64,000 nt of DNA from Psychromonas aquimarina ATCC BAA-1526. Lineage in GTDB: Bacteria; Pseudomonadota; Gammaproteobacteria; Enterobacterales; Psychromonadaceae. Positions within the stretch are counted from its first letter, which is position 1. Each line of letters begins with the position of its first letter. The stretch spans positions 354,208 to 418,207 of the forward strand of contig NZ_KE386791.1 of the NCBI RefSeq assembly GCF_000428725.1, read 5' to 3'. Below the pieces are notes generated by a model. The model saw only the letters and a program-made list of their open reading frames with translations, searched no databases and was not told where the DNA came from. This document shows positions 1 through 64,000 of this stretch, one piece after another. Both the position numbers and the translations under genes were made by a program.

Positions 1-2
1 AA

Positions 3-875
3 TTCCGCTGGGTGAGACCCTGGGTAAACGAAGACGGACACTCTATTGAAGGAAATCTGGTTGCATCTGTTCCCAAGCAGGAAACCTCTATCACTTACTC
101 AATACCGCTGGAAGACCCTTTATATAATTATTTTTCCATACAAAGCGGTTATAAACATGTTGATCAGAATGATACCGTCACCCATCAATATCTGTTTGGT
201 TTGAATCGTCACTGGCGGTTATCAAATAACTGGCTGCAGACTGCGTTTATACGATACGACCATGAAAATGGTATTCAGGGCCAGGAAAGTTATTCAACGG
301 ATCTGATTCTCCCTGGAGTAAGTTTCAGCAACAGCCGCAGCAGAGGCGGCATTAATGCGAACTGGGGAAGCAAACATATGTTTTCATTGGAAGTATCAAA
401 CCAGTGGTGGTTATCAAGCTCAGACTTAGTGAAAGTTTACGGCAGTTCAAAGTTTATCCGCACTTATAATGAACACCAGTTTGTTGCTTCTATGGAGCTT
501 GGTGCTATCTATGCTGACTCTATTAATGATGTACCGTCTTCTATGCGGTTCTTTACCGGTGGAGACCAGAGTATCCGTGGTTATGATTACGAAAAAATCG
601 CTCCGAGAGACGGCAGCGGTTTATTGATCGGCGGACGTTATTTGACGGTCGGCAGTTTGGAATATCGAATGCCGGTAACAGAAAACTGGAAACTGGCACT
701 GTTTACCGATGCAGGTACTGCAACTAATGATTATTCCGAGGAGGTTTCAATAGGAGCCGGAGCCGGGGTTGTATGGGCATCACCGGTTGGTCCGATCCGT
801 CTGTATATTGCTAAGCCGCTTACCGAGACAGAAAATTCTTTTACATTCCACTTTATGATCGGTCCTGAATTATGA
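3..875 (+). CDS. tamA: TamA outer-membrane translocation and assembly protein (5' truncated by window edge)
   Basis: Only the C-terminal part is present; the frame is open from base 3, so the start lies upstream of the window. TamA is an Omp85-family outer-membrane protein that works with TamB. What is visible is the C-terminal beta-barrel: alternating aromatic strands, the Omp85 signature GGDQSIRGYDYE near 560-600 (the conserved RGY/RGF element in the barrel lumen), and a terminal strand ending in a Gly-Pro-Glu-Leu tail. It overlaps tamB by four bases (ATGA), so the two are translationally coupled, as expected for the tamAB operon. The family call is firm. The POTRA domains are outside the window. 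Confidence 0.9.
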   Translation, partial: FRWVRPWVNEDGHSIEGNLVASVPKQETSITYSIPLEDPLYNYFSIQSGYKHVDQNDTVTHQYLFGLNRHWRLSNNWLQTAFIRYDHENGIQGQESYSTDLILPGVSFSNSRSRGGINANWGSKHMFSLEVSNQWWLSSSDLVKVYGSSKFIRTYNEHQFVASMELGAIYADSINDVPSSMRFFTGGDQSIRGYDYEKIAPRDGSGLLIGGRYLTVGSLEYRMPVTENWKLALFTDAGTATNDYSEEVSIGAGAGVVWASPVGPIRLYIAKPLTETENSFTFHFMIGPEL

Positions 876-3800
876 GCTTGAAATCTACAATACTGACAGT
901 CAGCAAGTTCAGTATTATTACCGTGCTTTCCCTTGTAACTGCAGTGCTGCTGAGTATTAGTCTGCTGCTGTTTACCCATTCCGGCGGCAGGCTGGTTTTT
1001 GCCGCTCTCGAGCAAATCGAATCTCGCTTTTCAATTGAGCTGCAAAGCGGCAGTATATTTAACTCACCAGTCTACTCAGATATTAGCTGGAATGACGGTG
1101 AAACAAAGATTTCCATAAACTCTGCCAGTTATATTTTTGACTGGTCCTGTCTGTTTAACAAGCTCTGTTTACAGCAGCTGAATGTTTCCGGCGCAGATAT
1201 TATTATTGCCGATACAAATAACGGCAGCCAGCCGCCGCCGTCAGAAACACAGGCGGTCATTGATATGCAGCTGCCTGTAGAAGTTGAACTGAAGGGAATC
1301 AACCTGTCGGATATTTATTTTGCACTAGGCGGGTTAAGCGTGGAGCTGCAGAATCTTTCATTACAGGCACACGGCTTAGATAAAGATATTTCAGTCAGCA
1401 GTGCTGTTAACGGTTTACTGGTGACTTTACCTGAAGCCGCAGAAACGCAGCAGGCAGCTTCTTCATCGGAAAAATTACAAAGCATTCCAGCATTATTAAA
1501 AGAGGGGGATCTGCCGGAGATAATTCTGCCGCTTAACCTGTCTATAGCTCCCATTACAGTTAGCGATTTTAAGTTGAAACAGGGAGAACAGGAATTATTT
1601 AAACTTAACTCATTAGACACACAGTTTAAGTTTATTCACTCTAAACTTACCATTGATTCATTAGTGCTCGATATTCCGGAAACCGATCTCAGCCTTGCTG
1701 GAGATATTGATTTCACTGAAAGATATCCGTTAAATATTGAACTGAACGGCAAGCTGAAATCAATGAAGCAGCTGCAGCCCGCTTCACTATTAGCAGGCCA
1801 GCTCTATAATATTAAAAGCTCGGGAAACCTGGCACAACTAAGCACTGATTTAAGCTTATCTAAGAAAATATCAATGCAGCTGCAGACGCAGGTTAATCTG
1901 TTTGCAGAGAACTTACCGCATAAACTGGATTTAAACTGGCAGAATTTACGCTGGCCGTTAACAGAGACTGAGCAGTACTCATCTAAACAGGGAAGAGTGC
2001 AGAGTACCGGCAGTGCGGATAATTATCAGCTTAAGATTAATACTGACTACCTGATTGAGAATGTGCCCGCAGGTCAGCTGTCCCTGTCTGCCCGGGGGAA
2101 TTTACAGGAGCTTAATCTGCAGCAGTTAATTGTTCACACGTTAGACGGCTCGGTAAACCTCTCCGGCCTGCTTAACTGGCAGGACAGTATTAAATGGCAG
2201 GACAGTATTAAATGGCAGGACAGTATTAAATGGCAGGGGCAGTTGTTCTTAGATGCTGTAGATTTAAAGCAGCTTAACACTGAGTATACGGGTAACTTCT
2301 CCGGCCTGATTAAACAAAATGCGCTCGTAAAACTGCAGGAGGGGGCTGCACCGAGCTGGGATTTTTCCATACCGGAAATGGATGTTAACGGTACTTTCCT
2401 GGATCTGCCGTTTTCACTAAGCGGACAGTTATCCGGTGATGATAAAAGCGGTATTGCATTTAACGATTTTATTGTGCATAACGCAGATAACAAATTCAAT
2501 ATTAACGGCAGCTTTGCACAGGAAAGTGACCTGACTATTGCTTTAAACATTGTTGATTTAGGGCACGCTCTGCTTGATAGTCACGGCGCTATCAGTGGCA
2601 ACGTTGCAGTCAAAGGTCCTATGGAAAACTTAAGTGTTAAAGCGGATCTACAGGGGCAGGAAGTAAGTTATCAGACATCATCACTTGGGCATTTTAAACT
2701 TTCCAGTGACTCAGTTATCTCTGCACAGCCGCAGGTATTTTTAGATATAAATGCCGCTGAGATTGTTGTGAACGATCATCTAATTCAATCCGCCGCAGTC
2801 AGGGTTCGAAATACCGGCAGCAGCGCAGAGGCGCAGGTACATGCAGTTGATTTGTCCATAGACAGCGAACTGCTGTCAACGGATCTGCAGGTTAAACTGA
2901 CTCAGGAAAAAGATAAGTGGCTGACGGCGCTGAGCACAGCCGTTATTGATATCTCCAGTCAGCGTCTTACTTTAAACAGACCTTTTGATGTAATTGTTGA
3001 AAATAATCAGGTAACACTGACTGAGCACTGCTGGCAGTCATCGAATAAGATGTCAGCCGAAAGCGGAAAGTTGTGTATTAATAAATTTACTGCCGGAGAT
3101 TACGGCGACATTATTTTTGATATTGACTCATATTTATTAAGCGGCCTGGATCCGCTGCTGCCTGCAGAGCTGAAACTTGACGGAGCTGTATCTGCTAATG
3201 CGGATATTAAGTGGGTAAAAGAGCAGAAACCTGAGTTTGATATTAACCTTTTTTCCAAAGATATGGCGGTTAAAGTTAATCTGGAAAAAAGTGCACAAGG
3301 GCAGGTTATATATCCGGTGCAGTCATTTGATATCAGCCTTAAAGGCAATGAACAGCAGACTGATTTATCTGCACTGATTTTTTCAGATAAATTAATCGAT
3401 ACAAAAATCCAGGGAAAAGTCTTCCCCTATAAAAAAGAAGCAGGTATTGAAGCATCGGTTAATATAGATATTCCCGATTTTTCACCGTTTGCTGTACTTG
3501 TCCCGCAGCTTGAGAAATTAACCGGCAGTCTGCACAGTGACCTTGATGTTAACGGCCCGCTGGCAAATCCGATTGTTAATGGTTTAATTAATTTCAATGA
3601 TATCAGAATCACTGCCGTCGGCAGCCCGGTGCAGATAAACCGTTTAAACACCCTGATTACAGTTCGTGATACAAGAGCGGAGATAAACGGCTCTTTCTAC
3701 ACTGGAGACTCACAGCAGAAAGAAAACAGTAAACCGGCCAAGCAGATTGTAAACAGTGCACTTGGTATTATTAACAGTTCATTAAATGTTGTCGGCATCA

Positions 3801-4864
3801 AATCTAAACAGCAGCAGCTGGCAGAGGAGCAGGCCAAAGCAGCGGCCGGAGAGACAGACACCGGCAAAGCATTTATTAAAGGACAGTTTGACTGGAAGAA
3901 AAAATTAAAAGGTAACCTGCACTTCTTTGCTAATAAGCTGGAGATTTATGATTACGAAAAAATTGATCTGCTAATCAGTCCGGATCTGCAGTTAGTAATA
4001 GATGAATATATTGAATTAAAAGGTAAAGTACTGGTTAATCAGGGGCGAATTACCGTTAAAGACTTGCCGGAGGGAGCTGTGACAACATCTAAAGATGTTG
4101 TTGTTATAGACATAGAAAAACCCAAGGATGCCTCTACATTACCCATCAAAATTGATCTTGAAGTTGATCTTGGTTCAAAACTGCAGGTTATTGCAATGGG
4201 ACTGGATACCTTTGTTAACGGTAATATGCTGATAGCTAAAGAGCCGCAGAAAGCATTAACAATTAACGGCGAGTTAAATTTTGTCGATGGAAGTTACCGC
4301 TCTCTAGGCCAGCAGCTGGTTCTGCAGAAAAGCCGTGTTATCTTTCAAGGTGCTCCAGACTCGCCGTATATCTCCATCGAAGCAATACGAGATCCCAATA
4401 ATATCGAAGACGGTGTCACTGCAGGAGTGCGTGTTACCGGCACACCGGATCAGTTAAAACTGGTTATATTTTCTGATCCGTCAATGTCGCAGCAGGATGC
4501 TTTATCTTACATTACCCGCGGTAAATCATTAGATGCGGCTTCCGACGGCAGCAGCAGTAGTAATCAGTTAGCCAGTATGCTGGTTAGTATCGGTGCTGGT
4601 CAGTCTGAAGATTTAGTGACAAATTTAGGCAACACGGTCGGCATTAAAGATCTTTCACTTTCATCAAGCGGCAGCGGTGATCAGCAGTCGGTTGGTGTCA
4701 GCGGCTATATTGCACCGGGTATACAGTTAAGTTACGGTGTGGGGGTTTTTGACAGCTTTACCATACTGGCAATACGCTATGAATTATTCGAACGTTTTTA
4801 CATTGAAGCATCCAACGGGATTTATCAAGCGGTTGATGCCTATTATCAGTTTGACTGGGATTAG
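872..4864 (+). CDS. tamB: TamB, inner-membrane/periplasmic translocation-assembly protein
   Basis: A 1330-residue protein with one N-terminal membrane helix (about residues 8-35), then a very long periplasmic region of amphipathic beta-strands, and a C-terminal DUF490/TamB domain from about residue 980 (the motif GDLNFVDGSYRSLGQ-like stretch, then ISYITRGKSL-like and a final aromatic beta segment ending YYQFDWD). TamB is an AsmA-like bridge thought to carry phospholipid, and to assist assembly of some outer-membrane proteins, between the two membranes with TamA. Length fits the family (about 1250-1300). It starts inside the tamA stop codon. An 18-bp unit is tandemly repeated near 2177-2230, adding in-frame DSIKWQ repeats. 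Identification is based on context plus C-terminal features. Confidence 0.92.
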   Translation: MSLKSTILTVSKFSIITVLSLVTAVLLSISLLLFTHSGGRLVFAALEQIESRFSIELQSGSIFNSPVYSDISWNDGETKISINSASYIFDWSCLFNKLCLQQLNVSGADIIIADTNNGSQPPPSETQAVIDMQLPVEVELKGINLSDIYFALGGLSVELQNLSLQAHGLDKDISVSSAVNGLLVTLPEAAETQQAASSSEKLQSIPALLKEGDLPEIILPLNLSIAPITVSDFKLKQGEQELFKLNSLDTQFKFIHSKLTIDSLVLDIPETDLSLAGDIDFTERYPLNIELNGKLKSMKQLQPASLLAGQLYNIKSSGNLAQLSTDLSLSKKISMQLQTQVNLFAENLPHKLDLNWQNLRWPLTETEQYSSKQGRVQSTGSADNYQLKINTDYLIENVPAGQLSLSARGNLQELNLQQLIVHTLDGSVNLSGLLNWQDSIKWQDSIKWQDSIKWQGQLFLDAVDLKQLNTEYTGNFSGLIKQNALVKLQEGAAPSWDFSIPEMDVNGTFLDLPFSLSGQLSGDDKSGIAFNDFIVHNADNKFNINGSFAQESDLTIALNIVDLGHALLDSHGAISGNVAVKGPMENLSVKADLQGQEVSYQTSSLGHFKLSSDSVISAQPQVFLDINAAEIVVNDHLIQSAAVRVRNTGSSAEAQVHAVDLSIDSELLSTDLQVKLTQEKDKWLTALSTAVIDISSQRLTLNRPFDVIVENNQVTLTEHCWQSSNKMSAESGKLCINKFTAGDYGDIIFDIDSYLLSGLDPLLPAELKLDGAVSANADIKWVKEQKPEFDINLFSKDMAVKVNLEKSAQGQVIYPVQSFDISLKGNEQQTDLSALIFSDKLIDTKIQGKVFPYKKEAGIEASVNIDIPDFSPFAVLVPQLEKLTGSLHSDLDVNGPLANPIVNGLINFNDIRITAVGSPVQINRLNTLITVRDTRAEINGSFYTGDSQQKENSKPAKQIVNSALGIINSSLNVVGIKSKQQQLAEEQAKAAAGETDTGKAFIKGQFDWKKKLKGNLHFFANKLEIYDYEKIDLLISPDLQLVIDEYIELKGKVLVNQGRITVKDLPEGAVTTSKDVVVIDIEKPKDASTLPIKIDLEVDLGSKLQVIAMGLDTFVNGNMLIAKEPQKALTINGELNFVDGSYRSLGQQLVLQKSRVIFQGAPDSPYISIEAIRDPNNIEDGVTAGVRVTGTPDQLKLVIFSDPSMSQQDALSYITRGKSLDAASDGSSSSNQLASMLVSIGAGQSEDLVTNLGNTVGIKDLSLSSSGSGDQQSVGVSGYIAPGIQLSYGVGVFDSFTILAIRYELFERFYIEASNGIYQAVDAYYQFDWD
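2177..2230 (+). repeat. 18-bp tandem repeat x3 inside tamB
   Basis: Three perfect copies of TGGCAGGACAGTATTAAA lie head to tail (2177, 2195, 2213), followed by the first bases of a fourth copy. The repeat is a multiple of three, so it only adds six-residue WQDSIK units to a beta-strand region. Perfect identity suggests recent slippage expansion. Confidence 0.9.
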
Positions 4865-4892
4865 TTCTGAGGCAGCTGTTTGTTGTTAGAAA

Positions 4893-4921
4893 ACCGGCTC
4901 TGTTGTCACAAGAGCCGGTCT
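4893..4921. terminator. Bidirectional terminator between tamB and the TRAP permease gene
   Basis: A perfect stem, ACCGGCTCT pairing with AGAGCCGGT, sits between two convergent genes. On the minus strand the stem is followed by TTTTC, so it should act mainly on the TRAP operon, and it can also block tamB read-through. Confidence 0.75.
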
Positions 4922-4949
4922 ATATCGATATATGGCTTGTGTATCAGTG

Positions 4950-7553
4950 TTAAATGGTTTGTGTCTCAGCTTCAACTGACTCCGCTTTCTGCTTACGACG
5001 TCTGCTTATCTGAAGCATATAGACTAACCAGACAAGTAACAGTGCAGGGATATAAACCAGCTGTTTAGCAAAACGCTGATTAGGCTGCTGTACCGCCAGA
5101 ATTACCTGATCAAAATCCAGACCGGCTTGTTCCGCGGCGCTGCCCCAGGTAACCATATCGACTACAGTTTCACCTTTGTCATTCTCAAGCAGGGTCAAAC
5201 CGACCTCTTCAAGACGCTGCTGACCTGTGCCTTGAGCAGGAAGCTCAAGTACTACCACGGTTTGTTTCTGTTCGCCTTTTATTGTGTTATAGGCCGTCTT
5301 AAGACGAAGCGGCTGTCCAGGTTCTATATTGTCAATTACTTTAGTTATTTCGCTGCCGGGATGATCAATGAATTCCGGTGCATAACGGTTCTGCCAGAAG
5401 TCAGGACGGGCAAGTGAGAATGCAGCCAGGATCAGTAAAAGAGTTTCCACTGGTTTGTTACGCGCGAAGAAGTAACCTTGAACCGCGGCTGCAAAGAAAC
5501 ACATTGCCGTAAGAGTAACAACAAAGATAAAAGCCGCATGCCAGAAGCTGTCGATGCCGACCAGAATAATATCGGTATTAAAGATAAACATAAAAGGCAA
5601 GACGGCAGTCAGCATTGCATATTTAAAGGCTTGAACTCCGGTCTTAATCGGATCGGCCTTCGAAATAGCCGAAGCTGCAAATGCGGCCAGACCTACCGGA
5701 GGGGTGATATCGGCCATAATACCAAAGTAAAAAACAAACAGATGTACAGCAATCAGCGGTACTATCATGCCGTGCTGCGCACCTAGGGTCATTACAACCG
5801 GCGCCATTAAACTAGATACCACAATATAATTAGCGGTTGTCGGCAGGCCTAAACCTAAAATCAGGCTGATCACTGCAATTAGTACCAGCATCACCATCAA
5901 GCTGCCGCCGGAAAGTACTTCTACCAGCTCAGTCATAACCGGGCCAAGTCCCGTCAGGGTTACAGCGCCTACTACAATACCAGCAGCTGCGGTGGCAACA
6001 CCGATACCTATCATATTGCGGGCACCGGTTTCTAATCCGGACATCAGGTCATCAACACCGAGTTTAAACTCTTCGCTGAAATTACTTTGTTTTCTGAAAA
6101 AAGCAAACATCGGCTTTTGTGTCAGCAGAATAAACATCATAAATGCCGCCGCATAAAAAGCAGAGAGCCCAGGAGACAGCTGTTCAACCATCAGACACCA
6201 GACAAGGATGATAACAGGCAGCAGGAAGTGCAGACCGGATTTCACTGTCGGGCCTAATTCCGGAAGAGAATCGACAGGTTTGCTCGGATCATCAATTTCC
6301 AAATCCGGGTACTTAGCACTATGTGCAACCAGTGCGATATATGAAGCTAATACAGTCGCCGCAATAACAAAAACAGCTGTTCCGCCCAAAGCAGCCTGGA
6401 TTAAATTAAGGCCAAAATAAACGACACCGGCAAGAATAAACAGACTGGAAAGGGTAATGCCGGAGCGCAGCAGGCGAATCTTCCAGGGGGCAGGTGCTGC
6501 TGTGCGTTTAATACCTTTAAGGTTGGCCTTTAATGCTTCGAGATGCATGATATACAGGAAAGTCAAATAGGCTGCTATGGCCGGAATAAAGGCGTGCTTA
6601 ATTACATCCACATAAGGAATACCTACATACTCAACCATTAGAAAGGCCGCCGCGCCCATTATCGGCGGCATAATCTGTCCGTAACAGGAGGAAGCGACTT
6701 CAACAGCGCCGGCTTTTTCAGGCGGCATGCCCATACGTTTCATTAATGGAATGGTGAAGGTGCCCGTTGTTACTACGTTGGCTATTGAAGAACCCGAAAT
6801 TAATCCGGTCATACCGGATGCTAAAACCGCCGCTTTTGCCGGACCGCCGCGCATATGACCTAATAAAGCAAACGCCATTTTTATAAAGTAATTACCGGCA
6901 CCGGCTTTTTCCAGCAGGGCGCCGAATAATACAAACAGAAAGACAAAACTGGTTGATACGCCAAGCGCAATGCCGAATACACCTTCCGAGGTGATCCATA
7001 GATGACTGGCAGCTTTGGCCAGTGATGCGCCGCGGTGTGAAATTACTTCCGGCATCATAGGACCGGCAAATATATACACTAAGAATACACCGGCAACGAG
7101 CATCAGTGCAGGCCCTAATGCGCGGCGAGTTGCTTCTAAAAGCAGCACCATACCTGTTACTGCAGCCGCAATATCCATAGTAATCGGTGCGCCCGGGCGT
7201 GTTGCCAGATCTCTGTAAAATACAAAAAGATATACTGCACAAGCGGCGCCGGTCAGGGCAAATAACCAGTCCTGTATTGGTACGCGGTTTCTTGGTGAAT
7301 TTTTAAAAGCAGGAAATGCTGTGAAAGCTAAGAATACTGCAAATGACAGATGAATAACCCGGGCTTGAGAATCGTTAATGATACCGAAGTTAAGTGTAAA
7401 CGGCAGTGGTGATGCATACCATAATTGAAACAGTGCCCAGGTTAAGGCAACAATGGAAATAAACCTGCCGCTGATACCTTCTGGCTGGCGGGCACCGGAA
7501 TCGACGTTTGCCGCCATTTCCTGTAACTGTGTTGAAGTTTGAGTATTTTGCAT
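4950..7553 (-). CDS. TRAP transporter permease, fused 4TM/12TM subunits (TAXI class)
   Basis: An inner-membrane permease of 867 residues that fuses the small (DctQ-like, 4TM) and large (DctM-like, 12TM) TRAP subunits. This fusion is typical of TAXI-type systems, which take up organic acids using a sodium gradient. Many hydrophobic helices are visible. The large-subunit core contains GLISGSSIANVVTTGTFTIP and the later GLGLPTTANYIVVSSL, two classic DctM repeats. The C-terminal about 120 residues form the soluble domain usually called DUF3394, followed by a last helix and a basic tail. I start it at the ATG ending at 7553 (MQNTQTST); the open frame runs further upstream into the binding-protein gene but has no better start. 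Its partner binding protein lies immediately upstream. Confidence 0.9.
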   Translation of the reverse strand: MQNTQTSTQLQEMAANVDSGARQPEGISGRFISIVALTWALFQLWYASPLPFTLNFGIINDSQARVIHLSFAVFLAFTAFPAFKNSPRNRVPIQDWLFALTGAACAVYLFVFYRDLATRPGAPITMDIAAAVTGMVLLLEATRRALGPALMLVAGVFLVYIFAGPMMPEVISHRGASLAKAASHLWITSEGVFGIALGVSTSFVFLFVLFGALLEKAGAGNYFIKMAFALLGHMRGGPAKAAVLASGMTGLISGSSIANVVTTGTFTIPLMKRMGMPPEKAGAVEVASSCYGQIMPPIMGAAAFLMVEYVGIPYVDVIKHAFIPAIAAYLTFLYIMHLEALKANLKGIKRTAAPAPWKIRLLRSGITLSSLFILAGVVYFGLNLIQAALGGTAVFVIAATVLASYIALVAHSAKYPDLEIDDPSKPVDSLPELGPTVKSGLHFLLPVIILVWCLMVEQLSPGLSAFYAAAFMMFILLTQKPMFAFFRKQSNFSEEFKLGVDDLMSGLETGARNMIGIGVATAAAGIVVGAVTLTGLGPVMTELVEVLSGGSLMVMLVLIAVISLILGLGLPTTANYIVVSSLMAPVVMTLGAQHGMIVPLIAVHLFVFYFGIMADITPPVGLAAFAASAISKADPIKTGVQAFKYAMLTAVLPFMFIFNTDIILVGIDSFWHAAFIFVVTLTAMCFFAAAVQGYFFARNKPVETLLLILAAFSLARPDFWQNRYAPEFIDHPGSEITKVIDNIEPGQPLRLKTAYNTIKGEQKQTVVVLELPAQGTGQQRLEEVGLTLLENDKGETVVDMVTWGSAAEQAGLDFDQVILAVQQPNQRFAKQLVYIPALLLVWLVYMLQISRRRKQKAESVEAETQTI

Positions 7554-7644
7554 ATAGTTAATTCTTTTCAAGGATAGGAGAAACTTTTGCGCAGATACCC
7601 AGATTAAGAACTGTGTATAAATAAAACGGCAAAAGAGGGAGGTG

Positions 7645-7672
7645 AAAAAGCGCCACCGAAGTGCCGCTTTCA
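7645..7672 (-). terminator. Intercistronic hairpin/attenuator between the TAXI binding protein and the permease
   Basis: Read on the minus strand: AAAGCGGCAC, a TTCG tetraloop, then GTGGCGCTTTTT. This is a compact stem with a UUCG loop and a U tract placed just after the stop codon of the binding-protein gene. It should end part of the transcription and give more binding protein than permease. Confidence 0.75.
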
Positions 7673-7680
7673 GTCGCTTA

Positions 7681-8640
7681 CTAAAGCAAACCGCTTTCCT
7701 TAAAATACTTAGCCGCACCTGGATGCATCGGTGCTGTATTGCCGTCTAACATATCTGATTTTTCAATATCAGCAAAACCCGGATGCAGTCTGCGGAAAGT
7801 GTCAAAATTATCAAATACTGCTTTTACAGCCTGATAGATAGTTTCATTCGACGTTTTAGCACTGGCTACAACTGTTGCCTTAGCGCCCAGTGTTGTTACC
7901 GTCTGCTCATTGCCGCGATACATGCCGCCGGGTACGTCATAAGAGACGTAATATGGCGTATCTTCTATCAGTTTTTTAACAGTTGTATCATCAACACTGA
8001 CTATATTCGTTTCGCATGAGGTGGTTGCTTCTTTAATTGCTCCGTTAGGGTGACCGACAAAATAGACCATGACATCTATTTTATTATCGCAAAGTGCCTG
8101 TGCCTGCTCGGCTGCTTTCAGCTCTGATGTAAGGCGGAAATCGCTGCTTTCCCAGCCTTTTGCATCCATCAGAACTTCCATTGTGGCACGTTGACCTGAG
8201 CCGGGCTCACCAATATTTACCCGTTTGCCTTTCAGATCATCAAAAGTTTTGATATTGGCATCTTTACGCGCTACAACCGTGAAAGCTTCCGTATAGATAG
8301 AAAAAACACTGCGAAGATCTTCGTATTTACCCGCTTTTGCAAAGGCTCCTTTACCGTTATAAGCATCGTACTGCTGATCCGACTGTGCAACACCTAAGCT
8401 TAATTCACCGGCACGAAGTGTGTTGAGGTTGTATACAGAGCCGCCGGTACTTTCGACGTTACAGCGAATTCCGTGATCACTGTTATCTTTGTTGATCAAG
8501 CGGCACATTCCGCCGCCGGCAGGGTAATAAACTCCAGTAACACCGCCGGTACCGATAGTTAGGAATTCTTGAGCTTGAGTCAGTGGAGCAAGAGTTACTG
8601 CAGTGAAAGCAGCCGCTGCCAAAAGGGATTTATTCTTCAT
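7681..8640 (-). CDS. TAXI family TRAP transporter solute-binding protein
   Basis: A 319-residue periplasmic receptor with a clear Sec signal peptide (MKNKSLLAAAAFTAVTLAP, cleavage near AQA). The mature start FLTIGTGGVTGVYYPAGGG is the hallmark of TAXI proteins (TRAP-associated extracytoplasmic immunogenic). The following region with LNTLRAGELSLGVAQSDQ and GEPGSGQRATMEVLMDA also fits the fold. It captures a small organic substrate, possibly a dicarboxylate or glutamate-like acid, and delivers it to the fused permease encoded next. The ligand cannot be read from sequence. It is the first gene of a two-gene operon, transcribed divergently from rihA. Confidence 0.92.
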   Translation of the reverse strand: MKNKSLLAAAAFTAVTLAPLTQAQEFLTIGTGGVTGVYYPAGGGMCRLINKDNSDHGIRCNVESTGGSVYNLNTLRAGELSLGVAQSDQQYDAYNGKGAFAKAGKYEDLRSVFSIYTEAFTVVARKDANIKTFDDLKGKRVNIGEPGSGQRATMEVLMDAKGWESSDFRLTSELKAAEQAQALCDNKIDVMVYFVGHPNGAIKEATTSCETNIVSVDDTTVKKLIEDTPYYVSYDVPGGMYRGNEQTVTTLGAKATVVASAKTSNETIYQAVKAVFDNFDTFRRLHPGFADIEKSDMLDGNTAPMHPGAAKYFKESGLL

Positions 8641-9049
8641 TTTGTATCCTCTACGAGTGTTTTTGAATTGTTACCGCCCGTAAAGCAAAACGAATTCAGC
8701 AATAGTCCAGGCGGTTACATTATCATCATATTCGCCTGATCCATGGCTGTCTTTCATTCGTCGACGATGTTAACAAAATGTTACTTGGGCAGCAGTGATG
8801 CAGCATGCGCTTTGCTAAAATATAATTTTTATATTACTTTCTGCATATGAAAATATTTGCTTTTATTAACCACAAACAGGACTTTAAGGAGCACAGAACA
8901 GAGCGGCTAATATCGATGTAGTGTATTGATTAAGTACTGATTTATAAGTGAAATTGAAGCATTATCTGTTTTAAAATGTGAAGGTTAACGCATTACCAGT
9001 GCTGCGGCCGTGTTAATCTGCTTTTTTGTTAAAATAAAGGAGTTAGACA
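8641..9049. other. Divergent intergenic region between the TAXI gene and rihA
   Basis: This 409-bp spacer must hold both promoters. A strong Shine-Dalgarno (AAAGGAG) precedes the rihA ATG. I see a half CRP-like TGTGA near 8977 but no convincing full palindrome, and no ORF. Confidence 0.5.
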
Positions 9050-9988
9050 ATGACACGCCCGATAATTCTAGATTGTGATCCCGGCCATGATGATGCGATT
9101 GCGCTTATTCTTGCACTTAGCAGTGATGCTTTTTCTCCACTAGCAGTGACCACAAGTGCTGGTAATCAGACCCCGGATAAAACGCTTAATAATGCGCTGC
9201 GCATCCTCACCCTGCTAAAACGCAGCGATATTCCAGTGGCGGGCGGGGCGCCTAAACCACTGTCTAGAGAGTTAATTATTGCCGATAATGTCCACGGTGA
9301 GACGGGACTTGACGGCCCCAAACTACCCGATCCTGGTTTTTCTCCCGTAACTCTAACGGCTGTTGAACTGATGGCGCTGCAGCTTAAGGAAAGCCGTGAA
9401 CCTGTAACACTTGTGCCGACGGGGCCGCTGACCAATATTGCTATACTGCTGACCGGTCATCCTGAACTTCATCATAAAATTGAACGGATAGTGTTAATGG
9501 GTGGTGCAGCCGGCGTAGGAAACTGGACACCGGCAGCTGAATTTAATATTTATGTTGATCCAGAAGCTGCTGATATTGTGTTTAAATCCGGTATCCCTAT
9601 TACCATGTGCGGTCTGGATGTTACGCATCGAGCACAGATTATGGATGAAGATATAGAGCGGATCCGCGCCGTTGATAATCCGATTGCGTTATGTGTGGCT
9701 GAGCTTCTCGACTTCTTTATGGTTTACCACAGAGATCCTAAATGGGGATTTGCCGGTGCGCCGCTTCATGATCCATGTACTATCGCCTGGATGCTTAAAC
9801 CTGAATTGTTTGAAGCGCAGGAATGCTGGGTCGGAATTGAAACTAAAGGTGAGCTTACTCAGGGAATGACTGTGGTTGACCGTTATCAGCTGACAGGAAA
9901 TAAAACTAACGCGACAGTTTTATTTGATCTGGACAGAGAGGGGTTTGTCGATCTCTTAGTTGAAAGCCTGCAGGCATACGGCCGCTAA
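9050..9988 (+). CDS. rihA: Inosine-uridine-preferring nucleoside hydrolase (RihA type)
   Basis: A 312-residue cytoplasmic enzyme that hydrolyses the N-glycosidic bond of ribonucleosides to base and ribose. The N-terminal [16 protein letters not shown] contains the aspartate cluster (D-x-D-x-x-x-D-D) that holds the catalytic calcium. The segment [16 protein letters not shown], the [14 protein letters not shown] motif and the C-terminal [19 protein letters not shown] closely follow E. coli RihA as I remember it, including [17 protein letters not shown]. Length is normal. It stands alone, with a good AAAGGAG ribosome site. In such bacteria it salvages pyrimidine nucleosides and fits with nupC elsewhere in the window. 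Confidence 0.93.
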
Positions 9989-10103
9989 AATAAGTAAATT
10001 TAAAAAATTTGAGTGTTTGTCCTGTTCGGGCAAGCCTCAATTAAGCGCTGTTCAAAGTATTTTAACAGTCTGTGTTTGTAAGGAATTTCCTGCTGCCAAA
10101 GGA

Positions 10104-10132
10104 TTTACAAAATCCATTGTAGACTATATATT
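10104..10132 (+). promoter_or_regulatory. Predicted sigma-70 promoter of matP
   Basis: The -35 element TTTACA (10104-10109) and -10 element TATATT (10127-10132) are separated by 17 bp. Transcription would start near 10139, immediately before the matS site at 10143. Confidence 0.6.
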
Positions 10133-10142
10133 TGCACAAAGT

Positions 10143-10155
10143 GTGACACTGTCAC
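10143..10155. promoter_or_regulatory. matS site 1, in the matP leader (putative autoregulatory operator)
   Basis: GTGACACTGTCAC is a perfect match to the E. coli matS consensus GTGACRNYGTCAC. It lies just downstream of the predicted matP start point and 37 bp before the matP ATG. MatP bound here would block its own gene. Confidence 0.85.
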
Positions 10156-10191
10156 AAATTATTTTTATCAATCAAAATCTAAAGAGCTAAA

Positions 10192-10593
10192 ATGGCGAAG
10201 GTAGTGAACATATTTAATGACTATTATGACATTCAGGAATCATGGATCAGAAGACAGATTGATAACCTGAAATACGATTCATTTATTGATTTAAACGCCG
10301 CAAAAAAAGAGATTGAAGGAGCTGGACTGGTTGCCTTTGTTGATCATCATTCTCTGCAGCAGTTTCGAGAAAGTAATCTTTCCGTGACCGGGAAAAAGAA
10401 ATTATCTGCAGCATTACGAACTTATAAAAAACGTGATAATAGAAAGTTAACAACAAGAAGGCTGGATATTGATATTTCGCTGCAGGCACACCAGGTACTT
10501 GAAACCATGGCGGCTGAATCCGGATTAACAAAAATTCAAATTATTGAGCAGCTTCTTTTAAATGAAAGAGAAAAACAAATCAACTATGCGTGA
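10192..10593 (+). CDS. matP: MatP, macrodomain Ter organizer protein
   Basis: A 133-residue DNA-binding protein (E. coli MatP has about 150). The N-terminal part is helical with a conserved aromatic/basic stretch (ESWIRRQIDNLKY), then KKLSAALRTYKKRDNRK, and the C-terminal TTRRLDIDISLQAHQVLETM followed by LTKIQIIEQLL is a ribbon-helix-helix: a basic beta strand, helix, turn and helix. This matches MatP, which binds matS, condenses the Ter macrodomain and displaces MukBEF. The strongest support is independent of the protein: three perfect matS sequences surround the gene, and a dif site lies 4.7 kb away. The E. coli C-terminal coiled coil looks shortened. Start ATG follows AAAGAGCTAAA, a modest ribosome site. 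Autoregulation is inferred from matS in the leader. Confidence 0.88.
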   Translation: MAKVVNIFNDYYDIQESWIRRQIDNLKYDSFIDLNAAKKEIEGAGLVAFVDHHSLQQFRESNLSVTGKKKLSAALRTYKKRDNRKLTTRRLDIDISLQAHQVLETMAAESGLTKIQIIEQLLLNEREKQINYA

Positions 10594-10602
10594 CACTGTC
10601 AC
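10590..10602. promoter_or_regulatory. matS site 2, overlapping the matP stop codon
   Basis: A second perfect GTGACACTGTCAC begins in the last codons of matP, so the stop codon TGA is part of the site. It lies between matP and the convergent ATPase gene. Confidence 0.85.
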
Positions 10603-10635
10603 GCATTAACTGCAACAGCACAATTTTGGAGGTTA

Positions 10636-11805
10636 TCAAGTTCTTTTGCCGCCTTCCATTAGGCTTTTTAGTGACTTGTAAAGACCCGCTTTTTCGAAGA
10701 AGATACCTCCCTCATGCTCGGTCAGCAGCTCTTTTTTCTTCAATCGTTTAACTGAACTCTGAACAGAGCTTTTTTTGATTTCTTTTCCCATATGCTCAGA
10801 GTAGAACTTCAAATCTTCACTGCTGTACTTAGATTCAGCCTCGTACATTCGCACGTAAACCAGTTTATCGAGTGGTTTCAGATCTCGAAGAAGCTGATCT
10901 AAGCCTCCGTCGATACGAATCCTGGCTCTAACAATCTCCATTGCACTTTCTATATCAGTTCGATTAGTCGTTACCTCGGTCAATAAAACTCGAAACCAGA
11001 ATGGTGAGTATTCTAACTCTTTAAATGCACTCTCTAATGCATCAACAGAGTAGTCCAGCTGGAAGTATTCCTGTAATAATGAGCAAAAGAATTCAACACT
11101 ATTTTCATCAAGAGTAGGAAACTCCCTTAAAATGGCACTGTTATAGAAGGGCATTTCACGCTTAATTACCTTGTTATTACTTATCAGCTCTGACTCTTTT
11201 TGATTAAACATGGCCGCAACACCGCCGCGTGAAGATCCTGCATAGATAACGCAGATTTCATCGAAAGTATCAAAATTGGTTCGCAAACATGACTGAATAG
11301 GCAGAAATGCTTCCGAAGTGTTCAAGTGCTGCACTTCATCAATAATGAAAAGCGGTCTTTTATCACTGATATCACACAACCTGACAATCTCTTTAATTTG
11401 TTCGCTGATTTGAGATATTTCAGAGGCAGTGACACTGCTTAGAGATGAAGTAGAGGTATCAAAACTTGCTTTGATTACACCAAGATTGATGTCTAATTTT
11501 TTTACCTCAGACGACAGCAGCTGCCTGATTGACTGACTGGTTTTGCTCTTAAGTGCTGCTATATATCGCTCCAGGGTCAAAACAATATGCTCTTGAGGTG
11601 ATTCTTTGTTGTCCCACATGTTAAGGTAGACTGGCAGAAACTCCAGCTTTTCCGCAATAGGTGCAAGGTCTTTAAGAAGGAATGCCGTCTTACCAATTCG
11701 ACGCACACCAAGTAAAGCGATACGAGATATTGGACTTAAACCTACCGCCTTAACATATTGTTCTGCAAGTTCTGGGCGTTGATAGTGCCAGTTAATTTGT
11801 TTCAT
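10636..11805 (-). CDS. AAA/STAND-type ATPase with C-terminal winged-helix-like region, next to matP
   Basis: A 389-residue protein. Walker A GVRRIGKTAF lies at about residues 33-42 and Walker B LFIIDEVQHL near 150, followed by a sensor-like VIYAGSSRGGVAAM. This is the pattern of the archaeal-ATPase/AAA_22-like group of P-loop NTPases. The C-terminal 80 residues (SSEDLKFYSEHMGKEIKKSSVQSSVKRLKKKELL) look like a winged helix, suggesting DNA or target recognition. No membrane segment is seen. It is convergent with matP and sits between matP and a duplicated copy of the matP tail, so it appears inserted. Its role is unknown; proteins of this group occur in mobile elements, defence loci and transposition (TniB/ExeA-like). 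No transposase is present nearby. Confidence 0.75.
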   Translation of the reverse strand: MKQINWHYQRPELAEQYVKAVGLSPISRIALLGVRRIGKTAFLLKDLAPIAEKLEFLPVYLNMWDNKESPQEHIVLTLERYIAALKSKTSQSIRQLLSSEVKKLDINLGVIKASFDTSTSSLSSVTASEISQISEQIKEIVRLCDISDKRPLFIIDEVQHLNTSEAFLPIQSCLRTNFDTFDEICVIYAGSSRGGVAAMFNQKESELISNNKVIKREMPFYNSAILREFPTLDENSVEFFCSLLQEYFQLDYSVDALESAFKELEYSPFWFRVLLTEVTTNRTDIESAMEIVRARIRIDGGLDQLLRDLKPLDKLVYVRMYEAESKYSSEDLKFYSEHMGKEIKKSSVQSSVKRLKKKELLTEHEGGIFFEKAGLYKSLKSLMEGGKRT

Positions 11806-11815
11806 AATTCCTCTT

Positions 11816-11855
11816 GGTATACCTTAGTACGAACCTGTTGGTACTAAAGCATACC
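11816..11855. promoter_or_regulatory. 40-bp imperfect dyad upstream of the ATPase gene
   Basis: Outer arms GGTAT and ATACC and inner arms CTTAGTAC and GTACTAAAG are arranged symmetrically around a 9-base centre. It begins 10 bp upstream of the ATPase start codon. It could be an operator or a transcript hairpin. Confidence 0.55.
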
Positions 11856-12005
11856 GCAAGTATTTAGATGGATCAAGACGTTGAGATTATTGAAGGATAG
11901 TGCAGTTATGTGAGTGTATCTATAAAAACTAATATTAATAGGGGCTTGGTTAAGCCGTATTTGATAATCACAGAATGTAGATTATCGACTGGTCTTTAGA
12001 TCTGA

Positions 12006-12072
12006 CAATGTATTGAACAGTTGCTTTTTAAAGAAAGAGAAAAGCAAATTCACAACAGTGTGACACTGTCAC
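12006..12072 (+). pseudogene. Duplicated 3' end of matP with third matS
   Basis: About 65 bp resemble the end of matP. Translated in frame it reads IEQLLFKEREKQI, against IEQLLLNEREKQI in MatP, and it is followed, as in matP, by a matS site. A stop codon lies just upstream, so it is not a gene. It marks the far edge of the segment carrying the ATPase. Confidence 0.75.
12060..12072. promoter_or_regulatory. matS site 3
   Basis: Third perfect GTGACACTGTCAC, at the end of the duplicated matP tail. Three matS within 1.9 kb is far denser than the roughly one per 35 kb known for the E. coli Ter domain. Confidence 0.82.
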
Positions 12073-12243
12073 ATTTCATTATAATAAAATATGCGTTTTA
12101 ATAAGCCGATTAATACTTCTGAGATTTCCTGCTTTGATACAACACTTTGATTTATATGTAGATTTTACGTGAGAGCGTTTGAAAAACAGACAATAAGTTA
12201 TTGAAGCCAATAATGGCGGGTCTTTCAGAACGGTTCGTTGAAA

Positions 12244-12339
12244 ATGAATGATCTAATTATTCGGTTAATCAGCTTGTTATTGCTGATAATCTGCTCAAAC
12301 GGCTGTAAAACGCAGTTAAATTTATCTCTACGAAGCTGA
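12244..12339 (+). CDS. Candidate 31-residue hydrophobic peptide inside repeat R1
   Basis: Starting MNDLIIRLISLLLLIICSNG, the peptide has a run of Leu/Ile followed by two cysteines and a short polar tail. It resembles a lipoprotein leader or a small membrane toxin. The matching stretch of R2 keeps the same frame for its last 22 residues, with three of the six codon differences silent, but has lost one base near the start. No strong ribosome site is seen in R1; R2 has AGGGGA at the equivalent place. Coding is suggested, not shown. Confidence 0.35.
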   Translation: MNDLIIRLISLLLLIICSNGCKTQLNLSLRS

Positions 12340-12447
12340 AGTTGAATTAGTGCAGTTTAAACGAGGTATAAATAAAAGGCGGCTCTTGGCAAATGTGTAT
12401 TGCTAATTGTGAAAAATGCACATATTTACCTATTTGTTCAAAACGAA

Positions 12448-12463
12448 CTGTGTGTATTTACAG
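12448..12463. promoter_or_regulatory. LexA-like box in R1, upstream of the PRPP synthetase-like gene
   Basis: CTGTGTGTATTTACAG fits the gammaproteobacterial LexA consensus CTGT-N8-ACAG exactly in the fixed positions. It lies 153 bp before the start codon at 12616. Confidence 0.55.
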
Positions 12464-12518
12464 TGTATCTTTTTGGTAAAAGGAATTGATTGTTCCTAAG
12501 CACGAAAAAGTCGAAACT

Positions 12519-12534
12519 TTGTATGTATACACAG
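12519..12534. promoter_or_regulatory. Near-LexA box closer to the PRPP synthetase-like gene
   Basis: TTGTATGTATACACAG differs from CTGT-N8-ACAG at one fixed position and is 82 bp before the start codon. Together with the 12448 box it would make a double operator. Confidence 0.35.
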
Positions 12535-12615
12535 TATCGATTAGGAAGCGTTAATATTAAAATTAGCGTCTAAATTCCTCCACCTCCAATCGTCTATTTT
12601 GGCAAGGATCTGTTC

Positions 12616-13833
12616 ATGAGTTTATCAACCAGTCAGTCTAGTAATCTCGTCGTTGTAAGTAATACTTCTGACAACCCGTTTGCAATTGATATAGCCTACG
12701 CTATGGGACAGCATGAAGATATTGCTGATTTGATCAGCATGAAAACCTTTATGAATTCTGAATTTTGTCCACGTTTCATCTCGGATGAACTGGATATGGA
12801 TTCGATAGGTCAAACACTGAACGGCAAGACCGTGGTTATTGTCAGTACCAGCAGCCATACTAAATCTCGTCAAGAATTGGCAATGGCTAATCTGGTCATA
12901 GCCCGAACCGCTAAAGAAAATGGTGCTAGCCGCGTTGTTCTGGTTGAACCTGATCTGTTCTACAGTGCACAAGATAGAGGAGCTCATAAAAATTTAGGTG
13001 AAACACATTTTGAACGCGACGTTAATGACATAAAAAAATTCGATGGTCAGGCATTCACGGCAAAGTTATATGCACAGTTATTAAAGTTCTCTGGTGTTGA
13101 TACCGTACTGACAATTCACAATCATTCTTACTCTGTGCAGCGTATTTTCTCAGAAATATTTGAAGGTGATTTTCATAATCTGATCCCTTATCAAATTTAC
13201 GCTCACTATTTATTGAATAGCAATATTTTAAATTACGGCCCTGATGGTGAAGGCTTAGTATTATGCGCACCTGATAAAGGAGCCCGCGATTTCGTGAAAG
13301 AAATGTTCAATGCGCTAGGTTTGTCTAAAGCAAAATTTATCATGCTCGACAAAGAACGCAGCAATGAACGCAAAGTGGATATTACCCTGCACAAGGAAAG
13401 CGAACACACCTTTGAAGATCTAGACGGCTGCAGCATTGTATTGTTTGATGACATGGTTCGCACCGGCTCTACGGTGGTTAAGTCTTGTCAGTTTTTACAA
13501 AAAATAAATCCTGAGCGCATGGTGTTTGCTGTTTCGCATTTCTATGCCAGTGATGAAGGGCGCGAGCGAATGGTCCATCCTGCCATTGGTGAAATTTTAA
13601 CGCTCAACACTTTGCCAACTATTCTAAACCGAGATGAACAGGGACGTTTACGTAAAAAACTCGTCGTGCTTAAAGTTGAAAAATGGCTAGCACAAGAGCT
13701 CTCTAACATTTTAGATTTGCCATATCATTCAGAAGCCAATCCATACAAGATTGATATGTCTTCAAAGAACCCGCGCTTTCAGCGTAAGATCTGGCACAGC
13801 GAAGAATTGTCAGATTTAAAGAAGGACAAATAG
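12616..13833 (+). CDS. Divergent ribose-phosphate pyrophosphokinase (PRPP synthetase-like)
   Basis: A 405-residue protein, longer than housekeeping Prs (about 315). It has the two-domain phosphoribosyltransferase fold. In the first half YSAQDRGAHKN corresponds to the Prs YxRQDR ATP loop, and TIHNHSYSVQRIF to the Prs D-L-H region. In the second half IVLFDDMVRTGSTVV is the PRPP-binding loop (usual form VDDMIDTGGT). A C-terminal extension of about 60 residues is rich in charged residues. It would make PRPP from ribose 5-phosphate and ATP; such alternative Prs proteins often serve NAD salvage, but no nadV neighbour is seen. The gene lies alone between repeats R1 and R2, with LexA-like boxes upstream and a terminator downstream. 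The ribosome site is weak (CAAGGATCTG). Confidence 0.8.
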   Translation: MSLSTSQSSNLVVVSNTSDNPFAIDIAYAMGQHEDIADLISMKTFMNSEFCPRFISDELDMDSIGQTLNGKTVVIVSTSSHTKSRQELAMANLVIARTAKENGASRVVLVEPDLFYSAQDRGAHKNLGETHFERDVNDIKKFDGQAFTAKLYAQLLKFSGVDTVLTIHNHSYSVQRIFSEIFEGDFHNLIPYQIYAHYLLNSNILNYGPDGEGLVLCAPDKGARDFVKEMFNALGLSKAKFIMLDKERSNERKVDITLHKESEHTFEDLDGCSIVLFDDMVRTGSTVVKSCQFLQKINPERMVFAVSHFYASDEGRERMVHPAIGEILTLNTLPTILNRDEQGRLRKKLVVLKVEKWLAQELSNILDLPYHSEANPYKIDMSSKNPRFQRKIWHSEELSDLKKDK

Positions 13834-13853
13834 CTGCTCATAAAAAAGAGTCA

Positions 13854-13886
13854 TCGAGTAAGCTCGGCATTGGTCGAGCTTTTTAT
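13854..13886 (+). terminator. Rho-independent terminator after the PRPP synthetase-like gene
   Basis: AGCTCG, loop GCATTGGT, CGAGCT, then TTTTTAT, beginning 27 bp after the stop codon. Confidence 0.75.
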
Positions 13887-13896
13887 ATGGCTGGAT

Positions 13897-14259
13897 ATGC
13901 CTTTAAATAAATAGATTAATGCTTCATATGATTTCTGCTTCGATACAATAGCTTGTTTTCTTTACAGATTTTACGTGAGAGCGCTCAGAAAACAGACAGA
14001 TGGTTGTTAAGCCCATTAATAGCAGGCCTTTCAGGGGAATCAGTAAGAAATGAATGACGCAATTGTTGCATAATTAGCTTGTTATTGCTGATATTCTGCT
14101 CAAATGACTGCAAAACTCAGTTATATTTATCTCTACGAAGCTGAATCAGTACAGCTTGAACGAGGCATAAATAAAAGGGGGCTTGTACTAAATTTTTATC
14201 GCTAACTGTAAAAAGACACGTATTTACGGGACTTTAAAAACAACTGTATACAATAACAG
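13897..14259. repeat. Diverged direct repeat R2 (downstream of the PRPP synthetase-like gene)
   Basis: Counterpart of R1 in the same orientation, with the same order of blocks, including a copy of the small hydrophobic reading frame disrupted by a one-base deletion, and ending in a CTGT-N8-ACAG box at 14244-14259. Confidence 0.8.
14244..14259. promoter_or_regulatory. LexA-like box in R2
   Basis: CTGTATACAATAACAG fits CTGT-N8-ACAG. No ORF of note follows it, so it is either a relic of duplication or controls a small RNA or peptide. Confidence 0.45.
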
Positions 14260-14264
14260 TAATT

Positions 14265-14375
14265 AAATAGATAAATAAAAGGGCGCTTAGTCTATATTTT
14301 GTCCTGAAACTGCAATAATCACTGTAAAAAGCTTCATTTTTACGCAAATACCAACACAGCTGTATGTACATACAG
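14265..14375. repeat. Partial repeat R3 (tail of the R unit) with LexA-like box
   Basis: Repeats the last ~110 bp of R1/R2: ATAAATAAAAGGGCGCTT, an inverted repeat GTAAAAA-TTTTTAC, and then CTGTATGTACATACAG at 14360-14375, a perfect 16-bp palindrome and the best LexA box of the set. Confidence 0.65.
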
Positions 14376-14802
14376 TTTTAATCCGCTCCCTGTGAAAAGC
14401 TGACTTATTAAACTTAAACAGCTAAGTAACAATCTAATTCAGTTAATTTATCTGATATTAAACGGGTTGATTATATAAACACTGATATTTATGGATGCTC
14501 GGTTAAGTTTAGTTTCTGATAATCACAGGTAATCGTCAGCTAAAAATAGATGAATTGAAAACTAGTAACCGCATTGGATTAAAGAGAATCTTAAGCGCCC
14601 AATACATAACTTAATAATTGGTTTGTTACGATTTGATTACAGGTGAAAACTATTAGTAGATAGCTAAGTGAAGTTTAAATATTGTTGGCCAGTGCTTAAA
14701 GTTGGTTATGAACAGCTAAGGTAATAAAGCAAATTAAGTAAGTTAATAATATATAAAGAGCTTGGATGATATGACCAATAAAAGCTTAAAGGTAATTTAG
14801 AT
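14376..14802. other. AT-rich non-coding terminus segment
   Basis: No ORF or RNA gene seen. One stretch near 14490-14530 (GGTTAAG, TTTCTGATAATCACAG) resembles 11940-11985, a further sign that this region grew by duplication. Confidence 0.5.
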
Positions 14803-15086
14803 TTAACGATTAGCTTGCTGTGTAAAATCTACGGGTAATAACAGCCGCAAAAGGCTCAGATTTTACGTGACAGAATATAGTAACGAATCGACAAGTTAGC
14901 TGTGTAAAATCTGCTGGTAATAACAGACATAACCAGCTCAGATTTTACGTGACAGTCCATAACAATAAATGGATAAGTTGGCGGTGTGAAATCTATGAAT
15001 AATGACAGACATGACAGGTTTAGATAATTATCGTTGAAATCTGCGAGTAACGGCAGACAGAAAAAAGCTTAGATTATACGTAGAGC
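14803..15086 (+). repeat. Tandem array of hairpin units (82-bp period) ending 177 bp before dif
   Basis: Left arms TGTAAAATCT (or variants) start at 14821, 14903, 14985 and 15033, giving spacings of 82, 82 and 48 bp. Right arms AGATTTTACG lie at 14858 and 14940 and, diverged, near 15071. Each unit folds into a stem with a conserved GGTAATAACAG-type loop segment; the second unit has an extra inner stem GCTGGT/ACCAGC. The third is decayed and shortened. Confidence 0.75.
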
Positions 15087-15262
15087 CGGAAAGTTTAAAT
15101 ATAAGAAGATTTATTAAATAACATAGATGATGGTGTAAAGAGTAGAATAGACATCAAGTTTAAAAATAGGTTAACAACACAGTGTGTGAACTTTATAGCT
15201 GACGTAGATCTTAAATTTAATGAGATTTATTAAGATAATCCCCCTACAGAACAAAACAGATA

Positions 15263-15290
15263 ACTGCGCATAATGTATATTATGTTAAAT
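15263..15290 (+). other. dif: dif chromosome dimer resolution site
   Basis: XerC arm ACTGCGCATAA, centre TGTATA and XerD arm TTATGTTAAAT. It differs from E. coli dif only in the first two bases of the XerC arm. XerC and XerD recombine chromosome dimers here when FtsK reaches the site. It places the replication terminus inside this window. Confidence 0.95.
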
Positions 15291-15392
15291 AGGGTTTATG
15301 GTTAGATAGTGATGCCTATATATCTTGTGATAATTGAAGTTTGGATCCAGATCTGATCTTGTCTAGATTTCCATGCTATTGAACATAATCGC

Positions 15393-15420
15393 ATTTAACA
15401 TAAAATGTATAATATACCTA
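15393..15420 (-). other. Second, inverted dif-like site
   Basis: Read on the plus strand: ATTTAACATAA (perfect inverted XerD arm), a 6-bp centre AATGTA, then TAATATACCTA, which matches an XerC arm poorly. It lies 102 bp right of dif in the opposite orientation. It could be a decayed attachment site of a Xer-using element. Confidence 0.45.
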
Positions 15421-15440
15421 TCTATGGCGGAGCTTGAAAA

Positions 15441-15596
15441 ATGTTAAACAGCCTGGTTAATTCATTCTATTTATTGTTATCCGTCTGCAATCCTTGCTAT
15501 TTAAGGCTTGCAGAGAAAAACGATCATTCTCAAATGAATTTATTTAGGATTACTTCAATGATGCTATTTTCAAACTCTTGCTGCAGCAGAATTTAA
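15441..15596 (+). CDS. Candidate 51-residue ORF next to dif
   Basis: Begins MLNSLVNSFYLLLSVCNPCY; hydrophobic at the N-terminus, with five cysteines in all. GGAG lies 9 bases before the ATG. No homologue is recognised and it may be chance, since the region is otherwise non-coding. Confidence 0.2.
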   Translation: MLNSLVNSFYLLLSVCNPCYLRLAEKNDHSQMNLFRITSMMLFSNSCCSRI

Positions 15597-15640
15597 AAAT
15601 AGCTTTTTGAATACACTTATTGAGGTAACTACAATACTAA

Positions 15641-15892
15641 CTAATGATAATGTTTAATTAAATCAGCGGCTCTTACTGCTGATTCGGTAAATAATTCAGA
15701 CCATTGTTCACCATTGATTACATCAACAATTTTCATCAGGTCTGGATGCTCACCTTGGTTTTCTAAGTCAATTGCGTCTCTGACTACTTCTTTGATTAGC
15801 TCTTTTGCGACATTGTTTATGATTAGATCATGCTCTATTACTTCCATCAAATCATTAACAGTTGCAGTGCTAATTTGTTCTGCACTATTCAT
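15641..15892 (-). CDS. Small acidic hypothetical protein beside dif
   Basis: An 83-residue, acidic, predicted all-helical soluble protein without signal peptide or membrane segment (MNSAEQISTATVNDLMEVIE, later KELIKEVVRDAIDLENQGEH, end LIKHYH). A TAAGGG ribosome site precedes its ATG at about 8 bases. I do not recognise the family. It lies 350 bp from dif, pointing toward it, with non-coding DNA on both sides. The amphipathic heptad-like pattern suggests a helical bundle or oligomer. Balanced composition makes a real gene more likely than not. Confidence 0.55.
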   Translation of the reverse strand: MNSAEQISTATVNDLMEVIEHDLIINNVAKELIKEVVRDAIDLENQGEHPDLMKIVDVINGEQWSELFTESAVRAADLIKHYH

Positions 15893-16563
15893 CTTAAAAC
15901 CCTTACTGTTAGGACAACCATAACGCTTAGTTTAACCCGCGCACTTTTACAACTTTAAAATATGGTCACCCGTAATTTTAGTGCAGCTGCGGCAAATTGC
16001 TTACTTCAATAGTACGTCTCCACCTTTCTTAACAGCTTCGCAAAAAACAGCTGTTTTGTTTGTTAAATATACAAATTAGTTTGTTTTACAGTTATTTACC
16101 CGTGTTTTTTGATTCGTTCATTTTAAAACATATTGCCTGTACAGCCCGTAAACACTGGGCTTTGGAACTGCTTGTTTAATATCTAAACGCTCTCACGTAA
16201 AATCTATACAATAATTCGGCTAACTGCACACGTTCAGAAAAACTGAGAAACAAAAATCATATTATTTAACCGTACAACAGGTTGATTTGGATGGCTGAAT
16301 TGTATTTACGGTTATATTTTTCAGAGGCTGTCGGTTGGATCTGTTTCTATTTAATTATCAAATCAGATTAATACAGCAGTCGGACTTACACGCAACTAAT
16401 TAGATTAATTTTGTCTGTAATAAAAAATTTCTAGTATGAGTACTACTGCTAAAATTATTTTAAGTGCCCTGCTGATTATTTTTATATCACGTAAACGAAA
16501 TAACTTCGAACAAGTTAACCAGCTCTTCTGTTAATAAGCATCTCAATTTGCTTTAGAGCTTTA
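15893..16563. other. Non-coding spacer with an inverted copy of the terminus motif
   Basis: At 16185-16204 lies an exact reverse complement of the 20-base motif found at 12161-12180 (GATTTTACGTGAGAGCGTTT), now on the other side of dif. A stem AGCCC-GGGCT is at 16142-16161. Nothing else is seen. Confidence 0.7.
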
Positions 16564-16658
16564 CTAGTTCCCATGCTCCGCGTGGGAATTCATACCGGTA
16601 CATATCGACTACTCAACTTTAAACCTATGCATTCCCACGCAGAGCGTGGGAACGAGAT
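16564..16658. repeat. REP/BIME-like element 1 (two inverted copies)
   Basis: Left copy CTAGTTCCCATGCTCCGCGT... and right copy ATTCCCACGCAGAGCGTGGG... are inverted relative to each other with a 35-bp spacer. Each core is itself a palindrome (TCCCA-GC-TGGGA). Confidence 0.85.
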
Positions 16659-16744
16659 ACGTCTGTATCATAAACGTTTAGATATAGAATATAAGATAAA
16701 AGGTTTGCAAAGATTTAGTAGAGGTCTACCGAAGCCATCAGTGC

Positions 16745-16776
16745 CTGGTCTTTAATCTTGTAGATTAAAAGACCAG
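16745..16776 (-). terminator. Hairpin after the chemoreceptor gene
   Basis: CTGGTCTTTAATCT pairs with AGATTAAAAGACCAG around a 3-base loop. It lies 40 bp past the end of the convergently placed chemoreceptor gene. There is little U tract, so terminator strength is uncertain. Confidence 0.5.
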
Positions 16777-16814
16777 ACCGTGATGCTTAAGTGTTTACAA
16801 CACATTGAACATAT

Positions 16815-18833
16815 TTAAATCATCTTTATCAATTTATCTGCTCTGTTTGTTGTATTCTGCGTTACTGTGTCAGACAGAAATACAACATTATCAACCCCTG
16901 CTTTAACTTGTTGAGTCACAAAAGATACTTTCTCTGTATTTTGTGCTATTTCAGCTGTAACCATGGTTTGCTCTTCGGCGGTTGCGGCAATAGCTTGAAT
17001 TTGTGATACAACCTCGCTGACGCTGGTGATAATTTCAGTAATGGAGCAAGCCGCTTGATCTGACATATCAACACCTTGTTGAACCATATCAGCACCTTCT
17101 GTCATTAAAAGAACTGCATTTTCAGTTTCACTACACATAGTTGAAATAGCAGTTTCAACTTCGACAGTTGCATCGGTGGTATTTGCTGCTAACTGCCTAA
17201 CTTCATCTGCTACCACTGCAAACCCCCTGCCTTGTTCACCCGCTCTAGCGGCTTCAATGGCGGCATTTAAAGCTAACAAATTGGTTTGATCGGCGATGCC
17301 TTTTATCACAGTTAAAATATTACCGATGACATTACTCTGCTGGTTCAGAGAGGTGACTGCATCAGAGCTGCTGTCAAAAGCACTTTTAATAGACTGCATA
17401 TGCGATGATGAGCTATTTATAATTTCTCCACCTGACTTGGCTAATGTTAAAGCATCACAGGCACCTTCTGATGCTGAGGTACAATTATTTGAGACTTCAT
17501 TAGCAGAATTGGAAAGCTCCTCAATTGCAGATGCAATTTGCTGTACTTGTGCAGACTGACCATTTATTTCAGTAGCCATCTCCTGGTTGGCTGTCCAAAT
17601 ATCTTTTGTACCTTTTGAAGCATCGTGCATTGATTCAGCTGTTTGCCGCACTAATACTTGCAGTGATTGAGACATTTGATTAACTGCAACGGTTAAGTCA
17701 GTTAACTCATCATTACCTTTAGGGACTAGTTTCTCTCCTGTCATGTCTCCATCTGCAATACTTTTTGATCGTGTTAAAATGCTGCTTAAGCGTTTTAAGA
17801 TACTTTGGCTAAATAAAATGGTACAAGCAGTACCAACAAGCAATGATATTAATGTTACTACGATTAATGTTGTTTTTAATAACTGTATTACCGCTGTCGC
17901 TTCTGCGGAATCTTCAGCAAGCAGCTGCTCTTGAGAAACTTTCATTTCTGCAAGTAGATCTAAAATATTGGCGGCTTTGGGGGCTGCTTTTGTTCCTAAC
18001 CAGGCATTGGCTTTATTCCAGTCATCAGCACTACGTAAATCAAACATTTGCAGCGGTAAGTTTTTGAACTCTTCTCGTGTTTTGATAAAGCTTTGCCAAT
18101 GAGTTAACTGTGTAGTGTTAAACAGATACTGCATTGAAGAGTTTACTGTTGTTACACGCTGTTCATTAGTTTGCCATTTTCTATTAAATTCATCTTTGAA
18201 GTCATCATTACCCGATAATAAATATGCCCGGATATTTGCAATTCCGATGGCAAAAGAGCCTCGAATATCGGCAAGATTTTTCAGCAGGGTTTTACGCTCA
18301 GGGCTGGCAGTTAGTGCTGCTTCCTCATTAATTATCGCTGTGATATGCTGCAGCATTAATGATGCTTTGGGAGCCGCTTTAGTGAGTAACAAGTGATAAG
18401 ACGGTATATTATCCGAGGTGTGTGCTATATCTTCAATCTTTTGTTGTGCATTTTTAAATGTGCTGAGCTCTGATTTGATTGTACTTAAACGTTGAATATT
18501 AGCGGGTACAGTCCAGTTTTTGGATAAAATATCATATTGCTTAATAGCTTGATCGATATTTAACCAGGCTTGAGTACGTTGAGACTTCATTAACTCAGCT
18601 TTTTTAGGATTTTCTCCCAATATCATATAACCGCGTAATGCTGCTAATGATTTATTAACCCCATTAATAACATCTTTCCCCAGTAATACAGTCTGCATTC
18701 TGTCAGTGAGGACCTTATTTTGGATTTTTTCATTTTCAAGTATTAATGAATAGGTGATCATAGCTGAAACAGTCATAAGCAATAATATTGTACCAAATGA
18801 TAAGCTAAGTTTTTTACCGATTGTAAGTTTCAT
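16815..18833 (-). CDS. Methyl-accepting chemotaxis protein
   Basis: A 672-residue chemoreceptor. A short cytoplasmic start is followed by a membrane helix at about residues 10-30, a periplasmic helical sensor of about 280 residues (long enough for an HBM/bimodular four-helix domain), a second helix near 320-345 ([19 protein letters not shown]), HAMP, and the signalling domain with the invariant tip [20 protein letters not shown] and DEVRQLA. It senses an unknown ligand and controls CheA. I choose the ATG ending at 18833, preceded by AGGA; a GTG 18 bases upstream is less likely. It stands alone with no che genes near. No CheR-binding pentapeptide (NWETF type) is seen at the C-terminus. Confidence 0.92.
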
Positions 18834-19212
18834 AATGCGTCCTAAGTTCACAAAAATTTATGAATCTAAAAATTGACCAGCTTGAATTGTGCGTCAACGA
18901 TTTCTGAAATATATGTATCTACAGGTAAATGGTAGTCAATAAATGAGTTTTATCTAATGTGGTGTTATAAATAGAAAAGCTGGGTAGACTAATGAGAATG
19001 CAGGGTAGAGCTTAATTATATAAAGCCTTGGAATTACGGGGGCAAGTTCACGCGCTGTTTAGAAGTTTTTTATTTTACTACTTCCCATGCTCCGCGTGGA
19101 ATTAAGACTGATTTCTACTACTTAATTTTAAACCTATGTATCCTCACCCCTGCAGAAATAAAATGTAATAAGTTAAATGAAAGAGCCTCTGTTATGAGGC
19201 TCTAAATTACAT
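18834..19212. other. Spacer with a decayed REP/BIME copy
   Basis: At 19080-19155 TTCCCATGCTCCGCGTGGAATTAA and, after 34 bases, AACCTATGTATCCTCAC reproduce the BIME layout with several mutations. A terminator-like stem AGAGCCTC-GAGGCTCT at 19183-19203 (read on the minus strand it follows the lipoprotein gene) is also present. Confidence 0.6.
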
Positions 19213-20100
19213 TTAAAACATACCGTTGTCGTGAGCCATTTGTTCAGGAATTTCTTGGATAATATCCCAGTGTTCTACTATTTTACCGTCTTTAATGCGG
19301 AACAGATCGTAGAACGCTTGTGCTTTATCATTCCATCGGCCTTCGCTTTGCGCTAATACAAAATTACCTTCACCCAAAATACGATGAACTTTTTGGTAGT
19401 CGAACATATTGTTTTGAGATTCTAAGAAGGCAAGTGCTTCGTTAAGGCCAACTAAACCATCTTCTACCATAGTGTTATGCTGATCATACTGCTCTGTACT
19501 GATGTATTCACTGATTTTTTCAGGCGCCTTACCAAAAAAAACATCTTCCATGAAGTCTGCAATCAGCTGCTTATTCTCTTGAGTTTTGTCTGTATCTGTA
19601 ACAAGAGTCGGCCCGTCAAACTGAGAACGGCCACTCGCTGTTTCCTTGATAACTGGAGAAACAGCATCCCAATGCTCGGCTACTTGACCGTCCTGCATAC
19701 GCCAAACATCAAAAGTAACAACTTCTTTAGCACCAAATAATTCAGCATTATCGTAGGTATTGTGCATAATGATAAAATCACCATCTTCTAATAATCGATG
19801 GGTTTTATAGGTTAATCCAGCGTCTTTTAACACAGGTAGAAAACCAAGTGCAGGGGCTAGTCCTGTAGGTACATGAGGATTATGCTGAATATAATCTTCA
19901 CGAAAATATTTTTGCATTTCTACTGCGTCAAAATCTTTAAAAAATGCATCCTGCGCTTCCATTGCTGTTTCTTTCATTGGGCTGTTTACCTTTGGGTCAT
20001 TTGACTCAGTTGCTGTGCTTCCACATGCGCTGAGCATTGTTACTGTTGTAAGCATTGCTGCTGCGATAAAAGAGGTTTTCAATTCCATTTTTAATTCCAT
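19213..20100 (-). CDS. Lipoprotein with two SnoaL/NTF2-like domains
   Basis: A 295-residue lipoprotein: signal peptide with lipobox LSAC (cysteine about residue 26). Two consecutive SnoaL-like cone-shaped domains follow, each with the same run of motifs: DYIQHNPHVPTGLAPALGFL ... VTFDVWRMQDGQVAEHWDAV in the first and QYDQHNTMVEDGLVGLNEAL ... ALAFYDLFRIKDGKIVEHWDII-like in the second. SnoaL-like proteins include polyketide cyclases and many uncharacterised hydrolase-like proteins. The repeated FR-x-x-DG-x-x-x-EHWD motif is the family mark. Start may be either of two close ATGs, since MELK is duplicated. Its function is unknown; the neighbours do not help. Confidence 0.78.
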   Translation of the reverse strand: MELKMELKTSFIAAAMLTTVTMLSACGSTATESNDPKVNSPMKETAMEAQDAFFKDFDAVEMQKYFREDYIQHNPHVPTGLAPALGFLPVLKDAGLTYKTHRLLEDGDFIIMHNTYDNAELFGAKEVVTFDVWRMQDGQVAEHWDAVSPVIKETASGRSQFDGPTLVTDTDKTQENKQLIADFMEDVFFGKAPEKISEYISTEQYDQHNTMVEDGLVGLNEALAFLESQNNMFDYQKVHRILGEGNFVLAQSEGRWNDKAQAFYDLFRIKDGKIVEHWDIIQEIPEQMAHDNGMF

Positions 20101-20222
20101 TTTAAATATTCCTGATGGTTATGCTCACTAGCTGCGAGCATCTTTGTTATAAAATTTTGAATATTAAACATAAACAAAAGCCCTGCCTGATAAAAAAAAA
20201 GAGCGGAGCAAAAGGTATTTAT

Positions 20223-21077
20223 CTATGCAAGAACAGCTTTAATCATCTCACTTAGATTTGTTGTAGAGCGGCCGATCAAAGAACTTAATTCACCTTGTTC
20301 ATCAAATAATCCTCCCTTCGAAGCACCAGTATCAGAATTCGCCAGCAATGCCGCAAATGGCTCCGGCAGTCCAGCGCCGACAAGTGCACCTTTAAACTCA
20401 TGCTCCGGAAGGTTCACGTAAGGTATTTCTTTACTTGATTCCCGGCTGATTAGAGCCGCAAGATCAGTGAGCGTGTATGACTGATCACCTGCCAGCTCGT
20501 GAACTTTTCCTGCTTGAGGCTCTTCTGAGGTAAGGACCACTGCTGCCGCCTGTGCATAATCTTCCCGCGCTGCTGAACTTATTTTTCCCTTGCCTGCGCT
20601 ACCGATAAAGGCGCCATGCTCAATGGAAGATGCGACACTTGCAAGGTAGTTTTCTGTATACCAGCCATTGCGAAGCAGCACGAACGGCACTCCGCTCTCT
20701 TTTAAATATTTCTCTGTTTCAATGTGCTCTGCAGCCAGTCCCAAAGGAGACGTGTCTGCGTGCAGTAAGCTTGTATAGGCGATAAGAGATACACCTTCAC
20801 TTTTCGCTGCTTCGATAACATTCATGTGCTGCTCTGCTCTTTGCCCTAATTCACTTGATGAGATAAGAATAATTTTCTCTGCACCCGCGAACGCAGTTTT
20901 TAGCGTTTCAGGTCTTGAATAATCCGCTTCACGCACCTGCACAGCCAAGGCAGATAAATCGCCTGCCTTTTCAGGAGTACGAACCGCCGCAATAATGTTG
21001 GAAGCATCTACTTTGCTGATTAAATGTTTAATTACTAGACGGCCTAGCTGGCCAGTTGCACCCGTTACAACAATCAT
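20223..21077 (-). CDS. qorB: NAD(P)H:quinone oxidoreductase 2-like (QorB), NmrA family
   Basis: A 284-residue cytoplasmic reductase of the atypical short-chain dehydrogenase family. The Rossmann loop TGATGQLGRLVI is at residues 5-16, and ILISSSELGQRAEQHMNVIE and IAYTSLLHADTSPLGLAAEH match E. coli QorB (YtfG) closely in order and spacing, as does the ending GASKGGLFDEQGELSSLIGR. It reduces quinones with NADPH. Divergently transcribed from a LysR-type regulator 117 bp away, which probably controls it. Length is as in E. coli. Confidence 0.9.
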   Translation of the reverse strand: MIVVTGATGQLGRLVIKHLISKVDASNIIAAVRTPEKAGDLSALAVQVREADYSRPETLKTAFAGAEKIILISSSELGQRAEQHMNVIEAAKSEGVSLIAYTSLLHADTSPLGLAAEHIETEKYLKESGVPFVLLRNGWYTENYLASVASSIEHGAFIGSAGKGKISSAAREDYAQAAAVVLTSEEPQAGKVHELAGDQSYTLTDLAALISRESSKEIPYVNLPEHEFKGALVGAGLPEPFAALLANSDTGASKGGLFDEQGELSSLIGRSTTNLSEMIKAVLA

Positions 21078-21193
21078 ATTTCTAACTCCATTCGTTTATT
21101 TACTGTGTGGAATAAATATATCATTTAGTAGTTGATTGATAATCACCTGTGAAATAAACTCATAGTTAACTATGACTAAACAATGTATATAAA

Positions 21194-22084
21194 ATGATCT
21201 CGATAGATGACATGATGGTGTTTACCAAGGTGGTCGAAACTCAATCTTTTACCAAAGCTGCGGAACAGTCAGGGATTGGCAAAGCGCGAGTTTCTCAGAT
21301 AGTTACCAAGCTTGAGCAGGAATTAAATACACGGCTGCTTCATCGTACAACGCGCTCTTTATCACTCACAGACACTGGGGTGAGTTATTACAAAAAGTGT
21401 CAAATGATTCAGGAGTTAGCGACGCAGGCCAACAATGAAGCACAGAAACTCAGCAGCGAGCCAAGCGGTCTCATACGAATTTCACTGCCCTTCGGCAGTG
21501 CTGCATATATTAACCTCTTAAGTAAGTTTCTCAGCCGGTATCCGCAAATTAAGTTGGATATTATGGAAAGTGACAGCTATATCAACTTGATAGAATCCCG
21601 CTGTGATATCGCTATTCGTGCTTCCTCCGCACTCGAAGATTCCAGTCTGTTTGCAGCTAAAATCGGAGAATTTGACGATATTATTTGCGCTTCACCCGAA
21701 TACCTAAAACGTTTTGATGAGCTGCAGTCAGCGCAAGATCTGCTTAAACTCGACTGGGTGAGTCACAATATTGTGCATGGTGATAAACAGCTGCTGCTAA
21801 AGTCGTCACAAGGAGAGGTGGTAAAACTAAGTAAAACCCCCAAAGTGCAGGTTCGCACTACTAATTCACTGAAAGAACTCCTGAACAATCATATGGGATT
21901 TGGTATTTTGCCAGACTTTGCGGTTAAACATGAGTTAGCTAGTGGTCAGTTGGTCAGGATCCTCCCGGAAGTTCATAATATCGCCATTCCTTTATATGCC
22001 GTATATCAGAACAAGGCTTTGATGCCGCTAAGAGTGCGTACCTTGATAGATTTTCTTAAGCGGGAAGGTGATACTTTTACATAA
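21194..22084 (+). CDS. LysR-family regulator, divergent from qorB
   Basis: A 296-residue LysR protein: N-terminal winged helix (FTKVVETQSFTKAAEQSGIGKARVSQ then LEQELNTRLLHRTTRSLSLT), linker helix, and a periplasmic-binding-like effector domain. The effector part resembles the CrgA/DmlR subgroup, with LIRISLPFGSAAYINLLSKF and the C-terminal GFGILPDFAVKHEL. The shared 117-bp intergenic region with qorB suggests it controls that gene, possibly in response to a quinone or electrophile. No good ribosome site precedes the ATG at 21194; a second ATG lies at 21212. Confidence 0.88.
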   Translation: MISIDDMMVFTKVVETQSFTKAAEQSGIGKARVSQIVTKLEQELNTRLLHRTTRSLSLTDTGVSYYKKCQMIQELATQANNEAQKLSSEPSGLIRISLPFGSAAYINLLSKFLSRYPQIKLDIMESDSYINLIESRCDIAIRASSALEDSSLFAAKIGEFDDIICASPEYLKRFDELQSAQDLLKLDWVSHNIVHGDKQLLLKSSQGEVVKLSKTPKVQVRTTNSLKELLNNHMGFGILPDFAVKHELASGQLVRILPEVHNIAIPLYAVYQNKALMPLRVRTLIDFLKREGDTFT

Positions 22085-22524
22085 TTCAGCCGCTCATCAC
22101 AGTGCTGACTAATCCGGAACGATTCACTCAATAACTATGGATATAGAATAGGACTTTACTTAGTTACGACACTTCTTCTAAAAGAAGGAATGGCGACTAT
22201 GTCACGGTCTAGCATAATGATCTAGTGCATAAGGGTTCGCGATAAAATTAGTAATGCTGAAGCTTTTACGCTCGCTTGGGAGAAAGCGAGCTTAAATGCG
22301 GTAGCATCAACAGATTAATAGTGCAAAAATTTTAAGTCGGTTTGTGCCCCTTTACACCATAGAACTACAATAATGGAGTAACGTAAAATTATTCAGAGAC
22401 AACATACTGCTTTGAATGCAAATCCGTGGCTAGTTTTACTTGACCATTAGACGGGATTAAAAACAGTTTGAATTATTTAGTTGAGCAAGATTAAGTAAAT
22501 TTTCAAAAGCAAAGGAGTAATACC
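22085..22524. other. Non-coding spacer
   Basis: I see no convincing gene or RNA in this 440 bp. A stem CTCGCTT(T)GGGAGAAAGCGAG is at 22271-22290. The region just before 22525 may be the relic promoter of the phosphofructokinase fragment. Confidence 0.4.
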
Positions 22525-22647
22525 ATGCCCATTGCAATTATGTGTTCAGGAGGTGATTCCTGTGGAATGAACCCAGCAATAAATATCTCGAAAAGGATTA
22601 GATCTCCCATTATTAACTTTTTGCTATTTTCTGCGCTGTACGTATGA
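22525..22647 (+). pseudogene. 6-phosphofructokinase N-terminal remnant
   Basis: A 40-codon frame after a good AAAGGAG ribosome site. Its first 20 residues, MPIAIMCSGGDSCGMNPAIN, are the ATP/PPi-loop start of phosphofructokinases (usual form TSGGDAPGMNAAI); after that similarity stops abruptly and the frame ends. The Pro of the loop is Cys here. This is a broken gene with the start and translation signal still intact. Confidence 0.7.
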
Positions 22648-22840
22648 AATCTGTATTAAAAACATGTTATTAAGCCGATTCACAAGCAAAAATACAACAC
22701 ATATTGCAAGTTTAACCTTAGAATCTTTACACTTCATAAAATTTACATTCGCTAAGCATATTATGAATTGTAATTGTACCTAAACTGAGTATGATGCGCG
22801 CATCTAATACCACCTGATACTTTACCGTTTCGGAGATGCC
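22648..22840. other. emrD upstream region
   Basis: AT-rich leader before emrD. Candidate -10 boxes are present but no clear promoter could be fixed. Confidence 0.3.
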
Positions 22841-24067
22841 ATGAGCGCCCCACTGCAGAACTCAAACCTAAGCATTCAAAACCAAAGATTTTCCTTACTT
22901 ATCATTTTAATTGTAATGATGGTTTCCTGTGGACAGATGGCTCAAACCATTTTTGTTCCAGCTTTATCTGAAATTGCCGACAGCTTTGCTGTTACTGCCG
23001 GTCAGTTACAAGCTATCATGGCCTGTTACCTTTTATCATACGGCTTAGCACAATTCATCTATGGCCCGGCATCTGACCGACTTGGTCGTAAACCTATACT
23101 GATTTTCGGTTTATCAGTGTTTATTATCGGCACTCTGTTAGCTGGCTTTGCCGAAAGTTATCAAACACTTATCATCTCGACATTACTCCAGGGCGCAGGA
23201 ACAGCGAGCGCTGGCGCCCTGTGCCGCAGTATTCCAAGGGATCACTATTTCGGTGAGCCGTTAGTGAAATTTAACAGCTATGTTTCCATGGCAGTAGTAT
23301 TCTCACCTTTACTGGCTCCCTTTGCTGGAAGCTTGATGACACATTATTTCGGCTGGCAGGCCGTGTATGAACTCTTATCCGTGTTTGGCGTGATAGTGCT
23401 TTTGTTAGTTATCTTTAAGTTCAGGGAGTCTCTTCCCGCTGATCAGCGTAAACCGGAGCCTGTGGCTAAGTCCTACCGTTTCGTTCTGGCTAACAGAAAA
23501 TTTAAAAGTTATCTGACCTGCTTAGTCGCCACTTTTGCCGGCATTGCAGCATTTGAAGCGATAGCAGGTGTACTCTATGGGCAAGTGCTTCAACTATCCC
23601 CATTTTGGGTGAGCAGCTATTTTGTTGCACCGATTCCAGGTTATCTGGCCGGCGCCTATTATGCGGGCCGGCTCAGTGACAACAGTAAAGGCATGAATCA
23701 CAGCGTTGCCCTGCTCGGTGCAGGCGCTCTGTTTCTACTTATACCGGGTTTATCAAACCTGGTGATAGGCTGGAGCTTATTAGTGGGCTCTGTACTGTTT
23801 TTTACCGGAGCGGGGATATTGTTTCCAGTATTAACCTCTGCAGCGCTTGAGCCCTTCCCGCGTCACGCAGGTGTAGCCGGCGCCTTATTAGGCGGCTTAC
23901 AGAACTTTGGCGCAGGTCTGGCTGCGCTCCTGATGTCATTGGTCCCCATGCATGGGCAGCTGAGTATCGGGGGGTTGTGTGTCATCATGGTGATATTCGT
24001 TATTTTTGCGCTGCACTACGCGAAATCTGACTGCGATCTTGATAAGAGTAATTTGGCGGTTTTGTAA
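22841..24067 (+). CDS. emrD: EmrD-like multidrug efflux MFS transporter
   Basis: A 408-residue, 12-helix major facilitator protein. The first helix contains CGQMAQTIFVPALSEIADSF, nearly the same as E. coli EmrD; the loop 2-3 signature is YGPASDRLGRKPI; and GAGILFPVLTSAALEPFPRHAGVAGALLGGLQN in the second half again follows EmrD. It is a drug:proton antiporter of the inner membrane for hydrophobic compounds. Single gene with its own terminator. The Bcr/CflA subfamily is the alternative, but the match to EmrD is closer. A good ribosome site (CGGAGATGCC) lies before the ATG. Confidence 0.88.
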   Translation: MSAPLQNSNLSIQNQRFSLLIILIVMMVSCGQMAQTIFVPALSEIADSFAVTAGQLQAIMACYLLSYGLAQFIYGPASDRLGRKPILIFGLSVFIIGTLLAGFAESYQTLIISTLLQGAGTASAGALCRSIPRDHYFGEPLVKFNSYVSMAVVFSPLLAPFAGSLMTHYFGWQAVYELLSVFGVIVLLLVIFKFRESLPADQRKPEPVAKSYRFVLANRKFKSYLTCLVATFAGIAAFEAIAGVLYGQVLQLSPFWVSSYFVAPIPGYLAGAYYAGRLSDNSKGMNHSVALLGAGALFLLIPGLSNLVIGWSLLVGSVLFFTGAGILFPVLTSAALEPFPRHAGVAGALLGGLQNFGAGLAALLMSLVPMHGQLSIGGLCVIMVIFVIFALHYAKSDCDLDKSNLAVL

Positions 24068-24084
24068 CTGCTCAAAAAGACCAT

Positions 24085-24115
24085 AAAAAAGCCTGCAGTT
24101 TGCAGGCTTTTTTGT
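24085..24115 (+). terminator. Terminator after emrD
   Basis: AAAAAAGCCTGCA, loop GTT, TGCAGGCTTTTTT. A strong bidirectional terminator. Confidence 0.9.
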
Positions 24116-24232
24116 AACAGAAGTTTACTAACTGTCCGTTCAATGATATGAAAAGCAATGTTATCCGTTATCCCAAGCAACTTACCAGCCTGAAAATTTA
24201 TAGCCAATATAATAAAAACAGCATATTGCCAC

Positions 24233-24862
24233 TCAATGTTTCATAATAATGGTAAAGTCATTTTTGGCGTAGTGGTCGAATAATTGGCTGTTCGTGCATA
24301 TTGAGCGGCAGAATTTAAGTACTTTTTGGGGATCGTGGGAAATTAAAAGCTTGCCGGGTGTAAAATAGCGGCTGTCTAACATGTTAAAAGCTACCGCATA
24401 GCGAGCTGATTCATACATCGCTGTTATTAGCTTTTGATGATAAGCCTGTTGTCTGCTGCGGTAATTCAATGATCCGCTTGCGATAATAATATCAACTTTC
24501 GGCAGGGGGCTGGTGGAAAAATCAGCCTTGATAAACTCAGTGTTGGTACTGTTTATAAAGTGGTGTTGCGCCGATTTAATAAATGCGTTTTGTTGATCGA
24601 TGCCAAGGTAGCTTGCTATTTTGTTATTCAAGCCGCCCTGCCGGCCGATGGATTGATCAAGATATTGTTTAAGATCGCCATATCCGCAGCCTAAATCCAG
24701 AATGCTTTTATCTGTAAAATCAAGCTGCTGACATAATGCTTGAAAACGATTCTGTTGTGACTGGGTGGAATTCCAGCCTTGCACCCTAGCTCGATTATTA
24801 CCTAATTTTTTTAAACGTTTATGGTGATAAAATTTTATCTTAAGTTTGTCGAGCAAATGCAT
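24233..24862 (-). CDS. Class I SAM-dependent methyltransferase
   Basis: A 209-residue cytoplasmic protein. Motif I ILDLGCGYGDLKQYL is at about residues 55-69, an acidic end of strand 2 (YLGIDQQNAFI) follows, and motif post-II is near FIKADFS. The region DIIIASGSLNY replaces the usual motif II. The N-terminus is basic (KFYHHKRLKKLGNNRARV). The substrate is unknown; small-molecule and ubiquinone/biotin-type methyltransferases share this layout. Monocistronic, in the opposite direction to emrD, with a leader of 400 bp before the MITE. The ribosome site AAAGGAACTC is adequate. Confidence 0.8.
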   Translation of the reverse strand: MHLLDKLKIKFYHHKRLKKLGNNRARVQGWNSTQSQQNRFQALCQQLDFTDKSILDLGCGYGDLKQYLDQSIGRQGGLNNKIASYLGIDQQNAFIKSAQHHFINSTNTEFIKADFSTSPLPKVDIIIASGSLNYRSRQQAYHQKLITAMYESARYAVAFNMLDSRYFTPGKLLISHDPQKVLKFCRSICTNSQLFDHYAKNDFTIIMKH

Positions 24863-25276
24863 AAAAAGGAACTCCTATGCGCAGATGTTCAGAAAATCAC
24901 TTTTTGAGTATTACAATAATAAATTGCTGCCAATAGCATAATACAACGGCGAATAATACTTGCCGCATACTTCATCATAATAATGACGGGATAATCCGAA
25001 ATAAAGCAGAGAAAACATATTGAAATGACTTAGCTGCAGCACTTGCTATTGGGTGATCCCCTAGTTTTCCATTCCGTATTGTTCAGTATTTTAAACTCAG
25101 GAACAGCCTCTTTTAACCAATAAGATTAAGCAGTTATTTATCGGGTTTGGTATAATATTGCGTTAAGGCATTTGAGAAGTATGTAAAATAGTCGGAGCTT
25201 TCTAAGTGAGCTGCATTTATAGTATTGCTTGAATGTTACCTGTTAACAATATTACTTCCTAAATCATCAGTTTAGT
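24863..25276. other. Spacer upstream of the MITE
   Basis: No gene seen. A partial copy of the MITE right end (TTATCGGGTTTGGTAT) occurs at about 25135-25152. Confidence 0.4.
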
Positions 25277-25437
25277 ATACCAATTCCGTTAATTAAATGA
25301 TCTATTTAGGCGTAGGAAAAATGGATGAAAGCAAGGCATTGATTGCAGTAACTAGTTGTTCTAATTACAAAATCAATAACGAAGCTAGCATCCATTTTAA
25401 CCTGCATAAATGAGTAGATAATTATCGGATTTGGTAT
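25277..25437. mobile_element. MITE-like element upstream of the FKBP gene
   Basis: A 161-bp segment with imperfect terminal inverted repeats: ATACCAATTCCGTTAATTA on the left, and CGGATTTGGTAT preceded by GATAATTAT on the right, whose complement reads ATACCAAATCCGATAATTA. No ORF lies inside. Elements with this end sequence are common in marine gammaproteobacteria, from memory. It ends 19 bp before the FKBP start codon. Confidence 0.7.
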
Positions 25438-25456
25438 TATTTCGGAATATAAAAAA

Positions 25457-25887
25457 ATGGCACGTAAAAAAGAGAAAAAAGCGGCAAAGGTTCTGCTGGG
25501 CAAAATAGAAAAAGCAGCGAAGACTTTTCAAAAAAATACCAACAAAAATCAGATGTGATCATCACTGATTCGGGTCTAATGTATCGGATTATTGAGGAAA
25601 CAAACAACCCTCACCCTACTATGGAAGATAGTGTTGAAGTCCATCAGCGCATTTTATTAACAGATGGTAAAGTTATTGCCGATACTTACAAGACCAATAG
25701 CTCTGAGAAGTTTAGTGTCGAAGAAGCGATCGACGGATTAACTGAAGGTCTGCAGTATATGACATTAGGTGCACGTTATGAGTTTGTGATACCTGCGGAT
25801 TTAGCGTGGGGTAAAAAAGGCAACCGCAGCAGCATTGGTCCTAATGCGGTATTAGTTATCGACATACGTTTATTAGATATATATTAG
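25457..25887 (+). CDS. FKBP-type peptidyl-prolyl isomerase, frameshifted near its N-terminus
   Basis: The FKBP domain (about 110 residues) reads from about 25552 in one frame: SGLMYRIIEE, VEVHQRILLTDGKVIADTY, TEGLQYMTLGARYEFVIPAD, LAWGKKGNRSSIGPNAVLVI. It is complete and would speed proline isomerisation. The natural start seems to be the ATG at 25457 (MARKKE) in another frame. That frame runs into TGA at 25556, whereas the FKBP frame is open back to 25468 without any ATG. One added A in the A6 run at 25466-25471 would join them into MARKKREKSGKGSAGQNRKS..., which looks like the normal basic N-terminus of small FKBPs. So either a real homopolymer deletion, a sequencing error, or a slippage site. 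If translated alone, it would begin at GTG 25555. Confidence 0.75.
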
Positions 25888-25956
25888 CGTTTCTGAATAA
25901 ATTTTGAGTTAACTGCTGGTTAATCAGGCAGTTAAAAGTGAGATTCTAAGTAATAG

Positions 25957-25984
25957 TTGATTTCTATATCGTTATACATATAAT
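25957..25984 (+). promoter_or_regulatory. Predicted promoter of ffs
   Basis: TTGATT (25957-25962), 16-bp spacer, then TATAAT (25979-25984). The start would be about 25991, giving a 5' leader of roughly 37 nt. Confidence 0.7.
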
Positions 25985-26027
25985 CCTTCCATCAAATCGT
26001 TACGCGATATTTGATAACAGTGACAAT

Positions 26028-26140
26028 GGTAGGCTTCCTGGTTCCTCGCATTGATAACTTATTAACCTGGTCAGAGCCGGAAGGCAGCAGCCATAGTAGG
26101 TGATTCAAGTGCCGAGGGTTTGCTGGGGAGTCTGCCGCCC
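26028..26140 (+). ncRNA. ffs: 4.5S signal recognition particle RNA
   Basis: The invariant SRP RNA core GGTCAGAGCCGGAAGGCAGC occurs at about 26069-26088 (E. coli has GGTCAGGTCCGGAAGGAAGC). The GGAA tetraloop is in place, and the flanking arms pair: GGTAGGCTTCC at the start with GGGGAGTCTGCC at the end. The 113-nt size fits the bacterial small-type SRP RNA. It binds Ffh and targets inner-membrane proteins. The inferred leader contains an inverted repeat ATCAAA/TTTGAT and would be removed by RNase P. Exact ends are uncertain by a few bases. Confidence 0.93.
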
Positions 26141-26373
26141 ACACCTCTATTCTAATCATTATTAGCTTCTTAAACTTGTGATTTTAGAAACTTACAAAAC
26201 CATGACCATTACATACCTTTTCTAACTCGAAAAGATCAGCACAGCTAAACCTAATGAAATGACAGGGACTGAACTGCTATTCAATTCCCCATAATTCTAT
26301 TTTATAAAGTCATCTCTCAGTTAAGAAAAACGGAAAGTGGTAAGCTGGCTAAAAATTAAAACTCGGTTAAACA

Positions 26374-27363
26374 ATGGAAATTATATTTTTAGGAACCTCA
26401 GCAGGTACACCGACAAAATCAAGAAATGTATCTGCAACAGCAGTTAAAAAGGCTAACTCCAAATTATGGAGTTTGATCGATTGCGGAGAAGCAACTCAGC
26501 ATCAAATTCTGCATACAAAACTCAGTTTAAATAACCTTGAGTCTATTTTTATCACCCATGTCCATGGCGATCATTGTTATGGGCTGCCCGGATTATTAGC
26601 CAGCGCATCTTTGGCGGGAAGAATCACTCCCCTCACCATAATCGCTCCCGCACTCATACAAGATTTTGTCGAAAATACGCAAAGGATTTCCAAGTCCAGC
26701 TTATCTTATAAGATCAATTTTATACATGTAGAAGAGTGCAAAGAATATACCGACGGCAATGATTTCGATGTTGAGTTCTCAGAGCTGTCTCATTGTGTTC
26801 CATCTTACGCTTATACTTTTTGCGAAAAGAAAATCCAAGGTAAATTAGACATAGCCAAACTGCAGAAAGACGGTATCAAAGCTGGTCCATGCTGGGGAGA
26901 AATTCATAAAGGTATAAACCAGGTGCTTCCTGATGGAAGGAAAATAAATGCTTCTGACTATATATTAGCAGATAGAAAACCAAGGCGGATTATTGTATGC
27001 GGAGATAATGATACGCCAGCCCTTTTGACTAATGCGGCCGGCTCTGCAAATGTGCTTATACATGAAGCTACCTACACTGAAGATGTTTCGTTGAAAGTTG
27101 GCAAGGCGTCGCAGCACAGCACAGCTAAAACTGTCGCTCAGTTTGCCGAAGAAGTCTTGATTAATAATTTAATTCTCACACATTTTAGTCCCAGATATTG
27201 TAGAAATAAGAATTCATCACCATCAATTGCTGATATTGCAAATGAGGCTGCAAACTACTATAGCGGCAGTCTTTTTTTAGCAAATGACTTTGATATGTAC
27301 TTATTAAACAAAGACGGGGAGTTACAGCTTTTATCGAATAAGAATAAGTATGTGGGGCAGTAA
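26374..27363 (+). CDS. rnz: Ribonuclease Z
   Basis: A 329-residue metallo-beta-lactamase-fold endoribonuclease that trims the 3' end of tRNA precursors. The zinc site HVHGDH lies at residues 62-67 (H62, H64, D66, H67), the start MEIIFLGTSAGTPTKSRNVSA is the conserved RNase Z N-terminus, and the later GDNDTPALLTNAAG, HEATYTED and LTHFSPRY contribute the remaining zinc ligands. It has the long exosite region expected of the full RNase Z rather than the RNase BN short forms. Single gene, followed by a terminator. Confidence 0.92.
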   Translation: MEIIFLGTSAGTPTKSRNVSATAVKKANSKLWSLIDCGEATQHQILHTKLSLNNLESIFITHVHGDHCYGLPGLLASASLAGRITPLTIIAPALIQDFVENTQRISKSSLSYKINFIHVEECKEYTDGNDFDVEFSELSHCVPSYAYTFCEKKIQGKLDIAKLQKDGIKAGPCWGEIHKGINQVLPDGRKINASDYILADRKPRRIIVCGDNDTPALLTNAAGSANVLIHEATYTEDVSLKVGKASQHSTAKTVAQFAEEVLINNLILTHFSPRYCRNKNSSPSIADIANEAANYYSGSLFLANDFDMYLLNKDGELQLLSNKNKYVGQ

Positions 27364-27444
27364 GCCTGCAGTCTTATAGTTTAATTTCAGGTCTCGGGCG
27401 AATTATCTCCCCTCCATGCGGCTGGTGCTTTGCTAAATTATTTA

Positions 27445-27482
27445 ATAAAGAACAACCGCCCTTTGCTGATTGTTCTTTATTT
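27445..27482 (+). terminator. Terminator between rnz and the convergent hypothetical gene
   Basis: ATAAAGAACA pairs with TGTTCTTTAT across a 16-base loop, followed by TTTC; it works on both strands. Confidence 0.7.
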
Positions 27483-27496
27483 TCTGCCGTTATCAA

Positions 27497-28270
27497 TCAG
27501 TTATTCTTAGCGTTATGCTTATTTAAAAACTTTTCTATTTCGTAAACTGATTTGCTTTCTGTCCATCGGAAATAACATTTTTTAGATTTCATACAGCTGT
27601 CTTTGGTTTTAAGCGCAAGACTAGACCAGATAAAAGCATCTGAATTTGCATTTAAAGCATTGGAATCATGCAGAGCAGGCAGTAATTTCAAGAGTATAAA
27701 CTCAAAGAGCATGTGAGCATCATCAGCATAAAGACCACTGTGGTCAATACCGAAACGCAGCTTCTTTTCATCTACTCTACCATGAATGGCGAATTCAGAT
27801 AGTTTAGGGTATTTTTCAACGGCATGATTAAAAGCTAAAGACCAGGAAAACAGAGTATTTCTCTTATTTTTTATGTCGTCTATAGATTTAGAATAATCAA
27901 ATCCAATACCAGCCTTATCACTATCGAAGCCGGCTTTAATAAGAGCACTTGATGCCCACATATTTAAGGAATCACCTTCCCCCAAAAATTTAGCATGAGT
28001 TTTAATCATGGCAGAAATCATTGGATAGGCATTCGGGGGAATACATTTAATAAAGTATTGCTCCGAAGGCTTGTTCTTTGATTCTTCACAAGCGGAGCCA
28101 ATACTATCAATTGTTTGATACAGCTGAGCTTCTGAGTCGTCGATAAGCCCTCTCACTACTTTATATTTCATTTCTCCATGCCAGCTGTTTTCATATAACT
28201 CAAGGTTATCTGATGCATAACAGGGTAAAGTGAATAAGGATGAAAGTAACAATCTTTTAAAAAATTTCAT
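27497..28270 (-). CDS. Secreted hypothetical protein
   Basis: A 257-residue protein with a Sec signal peptide (MKFFKRLLLSSLFTLPCYAS, cleavage after YAS). The mature part is mixed alpha/beta with four cysteines (C59, C74 and a KDSCMKSKKC pair), likely disulphide-bonded in the periplasm. I do not recognise the family. It stands alone between rnz and proV. No lipobox. Confidence 0.6.
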   Translation of the reverse strand: MKFFKRLLLSSLFTLPCYASDNLELYENSWHGEMKYKVVRGLIDDSEAQLYQTIDSIGSACEESKNKPSEQYFIKCIPPNAYPMISAMIKTHAKFLGEGDSLNMWASSALIKAGFDSDKAGIGFDYSKSIDDIKNKRNTLFSWSLAFNHAVEKYPKLSEFAIHGRVDEKKLRFGIDHSGLYADDAHMLFEFILLKLLPALHDSNALNANSDAFIWSSLALKTKDSCMKSKKCYFRWTESKSVYEIEKFLNKHNAKNN

Positions 28271-28378
28271 TGTGATGCCTGTCTATTTAAATAGAAACAA
28301 GGTTAATTATATTAATCGCCAAAATGAAGTATAACACCATAGGAAATAGCCCATGGTGTTTGATATTGAATAGAGGCG

Positions 28379-29614
28379 TTAAGCGTGTTTCTGTTTTTTC
28401 TCTTCAACATTGGGCTGTTCACTCAACACATCAACAAGCGTTGAACGGCATAAGTTCCCTTCTACTTCACCATCTTCATTTAATACCGGCAGCGGCAGCT
28501 CATTATCCAGCATATCCGGGATCACTGTTTCCAGTAATGCGTTGTTCTGCACTGCAGGTACATCCGTTAACAAAGACAGATCAATTACATTGCTGTAATC
28601 ACTTTTTTCTACATTTTCCAGCGTATCCTGCGTGATAACGCCTTGGTAGCCGTCATCATTAACAACATAACCATAGTCCTGGTTTGATTTACGCATTTGT
28701 AAAACGGCTTCCCCTATTGTTTCACTGGAGATGCGGCAGACTTGCGGCTGCATCACTGTTTCAACTGTTAAGGCGCGGGCACGGTTTACATCTTTAACAA
28801 ACGCTTCGACATAATCATCCGCAGGGTTAAGCAGAATATCAACCGGCTCACCCTGCTGCACTAATACACCGTCACGCAAAATAGCAATGCGGTCACCTAG
28901 ACGTAATGCTTCATCCAGATCATGGGTAATAAATACAATAGTTTTATGCAGTTTCTCCTGCAGTTCTATCAGCTGATCCTGCATTTCACTGCGGATTAAC
29001 GGATCCAGCGCAGAAAAAGCTTCATCCATTAACAAAATTTCAGCGTCCGTACATAACGCCCGGGCTAAACCAACACGCTGCTGCTGACCGCCGGAAAGCT
29101 GGCTTGGATACTGATTACCATAACCTTCAAGGCCGACTGTCTTTAACCATTCTTGTGCTTTTTGTTGACGCAGCGCTTTTTTAACGCCCTGCACCTGCAG
29201 GCCGTAACCGATATTCTGCAGTACAGTACGGTGCGGCATCAGACCAAAACGTTGAAATACCATGGACATTTTATTGCGGCGAAACTCCTGAAGCTCTTTC
29301 TCTTTGAGCTTCATTACATCACTGCCTGCAACTTCGATTTCACCGGCAGTCGGTTCAATTAAGCGGTTAAAGTGGCGGATTAATGTTGATTTTCCTGAGC
29401 CGGATAAGCCCATGATAACGAATATTTCACCCGGATATATATCAATATTAATATCCGACAAACCCACAGTATGCCCGGTTTCAGCAAGGATCTCATCTTT
29501 GGATTTACCTGTTTTAACCTGCTCAAGTATCTTTTTTTCGTTTGATCCGAAGACTTTATACAGGTGTTTAATACTGATTAAAGTTTTTTTATTTTCATTA
29601 TTATTCTGACTCAT
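28379..29614 (-). CDS. proV: ProV, ATPase of the glycine betaine/proline ABC transporter
   Basis: A 411-residue ABC ATPase. Walker A GLSGSGKST, signature LSGGQQQRVGLARAL, Walker B EILLMDEAFSALD and the H-loop VFITHD are complete, and two CBS domains fill the last ~120 residues, as in E. coli ProV and OpuA. It powers osmoprotectant uptake. I start it at ATG 29614 (MSQNNNE), preceded by GGAGGT; the frame continues upstream but only into proW. It follows the proW stop by one base, so the two are coupled. Last gene of proX-proW-proV. CBS domains in this family sense ionic strength. Confidence 0.93.
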   Translation of the reverse strand: MSQNNNENKKTLISIKHLYKVFGSNEKKILEQVKTGKSKDEILAETGHTVGLSDINIDIYPGEIFVIMGLSGSGKSTLIRHFNRLIEPTAGEIEVAGSDVMKLKEKELQEFRRNKMSMVFQRFGLMPHRTVLQNIGYGLQVQGVKKALRQQKAQEWLKTVGLEGYGNQYPSQLSGGQQQRVGLARALCTDAEILLMDEAFSALDPLIRSEMQDQLIELQEKLHKTIVFITHDLDEALRLGDRIAILRDGVLVQQGEPVDILLNPADDYVEAFVKDVNRARALTVETVMQPQVCRISSETIGEAVLQMRKSNQDYGYVVNDDGYQGVITQDTLENVEKSDYSNVIDLSLLTDVPAVQNNALLETVIPDMLDNELPLPVLNEDGEVEGNLCRSTLVDVLSEQPNVEEKKQKHA

Positions 29615-29615
29615 C

Positions 29616-30506
29616 TTAATTACCTCCAAAATTCTGCAGCGTACGTTTTGCATAGCTTTGCGAGATACGGTCAAAAATTATTGCTAGTGCGACGATTGCT
29701 AATCCGTTTAACAAACCCAGTGTAAAGTACTGATTCGTAATTGATTTTAAAACCGGCTGCCCCAAACCTTTTACCCCTATCATGGAGGCGATAACCACCA
29801 TTGCCAGCGCCATCATAATGGTCTGATTAATACCGGCCATAATATTAGGCATGGCTAAAGGTATCTGCACACCAAATAAACGCTGCATCGGGTTGGCACC
29901 ATAGGCTGTCGCTGCTTCAAGCACTTCTTTATCAACCAGGCGTATGCCTAAATTGGTTAAGCGGATCACCGGCGGAACGGCATAAATAATTACCGCAATA
30001 ACACCCGGGATTTTACCAATACCCAGCAGCATAACCACGGGGATAAGGTATACAAAGGCCGGCATGGTCTGCATTACATCAAGTATCGGTGTGACGATAG
30101 ACTGTACCCGATCCGAGCGCGCCATGGATATGCCTATGGGAATGCCGATTATAATGGCCAGCATAGTGGAGACTAAAATAATGCTCATGGTACGCATGGT
30201 ATTGTCCCACATGCCGAAAAAGCCGATCAGGAAAAAAGCGGCCATAACGCCTAAAGTTAACTTCCAGGAGCGGCTTGCCGCATAAGCAAAAACAGCCAGC
30301 ACCGCAATAACTAACCACCATGGCGTGCCGAGTAATAATTTTTCGAACCAGATAAGAAAGCTTAATAAGGGATCAAAAAATGATTCAATGCTGTCACCGT
30401 ATTCACGCGAGAAGCTGCGGTAAGCACCGTCCAGTGTTTTCCTGATACTTAATAACTGATAGCGGTCAAGCTGCGGAATTTCCGACAGCCATGATTTGTC
30501 TGACAT
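29616..30506 (-). CDS. proW: ProW, permease of the glycine betaine/proline ABC transporter
   Basis: A 296-residue inner-membrane protein. About 60 N-terminal soluble residues are followed by six or seven helices. The EAA loop is present as EAATAYGANPMQRLFGVQIPLAMPNIMAGI and docks ProV. The N-terminal extension is shorter than in E. coli ProW (354 residues). Its ATG at 30506 comes after the terminator-like stem behind proX. Operon partner of proV, with one base between them. Confidence 0.92.
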   Translation of the reverse strand: MSDKSWLSEIPQLDRYQLLSIRKTLDGAYRSFSREYGDSIESFFDPLLSFLIWFEKLLLGTPWWLVIAVLAVFAYAASRSWKLTLGVMAAFFLIGFFGMWDNTMRTMSIILVSTMLAIIIGIPIGISMARSDRVQSIVTPILDVMQTMPAFVYLIPVVMLLGIGKIPGVIAVIIYAVPPVIRLTNLGIRLVDKEVLEAATAYGANPMQRLFGVQIPLAMPNIMAGINQTIMMALAMVVIASMIGVKGLGQPVLKSITNQYFTLGLLNGLAIVALAIIFDRISQSYAKRTLQNFGGN

Positions 30507-30524
30507 TATATTTATTTCCTAATA

Positions 30525-30550
30525 CAAAAAAGCCCGGACTCACCGGGCTG
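30525..30550 (-). terminator. Attenuator/terminator between proX and proW
   Basis: Read on the minus strand: AGCCCGGTGAGTCCGGGCTTTTTTG. Strong stem with a U tract, 10 bp after the proX stop. It should let the binding protein be made in excess over the permease and ATPase. Confidence 0.8.
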
Positions 30551-30562
30551 ATAGAGAACTAC

Positions 30563-31567
30563 TTACAATTCTGATAATGCTTTCTTAATTTTATTTGCTG
30601 TTGAAATATCTACCCACTTAGTCCAGGTATCTTCATGATTTTTCAAAAAATATTCAACAGCATACTCACCTTCAGCTTGTTCGTCTTCCATCCAGGCCAG
30701 CAGCGTGTTCATCTGCGCATTAGTAAATGAACGACTTGAAAGATAAGACAAAACTTCCGGTGCTCTTTTTGCAAACTCTTCAGTAACAACCGAATCGACT
30801 GCTGACGGCGGATACATAGTTGGTTTTGGTGTTAAACAGTCATTTTGAGTAATACATTCTTTGAAATGCTTCTCATCTATGCCTGAGCCGAAATCAACCT
30901 TAACCATTTTATATTTACCCAGTACTGCTGTCGGCGCCCAGTAATAACCAATCCAGGCTTCTTTGCGCTCGTAGGCTTTGGCAATGGAACCTGACAGACC
31001 TGCGCCTGAGCCCGGATCAATCAAATCAAAACCGGAAGCCGCTAAATCCATCGCATCAAAAAGCTGCGACGTTGATATCTGGCAGTTCCAGCCGGCAGGA
31101 CAGCCCATAAATGCAGACTTACTTGGATCTTCCGGGTGTTTAAATAACTTAGCGTTAGCCTTAATACCTGCAATTGTTGCTAATGTCGGATCTTTCTCAA
31201 CCATGTACTCCGGCACCCAGAATCCTTCTTCGCCGCCGTCGGTGAGTGTTACACCTGCGTAACGAACACGCCCTTCTGCAACTCCTTTATCTAATGCCGG
31301 TTTCATTGAGTTGCTCCAGAATTCCGGTGCAATATCTGGTTTGCCTTTTTCAATCATGGCGGCACCTGTCGGCATGGTATCGCCGGGAACAAGTTCAGCA
31401 TCACAATCATAACCGTGCTCAAGAATAAAACGGTCAATATTGGCAATCAGAGTGGCGGAATTCCAGTTCATATCTGCAATGGTAACAGTGCCGCATTCAC
31501 TTGCAGCCGCAGTTGTTGAGATTGATGAACAAGCAAGAAGTATAGACGAGCTTAAAAGTTTACGCAT
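30563..31567 (-). CDS. proX: ProX, glycine betaine-binding periplasmic protein
   Basis: A 334-residue binding protein with a Sec signal peptide (MRKLLSSSILLACSSISTTA, cleavage before SECG). The mature sequence opens with CGTVTIADMNWNSATLIANI, typical of OpuAC-type receptors, with tryptophans placed to form the aromatic betaine cage (including NWNSAT, EFWSNS, EGFWVPEY and WIGYYWAPT). It captures betaine or related compounds for ProW/ProV. Being first in the operon and followed by a terminator, it would be the most abundant product. Cysteines C160 and C166 flank a NCQIS loop. Confidence 0.9.
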   Translation of the reverse strand: MRKLLSSSILLACSSISTTAAASECGTVTIADMNWNSATLIANIDRFILEHGYDCDAELVPGDTMPTGAAMIEKGKPDIAPEFWSNSMKPALDKGVAEGRVRYAGVTLTDGGEEGFWVPEYMVEKDPTLATIAGIKANAKLFKHPEDPSKSAFMGCPAGWNCQISTSQLFDAMDLAASGFDLIDPGSGAGLSGSIAKAYERKEAWIGYYWAPTAVLGKYKMVKVDFGSGIDEKHFKECITQNDCLTPKPTMYPPSAVDSVVTEEFAKRAPEVLSYLSSRSFTNAQMNTLLAWMEDEQAEGEYAVEYFLKNHEDTWTKWVDISTANKIKKALSEL

Positions 31568-32342
31568 ATTAATTAATATCCCTATTTATTATTAACTCCT
31601 GTTTACCATACAGTAATTAAGCATAAAAATGTCAACTAAGATTTGAACAAGATGTTTCTTATTGTCACTCGCGGATAACAAAAAGGTCATTATAAACTTA
31701 TATCCTTCTCGTTCCTCTTTCTCCATAAATCGACAACAAAGCAAGTTACACAGCGACATTGACACGTATTTTTCAGACAAAGGTTTATAAAAACAAATCG
31801 TTTATATAAGCCGGCGGGCAGCTGCTTAATTACTGATTAAAAATGAACAAATATTTGACAATATAGGTGTGCAAAGGCAGGAGCCTATTTATTAATCATT
31901 CCTGGGTATTGATAAATTAAATGACAATGAATGTCCCGCTTGTATTCATGTCTCTTACAGAATTGATCGATTAAAGATTAAAAATCTGTGGTGCTAATTT
32001 TTAATAAGTGATTAGAGTTATGGCAAAAAGCGAATTTAATCAGCACATTATGATAATAAAATAGCACCGGCGGTAGAAACATTCTCTAGTTCCCATGCTC
32101 CGCGTGGGAATTCATATAGGTACATATCTACGGAAAAGATTTGCCTGTCTCACCTTTTCACGCAGGGCTTATGTACCGAAGGGAGCCTCTAGTTCCCATG
32201 CTCCGCGTGGGAATTCATATTGGCTCGATATCAACAATTGATGCAGATTGTTGTCAGCCATTTATCCTTTTTAACCCTTGGCAAGTAACCAGTGGTCTCT
32301 TATTCTTTAAATAAGAGACCGCTAGACACTAAGGTGAGAAAT
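31568..32342. other. Spacer between proX and the TetR gene with two REP copies and a hairpin
   Basis: Copies of the CTAGTTCCCATGCTCCGCGT palindrome are at 32086-32116 and 32189-32220, in direct orientation, around a shared TCTACGGAAAAG..TTGCCTGTC block. A long stem GGTCTCTTATT..AATAAGAGACC at 32294-32321 lies just before the TetR start. Promoters for proX must be here, but I could not fix them. Confidence 0.65.
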
Positions 32343-32990
32343 ATGAATTGGCAGCGAGCAGCAACAGATGAAAAGAAGAATGAAAGGAAAGAAGCTATTT
32401 TTAATGCGGCTTTCACTCTTTTTAAAAACAACGGCTATGACAATGTAAGTTTTAACGGCATTGCTGCTGAGGCTGGATTTACTAAATCCAACATGTATCG
32501 ATACTTTAGTTCCAGAGAAGAAATTTTTTTGAATGTATTTGCAGAGCTATTTGAAAAGTGGGTTGAAGACTGTCAGCAGCGACTGCAGAAATTAGAACAA
32601 GACGAAAGCGTACAGCATTTTGCAGACACCTGGGTGGCTTCACAGCTCGCACACCCAGAGTTTCTTGATCTCACCCCGCTGCTTTTTACATCTCTTGAAA
32701 AAAACAGCTCTTATGAACAGTTACTGATTTTCAAAAGATCAGCGAAAAATTTACTGTATTCGATTGCTGTTGAAATAAGCAGGATTTATCCAGCGCTGCA
32801 GGGTGAAAAAGCCTTTAAGTTTCTAAATCTTAGTTATGCAGCAACAACAAGTTGCTGGTCAGCTGCTTCGCAGAATGAGGCCTTGATTAAAATCTATCAA
32901 CAGCAGGAATTTAAAGAGTTAAAACCAGATTTTGAAAAAGATCTAAGTAGTTCAATTGAGATCATCATTCAAGGATTACGAGCAAGTTAA
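32343..32990 (+). CDS. TetR-family transcriptional regulator
   Basis: A 215-residue repressor. The N-terminal helix-turn-helix is clear: IFNAAFTLFKNNGYDNVSFNGIAAEAGFTKSNMYRYFSSREEIFLNVFAELFE, and the C-terminal ligand/dimer domain is all helical. I use ATG 32343 (MNWQRAATDE) with AAGGTGAG upstream; the longer frame begins inside a hairpin. It is followed by the SRPBCC gene after 72 bp in the same direction, so it may control a ligand-related operon with it. The C-terminal domain resembles the TetR_C_33/YhgD-like group only loosely. Confidence 0.85.
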   Translation: MNWQRAATDEKKNERKEAIFNAAFTLFKNNGYDNVSFNGIAAEAGFTKSNMYRYFSSREEIFLNVFAELFEKWVEDCQQRLQKLEQDESVQHFADTWVASQLAHPEFLDLTPLLFTSLEKNSSYEQLLIFKRSAKNLLYSIAVEISRIYPALQGEKAFKFLNLSYAATTSCWSAASQNEALIKIYQQQEFKELKPDFEKDLSSSIEIIIQGLRAS

Positions 32991-33062
32991 ACAACTGTAT
33001 CAAAACTATATTGGCAGCTCATAAAGCCGCTTCAACTAATTAATTTAAAAAGGAATATTTAA

Positions 33063-33569
33063 ATGGCACATCACACAGAAAAAACAATCAAGGTAAATGT
33101 CCCTGCAGCGAAAATCTGGCAAGTATTAGAGGATTTCAGCAGTGTTGAAAAGTTTGCAGCAACGATAAAAACCTCTCCTATCGTCGGCGATATCAGCTCT
33201 GGGCTAGGAGCTAAACGGTTATGTACCTTTAATGACGGCTCAAGCCTAGTGGAAGAGATTATTGAGTTTCAAGAGGGGCAAGGTTATAAAATGGTACTTT
33301 CAGAATTTTCACTACCGCTAAAGAGTATGTATGCGGAAATGATCGTAAAAGAGGTTGATGCAAACACCAGCGAAATCTACATGTCTTCTGATTTTATTGT
33401 AAAAGCAGGCCCTTTAGGCTGGTTGATGGGACAGTTCATCATGCGCCCTGTAATGAAAGGTGTTTTCAATAAAGTGTTGAGCGGCTTAGCGTATCATTGC
33501 GTGACAGGAAAAAGAGTGGATGAAAAATTACCAGCGAGTGAAGAACTGGCCCCAATAATTATCAGTTAA
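33063..33569 (+). CDS. SRPBCC (START/Bet v1-like) ligand-binding protein
   Basis: A 168-residue cytoplasmic protein of the polyketide-cyclase/SRPBCC fold: start TEKTIKVNVPAAKIWQVLEDFSSV and the later GAKRLCTFNDGSSLVEEIIEF with a C-terminal long helix (FIMRPVMKGVFNKVLSGLAYH). These proteins hold hydrophobic ligands. Together with the TetR regulator upstream it could form a small ligand-response unit. Its ligand is unknown. Good AAAGGAATATTTAA ribosome site and a terminator behind it. Confidence 0.8.
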   Translation: MAHHTEKTIKVNVPAAKIWQVLEDFSSVEKFAATIKTSPIVGDISSGLGAKRLCTFNDGSSLVEEIIEFQEGQGYKMVLSEFSLPLKSMYAEMIVKEVDANTSEIYMSSDFIVKAGPLGWLMGQFIMRPVMKGVFNKVLSGLAYHCVTGKRVDEKLPASEELAPIIIS

Positions 33570-33591
33570 TCATTTCCGTCTTAAGAACTAA

Positions 33592-33626
33592 GGGCTGATA
33601 TTCAAGATTAAAGACCAGCCCTTTTT
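33592..33626 (+). terminator. Terminator after the SRPBCC gene
   Basis: AGGGCTG pairs with CAGCCCT, followed by TTTTTG. Confidence 0.75.
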
Positions 33627-33848
33627 GTGCGCAGATATTATTGCAAATGCATTCACTTGATGATATTTGTAATATGCAGAAAATTAAATTAATTCAGATC
33701 AGAATGTTATGAATAGATGATTTAACCCGTTAGATCTTCACCTTCACGCTTAGAACCTGTTCACCTTACGACTTGCTGATTTTTGCATCTTGAATGATAA
33801 CGGGTATATATGCTGTATAAATTTGATAACCTCTAACATGAGGCTGAC

Positions 33849-34775
33849 TTATTCAGCCTCGACATACCGGGCATTGTTTATAGCTGAAGAAGGTTTTTCT
33901 CGGGAGAACCACCAGCAAAGTAAGGAAGCAGCAGTGACCATCACCACGCCTTGCCAAAATTTTGTAGTCAGTGCAATATCCAAAATCACTGCAGATAAAA
34001 AAGTAGAAAATAGAGGAGCAAAATTCGATAGAGTTGCCAGAAGCATCATATTACCGCCGATAATACCTATGTTCCATAATGCATATCCGCTCCCCATGGC
34101 CATTCCTGTTAACAATAAGTCTATTGCTGCGCCTGATGTAAACACCATGGCAGGCTCATTACTAATAAAATACTTAATCCACAAAGCAGCTGCTGTTGCT
34201 ATAAAGAACCAGGTAATGGCATTCTTTCCGTTCGCAAGCCGCTTGGTGATATTGCAGTAAAATGCCCAGATAAAGGCCCCCGTCATCGCCATTGAATAAC
34301 TTGCCGGGTTTGTCGCTATGTTCCCTGCCAACTGACTAATCGAAATCCCTTCATCACCACCTACCGTCCAGGCCACACCAAAAAACGACAGCGCTATCGC
34401 CGGGTAAAGCGCCTTATTAACGGGTTTCTTACTGATAAACACAGCCAGCAGTACAGTTAAAGACGGCCACAAATAATTAATTACGCCCATTTCGACCGCT
34501 TGAACTCGGTTATTTGCCATTCCCAACGCAAGCGATAAACAAATTTCATAGCTGACAAACAGCGTCCCGCCTATTAGAAGATACTTGAGCGAGAAGGTTC
34601 TAAATCGAGGTGCACCAATGAAGATCAAAAGAAAAAATGAACTCACGGTATAAATCATTGCAGCACCGCCAATAGGTCCTAACTGCTCAGCCACATTGCG
34701 GACAAAACCTACCGTTGTACTGAATAGTAAAATTGCCAAGCACCCTGCAAGTGTGCATTTATGTGTTCCTGTCAC
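33849..34775 (-). CDS. yddG: YddG-like DMT-family aromatic amino acid exporter
   Basis: A 308-residue, ten-helix inner-membrane protein with two EamA repeats. The segments GPIGGAAMIYTVSSFFLL, LFVSYEICLSLALGMA and EMGVINYLWPSLTVLLAV match E. coli YddG, including the first-helix TTVGFVRNVAEQLGP stretch, and GAFIWAFYCNITKRLANGKN aligns with the YddG centre. YddG exports aromatic amino acids. The plus-strand frame over it is a shadow. Single gene with its own promoter region of about 250 bp to the right. Confidence 0.88.
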   Translation of the reverse strand: MTGTHKCTLAGCLAILLFSTTVGFVRNVAEQLGPIGGAAMIYTVSSFFLLIFIGAPRFRTFSLKYLLIGGTLFVSYEICLSLALGMANNRVQAVEMGVINYLWPSLTVLLAVFISKKPVNKALYPAIALSFFGVAWTVGGDEGISISQLAGNIATNPASYSMAMTGAFIWAFYCNITKRLANGKNAITWFFIATAAALWIKYFISNEPAMVFTSGAAIDLLLTGMAMGSGYALWNIGIIGGNMMLLATLSNFAPLFSTFLSAVILDIALTTKFWQGVVMVTAASLLCWWFSREKPSSAINNARYVEAE

Positions 34776-34962
34776 GATAATTCCTCTGGCGCCCGTCTAG
34801 AGCATTTGATAAACGAAGCAGGTTAACAAATAATGCTAGGTGTACAAAATAAAATAAAAAGAAAGAGTAAATTGATTGCGGCTCACAATAAGGGCTGGAG
34901 AAAAATACTATTTAATAAATCTAAACATTTGTAATTTCATTTTGATGCCCTGCGTTTACTTT

Positions 34963-34998
34963 AAGCAAAAGGACGCGCGATAGCGCGTCCTTGCTTGA
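34963..34998 (-). terminator. Terminator after the 204-residue hypothetical gene
   Basis: AAGCAA..GGACGCGC pairs with GCGCGTCC TTGCTT. On the minus strand the stem is followed by TTTTGCTT and lies shortly after the stop codon at 35032. Confidence 0.7.
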
Positions 34999-35031
34999 GC
35001 TTTGGGGGCGTTTTTTAGTATTTGATACGGT

Positions 35032-35646
35032 TCATTTCATTGTAACTTTAAGTGACTTGATAAGCCTGTTAATGACATCTTCATCACCTGATGAGGCAAT
35101 TTCATAATCAATTTGGGTCATAATTAACAACCCTGAATCTTTAATACCATATGTGTAAAAAAGTCTTTCGATATCTGACCCTTTATATTTCGAAGTAACA
35201 ACTTTTCCATTTAATACAGTACCGTCTGATAGAGTTGTAGATAATGGCCTCGATTCTAATTTATAACCATATTCCCGTTCTTCTTTAGTGACCTCATTAA
35301 TCATTAAGTCTAATAAACTTGAAGGATCTATGTTCGTGTATTCCTGAATTAGTACGACTGTCCCAAGAGGAGTCATCATAGCAGTCTGAAATATCCCCCC
35401 TCCTAAGTCTGACTTAGAAGGAGAATACTGTTTAGGATATTCAAATGAAAAATTACCGGTTGTATATGTAAGGTAATCCTTTTGTTTTAACTTTGCAGAA
35501 ACATAATGCTCACCGACTTTAATGCGGACTTCCTTATCTAAAGAAAGCTCATATGATTCCTTTCCAATAGTCAAAACATAATTTTCAGCAAATGATATTT
35601 TCGCAAAAAATAAAAACAACAAGCTAATTAAAATTCTAATATTCAT
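35032..35646 (-). CDS. Secreted hypothetical protein
   Basis: A 204-residue protein with a signal peptide (MNIRILISLLFLFFAKISFA, cleavage before ENY). The mature part is beta-rich with a YVLTIGKESYELSLDKEV start and a long ending that reads like a lipocalin-like or DUF-type periplasmic protein. It is polar and has no cysteine. No family recognised. Minus strand; the gene at 35736 lies 90 bp upstream in the same direction, so they may be an operon. Confidence 0.6.
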   Translation of the reverse strand: MNIRILISLLFLFFAKISFAENYVLTIGKESYELSLDKEVRIKVGEHYVSAKLKQKDYLTYTTGNFSFEYPKQYSPSKSDLGGGIFQTAMMTPLGTVVLIQEYTNIDPSSLLDLMINEVTKEEREYGYKLESRPLSTTLSDGTVLNGKVVTSKYKGSDIERLFYTYGIKDSGLLIMTQIDYEIASSGDEDVINRLIKSLKVTMK

Positions 35647-35735
35647 ATTTCCCTCTTTATTTCAATCCATGGCAGCAAGAAACTAACGCCTGTGCAGAGA
35701 GCATCTGCGAATAAAATTCTCATATAACACACCTG

Positions 35736-36047
35736 TTATATTTTAATGTTTTCTTTAACTTTAACTTTACCTGCAGCAAGTGCAGCTACTCTAAACATAG
35801 ACGCATAAAGCATTAATATAAGGCTAAAAGCTAAACCTGGGCCTAATTCTTTTAGTGCGTCTATAGTCGAAAACAAATAAACAAGCCAAACCAGAGAAAC
35901 GGTAAAAGCCAGATAAGTTGATAACTCAGAGACCTTCAACACTCTTACAATTATATCGGGTTCTTTTCTATACAATAAAAATGTAATTAACAATATCGCT
36001 GTCATGGCGAAGATAGACTCAATGTCTAAAAACATATCTAGATACAT
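35736..36047 (-). CDS. Small membrane protein
   Basis: A 103-residue protein with three predicted helices (MTAILLITFLLY, LAFTVSLVWLVYLF, LAFSLILMLYASMF) and a basic C-terminal tail (AAGKVKVKENIKI). Start follows AAGGAGGAATG, a strong ribosome site, so translation is likely. Family unknown. Probably with the secreted protein downstream. Confidence 0.6.
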   Translation of the reverse strand: MYLDMFLDIESIFAMTAILLITFLLYRKEPDIIVRVLKVSELSTYLAFTVSLVWLVYLFSTIDALKELGPGLAFSLILMLYASMFRVAALAAGKVKVKENIKI

Positions 36048-36145
36048 ACATTCCTCCTTGAAGGTGAAATAAAATCACATAACGCTTAGCTCACATGCGC
36101 TTTAAAAAACTCTAACCACCATAAACAGTCAAGTGCAGCTGCTTA

Positions 36146-36583
36146 TTAGCTTCGTCCTACGCTCTTTTGATAAAAAATTTTGTCGACACCAGGCAAAGGA
36201 AAGTCTCTATATCGCCCTACTTCGGTAAAGCCTAGCCGCTCATAAAACTGGGGCGCTTGAAATGTATAGGTATCAAGATAGATATTATTAACACCATACC
36301 CGGCAGCTTCCTGCTCTATACGTTTAATTAACTCACTGCCGATCCCGCTGCCGCGAATACTCTTCGCCAGCCAAAGATAATTTACGTGTAAGCTGGTAAA
36401 GAGTATCTTTCCTGTAACACCACCTACTACCGTGGAATTTGTATCCCGAACAAATAAGCCAAAAGTCTGCTCATTAATTTCAGGAAAATGAGGCTGATTG
36501 AACTCTAGTAAGCCGTTATAAATGGCCGCCACATCTTTTTCTGACGGCGAAAGTGCAAATTCAAAATTCACGAATAACTCCAT
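36146..36583 (-). CDS. GNAT-family N-acetyltransferase
   Basis: A 145-residue GNAT. The acetyl-CoA loop SIRGSGIGSELIKRIEQEA is the R-G-x-G-x-G motif (about residues 79-97), preceded by a beta-strand VNYLWLAKSI and followed by YLDTYTFQAPQFYERLGFTEVGRY, the typical motif-B end. The start MELFVNFEF with the region PHFPEINEQTFGLFV suggests substrate binding by the N-terminal part. Substrate unknown. Single minus-strand gene. Confidence 0.82.
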   Translation of the reverse strand: MELFVNFEFALSPSEKDVAAIYNGLLEFNQPHFPEINEQTFGLFVRDTNSTVVGGVTGKILFTSLHVNYLWLAKSIRGSGIGSELIKRIEQEAAGYGVNNIYLDTYTFQAPQFYERLGFTEVGRYRDFPLPGVDKIFYQKSVGRS

Positions 36584-36748
36584 TTGATGATCAGCAGCTA
36601 CGCAGCTGCCGTTATGAGTTAGGTACTTTCCTTATACTCAGCATTTTATGGCTGAGAGTAGAGTATTAACCCTTTAACCTGCAGCTTTAAATAAAGCTCC
36701 ATTCTATTTTTTAACAGTAATTTATATTTGCTTGATATTCAACGGGAA

Positions 36749-37540
36749 CTAGTTAGTTTTAGCAATTGATACTAAATCTTTCTTTAAATTAAACTGCGCG
36801 ATTATTTCCTGATACTCACCACTTTTTTTCAAAAGGCGAAGTCCCTGATTAAAAAGTTTTGCTTTGGCCTCATTTCCTTTGACCGCCTTAGAAAACAGAA
36901 TATGGTAAATAGAAGTCTTCAACGGCCGCGGATGATAGGTGATCCGATTTGCAGTCAGCGGATGATATTTATTTTTAATAAAGTTCAAACCAACATGCAG
37001 ATTCAAAGGGACAAGTGTTATACGCTGAGCCAGCAGCTTATCAAAGTTCTGCTTATCCAGTGGTACTTTTTGAACCTTCAATTTTCCAGCATCCAATGCG
37101 TTATGAAATGATCTGCCGTAGAAATTTTTCAATACAATTCCAATTTCAAATTGTTTTAAGCAATCAACAGTTTCCCAGTCGAAAGAAACGCTTTTTAAAT
37201 GAAAAAATACTAATGGACCTTCGAAAATCGGATCGCTGTAATGAAATGCTTTTTCTCGCTCATCGGAGTGAACCCAGCCGACGGTTCCATCAAACTCTCC
37301 TGCTTTAGCATTTGCAAAAGTCCGCGCTGGCGGATAAAAGTTGTAGACTACATCTGTATCAACCCTTTTAAAAGCCGCGGTTACAATTGCCGGCAGTACT
37401 CCATATTCATTCATTTTTTTAGACATGAAAGGAGGATATTCCATCAAGGTAAATCGAATCGGCTCTGATGCCCAGATACTCTTGCTAAAAAGAACAACAC
37501 ATAAAGTCATTCCAAACTGAATCATGCGGTACTTTTCCAT
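36749..37540 (-). CDS. Periplasmic amino acid-type substrate-binding protein
   Basis: A 263-residue protein with signal peptide (IQFGMTLCVVLFSKSIWA) and a bacterial extracellular solute-binding (family 3) fold: EPIRFTLMEYPPFMSKKMNEYG at the start and FDGTVGWVHSDEREKAFHYS in the first lobe. Many such stand-alone proteins bind amino acids or act as receptors. Start chosen at ATG 37540 (AGGCAGGG upstream); the frame upstream runs into a REP copy. No transport partner is adjacent, so an orphan receptor is likely. Confidence 0.75.
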   Translation of the reverse strand: MEKYRMIQFGMTLCVVLFSKSIWASEPIRFTLMEYPPFMSKKMNEYGVLPAIVTAAFKRVDTDVVYNFYPPARTFANAKAGEFDGTVGWVHSDEREKAFHYSDPIFEGPLVFFHLKSVSFDWETVDCLKQFEIGIVLKNFYGRSFHNALDAGKLKVQKVPLDKQNFDKLLAQRITLVPLNLHVGLNFIKNKYHPLTANRITYHPRPLKTSIYHILFSKAVKGNEAKAKLFNQGLRLLKKSGEYQEIIAQFNLKKDLVSIAKTN

Positions 37541-37565
37541 GTCCCTGCCTTTTTCAAATTTTTCT

Positions 37566-37645
37566 CTAGTTCCCATGCTCCGCGTGGGAATTAATATAAG
37601 CACATATTCTACGGAAAAGGTTTGCCTGTCCCACCTTTTCCTCCT
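37566..37645. repeat. REP/BIME-like copy with the CTACGGAAAAGG..TTGCCTGTC block
   Basis: CTAGTTCCCATGCTCCGCGT again, followed by TTCTACGGAAAAGG and TTTGCCTGTCCCACCTTTTC, the same composite as at 32086-32160. It lies just before the start of the binding-protein gene. Confidence 0.85.
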
Positions 37646-37714
37646 AGCTTTTCATCAGTTGTGAAAAGAAATAAAACAACTGATGGTGACTGGCTGCAGA
37701 GATCTGTGCAAGCC

Positions 37715-38848
37715 CTATTCCTGCCAGCTATGAATAAATTCTTTTTCATATTTATTCACTTTATACAAATAACGGCGTGCTTCCGCAATCGGGTTTCTGG
37801 TGGTTAAATTATCGTAAATCTGCTGGCTGTTTTTGTTGTTCATCACCTTTACAGCTTGTGTTCTATCAGTATGAAAGGTTTTAAATACATTACCCGCGCC
37901 GCCGTTATAGGCGGATATCATCGCATAATGACGACCGGTATCGTTATTTATACCTTTCAGGTATCTGGTCTTCAAAATTTGTAAATAAGCTGTTCCAGTA
38001 TCGATATTATTCTCAGGCGAAAATAGATAAGCTTTTGTTGGTTGATCATCACGCTTTTTTATCTTTTGGAAGACATCTTTTCCAGCCGTTTTCGGGATAA
38101 CCTGCATCAAACCATAAGCATTGGCATGAGACACGGCATAAGGGTTAAAACTGCTTTCAGTTTTAATAATTGCGTAAATAAGACTTTCTTTAATGTTGTA
38201 ACGCTTGCTGGCTTGCTGAACTAAAGTTGAATATTTGTAACTGCGGATCTCTTCACTGTTTTTAACTAAATTAAACTCCACTGAATAGATTTTTTTATTA
38301 CCGCTCTGTTTAGTCTGTAACTTGTTATCAATTAAGTTTTGCGCATAACGTTCAGCACGCCATTGCCAGCGGATGGGCTGTTTATCTTCATCTAGAATCT
38401 GCTTGTATAAAAAAGGCTCTTTATTTAAGACCGGAATTTCCTTGGATGAAAAAACATCAACCTCATTGGGAGAATCAGGAGTCAACAGTGTAGTGACAAT
38501 CGCACTTTTTAAATGTGTTAAAGATGAATATTCAGCAATTGTTTCTACGCGAACAATGCCCTTATCAAAATCGATATAAGCCCGATCCTGATAATGATTA
38601 GTATATTTCACATACTTTTTTTTCTCGGGAAGCTGCATCTCTTTTTCCCCCCATATATCATCTATCTTTTTTTCCAGATTAGAAAATAAAACCAGCGCAG
38701 AGCGAACATCCTTTTCTATTTCATCGGGATTGTTTTTATAATATTCAATACGCTTTTTGGTCTCTTCCTGCGTAAATCCATAGCGGTTCGTTTCTGTACA
38801 AGCAGTTAATAAAAGCACGCCTGATATTATTGCAGTTAACCTTTTCAC
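37715..38848 (-). CDS. mltC: Membrane-bound lytic murein transglycosylase C
   Basis: A 377-residue lipoprotein: signal sequence with lipobox LLTAC (cysteine about residue 17), an N-terminal DUF3393-type domain of about 170 residues, and a C-terminal SLT lysozyme-like domain with the catalytic glutamate in YAIIKTESSFNPYAVS and the following AYGLMQVIPKTAG and YNGGAGNV motifs. The two-domain order is that of MltC. It cleaves the glycan strands of peptidoglycan to release 1,6-anhydro sugars. Length as in E. coli. Confidence 0.9.
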   Translation of the reverse strand: MKRLTAIISGVLLLTACTETNRYGFTQEETKKRIEYYKNNPDEIEKDVRSALVLFSNLEKKIDDIWGEKEMQLPEKKKYVKYTNHYQDRAYIDFDKGIVRVETIAEYSSLTHLKSAIVTTLLTPDSPNEVDVFSSKEIPVLNKEPFLYKQILDEDKQPIRWQWRAERYAQNLIDNKLQTKQSGNKKIYSVEFNLVKNSEEIRSYKYSTLVQQASKRYNIKESLIYAIIKTESSFNPYAVSHANAYGLMQVIPKTAGKDVFQKIKKRDDQPTKAYLFSPENNIDTGTAYLQILKTRYLKGINNDTGRHYAMISAYNGGAGNVFKTFHTDRTQAVKVMNNKNSQQIYDNLTTRNPIAEARRYLYKVNKYEKEFIHSWQE

Positions 38849-39260
38849 TCAGTAATCCTTACCCGATTTTTGTCCTATGACTTTCGCGCATTATGCCGCA
38901 AACAGGGCATATTAAAAGCCAAAAACATCAACTACTTGGCAAATACAGAAGTGTCGTCCCCATGATTTAGGAACAATAAAACCGACAGGAATTAAACAGA
39001 GAAGCTTGGGGTGCTTAGTTTTTTGTAATAGCTTTATTATTACCGGTTTATATATGAATGGAATTCTGTCCACCAGCGTTGAAGCAGTTGTTTGATTCAA
39101 GATTAAAGACCTGGCACCGTTTATTTGCGAATGGCATTATCGAAGGGGGAAAGATTAAATACTGTCCGAACCACTATTTAATCATGCACAAATCATCCTC
39201 TACCTTGATGTATTGAGCAGTAAAAAGTCACTTAAATAAAAACTGATTTCAGCCTTCTAG
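38849..39260. other. Spacer with no convincing gene
   Basis: Separates mltC from the NTPase gene. A short frame exists on the minus strand (38912-39100) but has no good start and looks random. A fragment GATTCAAGATTAAAGACC at 39095-39112 resembles 33601-33616 and part of 16751-16774. This is the downstream edge of the NTPase pair. Confidence 0.4.
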
Positions 39261-42200
39261 CTAAGACCTACTTTCCAAGAAGTCTCGCTTTTTCTCGCAT
39301 TCAATTGACTTAATTTTATATTCAATTTGTTTTTCAACGTAACCTCTATGTTCAAGTAATTCTATCCGATTCAATAAAGGCAGTATTGATACAAGGTAGT
39401 TTTTTTCTTTCTCTAATATTGGAACTCTACTGCCCGACCAACTTCTAGTTGTTAACTCATAATCAAGAACCTGGAAGTCATCAAAGCTCATATTATTTTG
39501 AAGAAACAAACTTAATAATTCTCTCCTAAAATCTTCACTCATATAGTTTGCGACATTAAAAAGGAAGCAAGAATATTTAATATCATCAATATTGTTCAAG
39601 ATAGACTGCTTAATGAAAGTTTGTTTTTTAACGACTAGCTCGTTGTCATCAGTTTTTCCTTTTTCCTTCAAGAATAGTTTGCAAAAAATATTATCCCTAC
39701 GCCCATATGAATCTTTTTCTTTGCTATATACGCATTTAGCGTATTGCTCTATGTCATCTACATAATTATCTCGTTGCCATAAAAAATCCAATTCAGGCAT
39801 ATTGGTATGTGAACTAGGCCAGCGTTCATTTTCATAGATGCAATCAACAATTTTATTCAGAAAATTAGCGTTTCGATTTGTCAAAATATCTAAGGTTTCA
39901 CCTCTATAATCCCAATAACGTTCAAGTTTAAACGCAGCCAAATACGCATCAAATACCAAGCCTGTATCAGATTCAAAAACCTCAAACCAAGAGTCAAATA
40001 TTTCAGAGTTGGTGCTAAAAATATGCCCTAATGGTCTAGCATAATTAATATCACTTTTAGATTTTGTTACTAATATATTTACTACTTTTGCATATATATC
40101 TTTGTCTACCACTCTGTATTTAGATAAGAAATCCAACCAATTAGTTAACTCGTGACTTTCAATATCATTGAAATGTTGAAGCATTAATTCAACTTCTCCA
40201 TTCGAAATATACTCTTCTGGCAGTAATGAGAAATAATATGAGCACCAATACTTTCTACAGTTATATTCCTTAGAGTTGATTAATGCCCATACTCCTTTGT
40301 TATCCATATTTTTAAACAGGTTTGAAATTATTGGGTAAGGGTAAACTGAAAATATATCGTCATAATCAATATACATAACCACAATTTCAGCGAACCGTTT
40401 TGGATGTGTCTCTGCAAGGGCCTTTAAACTCATTTCAATGCCACGATTTAAAGAATAATCCCTTTCTCTACCAGAAAGAGCCTTGTGCAACGAAACACAC
40501 TGCTCCATAAAGTGGGTAAACTGCTCTTTTGTAAGAACCGAAAAATACTTTACAAAACACTGATGACGATATTTATTATACTCTTCATGCCCCATGTCTA
40601 GCATTCGTTGCTCGTGCCTATCTTCAATAAGTAAGTTTGATAGTTCAAGAGTTTCACTTGCAAACTCATTTTTCCATTCGGAAGGATATTCAATTTCAAG
40701 TGAATCTAAATGTTCACAAAGGTCTTGCATGATTAAGCAATGCGAAGTGTTATTCGAATCTAAATTGATTACAAAAAATTCTTTTATATATGGCAAATCG
40801 GCTTCTGCCATTTCTTTTCCTTCAAACCTTAATCGATTTACATACTCCTGAAAGATTTCCTGAACTATTTTTTCGTAGTTTGACAGACGCTGTAGAATTG
40901 ATAAATTTGCAATTAATTTTTTCCTTATTGGCATGAGGTATTCATCAGGTGACAACCTAAAGGTAATCATACGTATGGTGTCACCTCGATTCCATTGATG
41001 TTCTGTATATTCAATTTTTAAAAACGATTTAGCCACTAAGATAAAAAGTTTTGAAAATAGATAGTTTTCACCATCCTCACTCCGATCGATTAAAGTATCA
41101 ACAACATGGGCTTGAATATAATAACCATAACGCCAATCATTAGGCTTAAAATTATACTTTGCTGTTAGTTCTTTAATAATATGACCAAGAGATTCTTTAC
41201 TTTTTTGTACATATTGTAAAAGCAAATCAAAAGACATTTTAAACTCGACGTCACCGAAATTTCTAAAATTACTTAGCAAAGTAACTAATGACGATTCGGA
41301 AGGCTCTCCTTTCGCTTCTTCAAATGACTCATTTTCCCAAGAGCCTTCTATATACGGCATTTCAGAAATTAGTCTTTGGGCAAAAATTAATGTTTCTGTG
41401 GGCAATGCAAACCAAAAAGAGTTCAAAAATTCAATTGAACTTGTCACATTGCCAGATTCAGAAATCGACTTAAACGTTTCTTCTATTTCACACCTAATTT
41501 CTTTTACTATTTTTTTGTGGTCAAAAGAACTGATTACAGGATTTAAGGCATCAACGATGGTTCTTTTAAAATCATGATAAAAATCATTTACAATTAACGA
41601 GAATGGTATTGTTTTCTTTTCAAATACAGATAGATAGAATAAATAGGTCGAGAGAACTTGGTCTGATATTTTTACAACCTCATTTTCATATAAATCTACA
41701 AGCTCATTTTTATGTAAAACACCAACATATTCCCAGAATTCTTCGGGTGAAATGCCAAATGAGTTTTGCACCCAATCCATATGCGAATCATTTAACTTGT
41801 CTACTTTTCTGAAGAAAGAAATTGCACACACTACCGCCATTAACTTTTCATTTTCTACAACTTCTTTTATGTTTTCATTTTGACCAAAATAATCGTCATA
41901 TAAAGACGCAACATTTTGTATTGAATCGATTTGATTAGTTTCAATTGCGACTTTTGAAGCCATTATTGCCAACCTCGCATTACCTCCTGATATTTCTTGA
42001 ATTCTTTGTTGATATTCACTGTTGTTAATATCGAACAACTCAACAATTAACTCTTTAATTTGTTCGTCTGTTAAGGGGGCTATATTTTGCTCATTCACCT
42101 CTGTGAATTTATTAACTTGACTCAATACTGAATCGCGAGCGTAATCCCTAACGGTAGCAATAATGCGAAATGTTCTATTGCCATCATTTTCATTTAGATA

Positions 42201-43034
42201 ATGTAAAATGTAATCGAGCCTATTGTCTAACCTGTTGGCATCATCAATAAATACCATGTAATCACCAGGTTCACTAAAGTGTGCGGTTATATCTCTTATC
42301 AAGTCTGCACCTTTATCGAACAGGCAATACACTTTTAAATCTGAATTTCTTTCCTGCATTGCAACGGTTAAATTTACAGAAAACAATGTTTTACCCACAC
42401 CTGCAGCACCAGATACAAGCAATAACGGTCCTTGCTCTAATTGCTCGATGCCTTGCTCTATCGCTTCGTTCTGAAATAACATTTTGTTATCAATAGAAGT
42501 TGTAAGATTATTTTTTCCATATCGAATAATGAAATCATTTACGGAAAGTAATTGCCCCGTATCAAGAGGCAAACCTAAATATTGTTCAGATAGGACTGGA
42601 TAGCAGTTTTGAATGCTGAGAGATATTGAATCAAGTCCATTAAGGCTTAATCTTACATTTCTATTTTGACAAAGGCTTTTTAGGTGGTTAATTTCATGCG
42701 TTGTAAGTTCTCCTAAATAACAAATAATTATTTCACTAATTTGATCACTCTTGATACCTGTCTTTTGCTCGTCAAAGCACTTGCTAATATCATCTTCAAG
42801 TTTTGAGGCAAGTCGGTTTTGCTGAACGGTATATTCAGAAAAAACATAATATCCATCAGGCTGAATAAATAAACAATCAGGGGTGCCTTTTCTAACTCTA
42901 TCAGTTGATTGCATCATTCCTATAGCATTGATGTTTTCATAGCCTTTTCGGTGCAGCCAATCATCACATAATCGTTGAAATACACCGCCTTCAAGTTCAA
43001 GTAATTTCGCTCTGATTTGATTGGTACCAGTCAT
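39261..43034 (-). CDS. Nuclease-STAND NTPase, Avs-like candidate anti-phage protein
   Basis: A 1257-residue cytoplasmic protein. Residues 1-170 look like a restriction-endonuclease fold (GTPDCLFIQPDG then VFSEYT at about 66, a D...E-x-T variant of PD-(D/E)xK). The STAND-type P-loop NTPase follows, with Walker A GAAGVGKTLF at about 208-217, Walker B MVFIDDANRLD near 261 and FRIIATVRDYARDS as sensor. The remaining about 850 residues are helical, as in repeat-type sensor domains. This order (nuclease, NTPase, long sensor) is that of the Avs family of defence proteins, which sense phage terminase or portal and cut DNA. Homology to a particular Avs type is not established here. It is AT-rich beside its neighbours and 98 bp after a 130-residue gene on the same strand. 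Confidence 0.78.
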   Translation of the reverse strand: MTGTNQIRAKLLELEGGVFQRLCDDWLHRKGYENINAIGMMQSTDRVRKGTPDCLFIQPDGYYVFSEYTVQQNRLASKLEDDISKCFDEQKTGIKSDQISEIIICYLGELTTHEINHLKSLCQNRNVRLSLNGLDSISLSIQNCYPVLSEQYLGLPLDTGQLLSVNDFIIRYGKNNLTTSIDNKMLFQNEAIEQGIEQLEQGPLLLVSGAAGVGKTLFSVNLTVAMQERNSDLKVYCLFDKGADLIRDITAHFSEPGDYMVFIDDANRLDNRLDYILHYLNENDGNRTFRIIATVRDYARDSVLSQVNKFTEVNEQNIAPLTDEQIKELIVELFDINNSEYQQRIQEISGGNARLAIMASKVAIETNQIDSIQNVASLYDDYFGQNENIKEVVENEKLMAVVCAISFFRKVDKLNDSHMDWVQNSFGISPEEFWEYVGVLHKNELVDLYENEVVKISDQVLSTYLFYLSVFEKKTIPFSLIVNDFYHDFKRTIVDALNPVISSFDHKKIVKEIRCEIEETFKSISESGNVTSSIEFLNSFWFALPTETLIFAQRLISEMPYIEGSWENESFEEAKGEPSESSLVTLLSNFRNFGDVEFKMSFDLLLQYVQKSKESLGHIIKELTAKYNFKPNDWRYGYYIQAHVVDTLIDRSEDGENYLFSKLFILVAKSFLKIEYTEHQWNRGDTIRMITFRLSPDEYLMPIRKKLIANLSILQRLSNYEKIVQEIFQEYVNRLRFEGKEMAEADLPYIKEFFVINLDSNNTSHCLIMQDLCEHLDSLEIEYPSEWKNEFASETLELSNLLIEDRHEQRMLDMGHEEYNKYRHQCFVKYFSVLTKEQFTHFMEQCVSLHKALSGRERDYSLNRGIEMSLKALAETHPKRFAEIVVMYIDYDDIFSVYPYPIISNLFKNMDNKGVWALINSKEYNCRKYWCSYYFSLLPEEYISNGEVELMLQHFNDIESHELTNWLDFLSKYRVVDKDIYAKVVNILVTKSKSDINYARPLGHIFSTNSEIFDSWFEVFESDTGLVFDAYLAAFKLERYWDYRGETLDILTNRNANFLNKIVDCIYENERWPSSHTNMPELDFLWQRDNYVDDIEQYAKCVYSKEKDSYGRRDNIFCKLFLKEKGKTDDNELVVKKQTFIKQSILNNIDDIKYSCFLFNVANYMSEDFRRELLSLFLQNNMSFDDFQVLDYELTTRSWSGSRVPILEKEKNYLVSILPLLNRIELLEHRGYVEKQIEYKIKSIECEKKRDFLESRS

Positions 43035-43132
43035 AGGTATCCTTACGTTTGAGATTGTTATAGTTGAAATATGATTATGTAATATTGCGTTTTTTAGACT
43101 TAAAGGGAGCTAAGGAATTTCCTGTTTACAAT

Positions 43133-43525
43133 TCATATTTTTCTAATAATGATATTACTTGCTGAGATCCAGGAAACTTCAATTTCATCACCCTCCTGTG
43201 CGTTGATCTGATGAAACCAGTCCCCTAATAACTTTAAGTTACCGCTCCCTTCAAACTGCTTTGCATGCAGTGCTCCGGCACTGGATGAACCGCAGGCTTT
43301 GAGCGTTACATTGGTGAGGAAACCATCATAAGATGAACACTTATATTCATTGCCTGCATCGGGATGATTGCTGTTATAAATGTTCAACTTGCGTGCAACT
43401 GACGCAGGGATCTGTATGTAGCCTTCCCCGTATACAACTCCTCGTGTAGAGGTGTGCCTGTGAGTGCCCCACTGCATATGCGCAGTTTTTAATGTCACTG
43501 TATAGTTGTCACCTGCATTCGGCAT
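43133..43525 (-). CDS. 130-residue protein upstream of the STAND NTPase
   Basis: A soluble, beta-rich protein starting MPNAGDNYTVTLKTAHMQWG with the central TRGVVYGEGYIQIPASVARK and ending ISASNIIIRKI. Two cysteines lie at YKCSSYDG and LKACGSSS. I recognise only a loose likeness to the pseudo-barrel (B3-like) DNA-binding ends of some restriction enzymes, so I give no function. It is first in a two-gene unit with the NTPase, and may be its partner or a DNA-recognition companion. No signal peptide. Confidence 0.6.
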   Translation of the reverse strand: MPNAGDNYTVTLKTAHMQWGTHRHTSTRGVVYGEGYIQIPASVARKLNIYNSNHPDAGNEYKCSSYDGFLTNVTLKACGSSSAGALHAKQFEGSGNLKLLGDWFHQINAQEGDEIEVSWISASNIIIRKI

Positions 43526-43922
43526 AAAGCTCTCCGGCTATCCCAACCCTTTCTTTTAACAGGGTTATTGAGTTATTAACGCGATACTACTCCTTTATAT
43601 ATAAAAAACACCGTGCTATATCACATCATTATCACTGAAACGTAATTACATCTAAAGCCGTGCGTTGGATTATAATTCTGCGAAGGAAAAAGCTTAATGA
43701 TATGTAAAGGCAGGTACGACATAGAGAGCCAGTCTCGGTCGTAATGCTTACTGGGAATATGCGGGATTTCAGGCTGGTTCCGACTGCTGAGTTAAACCTA
43801 TGCATTCCCACGCAGAGCATGGGAACGAGATAAAGCCGGTAATAACTTTCATTATTGCCGGCTTATGTTTGCTGGGAGTTGTTAATTAAAGCACCTGTTG
43901 TATTAAACCTTATAAGAGTGCC
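43526..43922. other. Spacer with one REP/BIME copy and a hairpin
   Basis: The composite GGGAATATGCGGGATTTCAGG ... AACCTATGCATTCCCACGC is at 43751-43832, similar to the copy at 50508-50578. A stem AAGCCGGTAATAA / TTATTGCCGGCTT at 43833-43864 follows, likely terminating the ABC-type gene at 43923. Confidence 0.7.
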
Positions 43923-44804
43923 CTATGCATGATTCTGTATTGACTCTGATGTTGATGAAGAATTTAAACGCCGGCTTATCTCCGTCAGTCTAGATAAAGT
44001 CTGCAGGGTGACAGGTAATACCACCGCTGCTTCAACAAATTCCATTGAATAAGTAACAATTGAGAATATTTGACCAACACTTGGTCCAACAAGAGAGCTT
44101 ACCATCCAAAGATTACCCAGTACGGCAGAGAGCAGTACAATGAAAATCAAACCATAAGCAACAGCTTCTGTATCAGACAGTTTGATTTCGCAATTTTTAA
44201 TGCGTTTAAAGTGAGCTCGTGCCGCTGTAAATCGACTGCAGCTTAAAGCGGATACCTGCTGCTCCAACTGGTCGTTGAGTTCGCCGTTTAGACGAGTAAA
44301 GGCGCCATGAAACAGACTGTAAATTACCAGAATTGCAGCGCCGGAGGCTAAAACACAAAGTGCTAAGTTGAGATGAAAAGCTGCCAGAATCACTACCGTC
44401 GCAATAAGCTGAACCGTGGCTGTCATTAGTGAGGGCAAATCTTCCTCAAGAAAATCGACCAGTTCGCGAGACATTGTCAGGCGAGCCGTTCTCGTTGAAA
44501 TGGGAGAGTCTTTTAGATTTCGATCTACAATTCTAGCCAGCTTATAGCGGATGTTCCCATAAACTCGCGTATCATAGAAACGTCGTAGTACACTTACAAT
44601 GACTAGCGCTAGAAGTAACAAAGCAAAGTTCAGCAGCGGCTGCATATGCTGATTTAAAACACCATCAATGGCGTAGCCGATAAATAAGGGTAATAAAATC
44701 AACATCACGTTTTCAACCAGTACCATTATCCAAGTAAGTGCGACTTTGAATGGATCTAGCTGAATTGTTGACTTTAATGTAATGTGGAGGCAATTTGACA
44801 TCAT
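43923..44804 (-). CDS. Six-helix ABC-type transmembrane protein lacking an ATPase domain
   Basis: A 293-residue membrane protein whose sequence follows the transmembrane half of type-I ABC exporters: long helices (MVLVENVMLILLPLFIGYAIDG, LLLLALVIVSVLRRFYDTRVY) and a coupling-helix region with RLTMSRELVDFLEEDLPSLM. It ends after about the last helix, so there is no nucleotide-binding domain. None lies next to it. I start it at ATG 44804, preceded by AGGGA. It either needs a partner ATPase elsewhere or is a remnant. Function unknown. Confidence 0.65.
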   Translation of the reverse strand: MMSNCLHITLKSTIQLDPFKVALTWIMVLVENVMLILLPLFIGYAIDGVLNQHMQPLLNFALLLLALVIVSVLRRFYDTRVYGNIRYKLARIVDRNLKDSPISTRTARLTMSRELVDFLEEDLPSLMTATVQLIATVVILAAFHLNLALCVLASGAAILVIYSLFHGAFTRLNGELNDQLEQQVSALSCSRFTAARAHFKRIKNCEIKLSDTEAVAYGLIFIVLLSAVLGNLWMVSSLVGPSVGQIFSIVTYSMEFVEAAVVLPVTLQTLSRLTEISRRLNSSSTSESIQNHA

Positions 44805-45271
44805 TATCCCTATGAATGTATTTGCTGTTAGTATTGCCAATTCGTCATATGAATAAGTGTCCCAAATTGCGCTTTTGAGTCATTGTTGATGCTCTATTTT
44901 ATTGCTTACCTTCCTCCCGCACACATCTATCAGGCGTGTACTGCCGGCATTAATAGTAATTTGGTGCAGCTGTTTTGCTGGTCAAATTATTAAAGCGGGA
45001 TAAACAGGTACGCAGCTGCGGCCGGATACAATAAAAGGCCGCCAGTGACGACCTTTGTTAACCAGCTTATTTATTCATTGAATATACGAATGTCATGGAT
45101 TTGATACGGCTCTTCAGTCCCCATCGCAACACCTTGGCAGCACGCTTTTATTGCTCCACATGCTCTGGGCTGAAATCTTAATAAAGTATGTCTGCTTCTT
45201 TTAAAGCTGCAGAGGCAATTTTGCAGCTTCGAGGCAATTTTGCAGCTTCGAGGCTGTTTGTCAGCACTGAA
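44805..45271. other. Spacer with a 19-bp tandem duplication
   Basis: GAGGCAATTTTGCAGCTTC occurs twice at 45212-45230 and 45231-45249, followed by GAGG. A weak stem AAAGG..CCTTT at 45030-45056 may end the following gene. No gene is seen. Confidence 0.6.
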
Positions 45272-45985
45272 TTATGCACCGAATATATATTTACCATTTA
45301 AAACCTCTACATTTGGCGGTCTTTTGTGCAGATTAAAGTAATCATATCCGTCCTTGAGATTAAGCCAAAACAGATACCACTGACTTGATTGATATTTAAT
45401 TAACGACTCACGATCAAGTTTAAATGGAAAAGAGTGCACTCTAAAGAACGGCTGACCCGACTTTAAAGCTGCCGCACCAAGCGCATAAATTTCATTGATA
45501 TAAGAATCTGTCATCGCGTAACAGCCTATCGAGACACAGTTTCCGTGGACCATCAAGGCACTTCCTGTACGTCCATGGTGTCGGTCATATTTATTGGGAT
45601 AACCCAGGTTAAATGATAGGTGAAATCGACTCCAGGGATTTAGACGAGCAGAATTGACGAAGTAGAAACCTTCCGGGCTCTGATTGTCGCCCTCTTTCAG
45701 CTTAGGGCCTAAATCTCCTGAGAAGGTGCAGATGTCGTAATTTTTAAAATTAACGAACTTACCATTACTGGACTCAAGCCATAATTCGAGAACCCCTGGA
45801 TCTTTGAAGATACGGATAAAGACCGGCGCCCCATACTCAAGTCCTTTTGCCGATAACTCCTTCTTCAGGGAGGACTCCACGCTTGCTATAGCTCTGTCTG
45901 CTCTTGGGCTGGTTGGGATATCTACAGCGGCAGCATTAAAGCTTATTAACAGCAGCAGTTTTATGACTTTCTTTAATGCATTCAT
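45272..45985 (-). CDS. YafK/DpaA-like L,D-transpeptidase-fold protein
   Basis: A 237-residue secreted protein with signal peptide (about 21 residues, ending NAAA). The YkuD catalytic motif is MVHGNCVSIGCYAMTD: H147, C150 and catalytic C155. This close fit, with GDNQSPEGFYFV ahead of it, is the arrangement in E. coli YafK (DpaA), which removes the Braun lipoprotein from peptidoglycan rather than making the link. It could therefore be an amidase-like enzyme for cell wall remodelling. Single gene; length as in YafK (246). Confidence 0.82.
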   Translation of the reverse strand: MNALKKVIKLLLLISFNAAAVDIPTSPRADRAIASVESSLKKELSAKGLEYGAPVFIRIFKDPGVLELWLESSNGKFVNFKNYDICTFSGDLGPKLKEGDNQSPEGFYFVNSARLNPWSRFHLSFNLGYPNKYDRHHGRTGSALMVHGNCVSIGCYAMTDSYINEIYALGAAALKSGQPFFRVHSFPFKLDRESLIKYQSSQWYLFWLNLKDGYDYFNLHKRPPNVEVLNGKYIFGA

Positions 45986-46433
45986 TTTGTGCTCGTTACT
46001 GGTAGTGTTAACACCGTTTCAAATGCCGGGGCCGGCGCTTGTAGGGGGCAGCATTCCATTTTTTTCGATTTATTTAATTAAGGCGCTTATTTCGCGAGCT
46101 TGGGCTTGTCTGTTTAAAAACTCACTGTGATTTACATTCGATTGATATTAAATGAACTATTCTATTGAGCATAGCTGATTTTATTCTTGTTTATGGATAA
46201 TTTTCAATGCACAAGCTTTTCATATTGCCTGCTCAGCTTATCGGTCTTTTTGAGCAGATATAAATACAAAGTAATGCAGTTCGCAGTAATCGGGACAACA
46301 AGTGCTCACCTTTGACTGTTAATTTATACAGTCATGTGAATTAGCAGCCGGCGTTACAGATGGGCGCCGTTAGCTTTCTATCAAACTGAATAAATTTATG
46401 AGGCTTTAACCGGCTCATAGTTGCTAACTTCTG
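45986..46433. other. Spacer, nothing recognised
   Basis: No gene, RNA or repeat seen in 448 bp; the long plus-strand frame overlapping its left edge is a shadow of the transpeptidase gene. Confidence 0.4.
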
Positions 46434-47276
46434 CTAGCAGCACTGGAGTATTAACCAGCTGTTATCAAATTGATTTATCTTAGATTTCTGCTCCTGAACC
46501 CAAAAATAGATCATTCCGCAATCGCCCCACATAATATCTAAATCATCGTCGCTATCGAATTGAAACAGTAGTTTCCAATCCTTGGCACCAGATTCTAGCT
46601 TTTTAGCCTTTTCGCTTTCATATCCTTTGGGGTAACCAACATAAATACCATTGGAAGCAAGCTGTGACTCTAGATCCATGTAATTACCTTGGACAGATGA
46701 CGGGAAACCGCCGAGTTGATGCAATGCTTCATCACTTCCATCATTGAGATCAATATAAGCATCTATTTCTTCATCAGTAAGCTTCAGTATTTCAACACTG
46801 GGATCATCATAACTAGGGAGGATTTCTACGTGTTTGGGTTTAATGAATACTTCTTTAATTTTGAGTTCATCACCTAAATCATCAGGGTATTCGATATAAC
46901 TGTCGGCTTTGGACTGATAAAGTACACACCATTTTCCGCGATCTTTTGGGTCAAATCCCCAAGGCATCTCAAGCACATCATAAAAAAACAGTATTACCCC
47001 TTCATCTGCAAGCCATTCATAATGATGTACGCTAGAAATTTCAGCTAGGTCCAACTGAGCAAGGAAGGCCATTGGTTTTCCGTTGCTTCGAGGCCATGCA
47101 AACTTATTTTTCTCGACGAAAGGTTTTCCGCCGAACTTTGATATTTTTACTTGAGAGGTTTTCTCGAGCCTTACCGCCGGGCGTTTTAAATCTGCAATTT
47201 TTGAAGCTAAAGATTCCCTTACCTCATCCAAATCTATTTTTCTTCTACTGCCAAATAGTTTCTTAAATATTTCCAT
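46434..47276 (-). CDS. YwqG/DUF1963-family protein
   Basis: A 280-residue cytoplasmic protein of the DUF1963 (YwqG-like) family: the block PFVEKNKFAWPRSNGKPMAFLAQLDLAEI followed by GVILFFYDVLEMPWGFDPKD is the family core, and the C-terminal LLFQFDSDDDLDIMWGDCGMIYFWV is the second. Family function is not known; members occur widely, often with antitoxin or immunity genes. The start MEIFKKLFGSRRKI is basic. Downstream of the small cyclotransferase gene, in the same direction, at 50 bp. Confidence 0.85.
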   Translation of the reverse strand: MEIFKKLFGSRRKIDLDEVRESLASKIADLKRPAVRLEKTSQVKISKFGGKPFVEKNKFAWPRSNGKPMAFLAQLDLAEISSVHHYEWLADEGVILFFYDVLEMPWGFDPKDRGKWCVLYQSKADSYIEYPDDLGDELKIKEVFIKPKHVEILPSYDDPSVEILKLTDEEIDAYIDLNDGSDEALHQLGGFPSSVQGNYMDLESQLASNGIYVGYPKGYESEKAKKLESGAKDWKLLFQFDSDDDLDIMWGDCGMIYFWVQEQKSKINQFDNSWLILQCC

Positions 47277-47326
47277 GAGCTCCCCTATCTGCTTATCTTA
47301 TACAGGCAATTCAACAGTTTTTAACC

Positions 47327-47728
47327 TTACTGCTGATTTACATAATCACCAGATTTAATTCTTTTTAGATTAGAAACATCACGGTTAAACAGGTAAACCC
47401 ATGCCAGTACTTCTTCTCCGTTAACCAGAGTAACCGGCAGTTGTTTTCTAATGTATTCGCGGGGAAACGGGAATTTGTCCGAGCATGCTTCATAATCATC
47501 AAGTAAGGCAAATAATCTGCCGGGGCTGCTTATTTTATAAACCTCACCTAAAACTTTATCTGTTATTTCGCTGGACTCTATCATGCCTGGATATCCCGAC
47601 AGCGCATAAAGTATTCCCTGCGTCTCTCCTGCTGACAGGTATTCACTGTAACCGGCTAACAGGTCATGCATTTTAGTGCTTTCCCCACGCCGTAATGTGC
47701 CGTATACAAAAATTAACTGCGGATTCAT
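47327..47728 (-). CDS. Gamma-glutamylcyclotransferase-like protein
   Basis: A 133-residue GGCT-fold protein: FVYGTLRRGESTKMHDLL is the YGTLR signature, with QGILYALSGYPGMIES and a catalytic glutamate candidate in DDYEACSD. It belongs with the AIG2/YtfP group. It may cleave gamma-glutamyl amines. Starts 3 bp after the SGNH hydrolase stop codon, so both are one operon. Confidence 0.85.
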   Translation of the reverse strand: MNPQLIFVYGTLRRGESTKMHDLLAGYSEYLSAGETQGILYALSGYPGMIESSEITDKVLGEVYKISSPGRLFALLDDYEACSDKFPFPREYIRKQLPVTLVNGEEVLAWVYLFNRDVSNLKRIKSGDYVNQQ

Positions 47729-47731
47729 TCT

Positions 47732-48364
47732 CTAGTTTTCTTTTATGAGCATCTCTTTAAGTTTTATTGAAATCTTATCTGCCATCTTTCTATGTTGATC
47801 TGCTTCCCAGTGGATGCCGTCTATCGGGCTGGAAGTGACTACACTGCCGGCATCAAAAAACTCACATCCCAGTTCTTGCGCACGAAGTGCATAATATCCG
47901 GCAAACTCTCTGGATTTCTCTGCGCCTCCTGCAAACAGCTGACCAAAATAACCGACTTCAGAAATGGCTGGTGGTGCAGCTAAGCATATAGCTGGTGCTG
48001 GTTGTTTATTCTGACTGCTGTGCTGCTGGATTTCCCGCACTAATTTAGCCGTATTTCGGGATATATCATCGGCGGATTGAGCAAAGCTGCTTTTTAAATC
48101 ATTTGTTCCCAGCATAAGTACAATATAGTCCGGCTGGTGCTTTTTAAGGCAAGGTACAAGGTCGTCATGTCCGTTCACAAGACCAGCATCCGGAGCATCA
48201 AAGAACGTTGTTCTTCCCGGCTGTCCTTGTTCAATAATCCGGCAGTCTAAAGACAGCAGGCTGGTTAATAATGCAGGCCATCTTTGATCTGCATTGTAAC
48301 GTCGGCCGTCAACGGGAGAGTATCCCCAGGTATTTGAATCCCCGAAACATAGTATGGTTTTCAT
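47732..48364 (-). CDS. SGNH-family lipase/esterase
   Basis: A 210-residue GDSL-type hydrolase: block I CFGDSNTWGYS with Ser in GDSN, block III LMLGTNDLK, and block V DGIHWEADQH with the catalytic Asp/His. There is no signal peptide, so it is cytoplasmic. The layout fits arylesterase-like or isoamyl acetate hydrolase proteins. Upstream of a GGCT gene with a 3-bp gap. Confidence 0.85.
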   Translation of the reverse strand: MKTILCFGDSNTWGYSPVDGRRYNADQRWPALLTSLLSLDCRIIEQGQPGRTTFFDAPDAGLVNGHDDLVPCLKKHQPDYIVLMLGTNDLKSSFAQSADDISRNTAKLVREIQQHSSQNKQPAPAICLAAPPAISEVGYFGQLFAGGAEKSREFAGYYALRAQELGCEFFDAGSVVTSSPIDGIHWEADQHRKMADKISIKLKEMLIKEN

Positions 48365-48426
48365 GCGTTCTTTCTTATCTGCAGTACTTATAAATTCAGG
48401 AAGTATTCCCTGATCCGGCTGTTTTT

Positions 48427-48846
48427 TTAAGTTTTTCGCTTGGGTGAATAATATCGTCTATCACAGGGAGATTTATGGCAAGGCTCAAAGTTTTGTTTAC
48501 CTTTTGCTACTGCCTTTGACTTATCATCTTCTGCTGCCGGAATGTTCGGAGCCTGTGTCACGGTCCCGGCTGCAAAGCTTCGCTCTCGAGGCGGCAGTTT
48601 ATACTGATCATCATAAGGTCTAGGCAGCCCCTTAAAACGATACAAGTAAAATGCTTCCAGCTTCTCTCTTGCCCATGCAGTGCTGCTTAGAAATTTCAAA
48701 CACTCCTCTATGCCGCCATTGCTGCTAAAGCAGTCAAAACGCAGCTCAGCAGCCAGTATATCCCAGCCGTAAAATTCGACTAATTCAGTTAATAAATCGT
48801 CTAACTCAAGACCGTAAAGCGGATTGTTTTGATCTTCTTGGTTCAT
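48427..48846 (-). CDS. VF530/DUF2132-family DNA-binding protein
   Basis: A 139-residue protein. Its first 75 residues (NNPLYGLELDDLLTELVEFY, ... FSSNGGIEECLKFLSSTAWA) are the VF530 domain, a small helical DNA-binding fold known from Aliivibrio. The tail is a long, basic, Pro/Lys-rich extension (LPPRERSFAAGT, ending YYSPKRKT) that is not part of the domain. Start at ATG 48846 with CCAGGAGTATTT upstream. Confidence 0.85.
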   Translation of the reverse strand: MNQEDQNNPLYGLELDDLLTELVEFYGWDILAAELRFDCFSSNGGIEECLKFLSSTAWAREKLEAFYLYRFKGLPRPYDDQYKLPPRERSFAAGTVTQAPNIPAAEDDKSKAVAKGKQNFEPCHKSPCDRRYYSPKRKT

Positions 48847-48918
48847 AAATACTCCTGGAAATGTCCGCTGATAGACAGTAAACAAAACATAAAACGGGCT
48901 GCATCTTTTACTAGAATA

Positions 48919-48950
48919 AACCCATCGCCGGGCCTTAGCTGCGATGGGTT
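48919..48950 (-). terminator. Terminator after the 125-residue hypothetical gene
   Basis: AACCCATCGC pairs with GCGATGGGTT over 12 bases, 8 bp after the stop codon at 48958. Confidence 0.75.
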
Positions 48951-48957
48951 CAGCAGA

Positions 48958-49335
48958 TTAGTCTATGTAGCAGCTTTCCCAGTCGCCGTAGTTAGCGTCA
49001 CCTGCTAATACCTGCAGCTCAACTTCGCCTAGTTCTTTAACAATGACTGCGTTAGTTATCTCTAACACTGCATTTAACTCTTGTTGTTCTGTGAAGAAGT
49101 TAACCGCTACGTGGTATTGCTCATTGAAATAAGCAATAAACAAATCCCAGCCCTGCTGCTGCTGACATTGAATTAAAGCGCTGTCGACTTGGTCGAACTT
49201 TTCTATGTCTGCACTAAAACGGATCTCTGCACAGGTTTGAGCAAAAGGACCAATGGCCATTTTTTTCATATGACGGGCTTTGTGGTGACTTTTAACTTGT
49301 GGTTTAGCCATTTCTGGAACGGTAATAATATTCAT
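48958..49335 (-). CDS. Hypothetical cytoplasmic protein
   Basis: A 125-residue protein starting MNIITVPEMAKPQVKSHHKA, with a basic, His-rich N-terminal stretch and an acidic mixed alpha/beta body ending GDWESCYID. No family recognised. Start chosen at ATG 49335; the longer frame has no good site. Followed by its own terminator. Confidence 0.6.
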   Translation of the reverse strand: MNIITVPEMAKPQVKSHHKARHMKKMAIGPFAQTCAEIRFSADIEKFDQVDSALIQCQQQQGWDLFIAYFNEQYHVAVNFFTEQQELNAVLEITNAVIVKELGEVELQVLAGDANYGDWESCYID

Positions 49336-49681
49336 GAGCTGCCTATTTAAAATTTGGGGGACGTGAACACGTCTATAAAAATTTTCGCTAACGCGATTGA
49401 GCGGGAGCTTAAACCAGCTTGCCTGGCTGCGCAAGTTAAAGCGGATAACAACTGTCGGATATTTTTAAATACGCAGGCATGCTTGACGGTATATGAACTG
49501 GGTTAACTCTGCTCTTATTCAGTAAAGAGTTACAGCTGCATATCAGCACCGGTTTAAATAGGAAGTATAAAAAATACAATGAGAGGTACACCTCAGGGCT
49601 GTTTCTTGCGAAAACCAGCAGCCCAAATACCACGGCGTATCTGAAATATCTTTAACGGTATTGATCCGTTTGCTGGCATCT

Positions 49682-50278
49682 TTATAAATTAAAGGATGCT
49701 GATAATACTTCAGTATTTATAAAGCCGGCGTTAGGCTTATGGCTGTTTCGAATTTGATTAGCACATTCTGCTAATACAATAGCGCCTGCGGTTGAAACAT
49801 TCAGTGAGTTACCCATGCCGAACATAGGAATGTGTATTTGCTGATGACTTAACTGCAGTGCGGCTTCACTCACGCCTTTGCGTTCATTGCCTAAGACTAA
49901 TGCGCACGGGGACGGGTAAGTTACATCACTATAATCAACGGACTCATGGCACAGCTCAACGCTATAAACTCCATATCCCTCATCCAGTAAAGTTTGTAAG
50001 CTTGAAGTTGTACTGTCGCTGTATTCAATACAAACCCATTTAGCTTCATTTCTCGAGGCTTTTTTTAACTTTTTATCGGATATAGTCAGCTCGCCGCAGA
50101 TAATTATTTTTTCGATAGCAAAAGCATCCGCCAGGCGAATAAAAGCTCCAATATTGTAGCTGTTAGTGACATTGTCTAATACCAGTACCAAAGGGGTTTT
50201 CGGCTTATCTAAGTATTCATCTCGTGTCGGCTTGTTTTTTCTAATGTCTTCTTTGCTGAGTTGTATTCTTGAATGCAT
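49682..50278 (-). CDS. TrmH/SpoU-family RNA methyltransferase
   Basis: A 198-residue SPOUT enzyme with the three TrmH motifs: motif 1 NSYNIGAFIRLADAF, motif 2 LVLGNERKGVSEAA and motif 3 IPMFGMGNSLNVSTAGAIVLAE, which form the trefoil-knot AdoMet site. It has no long N-terminal RNA-binding domain, so it is a small TrmL- or TrmH-like 2'-O-ribose methyltransferase. It may act on tRNA or rRNA. The start MHSRIQLSKED is preceded by a short leader. Single gene. Confidence 0.85.
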   Translation of the reverse strand: MHSRIQLSKEDIRKNKPTRDEYLDKPKTPLVLVLDNVTNSYNIGAFIRLADAFAIEKIIICGELTISDKKLKKASRNEAKWVCIEYSDSTTSSLQTLLDEGYGVYSVELCHESVDYSDVTYPSPCALVLGNERKGVSEAALQLSHQQIHIPMFGMGNSLNVSTAGAIVLAECANQIRNSHKPNAGFINTEVLSASFNL

Positions 50279-50608
50279 GGTTTCTACTCTTGTTTCCTAC
50301 GACTATTGCCGCTTGGGATTTTTCTGCGCCTGCGGCACGCTGCGGATCTGGCAAGGATTGTGCGGTTTTATCCTGCTAAGATCAAATGCTTATTAGCAAC
50401 AGCTGTCATTCTACAGCCCTAACGTCGAATCATACGATCATCAGGCTGCAAGTTTGCTCCCATAACGTGATTACTCGATACTTTGTTTTATGTAGTTAAT
50501 GTTTGCGGGGAATATACGGGACTTCAGGGGGGCTTGTTTAACCTATTCATTCCCGCGCAGAGCGCGGGAATGAAATAATAGGCTGCTTACCGATTGTTGA
50601 TTGAGAAA
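50279..50608. other. Spacer with a REP/BIME copy
   Basis: GGGAATATACGGGACTTCAGG, then AACCTATTCATTCCCGCGCAGAGCGCGGG at 50508-50578: a more G+C-rich variant of the family, with a strong stem. Nothing else. Confidence 0.75.
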
Positions 50609-51874
50609 TTAAGCAACACTCAATGCGAAGAAGATACCTACTAAACATGCACTCATAAAGTTAGATAACGTACCCGCTAGAACAGCTTTAAGACCCAGGC
50701 GGGCAATATCAGGACGACGTGATGGTGCCAGCGCACCTAAGCCGCCAAGTAAAATTGCCATTGAAGATAAGTTTGCAAAACCACATAAAGCAACAGTGAT
50801 GATAACTTGCGTGTTTTCACTTAATGTATCTTTAATACTAACGAAGTCGATGTAAGCAACAAACTCGTTTACTACTAGTTTTTGACCTAACAGGCTGCCG
50901 GCTTGTATTGCTTCAGACCATGGCACACCGATTAAGAACGCGATTGGTGCGAATAAGTAACCTAACAGCAGCTGCAGAGTTAGAGTATCAACTCCGAATA
51001 TACTGCCTGCAGTACCTAAAATAGTGTTTACCAGCGAGATTAAAGCGATAAACGCGATTAACATACCACCAACATTCATTGCCATATGAAGGCCGTCAGA
51101 TGCACCTTCTGCCGCAGCATCTATTACATTTACAGGTTTGCTTTCAAAGCCGGCTGCTAAGTCTGCCTGAGATAAGTGACTCATTTGATCTTTTGGTGTA
51201 CCTGTTTCCGGCTCTAATAATTTAGCCATTAATAGACCGCCAGGTGCCGCCATAAATGATGCTGCAATCAGGTATTCCAGACTAACACCTAAAGATGCGT
51301 AACCTGCCAGTACCGAACCTGCAACGGATGCAAGACCGCCGGCCATTACCGCGAAAAGCTCTGAACGAGTCATTGATTTGATAAAGGGCTTAACAACTAA
51401 CGGCGCTTCTGTTTGACCAACAAAAATGTTAGCAGCCGCCGCCATTGACTCTGTACGGCTTGTACCGAGTACTTTCTGCAGCACACCGCCGAAAATTTTG
51501 ATGATAAACTGCATAATACCCAAGTGGTAGAGTACAGCCATTAACGAAGCGAAGAAGATAATGATAGGCAGTACTTTAAACGCAAAGACAAAACCGCCGC
51601 CGCCGAACACTTCAAACATTTTCGGGGAAACAAGACCGCCGAAAAGGAAACCGATACCCGCGTTTGCACTGGCAATAATAGCTTGAACACCGTTAGATAC
51701 GGCACCTAAGACACCAGCTCCAGAATCTGTAAATATAACAACAGCAGGTATAACTGCCTGCACTGCGAAAGCGCCGCCAACCGTTCTCAGGTTGATTGCT
51801 TTTCTATTGCTTGAAAATATTACCGCAATCACAATTAAGGATAGAATCCCTACTAAACCCATAATAATTTGCAT
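50609..51874 (-). CDS. nupC: NupC-family nucleoside transporter
   Basis: A 421-residue CNT-family protein. The conserved FFASLMAVLYHLGIMQFIIK, GQTEAPLVVKPFIKSMTRSELF (the nucleoside-binding loop), GGLASVAGSVLAGYASLGV, and SEAIQAGSLLGQKLVVNEFVAY follow NupC, with about ten helices. It imports nucleosides with sodium or protons. Complements the nucleoside hydrolase at 9050. It starts at ATG 51874. NupC, NupX and NupG-like names cannot be separated by sequence alone. Confidence 0.9.
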   Translation of the reverse strand: MQIIMGLVGILSLIVIAVIFSSNRKAINLRTVGGAFAVQAVIPAVVIFTDSGAGVLGAVSNGVQAIIASANAGIGFLFGGLVSPKMFEVFGGGGFVFAFKVLPIIIFFASLMAVLYHLGIMQFIIKIFGGVLQKVLGTSRTESMAAAANIFVGQTEAPLVVKPFIKSMTRSELFAVMAGGLASVAGSVLAGYASLGVSLEYLIAASFMAAPGGLLMAKLLEPETGTPKDQMSHLSQADLAAGFESKPVNVIDAAAEGASDGLHMAMNVGGMLIAFIALISLVNTILGTAGSIFGVDTLTLQLLLGYLFAPIAFLIGVPWSEAIQAGSLLGQKLVVNEFVAYIDFVSIKDTLSENTQVIITVALCGFANLSSMAILLGGLGALAPSRRPDIARLGLKAVLAGTLSNFMSACLVGIFFALSVA

Positions 51875-52330
51875 TTTTAACTCTCCATTTTGTTAGTTTT
51901 TTTTCATAAAAAATTCTGTCTGTTATTTAAACTAGGTGATCTGCTGATGCTGAATTCAATAATGCATCGGCAGGTTGTTTACTTTAGTGCAGACGAATCT
52001 CTACAGCTTTTGATAAATATTGACCATAAGGTTCGACTGCATAGCAATTTATTGTCAAAGACAATCGTCAAAAAAAATCATCGCGATAATACAGAATGAA
52101 ATCTCGCTTGCCCAGCCTGAAATTCATATTAATGTTGAATTCCAGTCTCAATGGTGGATCCTGATGGTTTTTCAGAGCTTAAAGCAGCCGCATGCTTTGA
52201 GAATTACAGGCGTTTTTAGTTCTTTACAAATAATTTCAAAAATAATTAACCCCTTTTCAAACTTCGTCCGTTTATAGCTAGTAACAGTATTACTACAAAC
52301 AACAGCAATAAGTGATAACGGAGAACAATA
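51875..52330. other. Divergent promoter region between nupC and the VWA gene
   Basis: No gene; the short plus-strand frames are not convincing. Both promoters must lie here. The VWA gene has GATAACGGAGAACAATA before its ATG, a good ribosome site. Confidence 0.4.
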
Positions 52331-54220
52331 ATGAAATATTCAATGCAGAAATCAGCACAAGCAGCGGCGCTTTCCTGTTTATTTTTAGTTACGGCCTGCG
52401 GGCCAATGCCGCAAGTGGGCAGCCCAGACAACACGAATAATCCCGGGCAGAAAGAACAGCCGCTAAGCAAAGATAATGAGACAGGTGCCGTAGTTACAGA
52501 CGTAAGAGAGGTTGATGCGATAGAAAGCGAAGAATTAGCAGATCACAGCTTACGTTTAACAAAAAATGATGATCAGGTTATTCAACCCGCAGTGAAACCA
52601 CTGCCGCAGGTGGTTAAGTTAGAAGAACAAAGGCAAACTCAAAGAAAACAGGAAAAAAGTAAAATGGCCTATATGGGAAGTGCTGCAGCTAAAATGGCTG
52701 CTGGACAGCCTTCCCTTCACCATAACATCATTGCGCCTCCCATGCCGCTGAGCAGCCGCGAAAACTACTCACACAATACAGACAATCCGTTTCATCTGGT
52801 GACAGAGCAGCCTGTATCAACCTTTTCTATTGATGTAGATACGGCGTCCTATGCCAATGTGCGTCGTATTCTTAATCAAGGTACCCTGCCGCCTTTTGAT
52901 GCGGTGCGGGTGGAAGAGATGATTAATTACTTTTCCTATAACTATGCACAGCCGCAAAGCGGGTCGTTTTCAGTTTACAGTGAAGTAGGTCCCAGCCCCT
53001 TTAATGCCCAGAAACACTTAATACATATCGGCATACAGGGGGACAAAATGCAGGATTCAGCAAGACCTGCCGCAAATTTAGTGTTTCTACTGGATGTGTC
53101 AGGCTCGATGAACAGCGCTGATAAGCTGGGTTTATTAAAAAATGCACTGAAAATGTTAAGCAGACAACTTACCGCGAACGACAGCGTTGCTATTGTCGTT
53201 TACGCCGGCGCTGCGGGCACGGTGCTTGAGCCGACTAAGGGGGACAACAATGCCGCGATTGTTGATGCATTAACACGTTTATCAGCCGGCGGCTCAACTA
53301 ACGGCGGTGCAGGTATTGAACTGGCTTATCGTCTTGCACAGCAGTCATTTATCAAAGACGGTATTAACCGTGTTATTTTAGCCACCGACGGCGATTTTAA
53401 TGTCGGAATGGTTAATCAGCAGGCCTTAAAAAACAGAGTTGAGCAGCAGAGAAAATCCGGTGTTTCTTTGAGTATTTTAGGTTTCGGCCGCGGTAATTAC
53501 AATGATGCTTTGATGCAGGAGCTGGCACAAAATGGTAACGGTAATGCGTTTTACATTGATAACCTTAACGAAGCACGCAAAGTGTTAGTGGAAGAGTTGT
53601 CGTCTACCCTGCTTACCATTGCCAAGGATGTAAAAATTCAGATTGAATTTAATCCCAGCATAGTAAGTGAATACCGTCTGATTGGTTATGAAACTCGTGC
53701 TTTGAAGCGTGAAGATTTTAATAACGATAAAATTGATGCGGGTGATATTGGCGCTGGTCATACGGTGACCGCTATTTATGAAATCAGTTTACGCGGTGCC
53801 GCGAATCAAAGTGTTGATCCGCTACGCTATCAGTCTGCACATAATAAAAAACAGCTTCCTGCTGAGCTAAGTGAAGACAAAATTGCGCTTAATGAGCTGG
53901 CCTTTTTGAAATTACGTTATAAATTACCGCAGCAGAACACCAGCAAATTGATTGAAATACCGATTAACAGCGCTGATATTAAAGCATCTCTGCAGGACAC
54001 CAGTGAGACTTTTCAGTTTTCTGCCGCTGTTGCAGGTTTCGGTCAGCTGCTGCGCGGCGGTAAATATCTTTCCACTATGGATATCAGCCGGATTATTAAG
54101 CTGGCACAGCTTAGCAAAGGTCAGGATAAACACGGCTACCGTGGAGAATTTATCAATATGGTCAAGCTCGCTGATGCCTTAGCGCCGCAAGTTGCTGAAA
54201 AACGGAGTTTAAAACAGTAA
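52331..54220 (+). CDS. Secreted VWA-domain lipoprotein (YfbK-like)
   Basis: A 629-residue lipoprotein: signal peptide and lipobox VTAC (cysteine about residue 24). A low-complexity charged stretch is followed by the N-terminal VWA-accessory region DVDTASYANVRRILNQG and VEEMINYFSY, the VWA fold itself with MIDAS DVSGSMNSAD at about residue 255, and the C-terminal DUF3520-like region. E. coli YfbK has the same order. The MIDAS is complete. It lies just ahead of an ECF-type sigma factor gene in the same direction, so it may be part of an envelope stress or assembly pathway. Proposed metal-dependent adhesion/assembly role is inference. Confidence 0.85.
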   Translation: MKYSMQKSAQAAALSCLFLVTACGPMPQVGSPDNTNNPGQKEQPLSKDNETGAVVTDVREVDAIESEELADHSLRLTKNDDQVIQPAVKPLPQVVKLEEQRQTQRKQEKSKMAYMGSAAAKMAAGQPSLHHNIIAPPMPLSSRENYSHNTDNPFHLVTEQPVSTFSIDVDTASYANVRRILNQGTLPPFDAVRVEEMINYFSYNYAQPQSGSFSVYSEVGPSPFNAQKHLIHIGIQGDKMQDSARPAANLVFLLDVSGSMNSADKLGLLKNALKMLSRQLTANDSVAIVVYAGAAGTVLEPTKGDNNAAIVDALTRLSAGGSTNGGAGIELAYRLAQQSFIKDGINRVILATDGDFNVGMVNQQALKNRVEQQRKSGVSLSILGFGRGNYNDALMQELAQNGNGNAFYIDNLNEARKVLVEELSSTLLTIAKDVKIQIEFNPSIVSEYRLIGYETRALKREDFNNDKIDAGDIGAGHTVTAIYEISLRGAANQSVDPLRYQSAHNKKQLPAELSEDKIALNELAFLKLRYKLPQQNTSKLIEIPINSADIKASLQDTSETFQFSAAVAGFGQLLRGGKYLSTMDISRIIKLAQLSKGQDKHGYRGEFINMVKLADALAPQVAEKRSLKQ

Positions 54221-54376
54221 ATTTAGTGACAGAGCAGACAGTAAATAGATTTAAAAAAGGTAATATCTGCCGACATGTTATTTAATAATGCTCAACAGGC
54301 AATGACCCAAACCACTTGAAGATGCAGGAATCAGCAGATTAGAGTAGTTTGGGTATATCAATATAAGGGTAAAGGA

Positions 54377-54994
54377 TTGGACGCTAAGGCTCAGGAGAAT
54401 ATAAGCCGGCAGCTGCTCGATCAAACGCAGATGCTGGCCTATGCACAGGGAGATGCCGCTGCGTTTGATCAGCTTTATGCCAGGCATAAAACGGCTGTGT
54501 ACCGCTTTTTTATACGCCAGAATTTGACCACCGCCGTGGCCGAAGAGCTGTGTCACGATACCTGGCTTAAACTTATTAATAACCGGGCAAGTTATCAGGC
54601 TAATGCATTGTTCACCACTTACCTTTTTACTATTGCCCGGCGTATCGCGATTGATCACGCACAAAAGAAAAGTGTGTTATTTGAAAAACAGCAGATTGAA
54701 GATGACTTAGACAGCTTAGATAATCAGGAGAGCAGTAAAACGCAGCAGATAACAGAAAATAACCATGACCCGCAATTAGATGCGGCGGTAAATCAAACAT
54801 TAGCCGATGCGTTAAAACAGCAGATAGCGGCCTTGCCCTATGAGCAGCGGGAAGTCTTTTTATTAAAACAAGAAGCGGGGTTTAGCATTGATGATATTGC
54901 CAGGATAACCTTTCAGAACAAAGAAAAAGTGAAAAGCAGTTGGCGCTATGCGTTACAGAAAATGCGTAAGGGGTTAAGTTTTTATGGCAACTAA
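54377..54994 (+). CDS. ECF-type RNA polymerase sigma factor
   Basis: A 205-residue sigma factor of the sigma-70 group IV (ECF) kind. Region 2 is AAFDQLYARHKTAVYRFF...NLTTAVAEELCHDTWLKLINN, and region 4 is ALKQQIAALPYEQREVFLLKQEAGFSIDDIARITFQ. The start is TTG with TAAAGGA upstream. Overlaps the next gene by 11 bases. The DNA it recognises is unknown; the VWA gene upstream could be a target. Region 3 is short as in ECF factors. Confidence 0.88.
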   Translation: MDAKAQENISRQLLDQTQMLAYAQGDAAAFDQLYARHKTAVYRFFIRQNLTTAVAEELCHDTWLKLINNRASYQANALFTTYLFTIARRIAIDHAQKKSVLFEKQQIEDDLDSLDNQESSKTQQITENNHDPQLDAAVNQTLADALKQQIAALPYEQREVFLLKQEAGFSIDDIARITFQNKEKVKSSWRYALQKMRKGLSFYGN

Positions 54995-56108
54995 TAAGCA
55001 GGATGATAAAGCACTGGCAGAAGATCAGGCCTTTATACAGTCACTTTATGATGATTTGTCTGAGCACAATGGTGATTATACAGCCGAGCAGCCTAGTGAG
55101 CAGTTAGATCAGTCTATTCTCGCCGCTGCACATAAAGCGGTGAAGGCTAGACCGACTCTGCATATAGAAAAAACATCAAGTCGACAAACTAGCGATAAAA
55201 AACAAGAGTTGAACCGCCCTGCTGACAAACGTAAAAAAATAGCCTGGTACTACCCGGCAGCTACGGCTGCTTCTTTTCTGTTAGTCGGGTTAATTGTTAA
55301 TCATCAGCTTAGTGTCCCTATTAACCCCGAATATAGAGCCCCGTTAGTATCGATGGATCATATTACTAAAGCTGAGCAAAGTGAGTCTTTAGCTGCACCA
55401 GCAGCAGAAATGGAGTTAGACACTTTCAGTGATCAAGAGGTACTGCCTGCAGCTGCAGAACAAGCATTTAAAGAAGAAATGCTTATCGGGGAGTCTGATG
55501 ATGCTTTTGCAGAAAGCGAGCAGCAGCTGACCGCATCCGTAGAAGTACCCGTTTCTGCTTATAAAAAATCCATGAAAAGCAGCCCTGCCCAGCTTCAGTC
55601 CAAAGCAGAAGTCGCCGGTGAAATTTCAGCAGGAGCAGTGCTCCAGAGCACTGAAGCTGAGTTTGCTGTTGCAGCGGCTAAACCACAACCATCAATAGCA
55701 GCAGAAAAAGAAGCAAAGGCAGACATGCTGGCCAGTAATGACTTAACAACAGAGATGCACAAACAAATGCTTGCAGAACAAGCTCAACAACAGCGCCGTC
55801 AGGCGGCTAAGGCCAAACTAGCGCCTGCTGCTAAAGACAGGATGCTGAGTAAACAAACGTTTAAGCCACCTTTATTTCCCGCTGTTTTGGCGTATGAAGA
55901 ATACAAATCACTGCAGGAACAGTCTAAGCAAAAAACTTTATACTGGCAGCTGCAGCAGGAAACTGACAGCAGTTATGTGATTAAACTGTTTAAAACAGAG
56001 CAAACCTCAGTATTTTACCGCTTAAATAAAAACAGCTTCCAACTCGACATAAGCAGCGAAGATAAAAAGCGGCCCTTTGCAGAGATAACTTATACTGCAG
56101 AAAAATGA
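54984..56108 (+). CDS. Membrane protein translated with the sigma factor, probable anti-sigma
   Basis: A 374-residue protein with one membrane helix (KIAWYYPAATAASFLLVGLI, about residues 84-103), an N-terminal cytoplasmic part of about 80 residues and a long periplasmic part rich in Ala, Glu and Gln, in which coiled-coil prediction would be likely (MHKQMLAEQAQQQRRQAAKA). Overlap with the sigma gene and the topology fit an anti-sigma factor. No ZAS (H-x3-C-x2-C) motif is present. The N-terminal region could bind the sigma factor. Function is inference. Confidence 0.7.
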   Translation: MATNKQDDKALAEDQAFIQSLYDDLSEHNGDYTAEQPSEQLDQSILAAAHKAVKARPTLHIEKTSSRQTSDKKQELNRPADKRKKIAWYYPAATAASFLLVGLIVNHQLSVPINPEYRAPLVSMDHITKAEQSESLAAPAAEMELDTFSDQEVLPAAAEQAFKEEMLIGESDDAFAESEQQLTASVEVPVSAYKKSMKSSPAQLQSKAEVAGEISAGAVLQSTEAEFAVAAAKPQPSIAAEKEAKADMLASNDLTTEMHKQMLAEQAQQQRRQAAKAKLAPAAKDRMLSKQTFKPPLFPAVLAYEEYKSLQEQSKQKTLYWQLQQETDSSYVIKLFKTEQTSVFYRLNKNSFQLDISSEDKKRPFAEITYTAEK

Positions 56109-56199
56109 AAAACATAACCCAGTGAATGCTTCCCACTCTTAAGTGCATAACTAAATTTATGTGCTTTAAGAGCGGTTTAATTTTTGAACGACAAGGAAG

Positions 56200-57012
56200 C
56201 TATTTCTGCACGATGAAATAACCCGAATTCTGTGAGTAGTTAAGCTCTATGCCGAGAATATGACTCCAGCGTTTGACCTCTTGAGCAAAAAAATCACTTT
56301 CCTGCAGATATCGAAACGCACTCTGCCAGGTTTTAATAAGATCAGTGCTAGAGTCAGGGCTGAACGCCATATAGCTTTTCGACTCTTTTATTATCCACAC
56401 CATTTTGATATCAGCCGCCTTATAACCAAGGGACTTTGCAATCACTGGCGCTTCAAGATCTGAGCTTACCCAGTAGTCAACGCGCCCTCTCATCAGCATC
56501 TGCAGGCCCTGCGAGTGTTCGGCAAGGTTGAGTACTTTATTGCCTTGTTTTTCTAAAAGTAATGAACGCCAGTCACTGCGCATTGCAGCAATCGGTGTTT
56601 GCGAGGATTTGATGAGTTCAGGCTGTGCCGCCTGGTGATCCGCTCGTGTAAATACACCATGCTTGCGGGTAGAAACCGGCCCTATAAAGGTGAAACCTAA
56701 TGCTTTGCGTTCTTCAGTTTTTCCGGCTGTAAAAATAACGATATCAGGTGTATACAATGCAATTCTATAGGCGCGGCTCCAGGGGTATACTTCTATTGGT
56801 TTTGTCCAGCCTAAATGATCACGAACAGCTTTTACGATTTCTGTTGTTGTCCCGGTGAAACTACCGGCATAGCTGTAATTGGTTGGTGGTTCCGATGAGG
56901 TAACGAATCTTGGTTCCGGGTGGGAGCGGATCGGCACGGCTAATAAGAACACAATAAATAAAACAACATAGACAGCGCTATAATGTCGTTTTATTTTAGT
57001 TAATTTGGCCAT
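56200..57012 (-). CDS. Periplasmic substrate-binding-like protein
   Basis: A 270-residue protein with a signal sequence (YVVLFIVFLLAVPIRS). The fold of family 3 solute-binding proteins is visible in NYSYAGSFTGTTTEIVKAVR and the later QLNLAEHSQGLQMLMRGRV-like region. ATG at 57012 follows AGGGTGG. No transporter partner is adjacent; it resembles orphan proteins of marine gammaproteobacteria. A second similar gene lies 200 bp upstream in the same direction. Confidence 0.7.
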   Translation of the reverse strand: MAKLTKIKRHYSAVYVVLFIVFLLAVPIRSHPEPRFVTSSEPPTNYSYAGSFTGTTTEIVKAVRDHLGWTKPIEVYPWSRAYRIALYTPDIVIFTAGKTEERKALGFTFIGPVSTRKHGVFTRADHQAAQPELIKSSQTPIAAMRSDWRSLLLEKQGNKVLNLAEHSQGLQMLMRGRVDYWVSSDLEAPVIAKSLGYKAADIKMVWIIKESKSYMAFSPDSSTDLIKTWQSAFRYLQESDFFAQEVKRWSHILGIELNYSQNSGYFIVQK

Positions 57013-57200
57013 TGAAACTACCACCCTAATATTTCCTAATTATCAGATTAATTCAAACTCTCCTCTGTCGGTTGAACTTGCAAATTTAGTAGAATTTAGC
57101 ATTATCTTTTTATTTGCCAATTCACTTTCTGCCGGCTTCTTTGTTTTCCTGACAGACTCAACAATTAATCTATCTACATCCATATCACTAAAGCGCGGTG

Positions 57201-57998
57201 TTATTCTGCAAACTTCTTAGCATTTTGTTTGTGATAATTAATTCTTTCTTCAATATTAACGGAGTCATTATAATTGTTGATGGTATTTATCCAGAGTTCA
57301 CTAAGCTGATTAAACTTTTGCCCTTTTTTAGTAACAGCAATATAGGCAGGTGTCGCTCTCTCCATACTGAAAATCTTTCGGTACTTCACACCTTTCATCG
57401 CAGGATTCTCAGCTGCAAATTTCTGTATCATTGAATCAAAACTGGAGTCAGCGGAAAATATATAATCCCGGCGTTTTGCTGCTAACATTTTTAAGGCTTG
57501 ATCGTGCATACGTACTACACCGCGGCTGGGTTCATCGATGGAATTAATAAAATCATCTATGGTTGTACCAAAGCTGTTACCCCGGGTCATGACCAGCTTG
57601 TATTGTTTTAGTTCCTGTAAGCTTTTTACCGGCTGCACCTGTGTATTGTCTTCTACCGTGTAGGCGCTTATCATAGATTTGTTGATAAAGGCCGGGACAC
57701 TCAGGTAATGAAATTTTATTTCTCGCTCAGGCGTTTTATTTGCCCCTAAAATAATATCTATTTTTCCGCTCTCTACATCTGCCTGACATCTTCGCCAGTT
57801 ATCTCGGACAACGGCTTCAGCCTTAATATTGTATTTTTTCTGTAGAAGATTCAGTTCTTCAATAAGAATGCCATCGTAGGAATCTCCAGCGGGGTAAATC
57901 CATGGAGCCCAGTTATAATAGGCACACCAGGTTAGTTTCTGTTGTGCATGTGCAGTCAGCGGCAGCATGAAACAAACAAGTAAAAATAATATTTTCAT
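57201..57998 (-). CDS. Periplasmic amino acid-type substrate-binding protein
   Basis: A 265-residue protein with a clean signal peptide (MKILFLLVCFMLPLTAHAQ). The mature part begins QKLTWCAYYNWAPWIYPAGDSYDGILIEELN, a family 3 binding-protein start with the strand-1 aromatic motif, and the region IDIILGANKTPEREIKFHY follows the usual lobe-1 pattern. I use ATG 57998 with TGAGGT upstream. Upstream of a second family member on the same strand. The ligand is unknown. Confidence 0.75.
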   Translation of the reverse strand: MKILFLLVCFMLPLTAHAQQKLTWCAYYNWAPWIYPAGDSYDGILIEELNLLQKKYNIKAEAVVRDNWRRCQADVESGKIDIILGANKTPEREIKFHYLSVPAFINKSMISAYTVEDNTQVQPVKSLQELKQYKLVMTRGNSFGTTIDDFINSIDEPSRGVVRMHDQALKMLAAKRRDYIFSADSSFDSMIQKFAAENPAMKGVKYRKIFSMERATPAYIAVTKKGQKFNQLSELWINTINNYNDSVNIEERINYHKQNAKKFAE

Positions 57999-58520
57999 AA
58001 CGTACCTCATACGATTTGCTTTGCTGCGGGCGTACAGAGTGTAATGAATAGGCTGCTTTTGATGACTCGCGGCAAGCGTTGATATAGTCGAATATGATAA
58101 AAGTATAGTGTAATTTACTTGATCTGTGTCAAGCAGCGCCTTGTAAAAGGCGTGGCGGTCCAGGTATTACGTTTTGTAGTTAAACAGCAGCGGTCTGACA
58201 AAAAAACAAAATTTGAACCGTTGCGGCTGAAGCTGTTTGCGCCCTTCCTCCCGATCACTAAAATGCTCAGGCCTTTAACTCCTGGTGACAACTTTGATGA
58301 ACTCTATAAACAGTGCTGTTTTAGTGTAATGATTTTAGATATCATCTAGGCAATGTAGAGGAATACTCATCTATCGTACAAAAATCATTCGAATCATGTT
58401 GTTACGATACTTGAGTGTTTAATGAAGATTACCAGCCTTCTTTGGATATGAGTTAAGGTAATGAATGTACCTTGAGTTTCCCTGTTCCTGGAAGGCCATT
58501 AGAAGTACTTAGGAACAAAA
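57999..58520. other. Spacer before ribA
   Basis: About 520 bp without a convincing gene. I looked for an FMN riboswitch (RFN element) ahead of ribA and did not find its conserved blocks. Confidence 0.4.
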
Positions 58521-59120
58521 ATGGTTAATGTAAGGGCGAGAGTGCCGTTTAAGGTCGGCTCGAAGAGTGATATACCAGCAGATCTGCTTTCTTTTAACGG
58601 CCTTGAATCTGGTAAAGAGCATATTGCGGTGATTTTTAAAGAAGCTGATAAGCAGGCGGCAGCCCCGCTGGTGCGCATACACTCAGAGTGTTTAACGGGT
58701 GATGTATTTCATTCTTCCCGCTGTGACTGCGGTGAACAGTTAGATGAAACCATTGAAAAAATGGGTCAGCAAGGCGGCATTATCCTGTATTTACGTCAGG
58801 AAGGCCGTGGAATTGGCTTGTACAATAAAATTGATGCCTATGAACTGCAGGGCCAGGGCATGAATACCTACGAGGCAAATAATCACCTTGGTTTTGGTGA
58901 TGATCTGCGTGATTTCACTGAAGCAGCCCTGATGCTCAAGGCTGTCGGCATTGACGAGATCCGTTTGATTACCAATAATCCGAAAAAAGTGCATGATCTT
59001 GAAAATTACGGTATTAAAATCGTTGAAGTAGTCGGCACTCAAACTCATGTTAAAGAAGGGAATGAAAGTTATCTGAAAACCAAAGCGAGCCATGGTAAAC
59101 ACCGCTTCAATTTCGACTGA
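58521..59120 (+). CDS. ribA: GTP cyclohydrolase II
   Basis: A 199-residue enzyme that opens GTP to start riboflavin synthesis. The zinc site is C57, C68 and C70 in [21 protein letters not shown]; the [13 protein letters not shown] and [12 protein letters not shown] motifs carry the catalytic Tyr and Arg residues; and [20 protein letters not shown] is the family's closing section. Length is as in E. coli RibA (196). Stand-alone, not fused to RibB. AAATGG start after TTAGGAAC. Terminator follows. Confidence 0.95.
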
Positions 59121-59149
59121 TAATTTTCTGAATAGAAGAATGCACTAAT

Positions 59150-59188
59150 AAAATGTGAGTTTAAGTAAATATAAACTCACATTTTTTG
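59150..59188. terminator. Terminator between ribA and the convergent gene
   Basis: AAATGTGAGTTT pairs with AAACTCACATTT, followed by TTTG; active on both strands. Confidence 0.8.
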
Positions 59189-59202
59189 TGCACTAAGCGG
59201 TG

Positions 59203-59574
59203 TTACTGCTTTTTCATCTGCATAAAGCTCAGCACTGACAAGAAAGCAAAGAATACCGGGTCGCTCCAGCCAAAACCAACAAAGATACCAGTTAGCCCAG
59301 CATAGGTAGTAATAATAACACCCAGGCTGTTCGCGATCGTTAAGGCCAAAAACAGGTTCTTAGCCAGTTTTCCTGCTTCAATCTCCCGCAGCAACAAGCT
59401 TACAGCCGCTATTCCGCCAAGAAAAATCGACGTGTGCTGCGACAGAAAATACGCATACTGATCGTTAATTTCCAGCCCGTACATTGGCCACATAAGCGTC
59501 GGCACAAAAAATAGTGCCAATGCAAACAGCGTATACACAGTGCCGTGAGCTGTTAAAAATAACCTATTGTTCAT
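59203..59574 (-). CDS. Small four-helix membrane protein
   Basis: A 123-residue protein with about four helices (ALFALALFFVPTLMWPMYGL, TSIFLGGIAAVSLLLREI, NLFLALTIANSLGVIITTY, PVFFAFLSVLSFMQM). It begins at ATG 59574 with AAGGACAGGACG upstream, directly after the ydhR gene. The helix pattern resembles small DoxX-like or DUF4345-type proteins but no family is certain. Co-transcribed with ydhR. Confidence 0.65.
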   Translation of the reverse strand: MNNRLFLTAHGTVYTLFALALFFVPTLMWPMYGLEINDQYAYFLSQHTSIFLGGIAAVSLLLREIEAGKLAKNLFLALTIANSLGVIITTYAGLTGIFVGFGWSDPVFFAFLSVLSFMQMKKQ

Positions 59575-59584
59575 CGTCCTGTCC

Positions 59585-59896
59585 TTAGTGCTCAGCAATT
59601 GGTGCATGATTGATATCAGATAGGGTCTTGTTAACGTCAAAAATCAGCCCTCTTACATCTGTGATCCCCATCTTATTTAAGCGAGCGGTATGCATCTCCA
59701 GATAAGCCTGTGCACTCACTTCATCTTCAAACAAGTAAACCCCGCCGCCGAGCTGTTTCGATTCATTTTCGGTCCAGATCTTCCAAATCATCCCCGGTTC
59801 ATTATTGATTGATTCGGCAAGTTCATTGAGCATAGCCGCCATCTTTTCTCCAAACGGACCATTAAAACCAAAATCGACCTGTAGTAATTTCTGCAT
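59585..59896 (-). CDS. ydhR: YdhR-family putative monooxygenase
   Basis: A 103-residue member of the YdhR (dimeric ferredoxin-like) family. MQKLLQVDFGFNGPFGEKMA and EPGMIWKIWTE, GGVYLFEDEVSAQAYLEMH track E. coli YdhR closely. The family is annotated as probable ABM-type monooxygenase without a proven substrate. Co-transcribed with the small membrane gene, divergent from the LysR gene (156 bp). Confidence 0.9.
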   Translation of the reverse strand: MQKLLQVDFGFNGPFGEKMAAMLNELAESINNEPGMIWKIWTENESKQLGGGVYLFEDEVSAQAYLEMHTARLNKMGITDVRGLIFDVNKTLSDINHAPIAEH

Positions 59897-60051
59897 CTTT
59901 CTTCTCCTGTAAATATTCATCTCATTTTTTAACTTTAGAGTAAGGTTGTGAAATATTTTTCAACACATCTCTGGCTTAAGTGCAATAATACCTATAGGAA
60001 TTGAACATAAAAGTTCATAATATTGCGCATATGTGTGGAGAAATTAGACCA

Positions 60052-60936
60052 ATGAGACTAAAAACGACGCTGGATCAGTGGTTAACCTTGTATGAAATTG
60101 ATCGCGCCGGAAGTATTCAGGCTGCCGCGGTAAAATTAAATAAAAGCCATACCACGCTTATCTACGCGGTTAAAAGACTGGAAGAGCAGTTAGGCATTTC
60201 GCTGGTACAGATAAAAGGCCGCAGAGCGGTACTTAGCGACGATGGAAAATCGCTGCTTCGTCGAGCTGATACAATGCTTGAGCAGGCACGTGAACTTGAA
60301 GAAATCAGTACGCAGCTTGCTAAAGGAATCGAGTCGGAAATAACAGTCGCTATCGATCACCTCTGTGACCGCCGCTGGTTATATCAGCCTATGGCTGATT
60401 ATTTAACACAAAACAGCAGTACTTCCATTCAAGTGGTTGAAACTTCACTGTCTAAAACAACGCAGATGGTGGCCGCTGAACAAGCTGATATTTCAATTAT
60501 TACCCTGCCGGTTACTAACTACCCATGTGAGGCGTTCGGTATTGTCACTATGCTGCCTGTGGTTTCCAAAAGCCACCCACTTGCAGACAAACAGCCCCTG
60601 TGTTCAGCGGACTTTACGACAAGCAGTCAAATCGTTGTAAGAGACCTGGGCTGTGATACAAAGCAGGATGTCGGCTGGCTAAAGTCGCGTCAACGGATTA
60701 CGGTGGACAATTTTGATCACGCCTGGCAGGCCGTCGAACAGGGAGTCGGTTTTTGCCGTCTGCCGGAGCATTTATTAAAAAGCCGCAGTATGGAGAATAT
60801 TGTTATTCTAAAAGTAGAAAACGCACAGCAATACCAGGTACCTATGCATCTAACTTTACCAAAAGGCGCAAAAACCGGTCCGGCTGGCAAATGCCTGTAT
60901 CAGCTGTTATTAGAGAGTAAAAATCACCGGTCTTGA
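60052..60936 (+). CDS. LysR-family regulator, divergent from ydhR
   Basis: A 294-residue regulator. The winged helix is LTLYEIDRAGSIQAAAVKLNKSHTTLIYAVKRLEEQLGISLVQIKG, followed by the effector domain. It belongs to the LysR group with a shortened HTH start. I choose ATG 60052 (MRLKTTLDQW) with TGTGGAGAAATT upstream; the longer frame begins at TTG 60001. The 155-bp gap to ydhR suggests it controls ydhR and the membrane gene. Confidence 0.88.
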   Translation: MRLKTTLDQWLTLYEIDRAGSIQAAAVKLNKSHTTLIYAVKRLEEQLGISLVQIKGRRAVLSDDGKSLLRRADTMLEQARELEEISTQLAKGIESEITVAIDHLCDRRWLYQPMADYLTQNSSTSIQVVETSLSKTTQMVAAEQADISIITLPVTNYPCEAFGIVTMLPVVSKSHPLADKQPLCSADFTTSSQIVVRDLGCDTKQDVGWLKSRQRITVDNFDHAWQAVEQGVGFCRLPEHLLKSRSMENIVILKVENAQQYQVPMHLTLPKGAKTGPAGKCLYQLLLESKNHRS

Positions 60937-61198
60937 TAAGAAAAAGCAGCCGCTGTTTGCCCCATTTCATAAAACCTCCAATCGTACGGATATCTTCCGT
61001 AATTAACTGCAGTCTAGTTTTACGCACATAAAGAGCAGCTTGTACGGGCTTGATTTTCGATTTGTGATGAATCTTACATCGTTTAAGTAAGCATGAGGTC
61101 TTATTGATCATTACCCTTCAACTGCTATATTTAACAGATAGGCAGGTCATACTGCTGGTTAAAATGCCAGTCGTGAGACCATACTATGGAGAAATTAT
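60937..61198. other. Leader of the protease gene
   Basis: No ORF; a GGAG ribosome site at 61187-61190 lies 8 bases before the ATG. Confidence 0.5.
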
Positions 61199-62644
61199 AT
61201 GAACATAAAAACACTTTCTTTAGGTCTGTTTTTCAGCGCCTCGACTCTTATGTTTCCACTCAGCGTAAATTCTGAACCTGATAAGACGCCAAAGCTTAGT
61301 ATCTCGAAAAAACAGGTTATTGAACATTGGACGCTCGAGAGAAGACATCAAGCCATCCCCAGAGATTTGGTCGTGGATCATTCCGGAAACGCTTTTTTGA
61401 AAGGCCGTAACGGGCAGCTTACCCCCTATGGATTATCTAAGGACCATCCCGAGTATAATCGCAAGCCTGGCTCAGGTGCAAAAGATACTACGCCTCCATC
61501 CATTACTGACATGAGCCCCGCTGACGGGACAACCATTGGAGAGTCATACACTTTTAGTGCGGTTATTACCGATGACAGCGGTGTCCGCTCAGCGAAGGTG
61601 ATAATTCGCTACCCAAACGGCACTCAAACCCAATCCTTTTCAGCCAGCCGGACCTCCGGCAATACATGGTCAGTCAGCCTAAGCGGTTTTACCACAGGTA
61701 ACTGGAGCTGGCGAATAGAAGCGAAAGACGGCAGCTCAGGAAAAGGCCTTACAGCAACATCGGCTGAACTGGATTTTATCGTCGATAGCGGGGGAAATCC
61801 TATTGACCCGGAAACTGGCGACACCGTGACAAATGCAGCATGGAACAATGGCGGAGCAATCCAGAATGCAGCCGGGAGACTTTACTTCGAAATGCCGACC
61901 AACCGTCGTATGCGCAAGTGGAGCGGCTATGTCTGTTCAGGAACAGTAAGCAACGATGACGGCGTCACTGGCCGCTCTATCATTATCACTGCTGCTCACT
62001 GTGTTTACGACGATGCCAATAAAGCCTTCGCACGCAACGTGCTTTTTATCCCTAATCAAGGTCAAACCACCGGAGCCGGTACTGATTTAAACTGCAGCAA
62101 CGATCCTGTCGGCTGCTGGGTACCTAGTTTCGGGGTTGTTGATGACGACTGGACCTCGCGGACTTTTCCGGACAATATACCTTGGGATTATGCATTCTAC
62201 GTGGTTGAAGACAGCGGTTCTCATCTAGGGGCACCTGCTGGAACGGATGTACTTGATCAGGCTGTAAGCGGCTTTAATATCTCTTTTGACTACCCTGTCT
62301 ATGGGGATTTTACTCATGCATTCGGTTACTCATACAGTGAAGATCCTAACTTCATGTATTGTGCTGAGGATCTTACCACCGAGGGAAGTGACAACTGGTG
62401 GCTAGCAAGCTGCGGCTTATCAGGCGGATCTTCAGGCGGGCCATGGATTCAGCCAATGGACGAAACAAACGGCACCGGCCCAATCATGTCGGTCAACTCC
62501 TGGGGTTATACAACTTCACCTGGAATGGCTGGACCAATATTGTTTGATACCTCTGCAGAATGTGTTTTTCAGGCGGCTAAAACAGCAGCCGGGCCAAGTT
62601 CAAGCAGTGATGGTGATGCAGGAGTTGCACCGCTTTGCCCATAA
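61199..62644 (+). CDS. Secreted trypsin-like serine protease with an Ig-like domain
   Basis: A 481-residue protein with signal peptide (TLSLGLFFSASTLMFPLSVNS). After a short leader (residues 30-100) comes an Ig/fibronectin-like beta domain (PPSITDMSPADGTTIGESYT ... VDSG, about 100-198), then a chymotrypsin-fold protease: catalytic H267 in IITAAHCVYDD, D330 in WDYAFYVVED, and S412 in LSGGSSGGPWIQ (GSSGGP instead of GDSGGP). The triad is complete. Cysteine pairs (C294-C302-like and C404) suggest disulphides. Probably exported; no cell-wall anchor or autotransporter domain is seen. Confidence 0.85.
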   Translation: MNIKTLSLGLFFSASTLMFPLSVNSEPDKTPKLSISKKQVIEHWTLERRHQAIPRDLVVDHSGNAFLKGRNGQLTPYGLSKDHPEYNRKPGSGAKDTTPPSITDMSPADGTTIGESYTFSAVITDDSGVRSAKVIIRYPNGTQTQSFSASRTSGNTWSVSLSGFTTGNWSWRIEAKDGSSGKGLTATSAELDFIVDSGGNPIDPETGDTVTNAAWNNGGAIQNAAGRLYFEMPTNRRMRKWSGYVCSGTVSNDDGVTGRSIIITAAHCVYDDANKAFARNVLFIPNQGQTTGAGTDLNCSNDPVGCWVPSFGVVDDDWTSRTFPDNIPWDYAFYVVEDSGSHLGAPAGTDVLDQAVSGFNISFDYPVYGDFTHAFGYSYSEDPNFMYCAEDLTTEGSDNWWLASCGLSGGSSGGPWIQPMDETNGTGPIMSVNSWGYTTSPGMAGPILFDTSAECVFQAAKTAAGPSSSSDGDAGVAPLCP

Positions 62645-62681
62645 AATTACGGGCTGTTTATTTGTCACAAATATCATACAT

Positions 62682-62710
62682 AACGGCTGCAGAGCGCAGC
62701 CGTTTTTTGT
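62682..62710 (+). terminator. Terminator after the protease gene
   Basis: AACGGCTGC, loop AGAGC, GCAGCCGTTTTTTG. Confidence 0.85.
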
Positions 62711-62728
62711 ATTGAAGTATGTGTATAG

Positions 62729-63259
62729 TTAAGAAATCGTATATTCATAGAAAGTTACCCCATTGCCACCTTCTTCATTAGAAATAAAACCAACCTTTTC
62801 CAGTAACTTGACTGACGCTGTGTTTTCACTATCAACACCGCCAACCAGCTTCTTAATTAACTGTTCTGCATGACAACATTCAATTAGACCCAGTAACAAT
62901 TCACTTGCATAACCACGATGCCAGAAATTTTCTCCCAGCAAATACCCCAGATGAGCTGTAGAATTATCGGATTCATAGAGAAAGACAAAACCAATGACAG
63001 TACTGGAATCTTTGAGATTTACGACATATAAATGGCTTTCACAAAGCATTTTAGTAAGCCAGATATCTGCTTTTGATTCAGTGTTAATACCGTGGAAATA
63101 CGGCGGCAATGACTCAACTACAGAGGGAGAAAATAAATCGACAATTGAAGACAGCAGCTCAGACTTTGATGACTCAGTTTGCAGATAACCAGCTGGATTG
63201 GAAATCTCGAGTCTAGCTGTTGTAAACGCTAATGATTTCAACTTTGAGTTATTAATCAT
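62729..63259 (-). CDS. GNAT-family acetyltransferase (RimJ/RimL-like)
   Basis: A 176-residue GNAT of the Acetyltransf_3 group: TTARLEISNPAGYLQTESSK at the start, VIGFVFLYESDNSTAHLGYLLG (the beta-strand with the Tyr-Leu pair) and NFWHRGYASELLLGLIEC, the R-G-x-A acetyl-CoA motif. The end VDSENTASVKLLEKVGFISNEE is the typical closing motif. It may acetylate an N-terminus or amine; substrate unknown. Starts 12 bases from the end of the next gene. Confidence 0.85.
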   Translation of the reverse strand: MINNSKLKSLAFTTARLEISNPAGYLQTESSKSELLSSIVDLFSPSVVESLPPYFHGINTESKADIWLTKMLCESHLYVVNLKDSSTVIGFVFLYESDNSTAHLGYLLGENFWHRGYASELLLGLIECCHAEQLIKKLVGGVDSENTASVKLLEKVGFISNEEGGNGVTFYEYTIS

Positions 63260-63271
63260 ATTGTTACATGC

Positions 63272-63754
63272 CTACCATATTATTTGAATTTTTGTACCGA
63301 CATTGACTAATTCCATAAACTCATCCATTTCAGAGTTTGTCAGTGCAATGCATCCGTTGGTCCAGTTAAACTGCTGAGTAATTGCAGAAAACCAGCTAAG
63401 CCAGTTCCGTTGACCGTGAATCATGATAAACCCACCAGCAGAAACACCATTGGCCTTGGCATTTTCAAGATCCTGACGGTTAGGATAAGAAATATGCATT
63501 GCTCTATAAAAAGATGAGTTTTCTTTTTTATAGTCTAATACGTAAGTCCCTTGCGGCGTTTTTTCATCGCCTTCCTGCTGCTTGTGCCCCTTTGGATTCG
63601 CACCAAAAGCAACATGGTACTCTTTGATAACTTTACCATTATCAAGTAAGTACATTTTATTTTCAGATTTCTGGACTTTGACCAGATCGATACCTGCAAA
63701 AGAACAATTAGTGAAAAGCAGCAATATTAGAAAAACAGATCTCATAATATCCAT
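63272..63754 (-). CDS. L,D-transpeptidase-fold (YkuD) protein
   Basis: A 160-residue secreted protein with a signal peptide (MRSVFLILLLFTNCSFA). It is nearly only the YkuD catalytic domain: KTPQGTYVLDYKKENS, MIHGQRNW with H113 and WTNGCIALTN with C135 as catalytic residues. It either cross-links peptidoglycan or hydrolyses it; substrate uncertain. It is upstream of the GNAT and may share its transcript. A second start (M4) is equally possible. Confidence 0.85.
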   Translation of the reverse strand: MDIMRSVFLILLLFTNCSFAGIDLVKVQKSENKMYLLDNGKVIKEYHVAFGANPKGHKQQEGDEKTPQGTYVLDYKKENSSFYRAMHISYPNRQDLENAKANGVSAGGFIMIHGQRNWLSWFSAITQQFNWTNGCIALTNSEMDEFMELVNVGTKIQIIW

Positions 63755-63768
63755 GATATTTAGGAAAA

Positions 63769-64000
63769 TTACAGAACAAAATACGGTTCATTTTCAACTG
63801 CATTTAAACATTCCTGCATTGAAAACTCTTTATGTAACTCGCACCATTTACCGTTGTAACGCATATAAGATACATTAAATTTTTCATCGCCTACATATAC
63901 CATTCTTGCAAATTTGATTTCAAAACTGGGAGAAATAGCATTTTCTCCCGGGCTATTGTAGATTGCGCAAAAATAAAAAGAATTTCCATACCATTTTGAA
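63769..64000 (-). CDS. Partial hypothetical protein, truncated by the right window edge
   Basis: The last 76 codons of a minus-strand gene; the start is outside the window. The product ends with SMQECLNAVENEPYFVL and contains FARMVYVGDEKFNVSYMRYNG. Beta-rich, cysteines at CAIYN and WCELH. No family recognised. It is not a full open reading frame with a start here, which may be why it is easily missed. Confidence 0.55.
   Translation of the reverse strand, partial: SKWYGNSFYFCAIYNSPGENAISPSFEIKFARMVYVGDEKFNVSYMRYNGKWCELHKEFSMQECLNAVENEPYFVL

Follow-up and report, generated by a model that had tools for sequence, protein, structure and literature searches.

The window analysed here is a stretch of 64,000 nucleotides from Psychromonas aquimarina ATCC BAA-1526, whose genome of 5.53 Mb is assembled in 141 contigs. 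It contains a gene for a MatP-like ribbon-helix-helix (RHH) protein convergent with a gene for an AAA_14-type ATPase, three copies of one palindrome, and the chromosomal dif site. The features are listed by their position in the window:

9050-9988: nucleoside hydrolase gene, flanking the RHH/ATPase pair on one side
10143..10155, no strand: P1, palindrome GTGACACTGTCAC, preceding the RHH gene and matching GTGACRNYGTCAC exactly
10192..10593, plus strand: MatP-like RHH gene, 133 aa
10590..10602, no strand: P2, palindrome GTGACACTGTCAC, including the RHH stop codon
10636..11805, minus strand: AAA_14-type ATPase gene, 389 aa, probable cargo, convergent with the RHH gene
12006..12059, plus strand: putative relic, a second copy of the 3' tail of the RHH gene, recognised by its sequence similarity
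12060..12072, no strand: P3, palindrome GTGACACTGTCAC, beyond the probable ATPase cargo
12616-13833: PRPP-synthase-like gene, 405 aa, flanking the pair on the other side
15263..15290, plus strand: chromosomal dif site, from its XerC/XerD consensus match and the GC-skew maximum

A preliminary description of this DNA held that the end of matP and its matS are repeated, in frame, beyond the ATPase gene, and that the two tails bracket 1.47 kb holding only that gene. Both observations were confirmed. Positions 10537-10580 and 12006-12049 were 82% identical over 44 nt, and each copy was followed by the exact palindrome (10590-10602 and 12060-12072); read by eye, the second copy keeps IEQLLFKEREKQI. 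The 57-nt tails, compared without the palindrome, scored 56, and the best of 2000 shuffles only 41. The similarity dropped to background upstream of about 12005, leaving a sharp edge, the spacing between the copies of tail and palindrome was 1469-1470 bp, and the ATPase gene was the sole ORF of at least 80 aa between P2 and P3. A whole-genome search with 12006-12480 located the RHH tail at two places only.

To the pair of palindromes described before we add a third, P1. P1, P2 and P3 are exact matS-consensus sites, all within 2 kb, and are candidate binding sites; with up to one mismatch, four matS-type sites (three of them exact) were found in the window, against 0.16 expected from window shuffles. 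In the whole 5.53-Mb genome GTGACNNNGTCAC occurs seven times, three of them at the RHH locus, and the reversed-pattern control occurs three times. Terminator-like sites numbered five where 1.8 were expected, and three of the five were the palindromes themselves. A promoter scan returned 8 promoter-like sites against 8.2 expected, which lends no support to a promoter at P1 or P3, and a search of Rfam with positions 8600-16800 gave no match at E 1.

Among 24 genomes of the genus, the nucleoside hydrolase neighbour was present only in the window's genome (G000) and in Psychromonas ossibalaenae (G016, NZ_KB906981.1), where it is likewise accompanied by an RHH gene (85%). The palindromes of P. ossibalaenae lie upstream of the RHH gene, at its stop codon and 568 bp beyond that; the last two enclose, in place of the ATPase gene, a minus-strand ORF of 102 aa that matched no Pfam family. 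The DNA similarity between the two loci extends to 10605, which is 3 bases beyond P2, and picks up again at 12515. Identity amounted to 332/399 nt in the RHH gene, 846/936 in the hydrolase gene and 1148/1215 in the PRPP-type gene; the RHH gene changes faster than these two neighbours. The preliminary description had suggested comparing relatives for an empty site and for the ATPase between the same flanks: no empty site was found among the 24 genomes, and the sole relative with the locus has the other gene in the slot. At the P3 equivalent of P. ossibalaenae there was no significant tail repeat: p was 0.75 for a direct and 0.05 for an inverted one, and neither was accepted. Judging from the two genomes that serve as examples, the recurring feature appears to be the slot beside the RHH gene. 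Further along, the PRPP-synthase-like gene of the window lies between direct repeats roughly 320 bp long (12089-12415 and 13895-14214), for the most part 74-91% alike; in P. ossibalaenae a copy follows the gene, but none precedes it. The product of the gene reached 107 bits, short of the cut-off of 113; near-full-length close copies were present in 6/24 genus genomes and some match in all 24.

The ATPase scored 28.2 bits against Pfam AAA_14 (cut-off 27), and its residues G37 K38 T39 and D155 E156 were invariant in 26 sequences. Its best fold matches were the archaeal Walker-type ATPases PDB 2qen and 2fna; the likeness lies in the fold and in a Pfam score just over the cut-off, whereas sequence identity was only 16% and 14%. 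A search at E 1e-20 did not find it in any other genome of the genus, two of these giving weak partial matches (E 1e-4 to 1e-3), and a 65% homologue carries the name Psychromonas sp. Two genomes of another genus (G058 and G077) harbor 64% homologues in a setting common to both and without such palindromes, and for this reason the ATPase looks like cargo. This also bears on the preliminary description, for which an ATPase lacking the duplicated tail in relatives would speak against its insertion: these two genomes, of another genus, provide such a case in part, as their ATPase has no such palindromes.

These data are relevant to the proposal that a 1.47-kb ATPase unit used the RHH 3' end as its integration site, with tail plus palindrome as an attachment block duplicated on entry. 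The sharp-edged block on both sides, the intact RHH gene and the boundary with P. ossibalaenae at P2 agree with such an event. However, the 1.47 kb contains no integrase, the two tails differ by about a fifth, the palindrome-bracketed neighbour of P. ossibalaenae is a different gene without the tail repeat at P3, the ATPase homologues elsewhere lack the palindromes and no empty site was found among the 24 genus genomes, so that we consider integration decidedly doubtful. An inserted element is one of several readings of the locus; better founded is the existence of a family of MatP-like genes with sites of their own, linked to dif in the window and to dif-like sites on plasmid-like DNA.

The identification of the RHH gene as matP was correct only in part, although it came closer to MatP than one would expect from the annotation models. 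Against the NCBIfam matP model the protein scored 20 bits (22.2 in the genome search), far below the cut-off of 165, which was passed by none of the 24 genus genomes. The best structure matches of its predicted model were to MatP, over nearly the whole length, with an rmsd of 5.7-5.9 and a warning from the tool that such Z values may reflect a common helix arrangement; Foldseek E-values were 0.01 or more. The PDB sequence match to MatP (E 0.2) ranked behind CopG, and weak matches were also obtained to RepA/RepB-type replication regulators and to ParD. All 133 residues align inside residues 1-134 of MatP, whose chain comprises 150-151 residues; the protein thus ends where MatP continues into the C-terminal tail used for tetramers and for contact with ZapB. 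A helical part of about 80 residues is predicted to precede the RHH domain. Taken together, sequence and predicted model indicate that the gene is MatP-like but not canonical matP.

The dif site at 15263 was identified with the E. coli XerC/XerD consensus, of which it matches 20/22 positions. The cumulative GC skew of the 495-kb contig peaks 81 bp from this site, and GGGCAGGG motifs point to it (left 13 forward and 0 reverse, right 0 and 1), as do the looser GGGNAGGG motifs (left 15 and 2, right 0 and 3). The window has no second strong dif, the next best candidate matching 15/22; the site is separated by 3.5 kb from the ATPase gene, and the same sequence lies beyond the RHH locus of P. ossibalaenae (L041:18715). 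P1, P2 and P3 are 5.1, 4.7 and 3.2 kb from the dif of the window, because the RHH gene sits there. Nearness to dif was rejected as a rule of the family: the RHH gene and dif are 325 kb apart in the genome G310, and the 400 kb read around the RHH gene of G010 revealed no dif. The dif-adjacent placing is a trait of this lineage. Around dif, an 82-bp repeat (2.4 copies, 14817-15011) adjoins the site, a motif TCAGATTTTACGTGA is present at 12158, 13964, 14856, 14938 and 16193 (five copies with up to two mismatches, 0.24 expected), and parts of the region, which has few ORFs, show about 76% similarity to P. ossibalaenae.

In 16 gammaproteobacteria matS density peaks at dif (PMC10945525), and the placing of the RHH locus therefore recalls MatP. 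Likeness to the MatP/matS system of the E. coli Ter macrodomain further extends to the whole-length model match, the RHH domain at the C-terminal side and the exact matS consensus. These features would favor a canonical organiser of the Ter macrodomain, and the preliminary description had placed the matS sites in a Ter domain. The consensus and the 3.2-5.1 kb distance to dif sustain that description, but the locus is no matS-studded Ter: the 495-kb terminus contig holds only 3 exact and 4 one-mismatch matS-type sites, the exact ones all within 5.2 kb of dif, in contrast to the 6-77 matS per Ter given for those 16 species in PMC10945525. Since there are only three sites, in 2 kb and not dispersed, there is no Ter macrodomain here. 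With the score far below the matP cut-off and a protein lacking the C-terminal tail of MatP, a canonical system is extremely improbable; model score and site count led us to reject a canonical matP with Ter matS. The RHH system also differs from MatP/matS in that its own gene is bracketed by the sites and in that relatives lie on a plasmid-like contig, whereas descriptions of MatP present it as chromosomal, in bacteria of the enteric type (PMC7188993).

A profile of 30 close proteins matched in 13/394 genomes of the order, several matches being weak or partial, and profile A2 gave two weak matches beyond the window's own genome in 369 genomes of the class. A wider RHH profile collected 180 proteins, and the 120 listed were mostly unnamed contig proteins. 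Eight RHH genes were read in DNA: that of the window and those at L041 (P. ossibalaenae), L044, L045 (two genes), L046, L068 and L069. All eight had one or two palindromes upstream, and in seven a palindrome overlapped the stop codon or lay within 75 bp of it, L044 being without one nearby. The upstream copies of L069 and one of L068 retain the 11-base core only, and the 3' palindrome of L068 has an altered centre. The palindrome is of the GTGACASTGTCAC type in the window and in P. ossibalaenae, and GTTACASTGTAAC or its core in the other six genes.

As the site at the stop codon would be spelled by the C-terminal residues, we inferred its form from these in the 120 listed of the 180 proteins, with DNA seen, and fitting, for P0128. 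Twelve would spell a GTGAC form (DSVT or DTVT type), 20 a GTTAC form (13 LQCN, 7 terminal VTL or VTV) and 88 neither. The strand residue was Q in 20/20 proteins of the GTTAC form and D in 11/11 of those of the GTGAC form that the script could read, out of 12. The D and Q groups are two clades as well, and one gene is an exception, L045 369-1061 on the plasmid-like contig, which has D with GTTAC sites.

A phage origin or an origin in the listed plasmids was unsupported: tblastn with the window RHH protein and one distant RHH protein gave no match in plasmid and phage collections, and three scans of viral contigs found no RHH relative. The 15-base site pattern was present in 92 viral stretches, at a single place in each of the 80 listed and without any array.

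A contig of P. antarctica (G005:C266, L045) carries 13 exact sites dispersed over 15.5 kb, 11 of them outside ORFs of at least 80 aa (binomial p 0.0012). Its genes include two for RHH proteins, a ParA-type, a ParE-type (toxin-type) and two recombinase-type genes, one of these below the Pfam cut-off, and it also encodes two PAGEV RNAs, on which we found no relevant publication. Of its eight dif-like sites, six are no more than 240 bp away from the core of an RHH site (p 0.013 on this one contig, with homologous copies included). The spacers between dif-like site and RHH site measured 149 and 151 bp where the sequences were unlike, and 206 and 206 bp where they were homologous; this spacing is suggestive only. 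The two RHH genes are in opposite orientation with homologous flanks, the similarity ending about 70-120 bp outside the outermost sites, and two paralogous small genes bracketed by sites are alike in and near the coding part only. The arrangement implies that the RHH regulator lives on reshuffled DNA, possibly through XerCD. A general role of the sites as cassette borders was weakened once the eight dif-like sites were found, as Xer modules could explain the mosaic. These sites and the toxin-type gene resemble the pdif modules of Acinetobacter plasmids, and if real they would be Xer-type modules outside Acinetobacter; the window differs in that the ATPase gene is not flanked by dif-like sites, the only strong one being the chromosomal dif.

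The presence of ParA and the two PAGEV RNAs beside these relatives, the sites upstream of all eight genes, the weak matches to RepA/RepB-type regulators, ParD and CopG, and a dif nearness that is not general, would all suit a plain, autoregulated plasmid-type RHH repressor of replication or partition that also controls its neighbour, the sites being operators only and their position near dif accidental. The RHH domain and the weak profile or fold matches are shared with such regulators (CopG, RepA/RepB-type, ParG). Nevertheless, the extra N-terminal helical part predicted for the window protein, about 80 residues and MatP-like, sets it apart from them, as do sites also at the 3' end (in 7/8 genes) and, on the 15.5-kb contig, 13 dispersed ones, and a repressor alone leaves these unexplained. 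We regard this explanation as unlikely, though by no means far-fetched.

The gene, its sites, their bracketing of a neighbour that differs between species, the sites at both ends of the family genes, the dif and the plasmid-like relative were all directly observed. On this basis we favor, tentatively and at somewhat less than an even chance, a self-sited, partly mobile MatP-like regulator or organiser with an exchangeable neighbour slot. An RHH dimer would bind each palindrome, and binding at P1 would autoregulate the RHH gene. P2 and P3 would fence the neighbour gene (the ATPase here, the 102-aa ORF in P. ossibalaenae), and recombination with the site, or the gene tail with its site, as boundary could have swapped the cargo, leaving the relic tail beside P3. 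The family would then consist of small MatP/matS-like systems that are partly mobile, the window copy presumably included, and bound sites beside dif may act locally on the terminus, e.g. as unloading points for MukBEF. Counting against this reading are the weak sequence match to MatP, a slot known from two genomes, the lack of a tail relic in P. ossibalaenae, a dif nearness that is not general, and a D/Q split that equals two clades plus one exception.

A bolder version, which we hold to be doubtful, makes the family mobile, self-contained cousins of MatP/matS on plasmids or elements, with matS-like sites of their own, in places near dif or dif-like sites, acting as local terminus organisers or Xer accessory factors; the D or Q strand residue would set recognition of GTGAC or GTTAC, and canonical MatP could be a domesticated branch. 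We found no publication on such a MatP-like family, in a search largely without subscription journals, nor one linking Psychromonas with MukB and Dam. A MatP-like family with matS-like sites and plasmid-like members would provide small test systems for matS function and open the question of the origin of MatP, and the three sites that lie at dif inside 2 kb, compared with the 6-77 per Ter (PMC10945525), would test how few suffice.

As judged by eye, the RHH gene of L046 (G010) stands beside genes resembling a type I restriction system, and that of L068 (G310) beside an apparent large P-loop NTPase and a helicase. Another contig of G010 (G010:C16, L188) contains, at 6988-7078, TTACATTGTAA five times with an exact period of 20 bp, an iteron-like arrangement.
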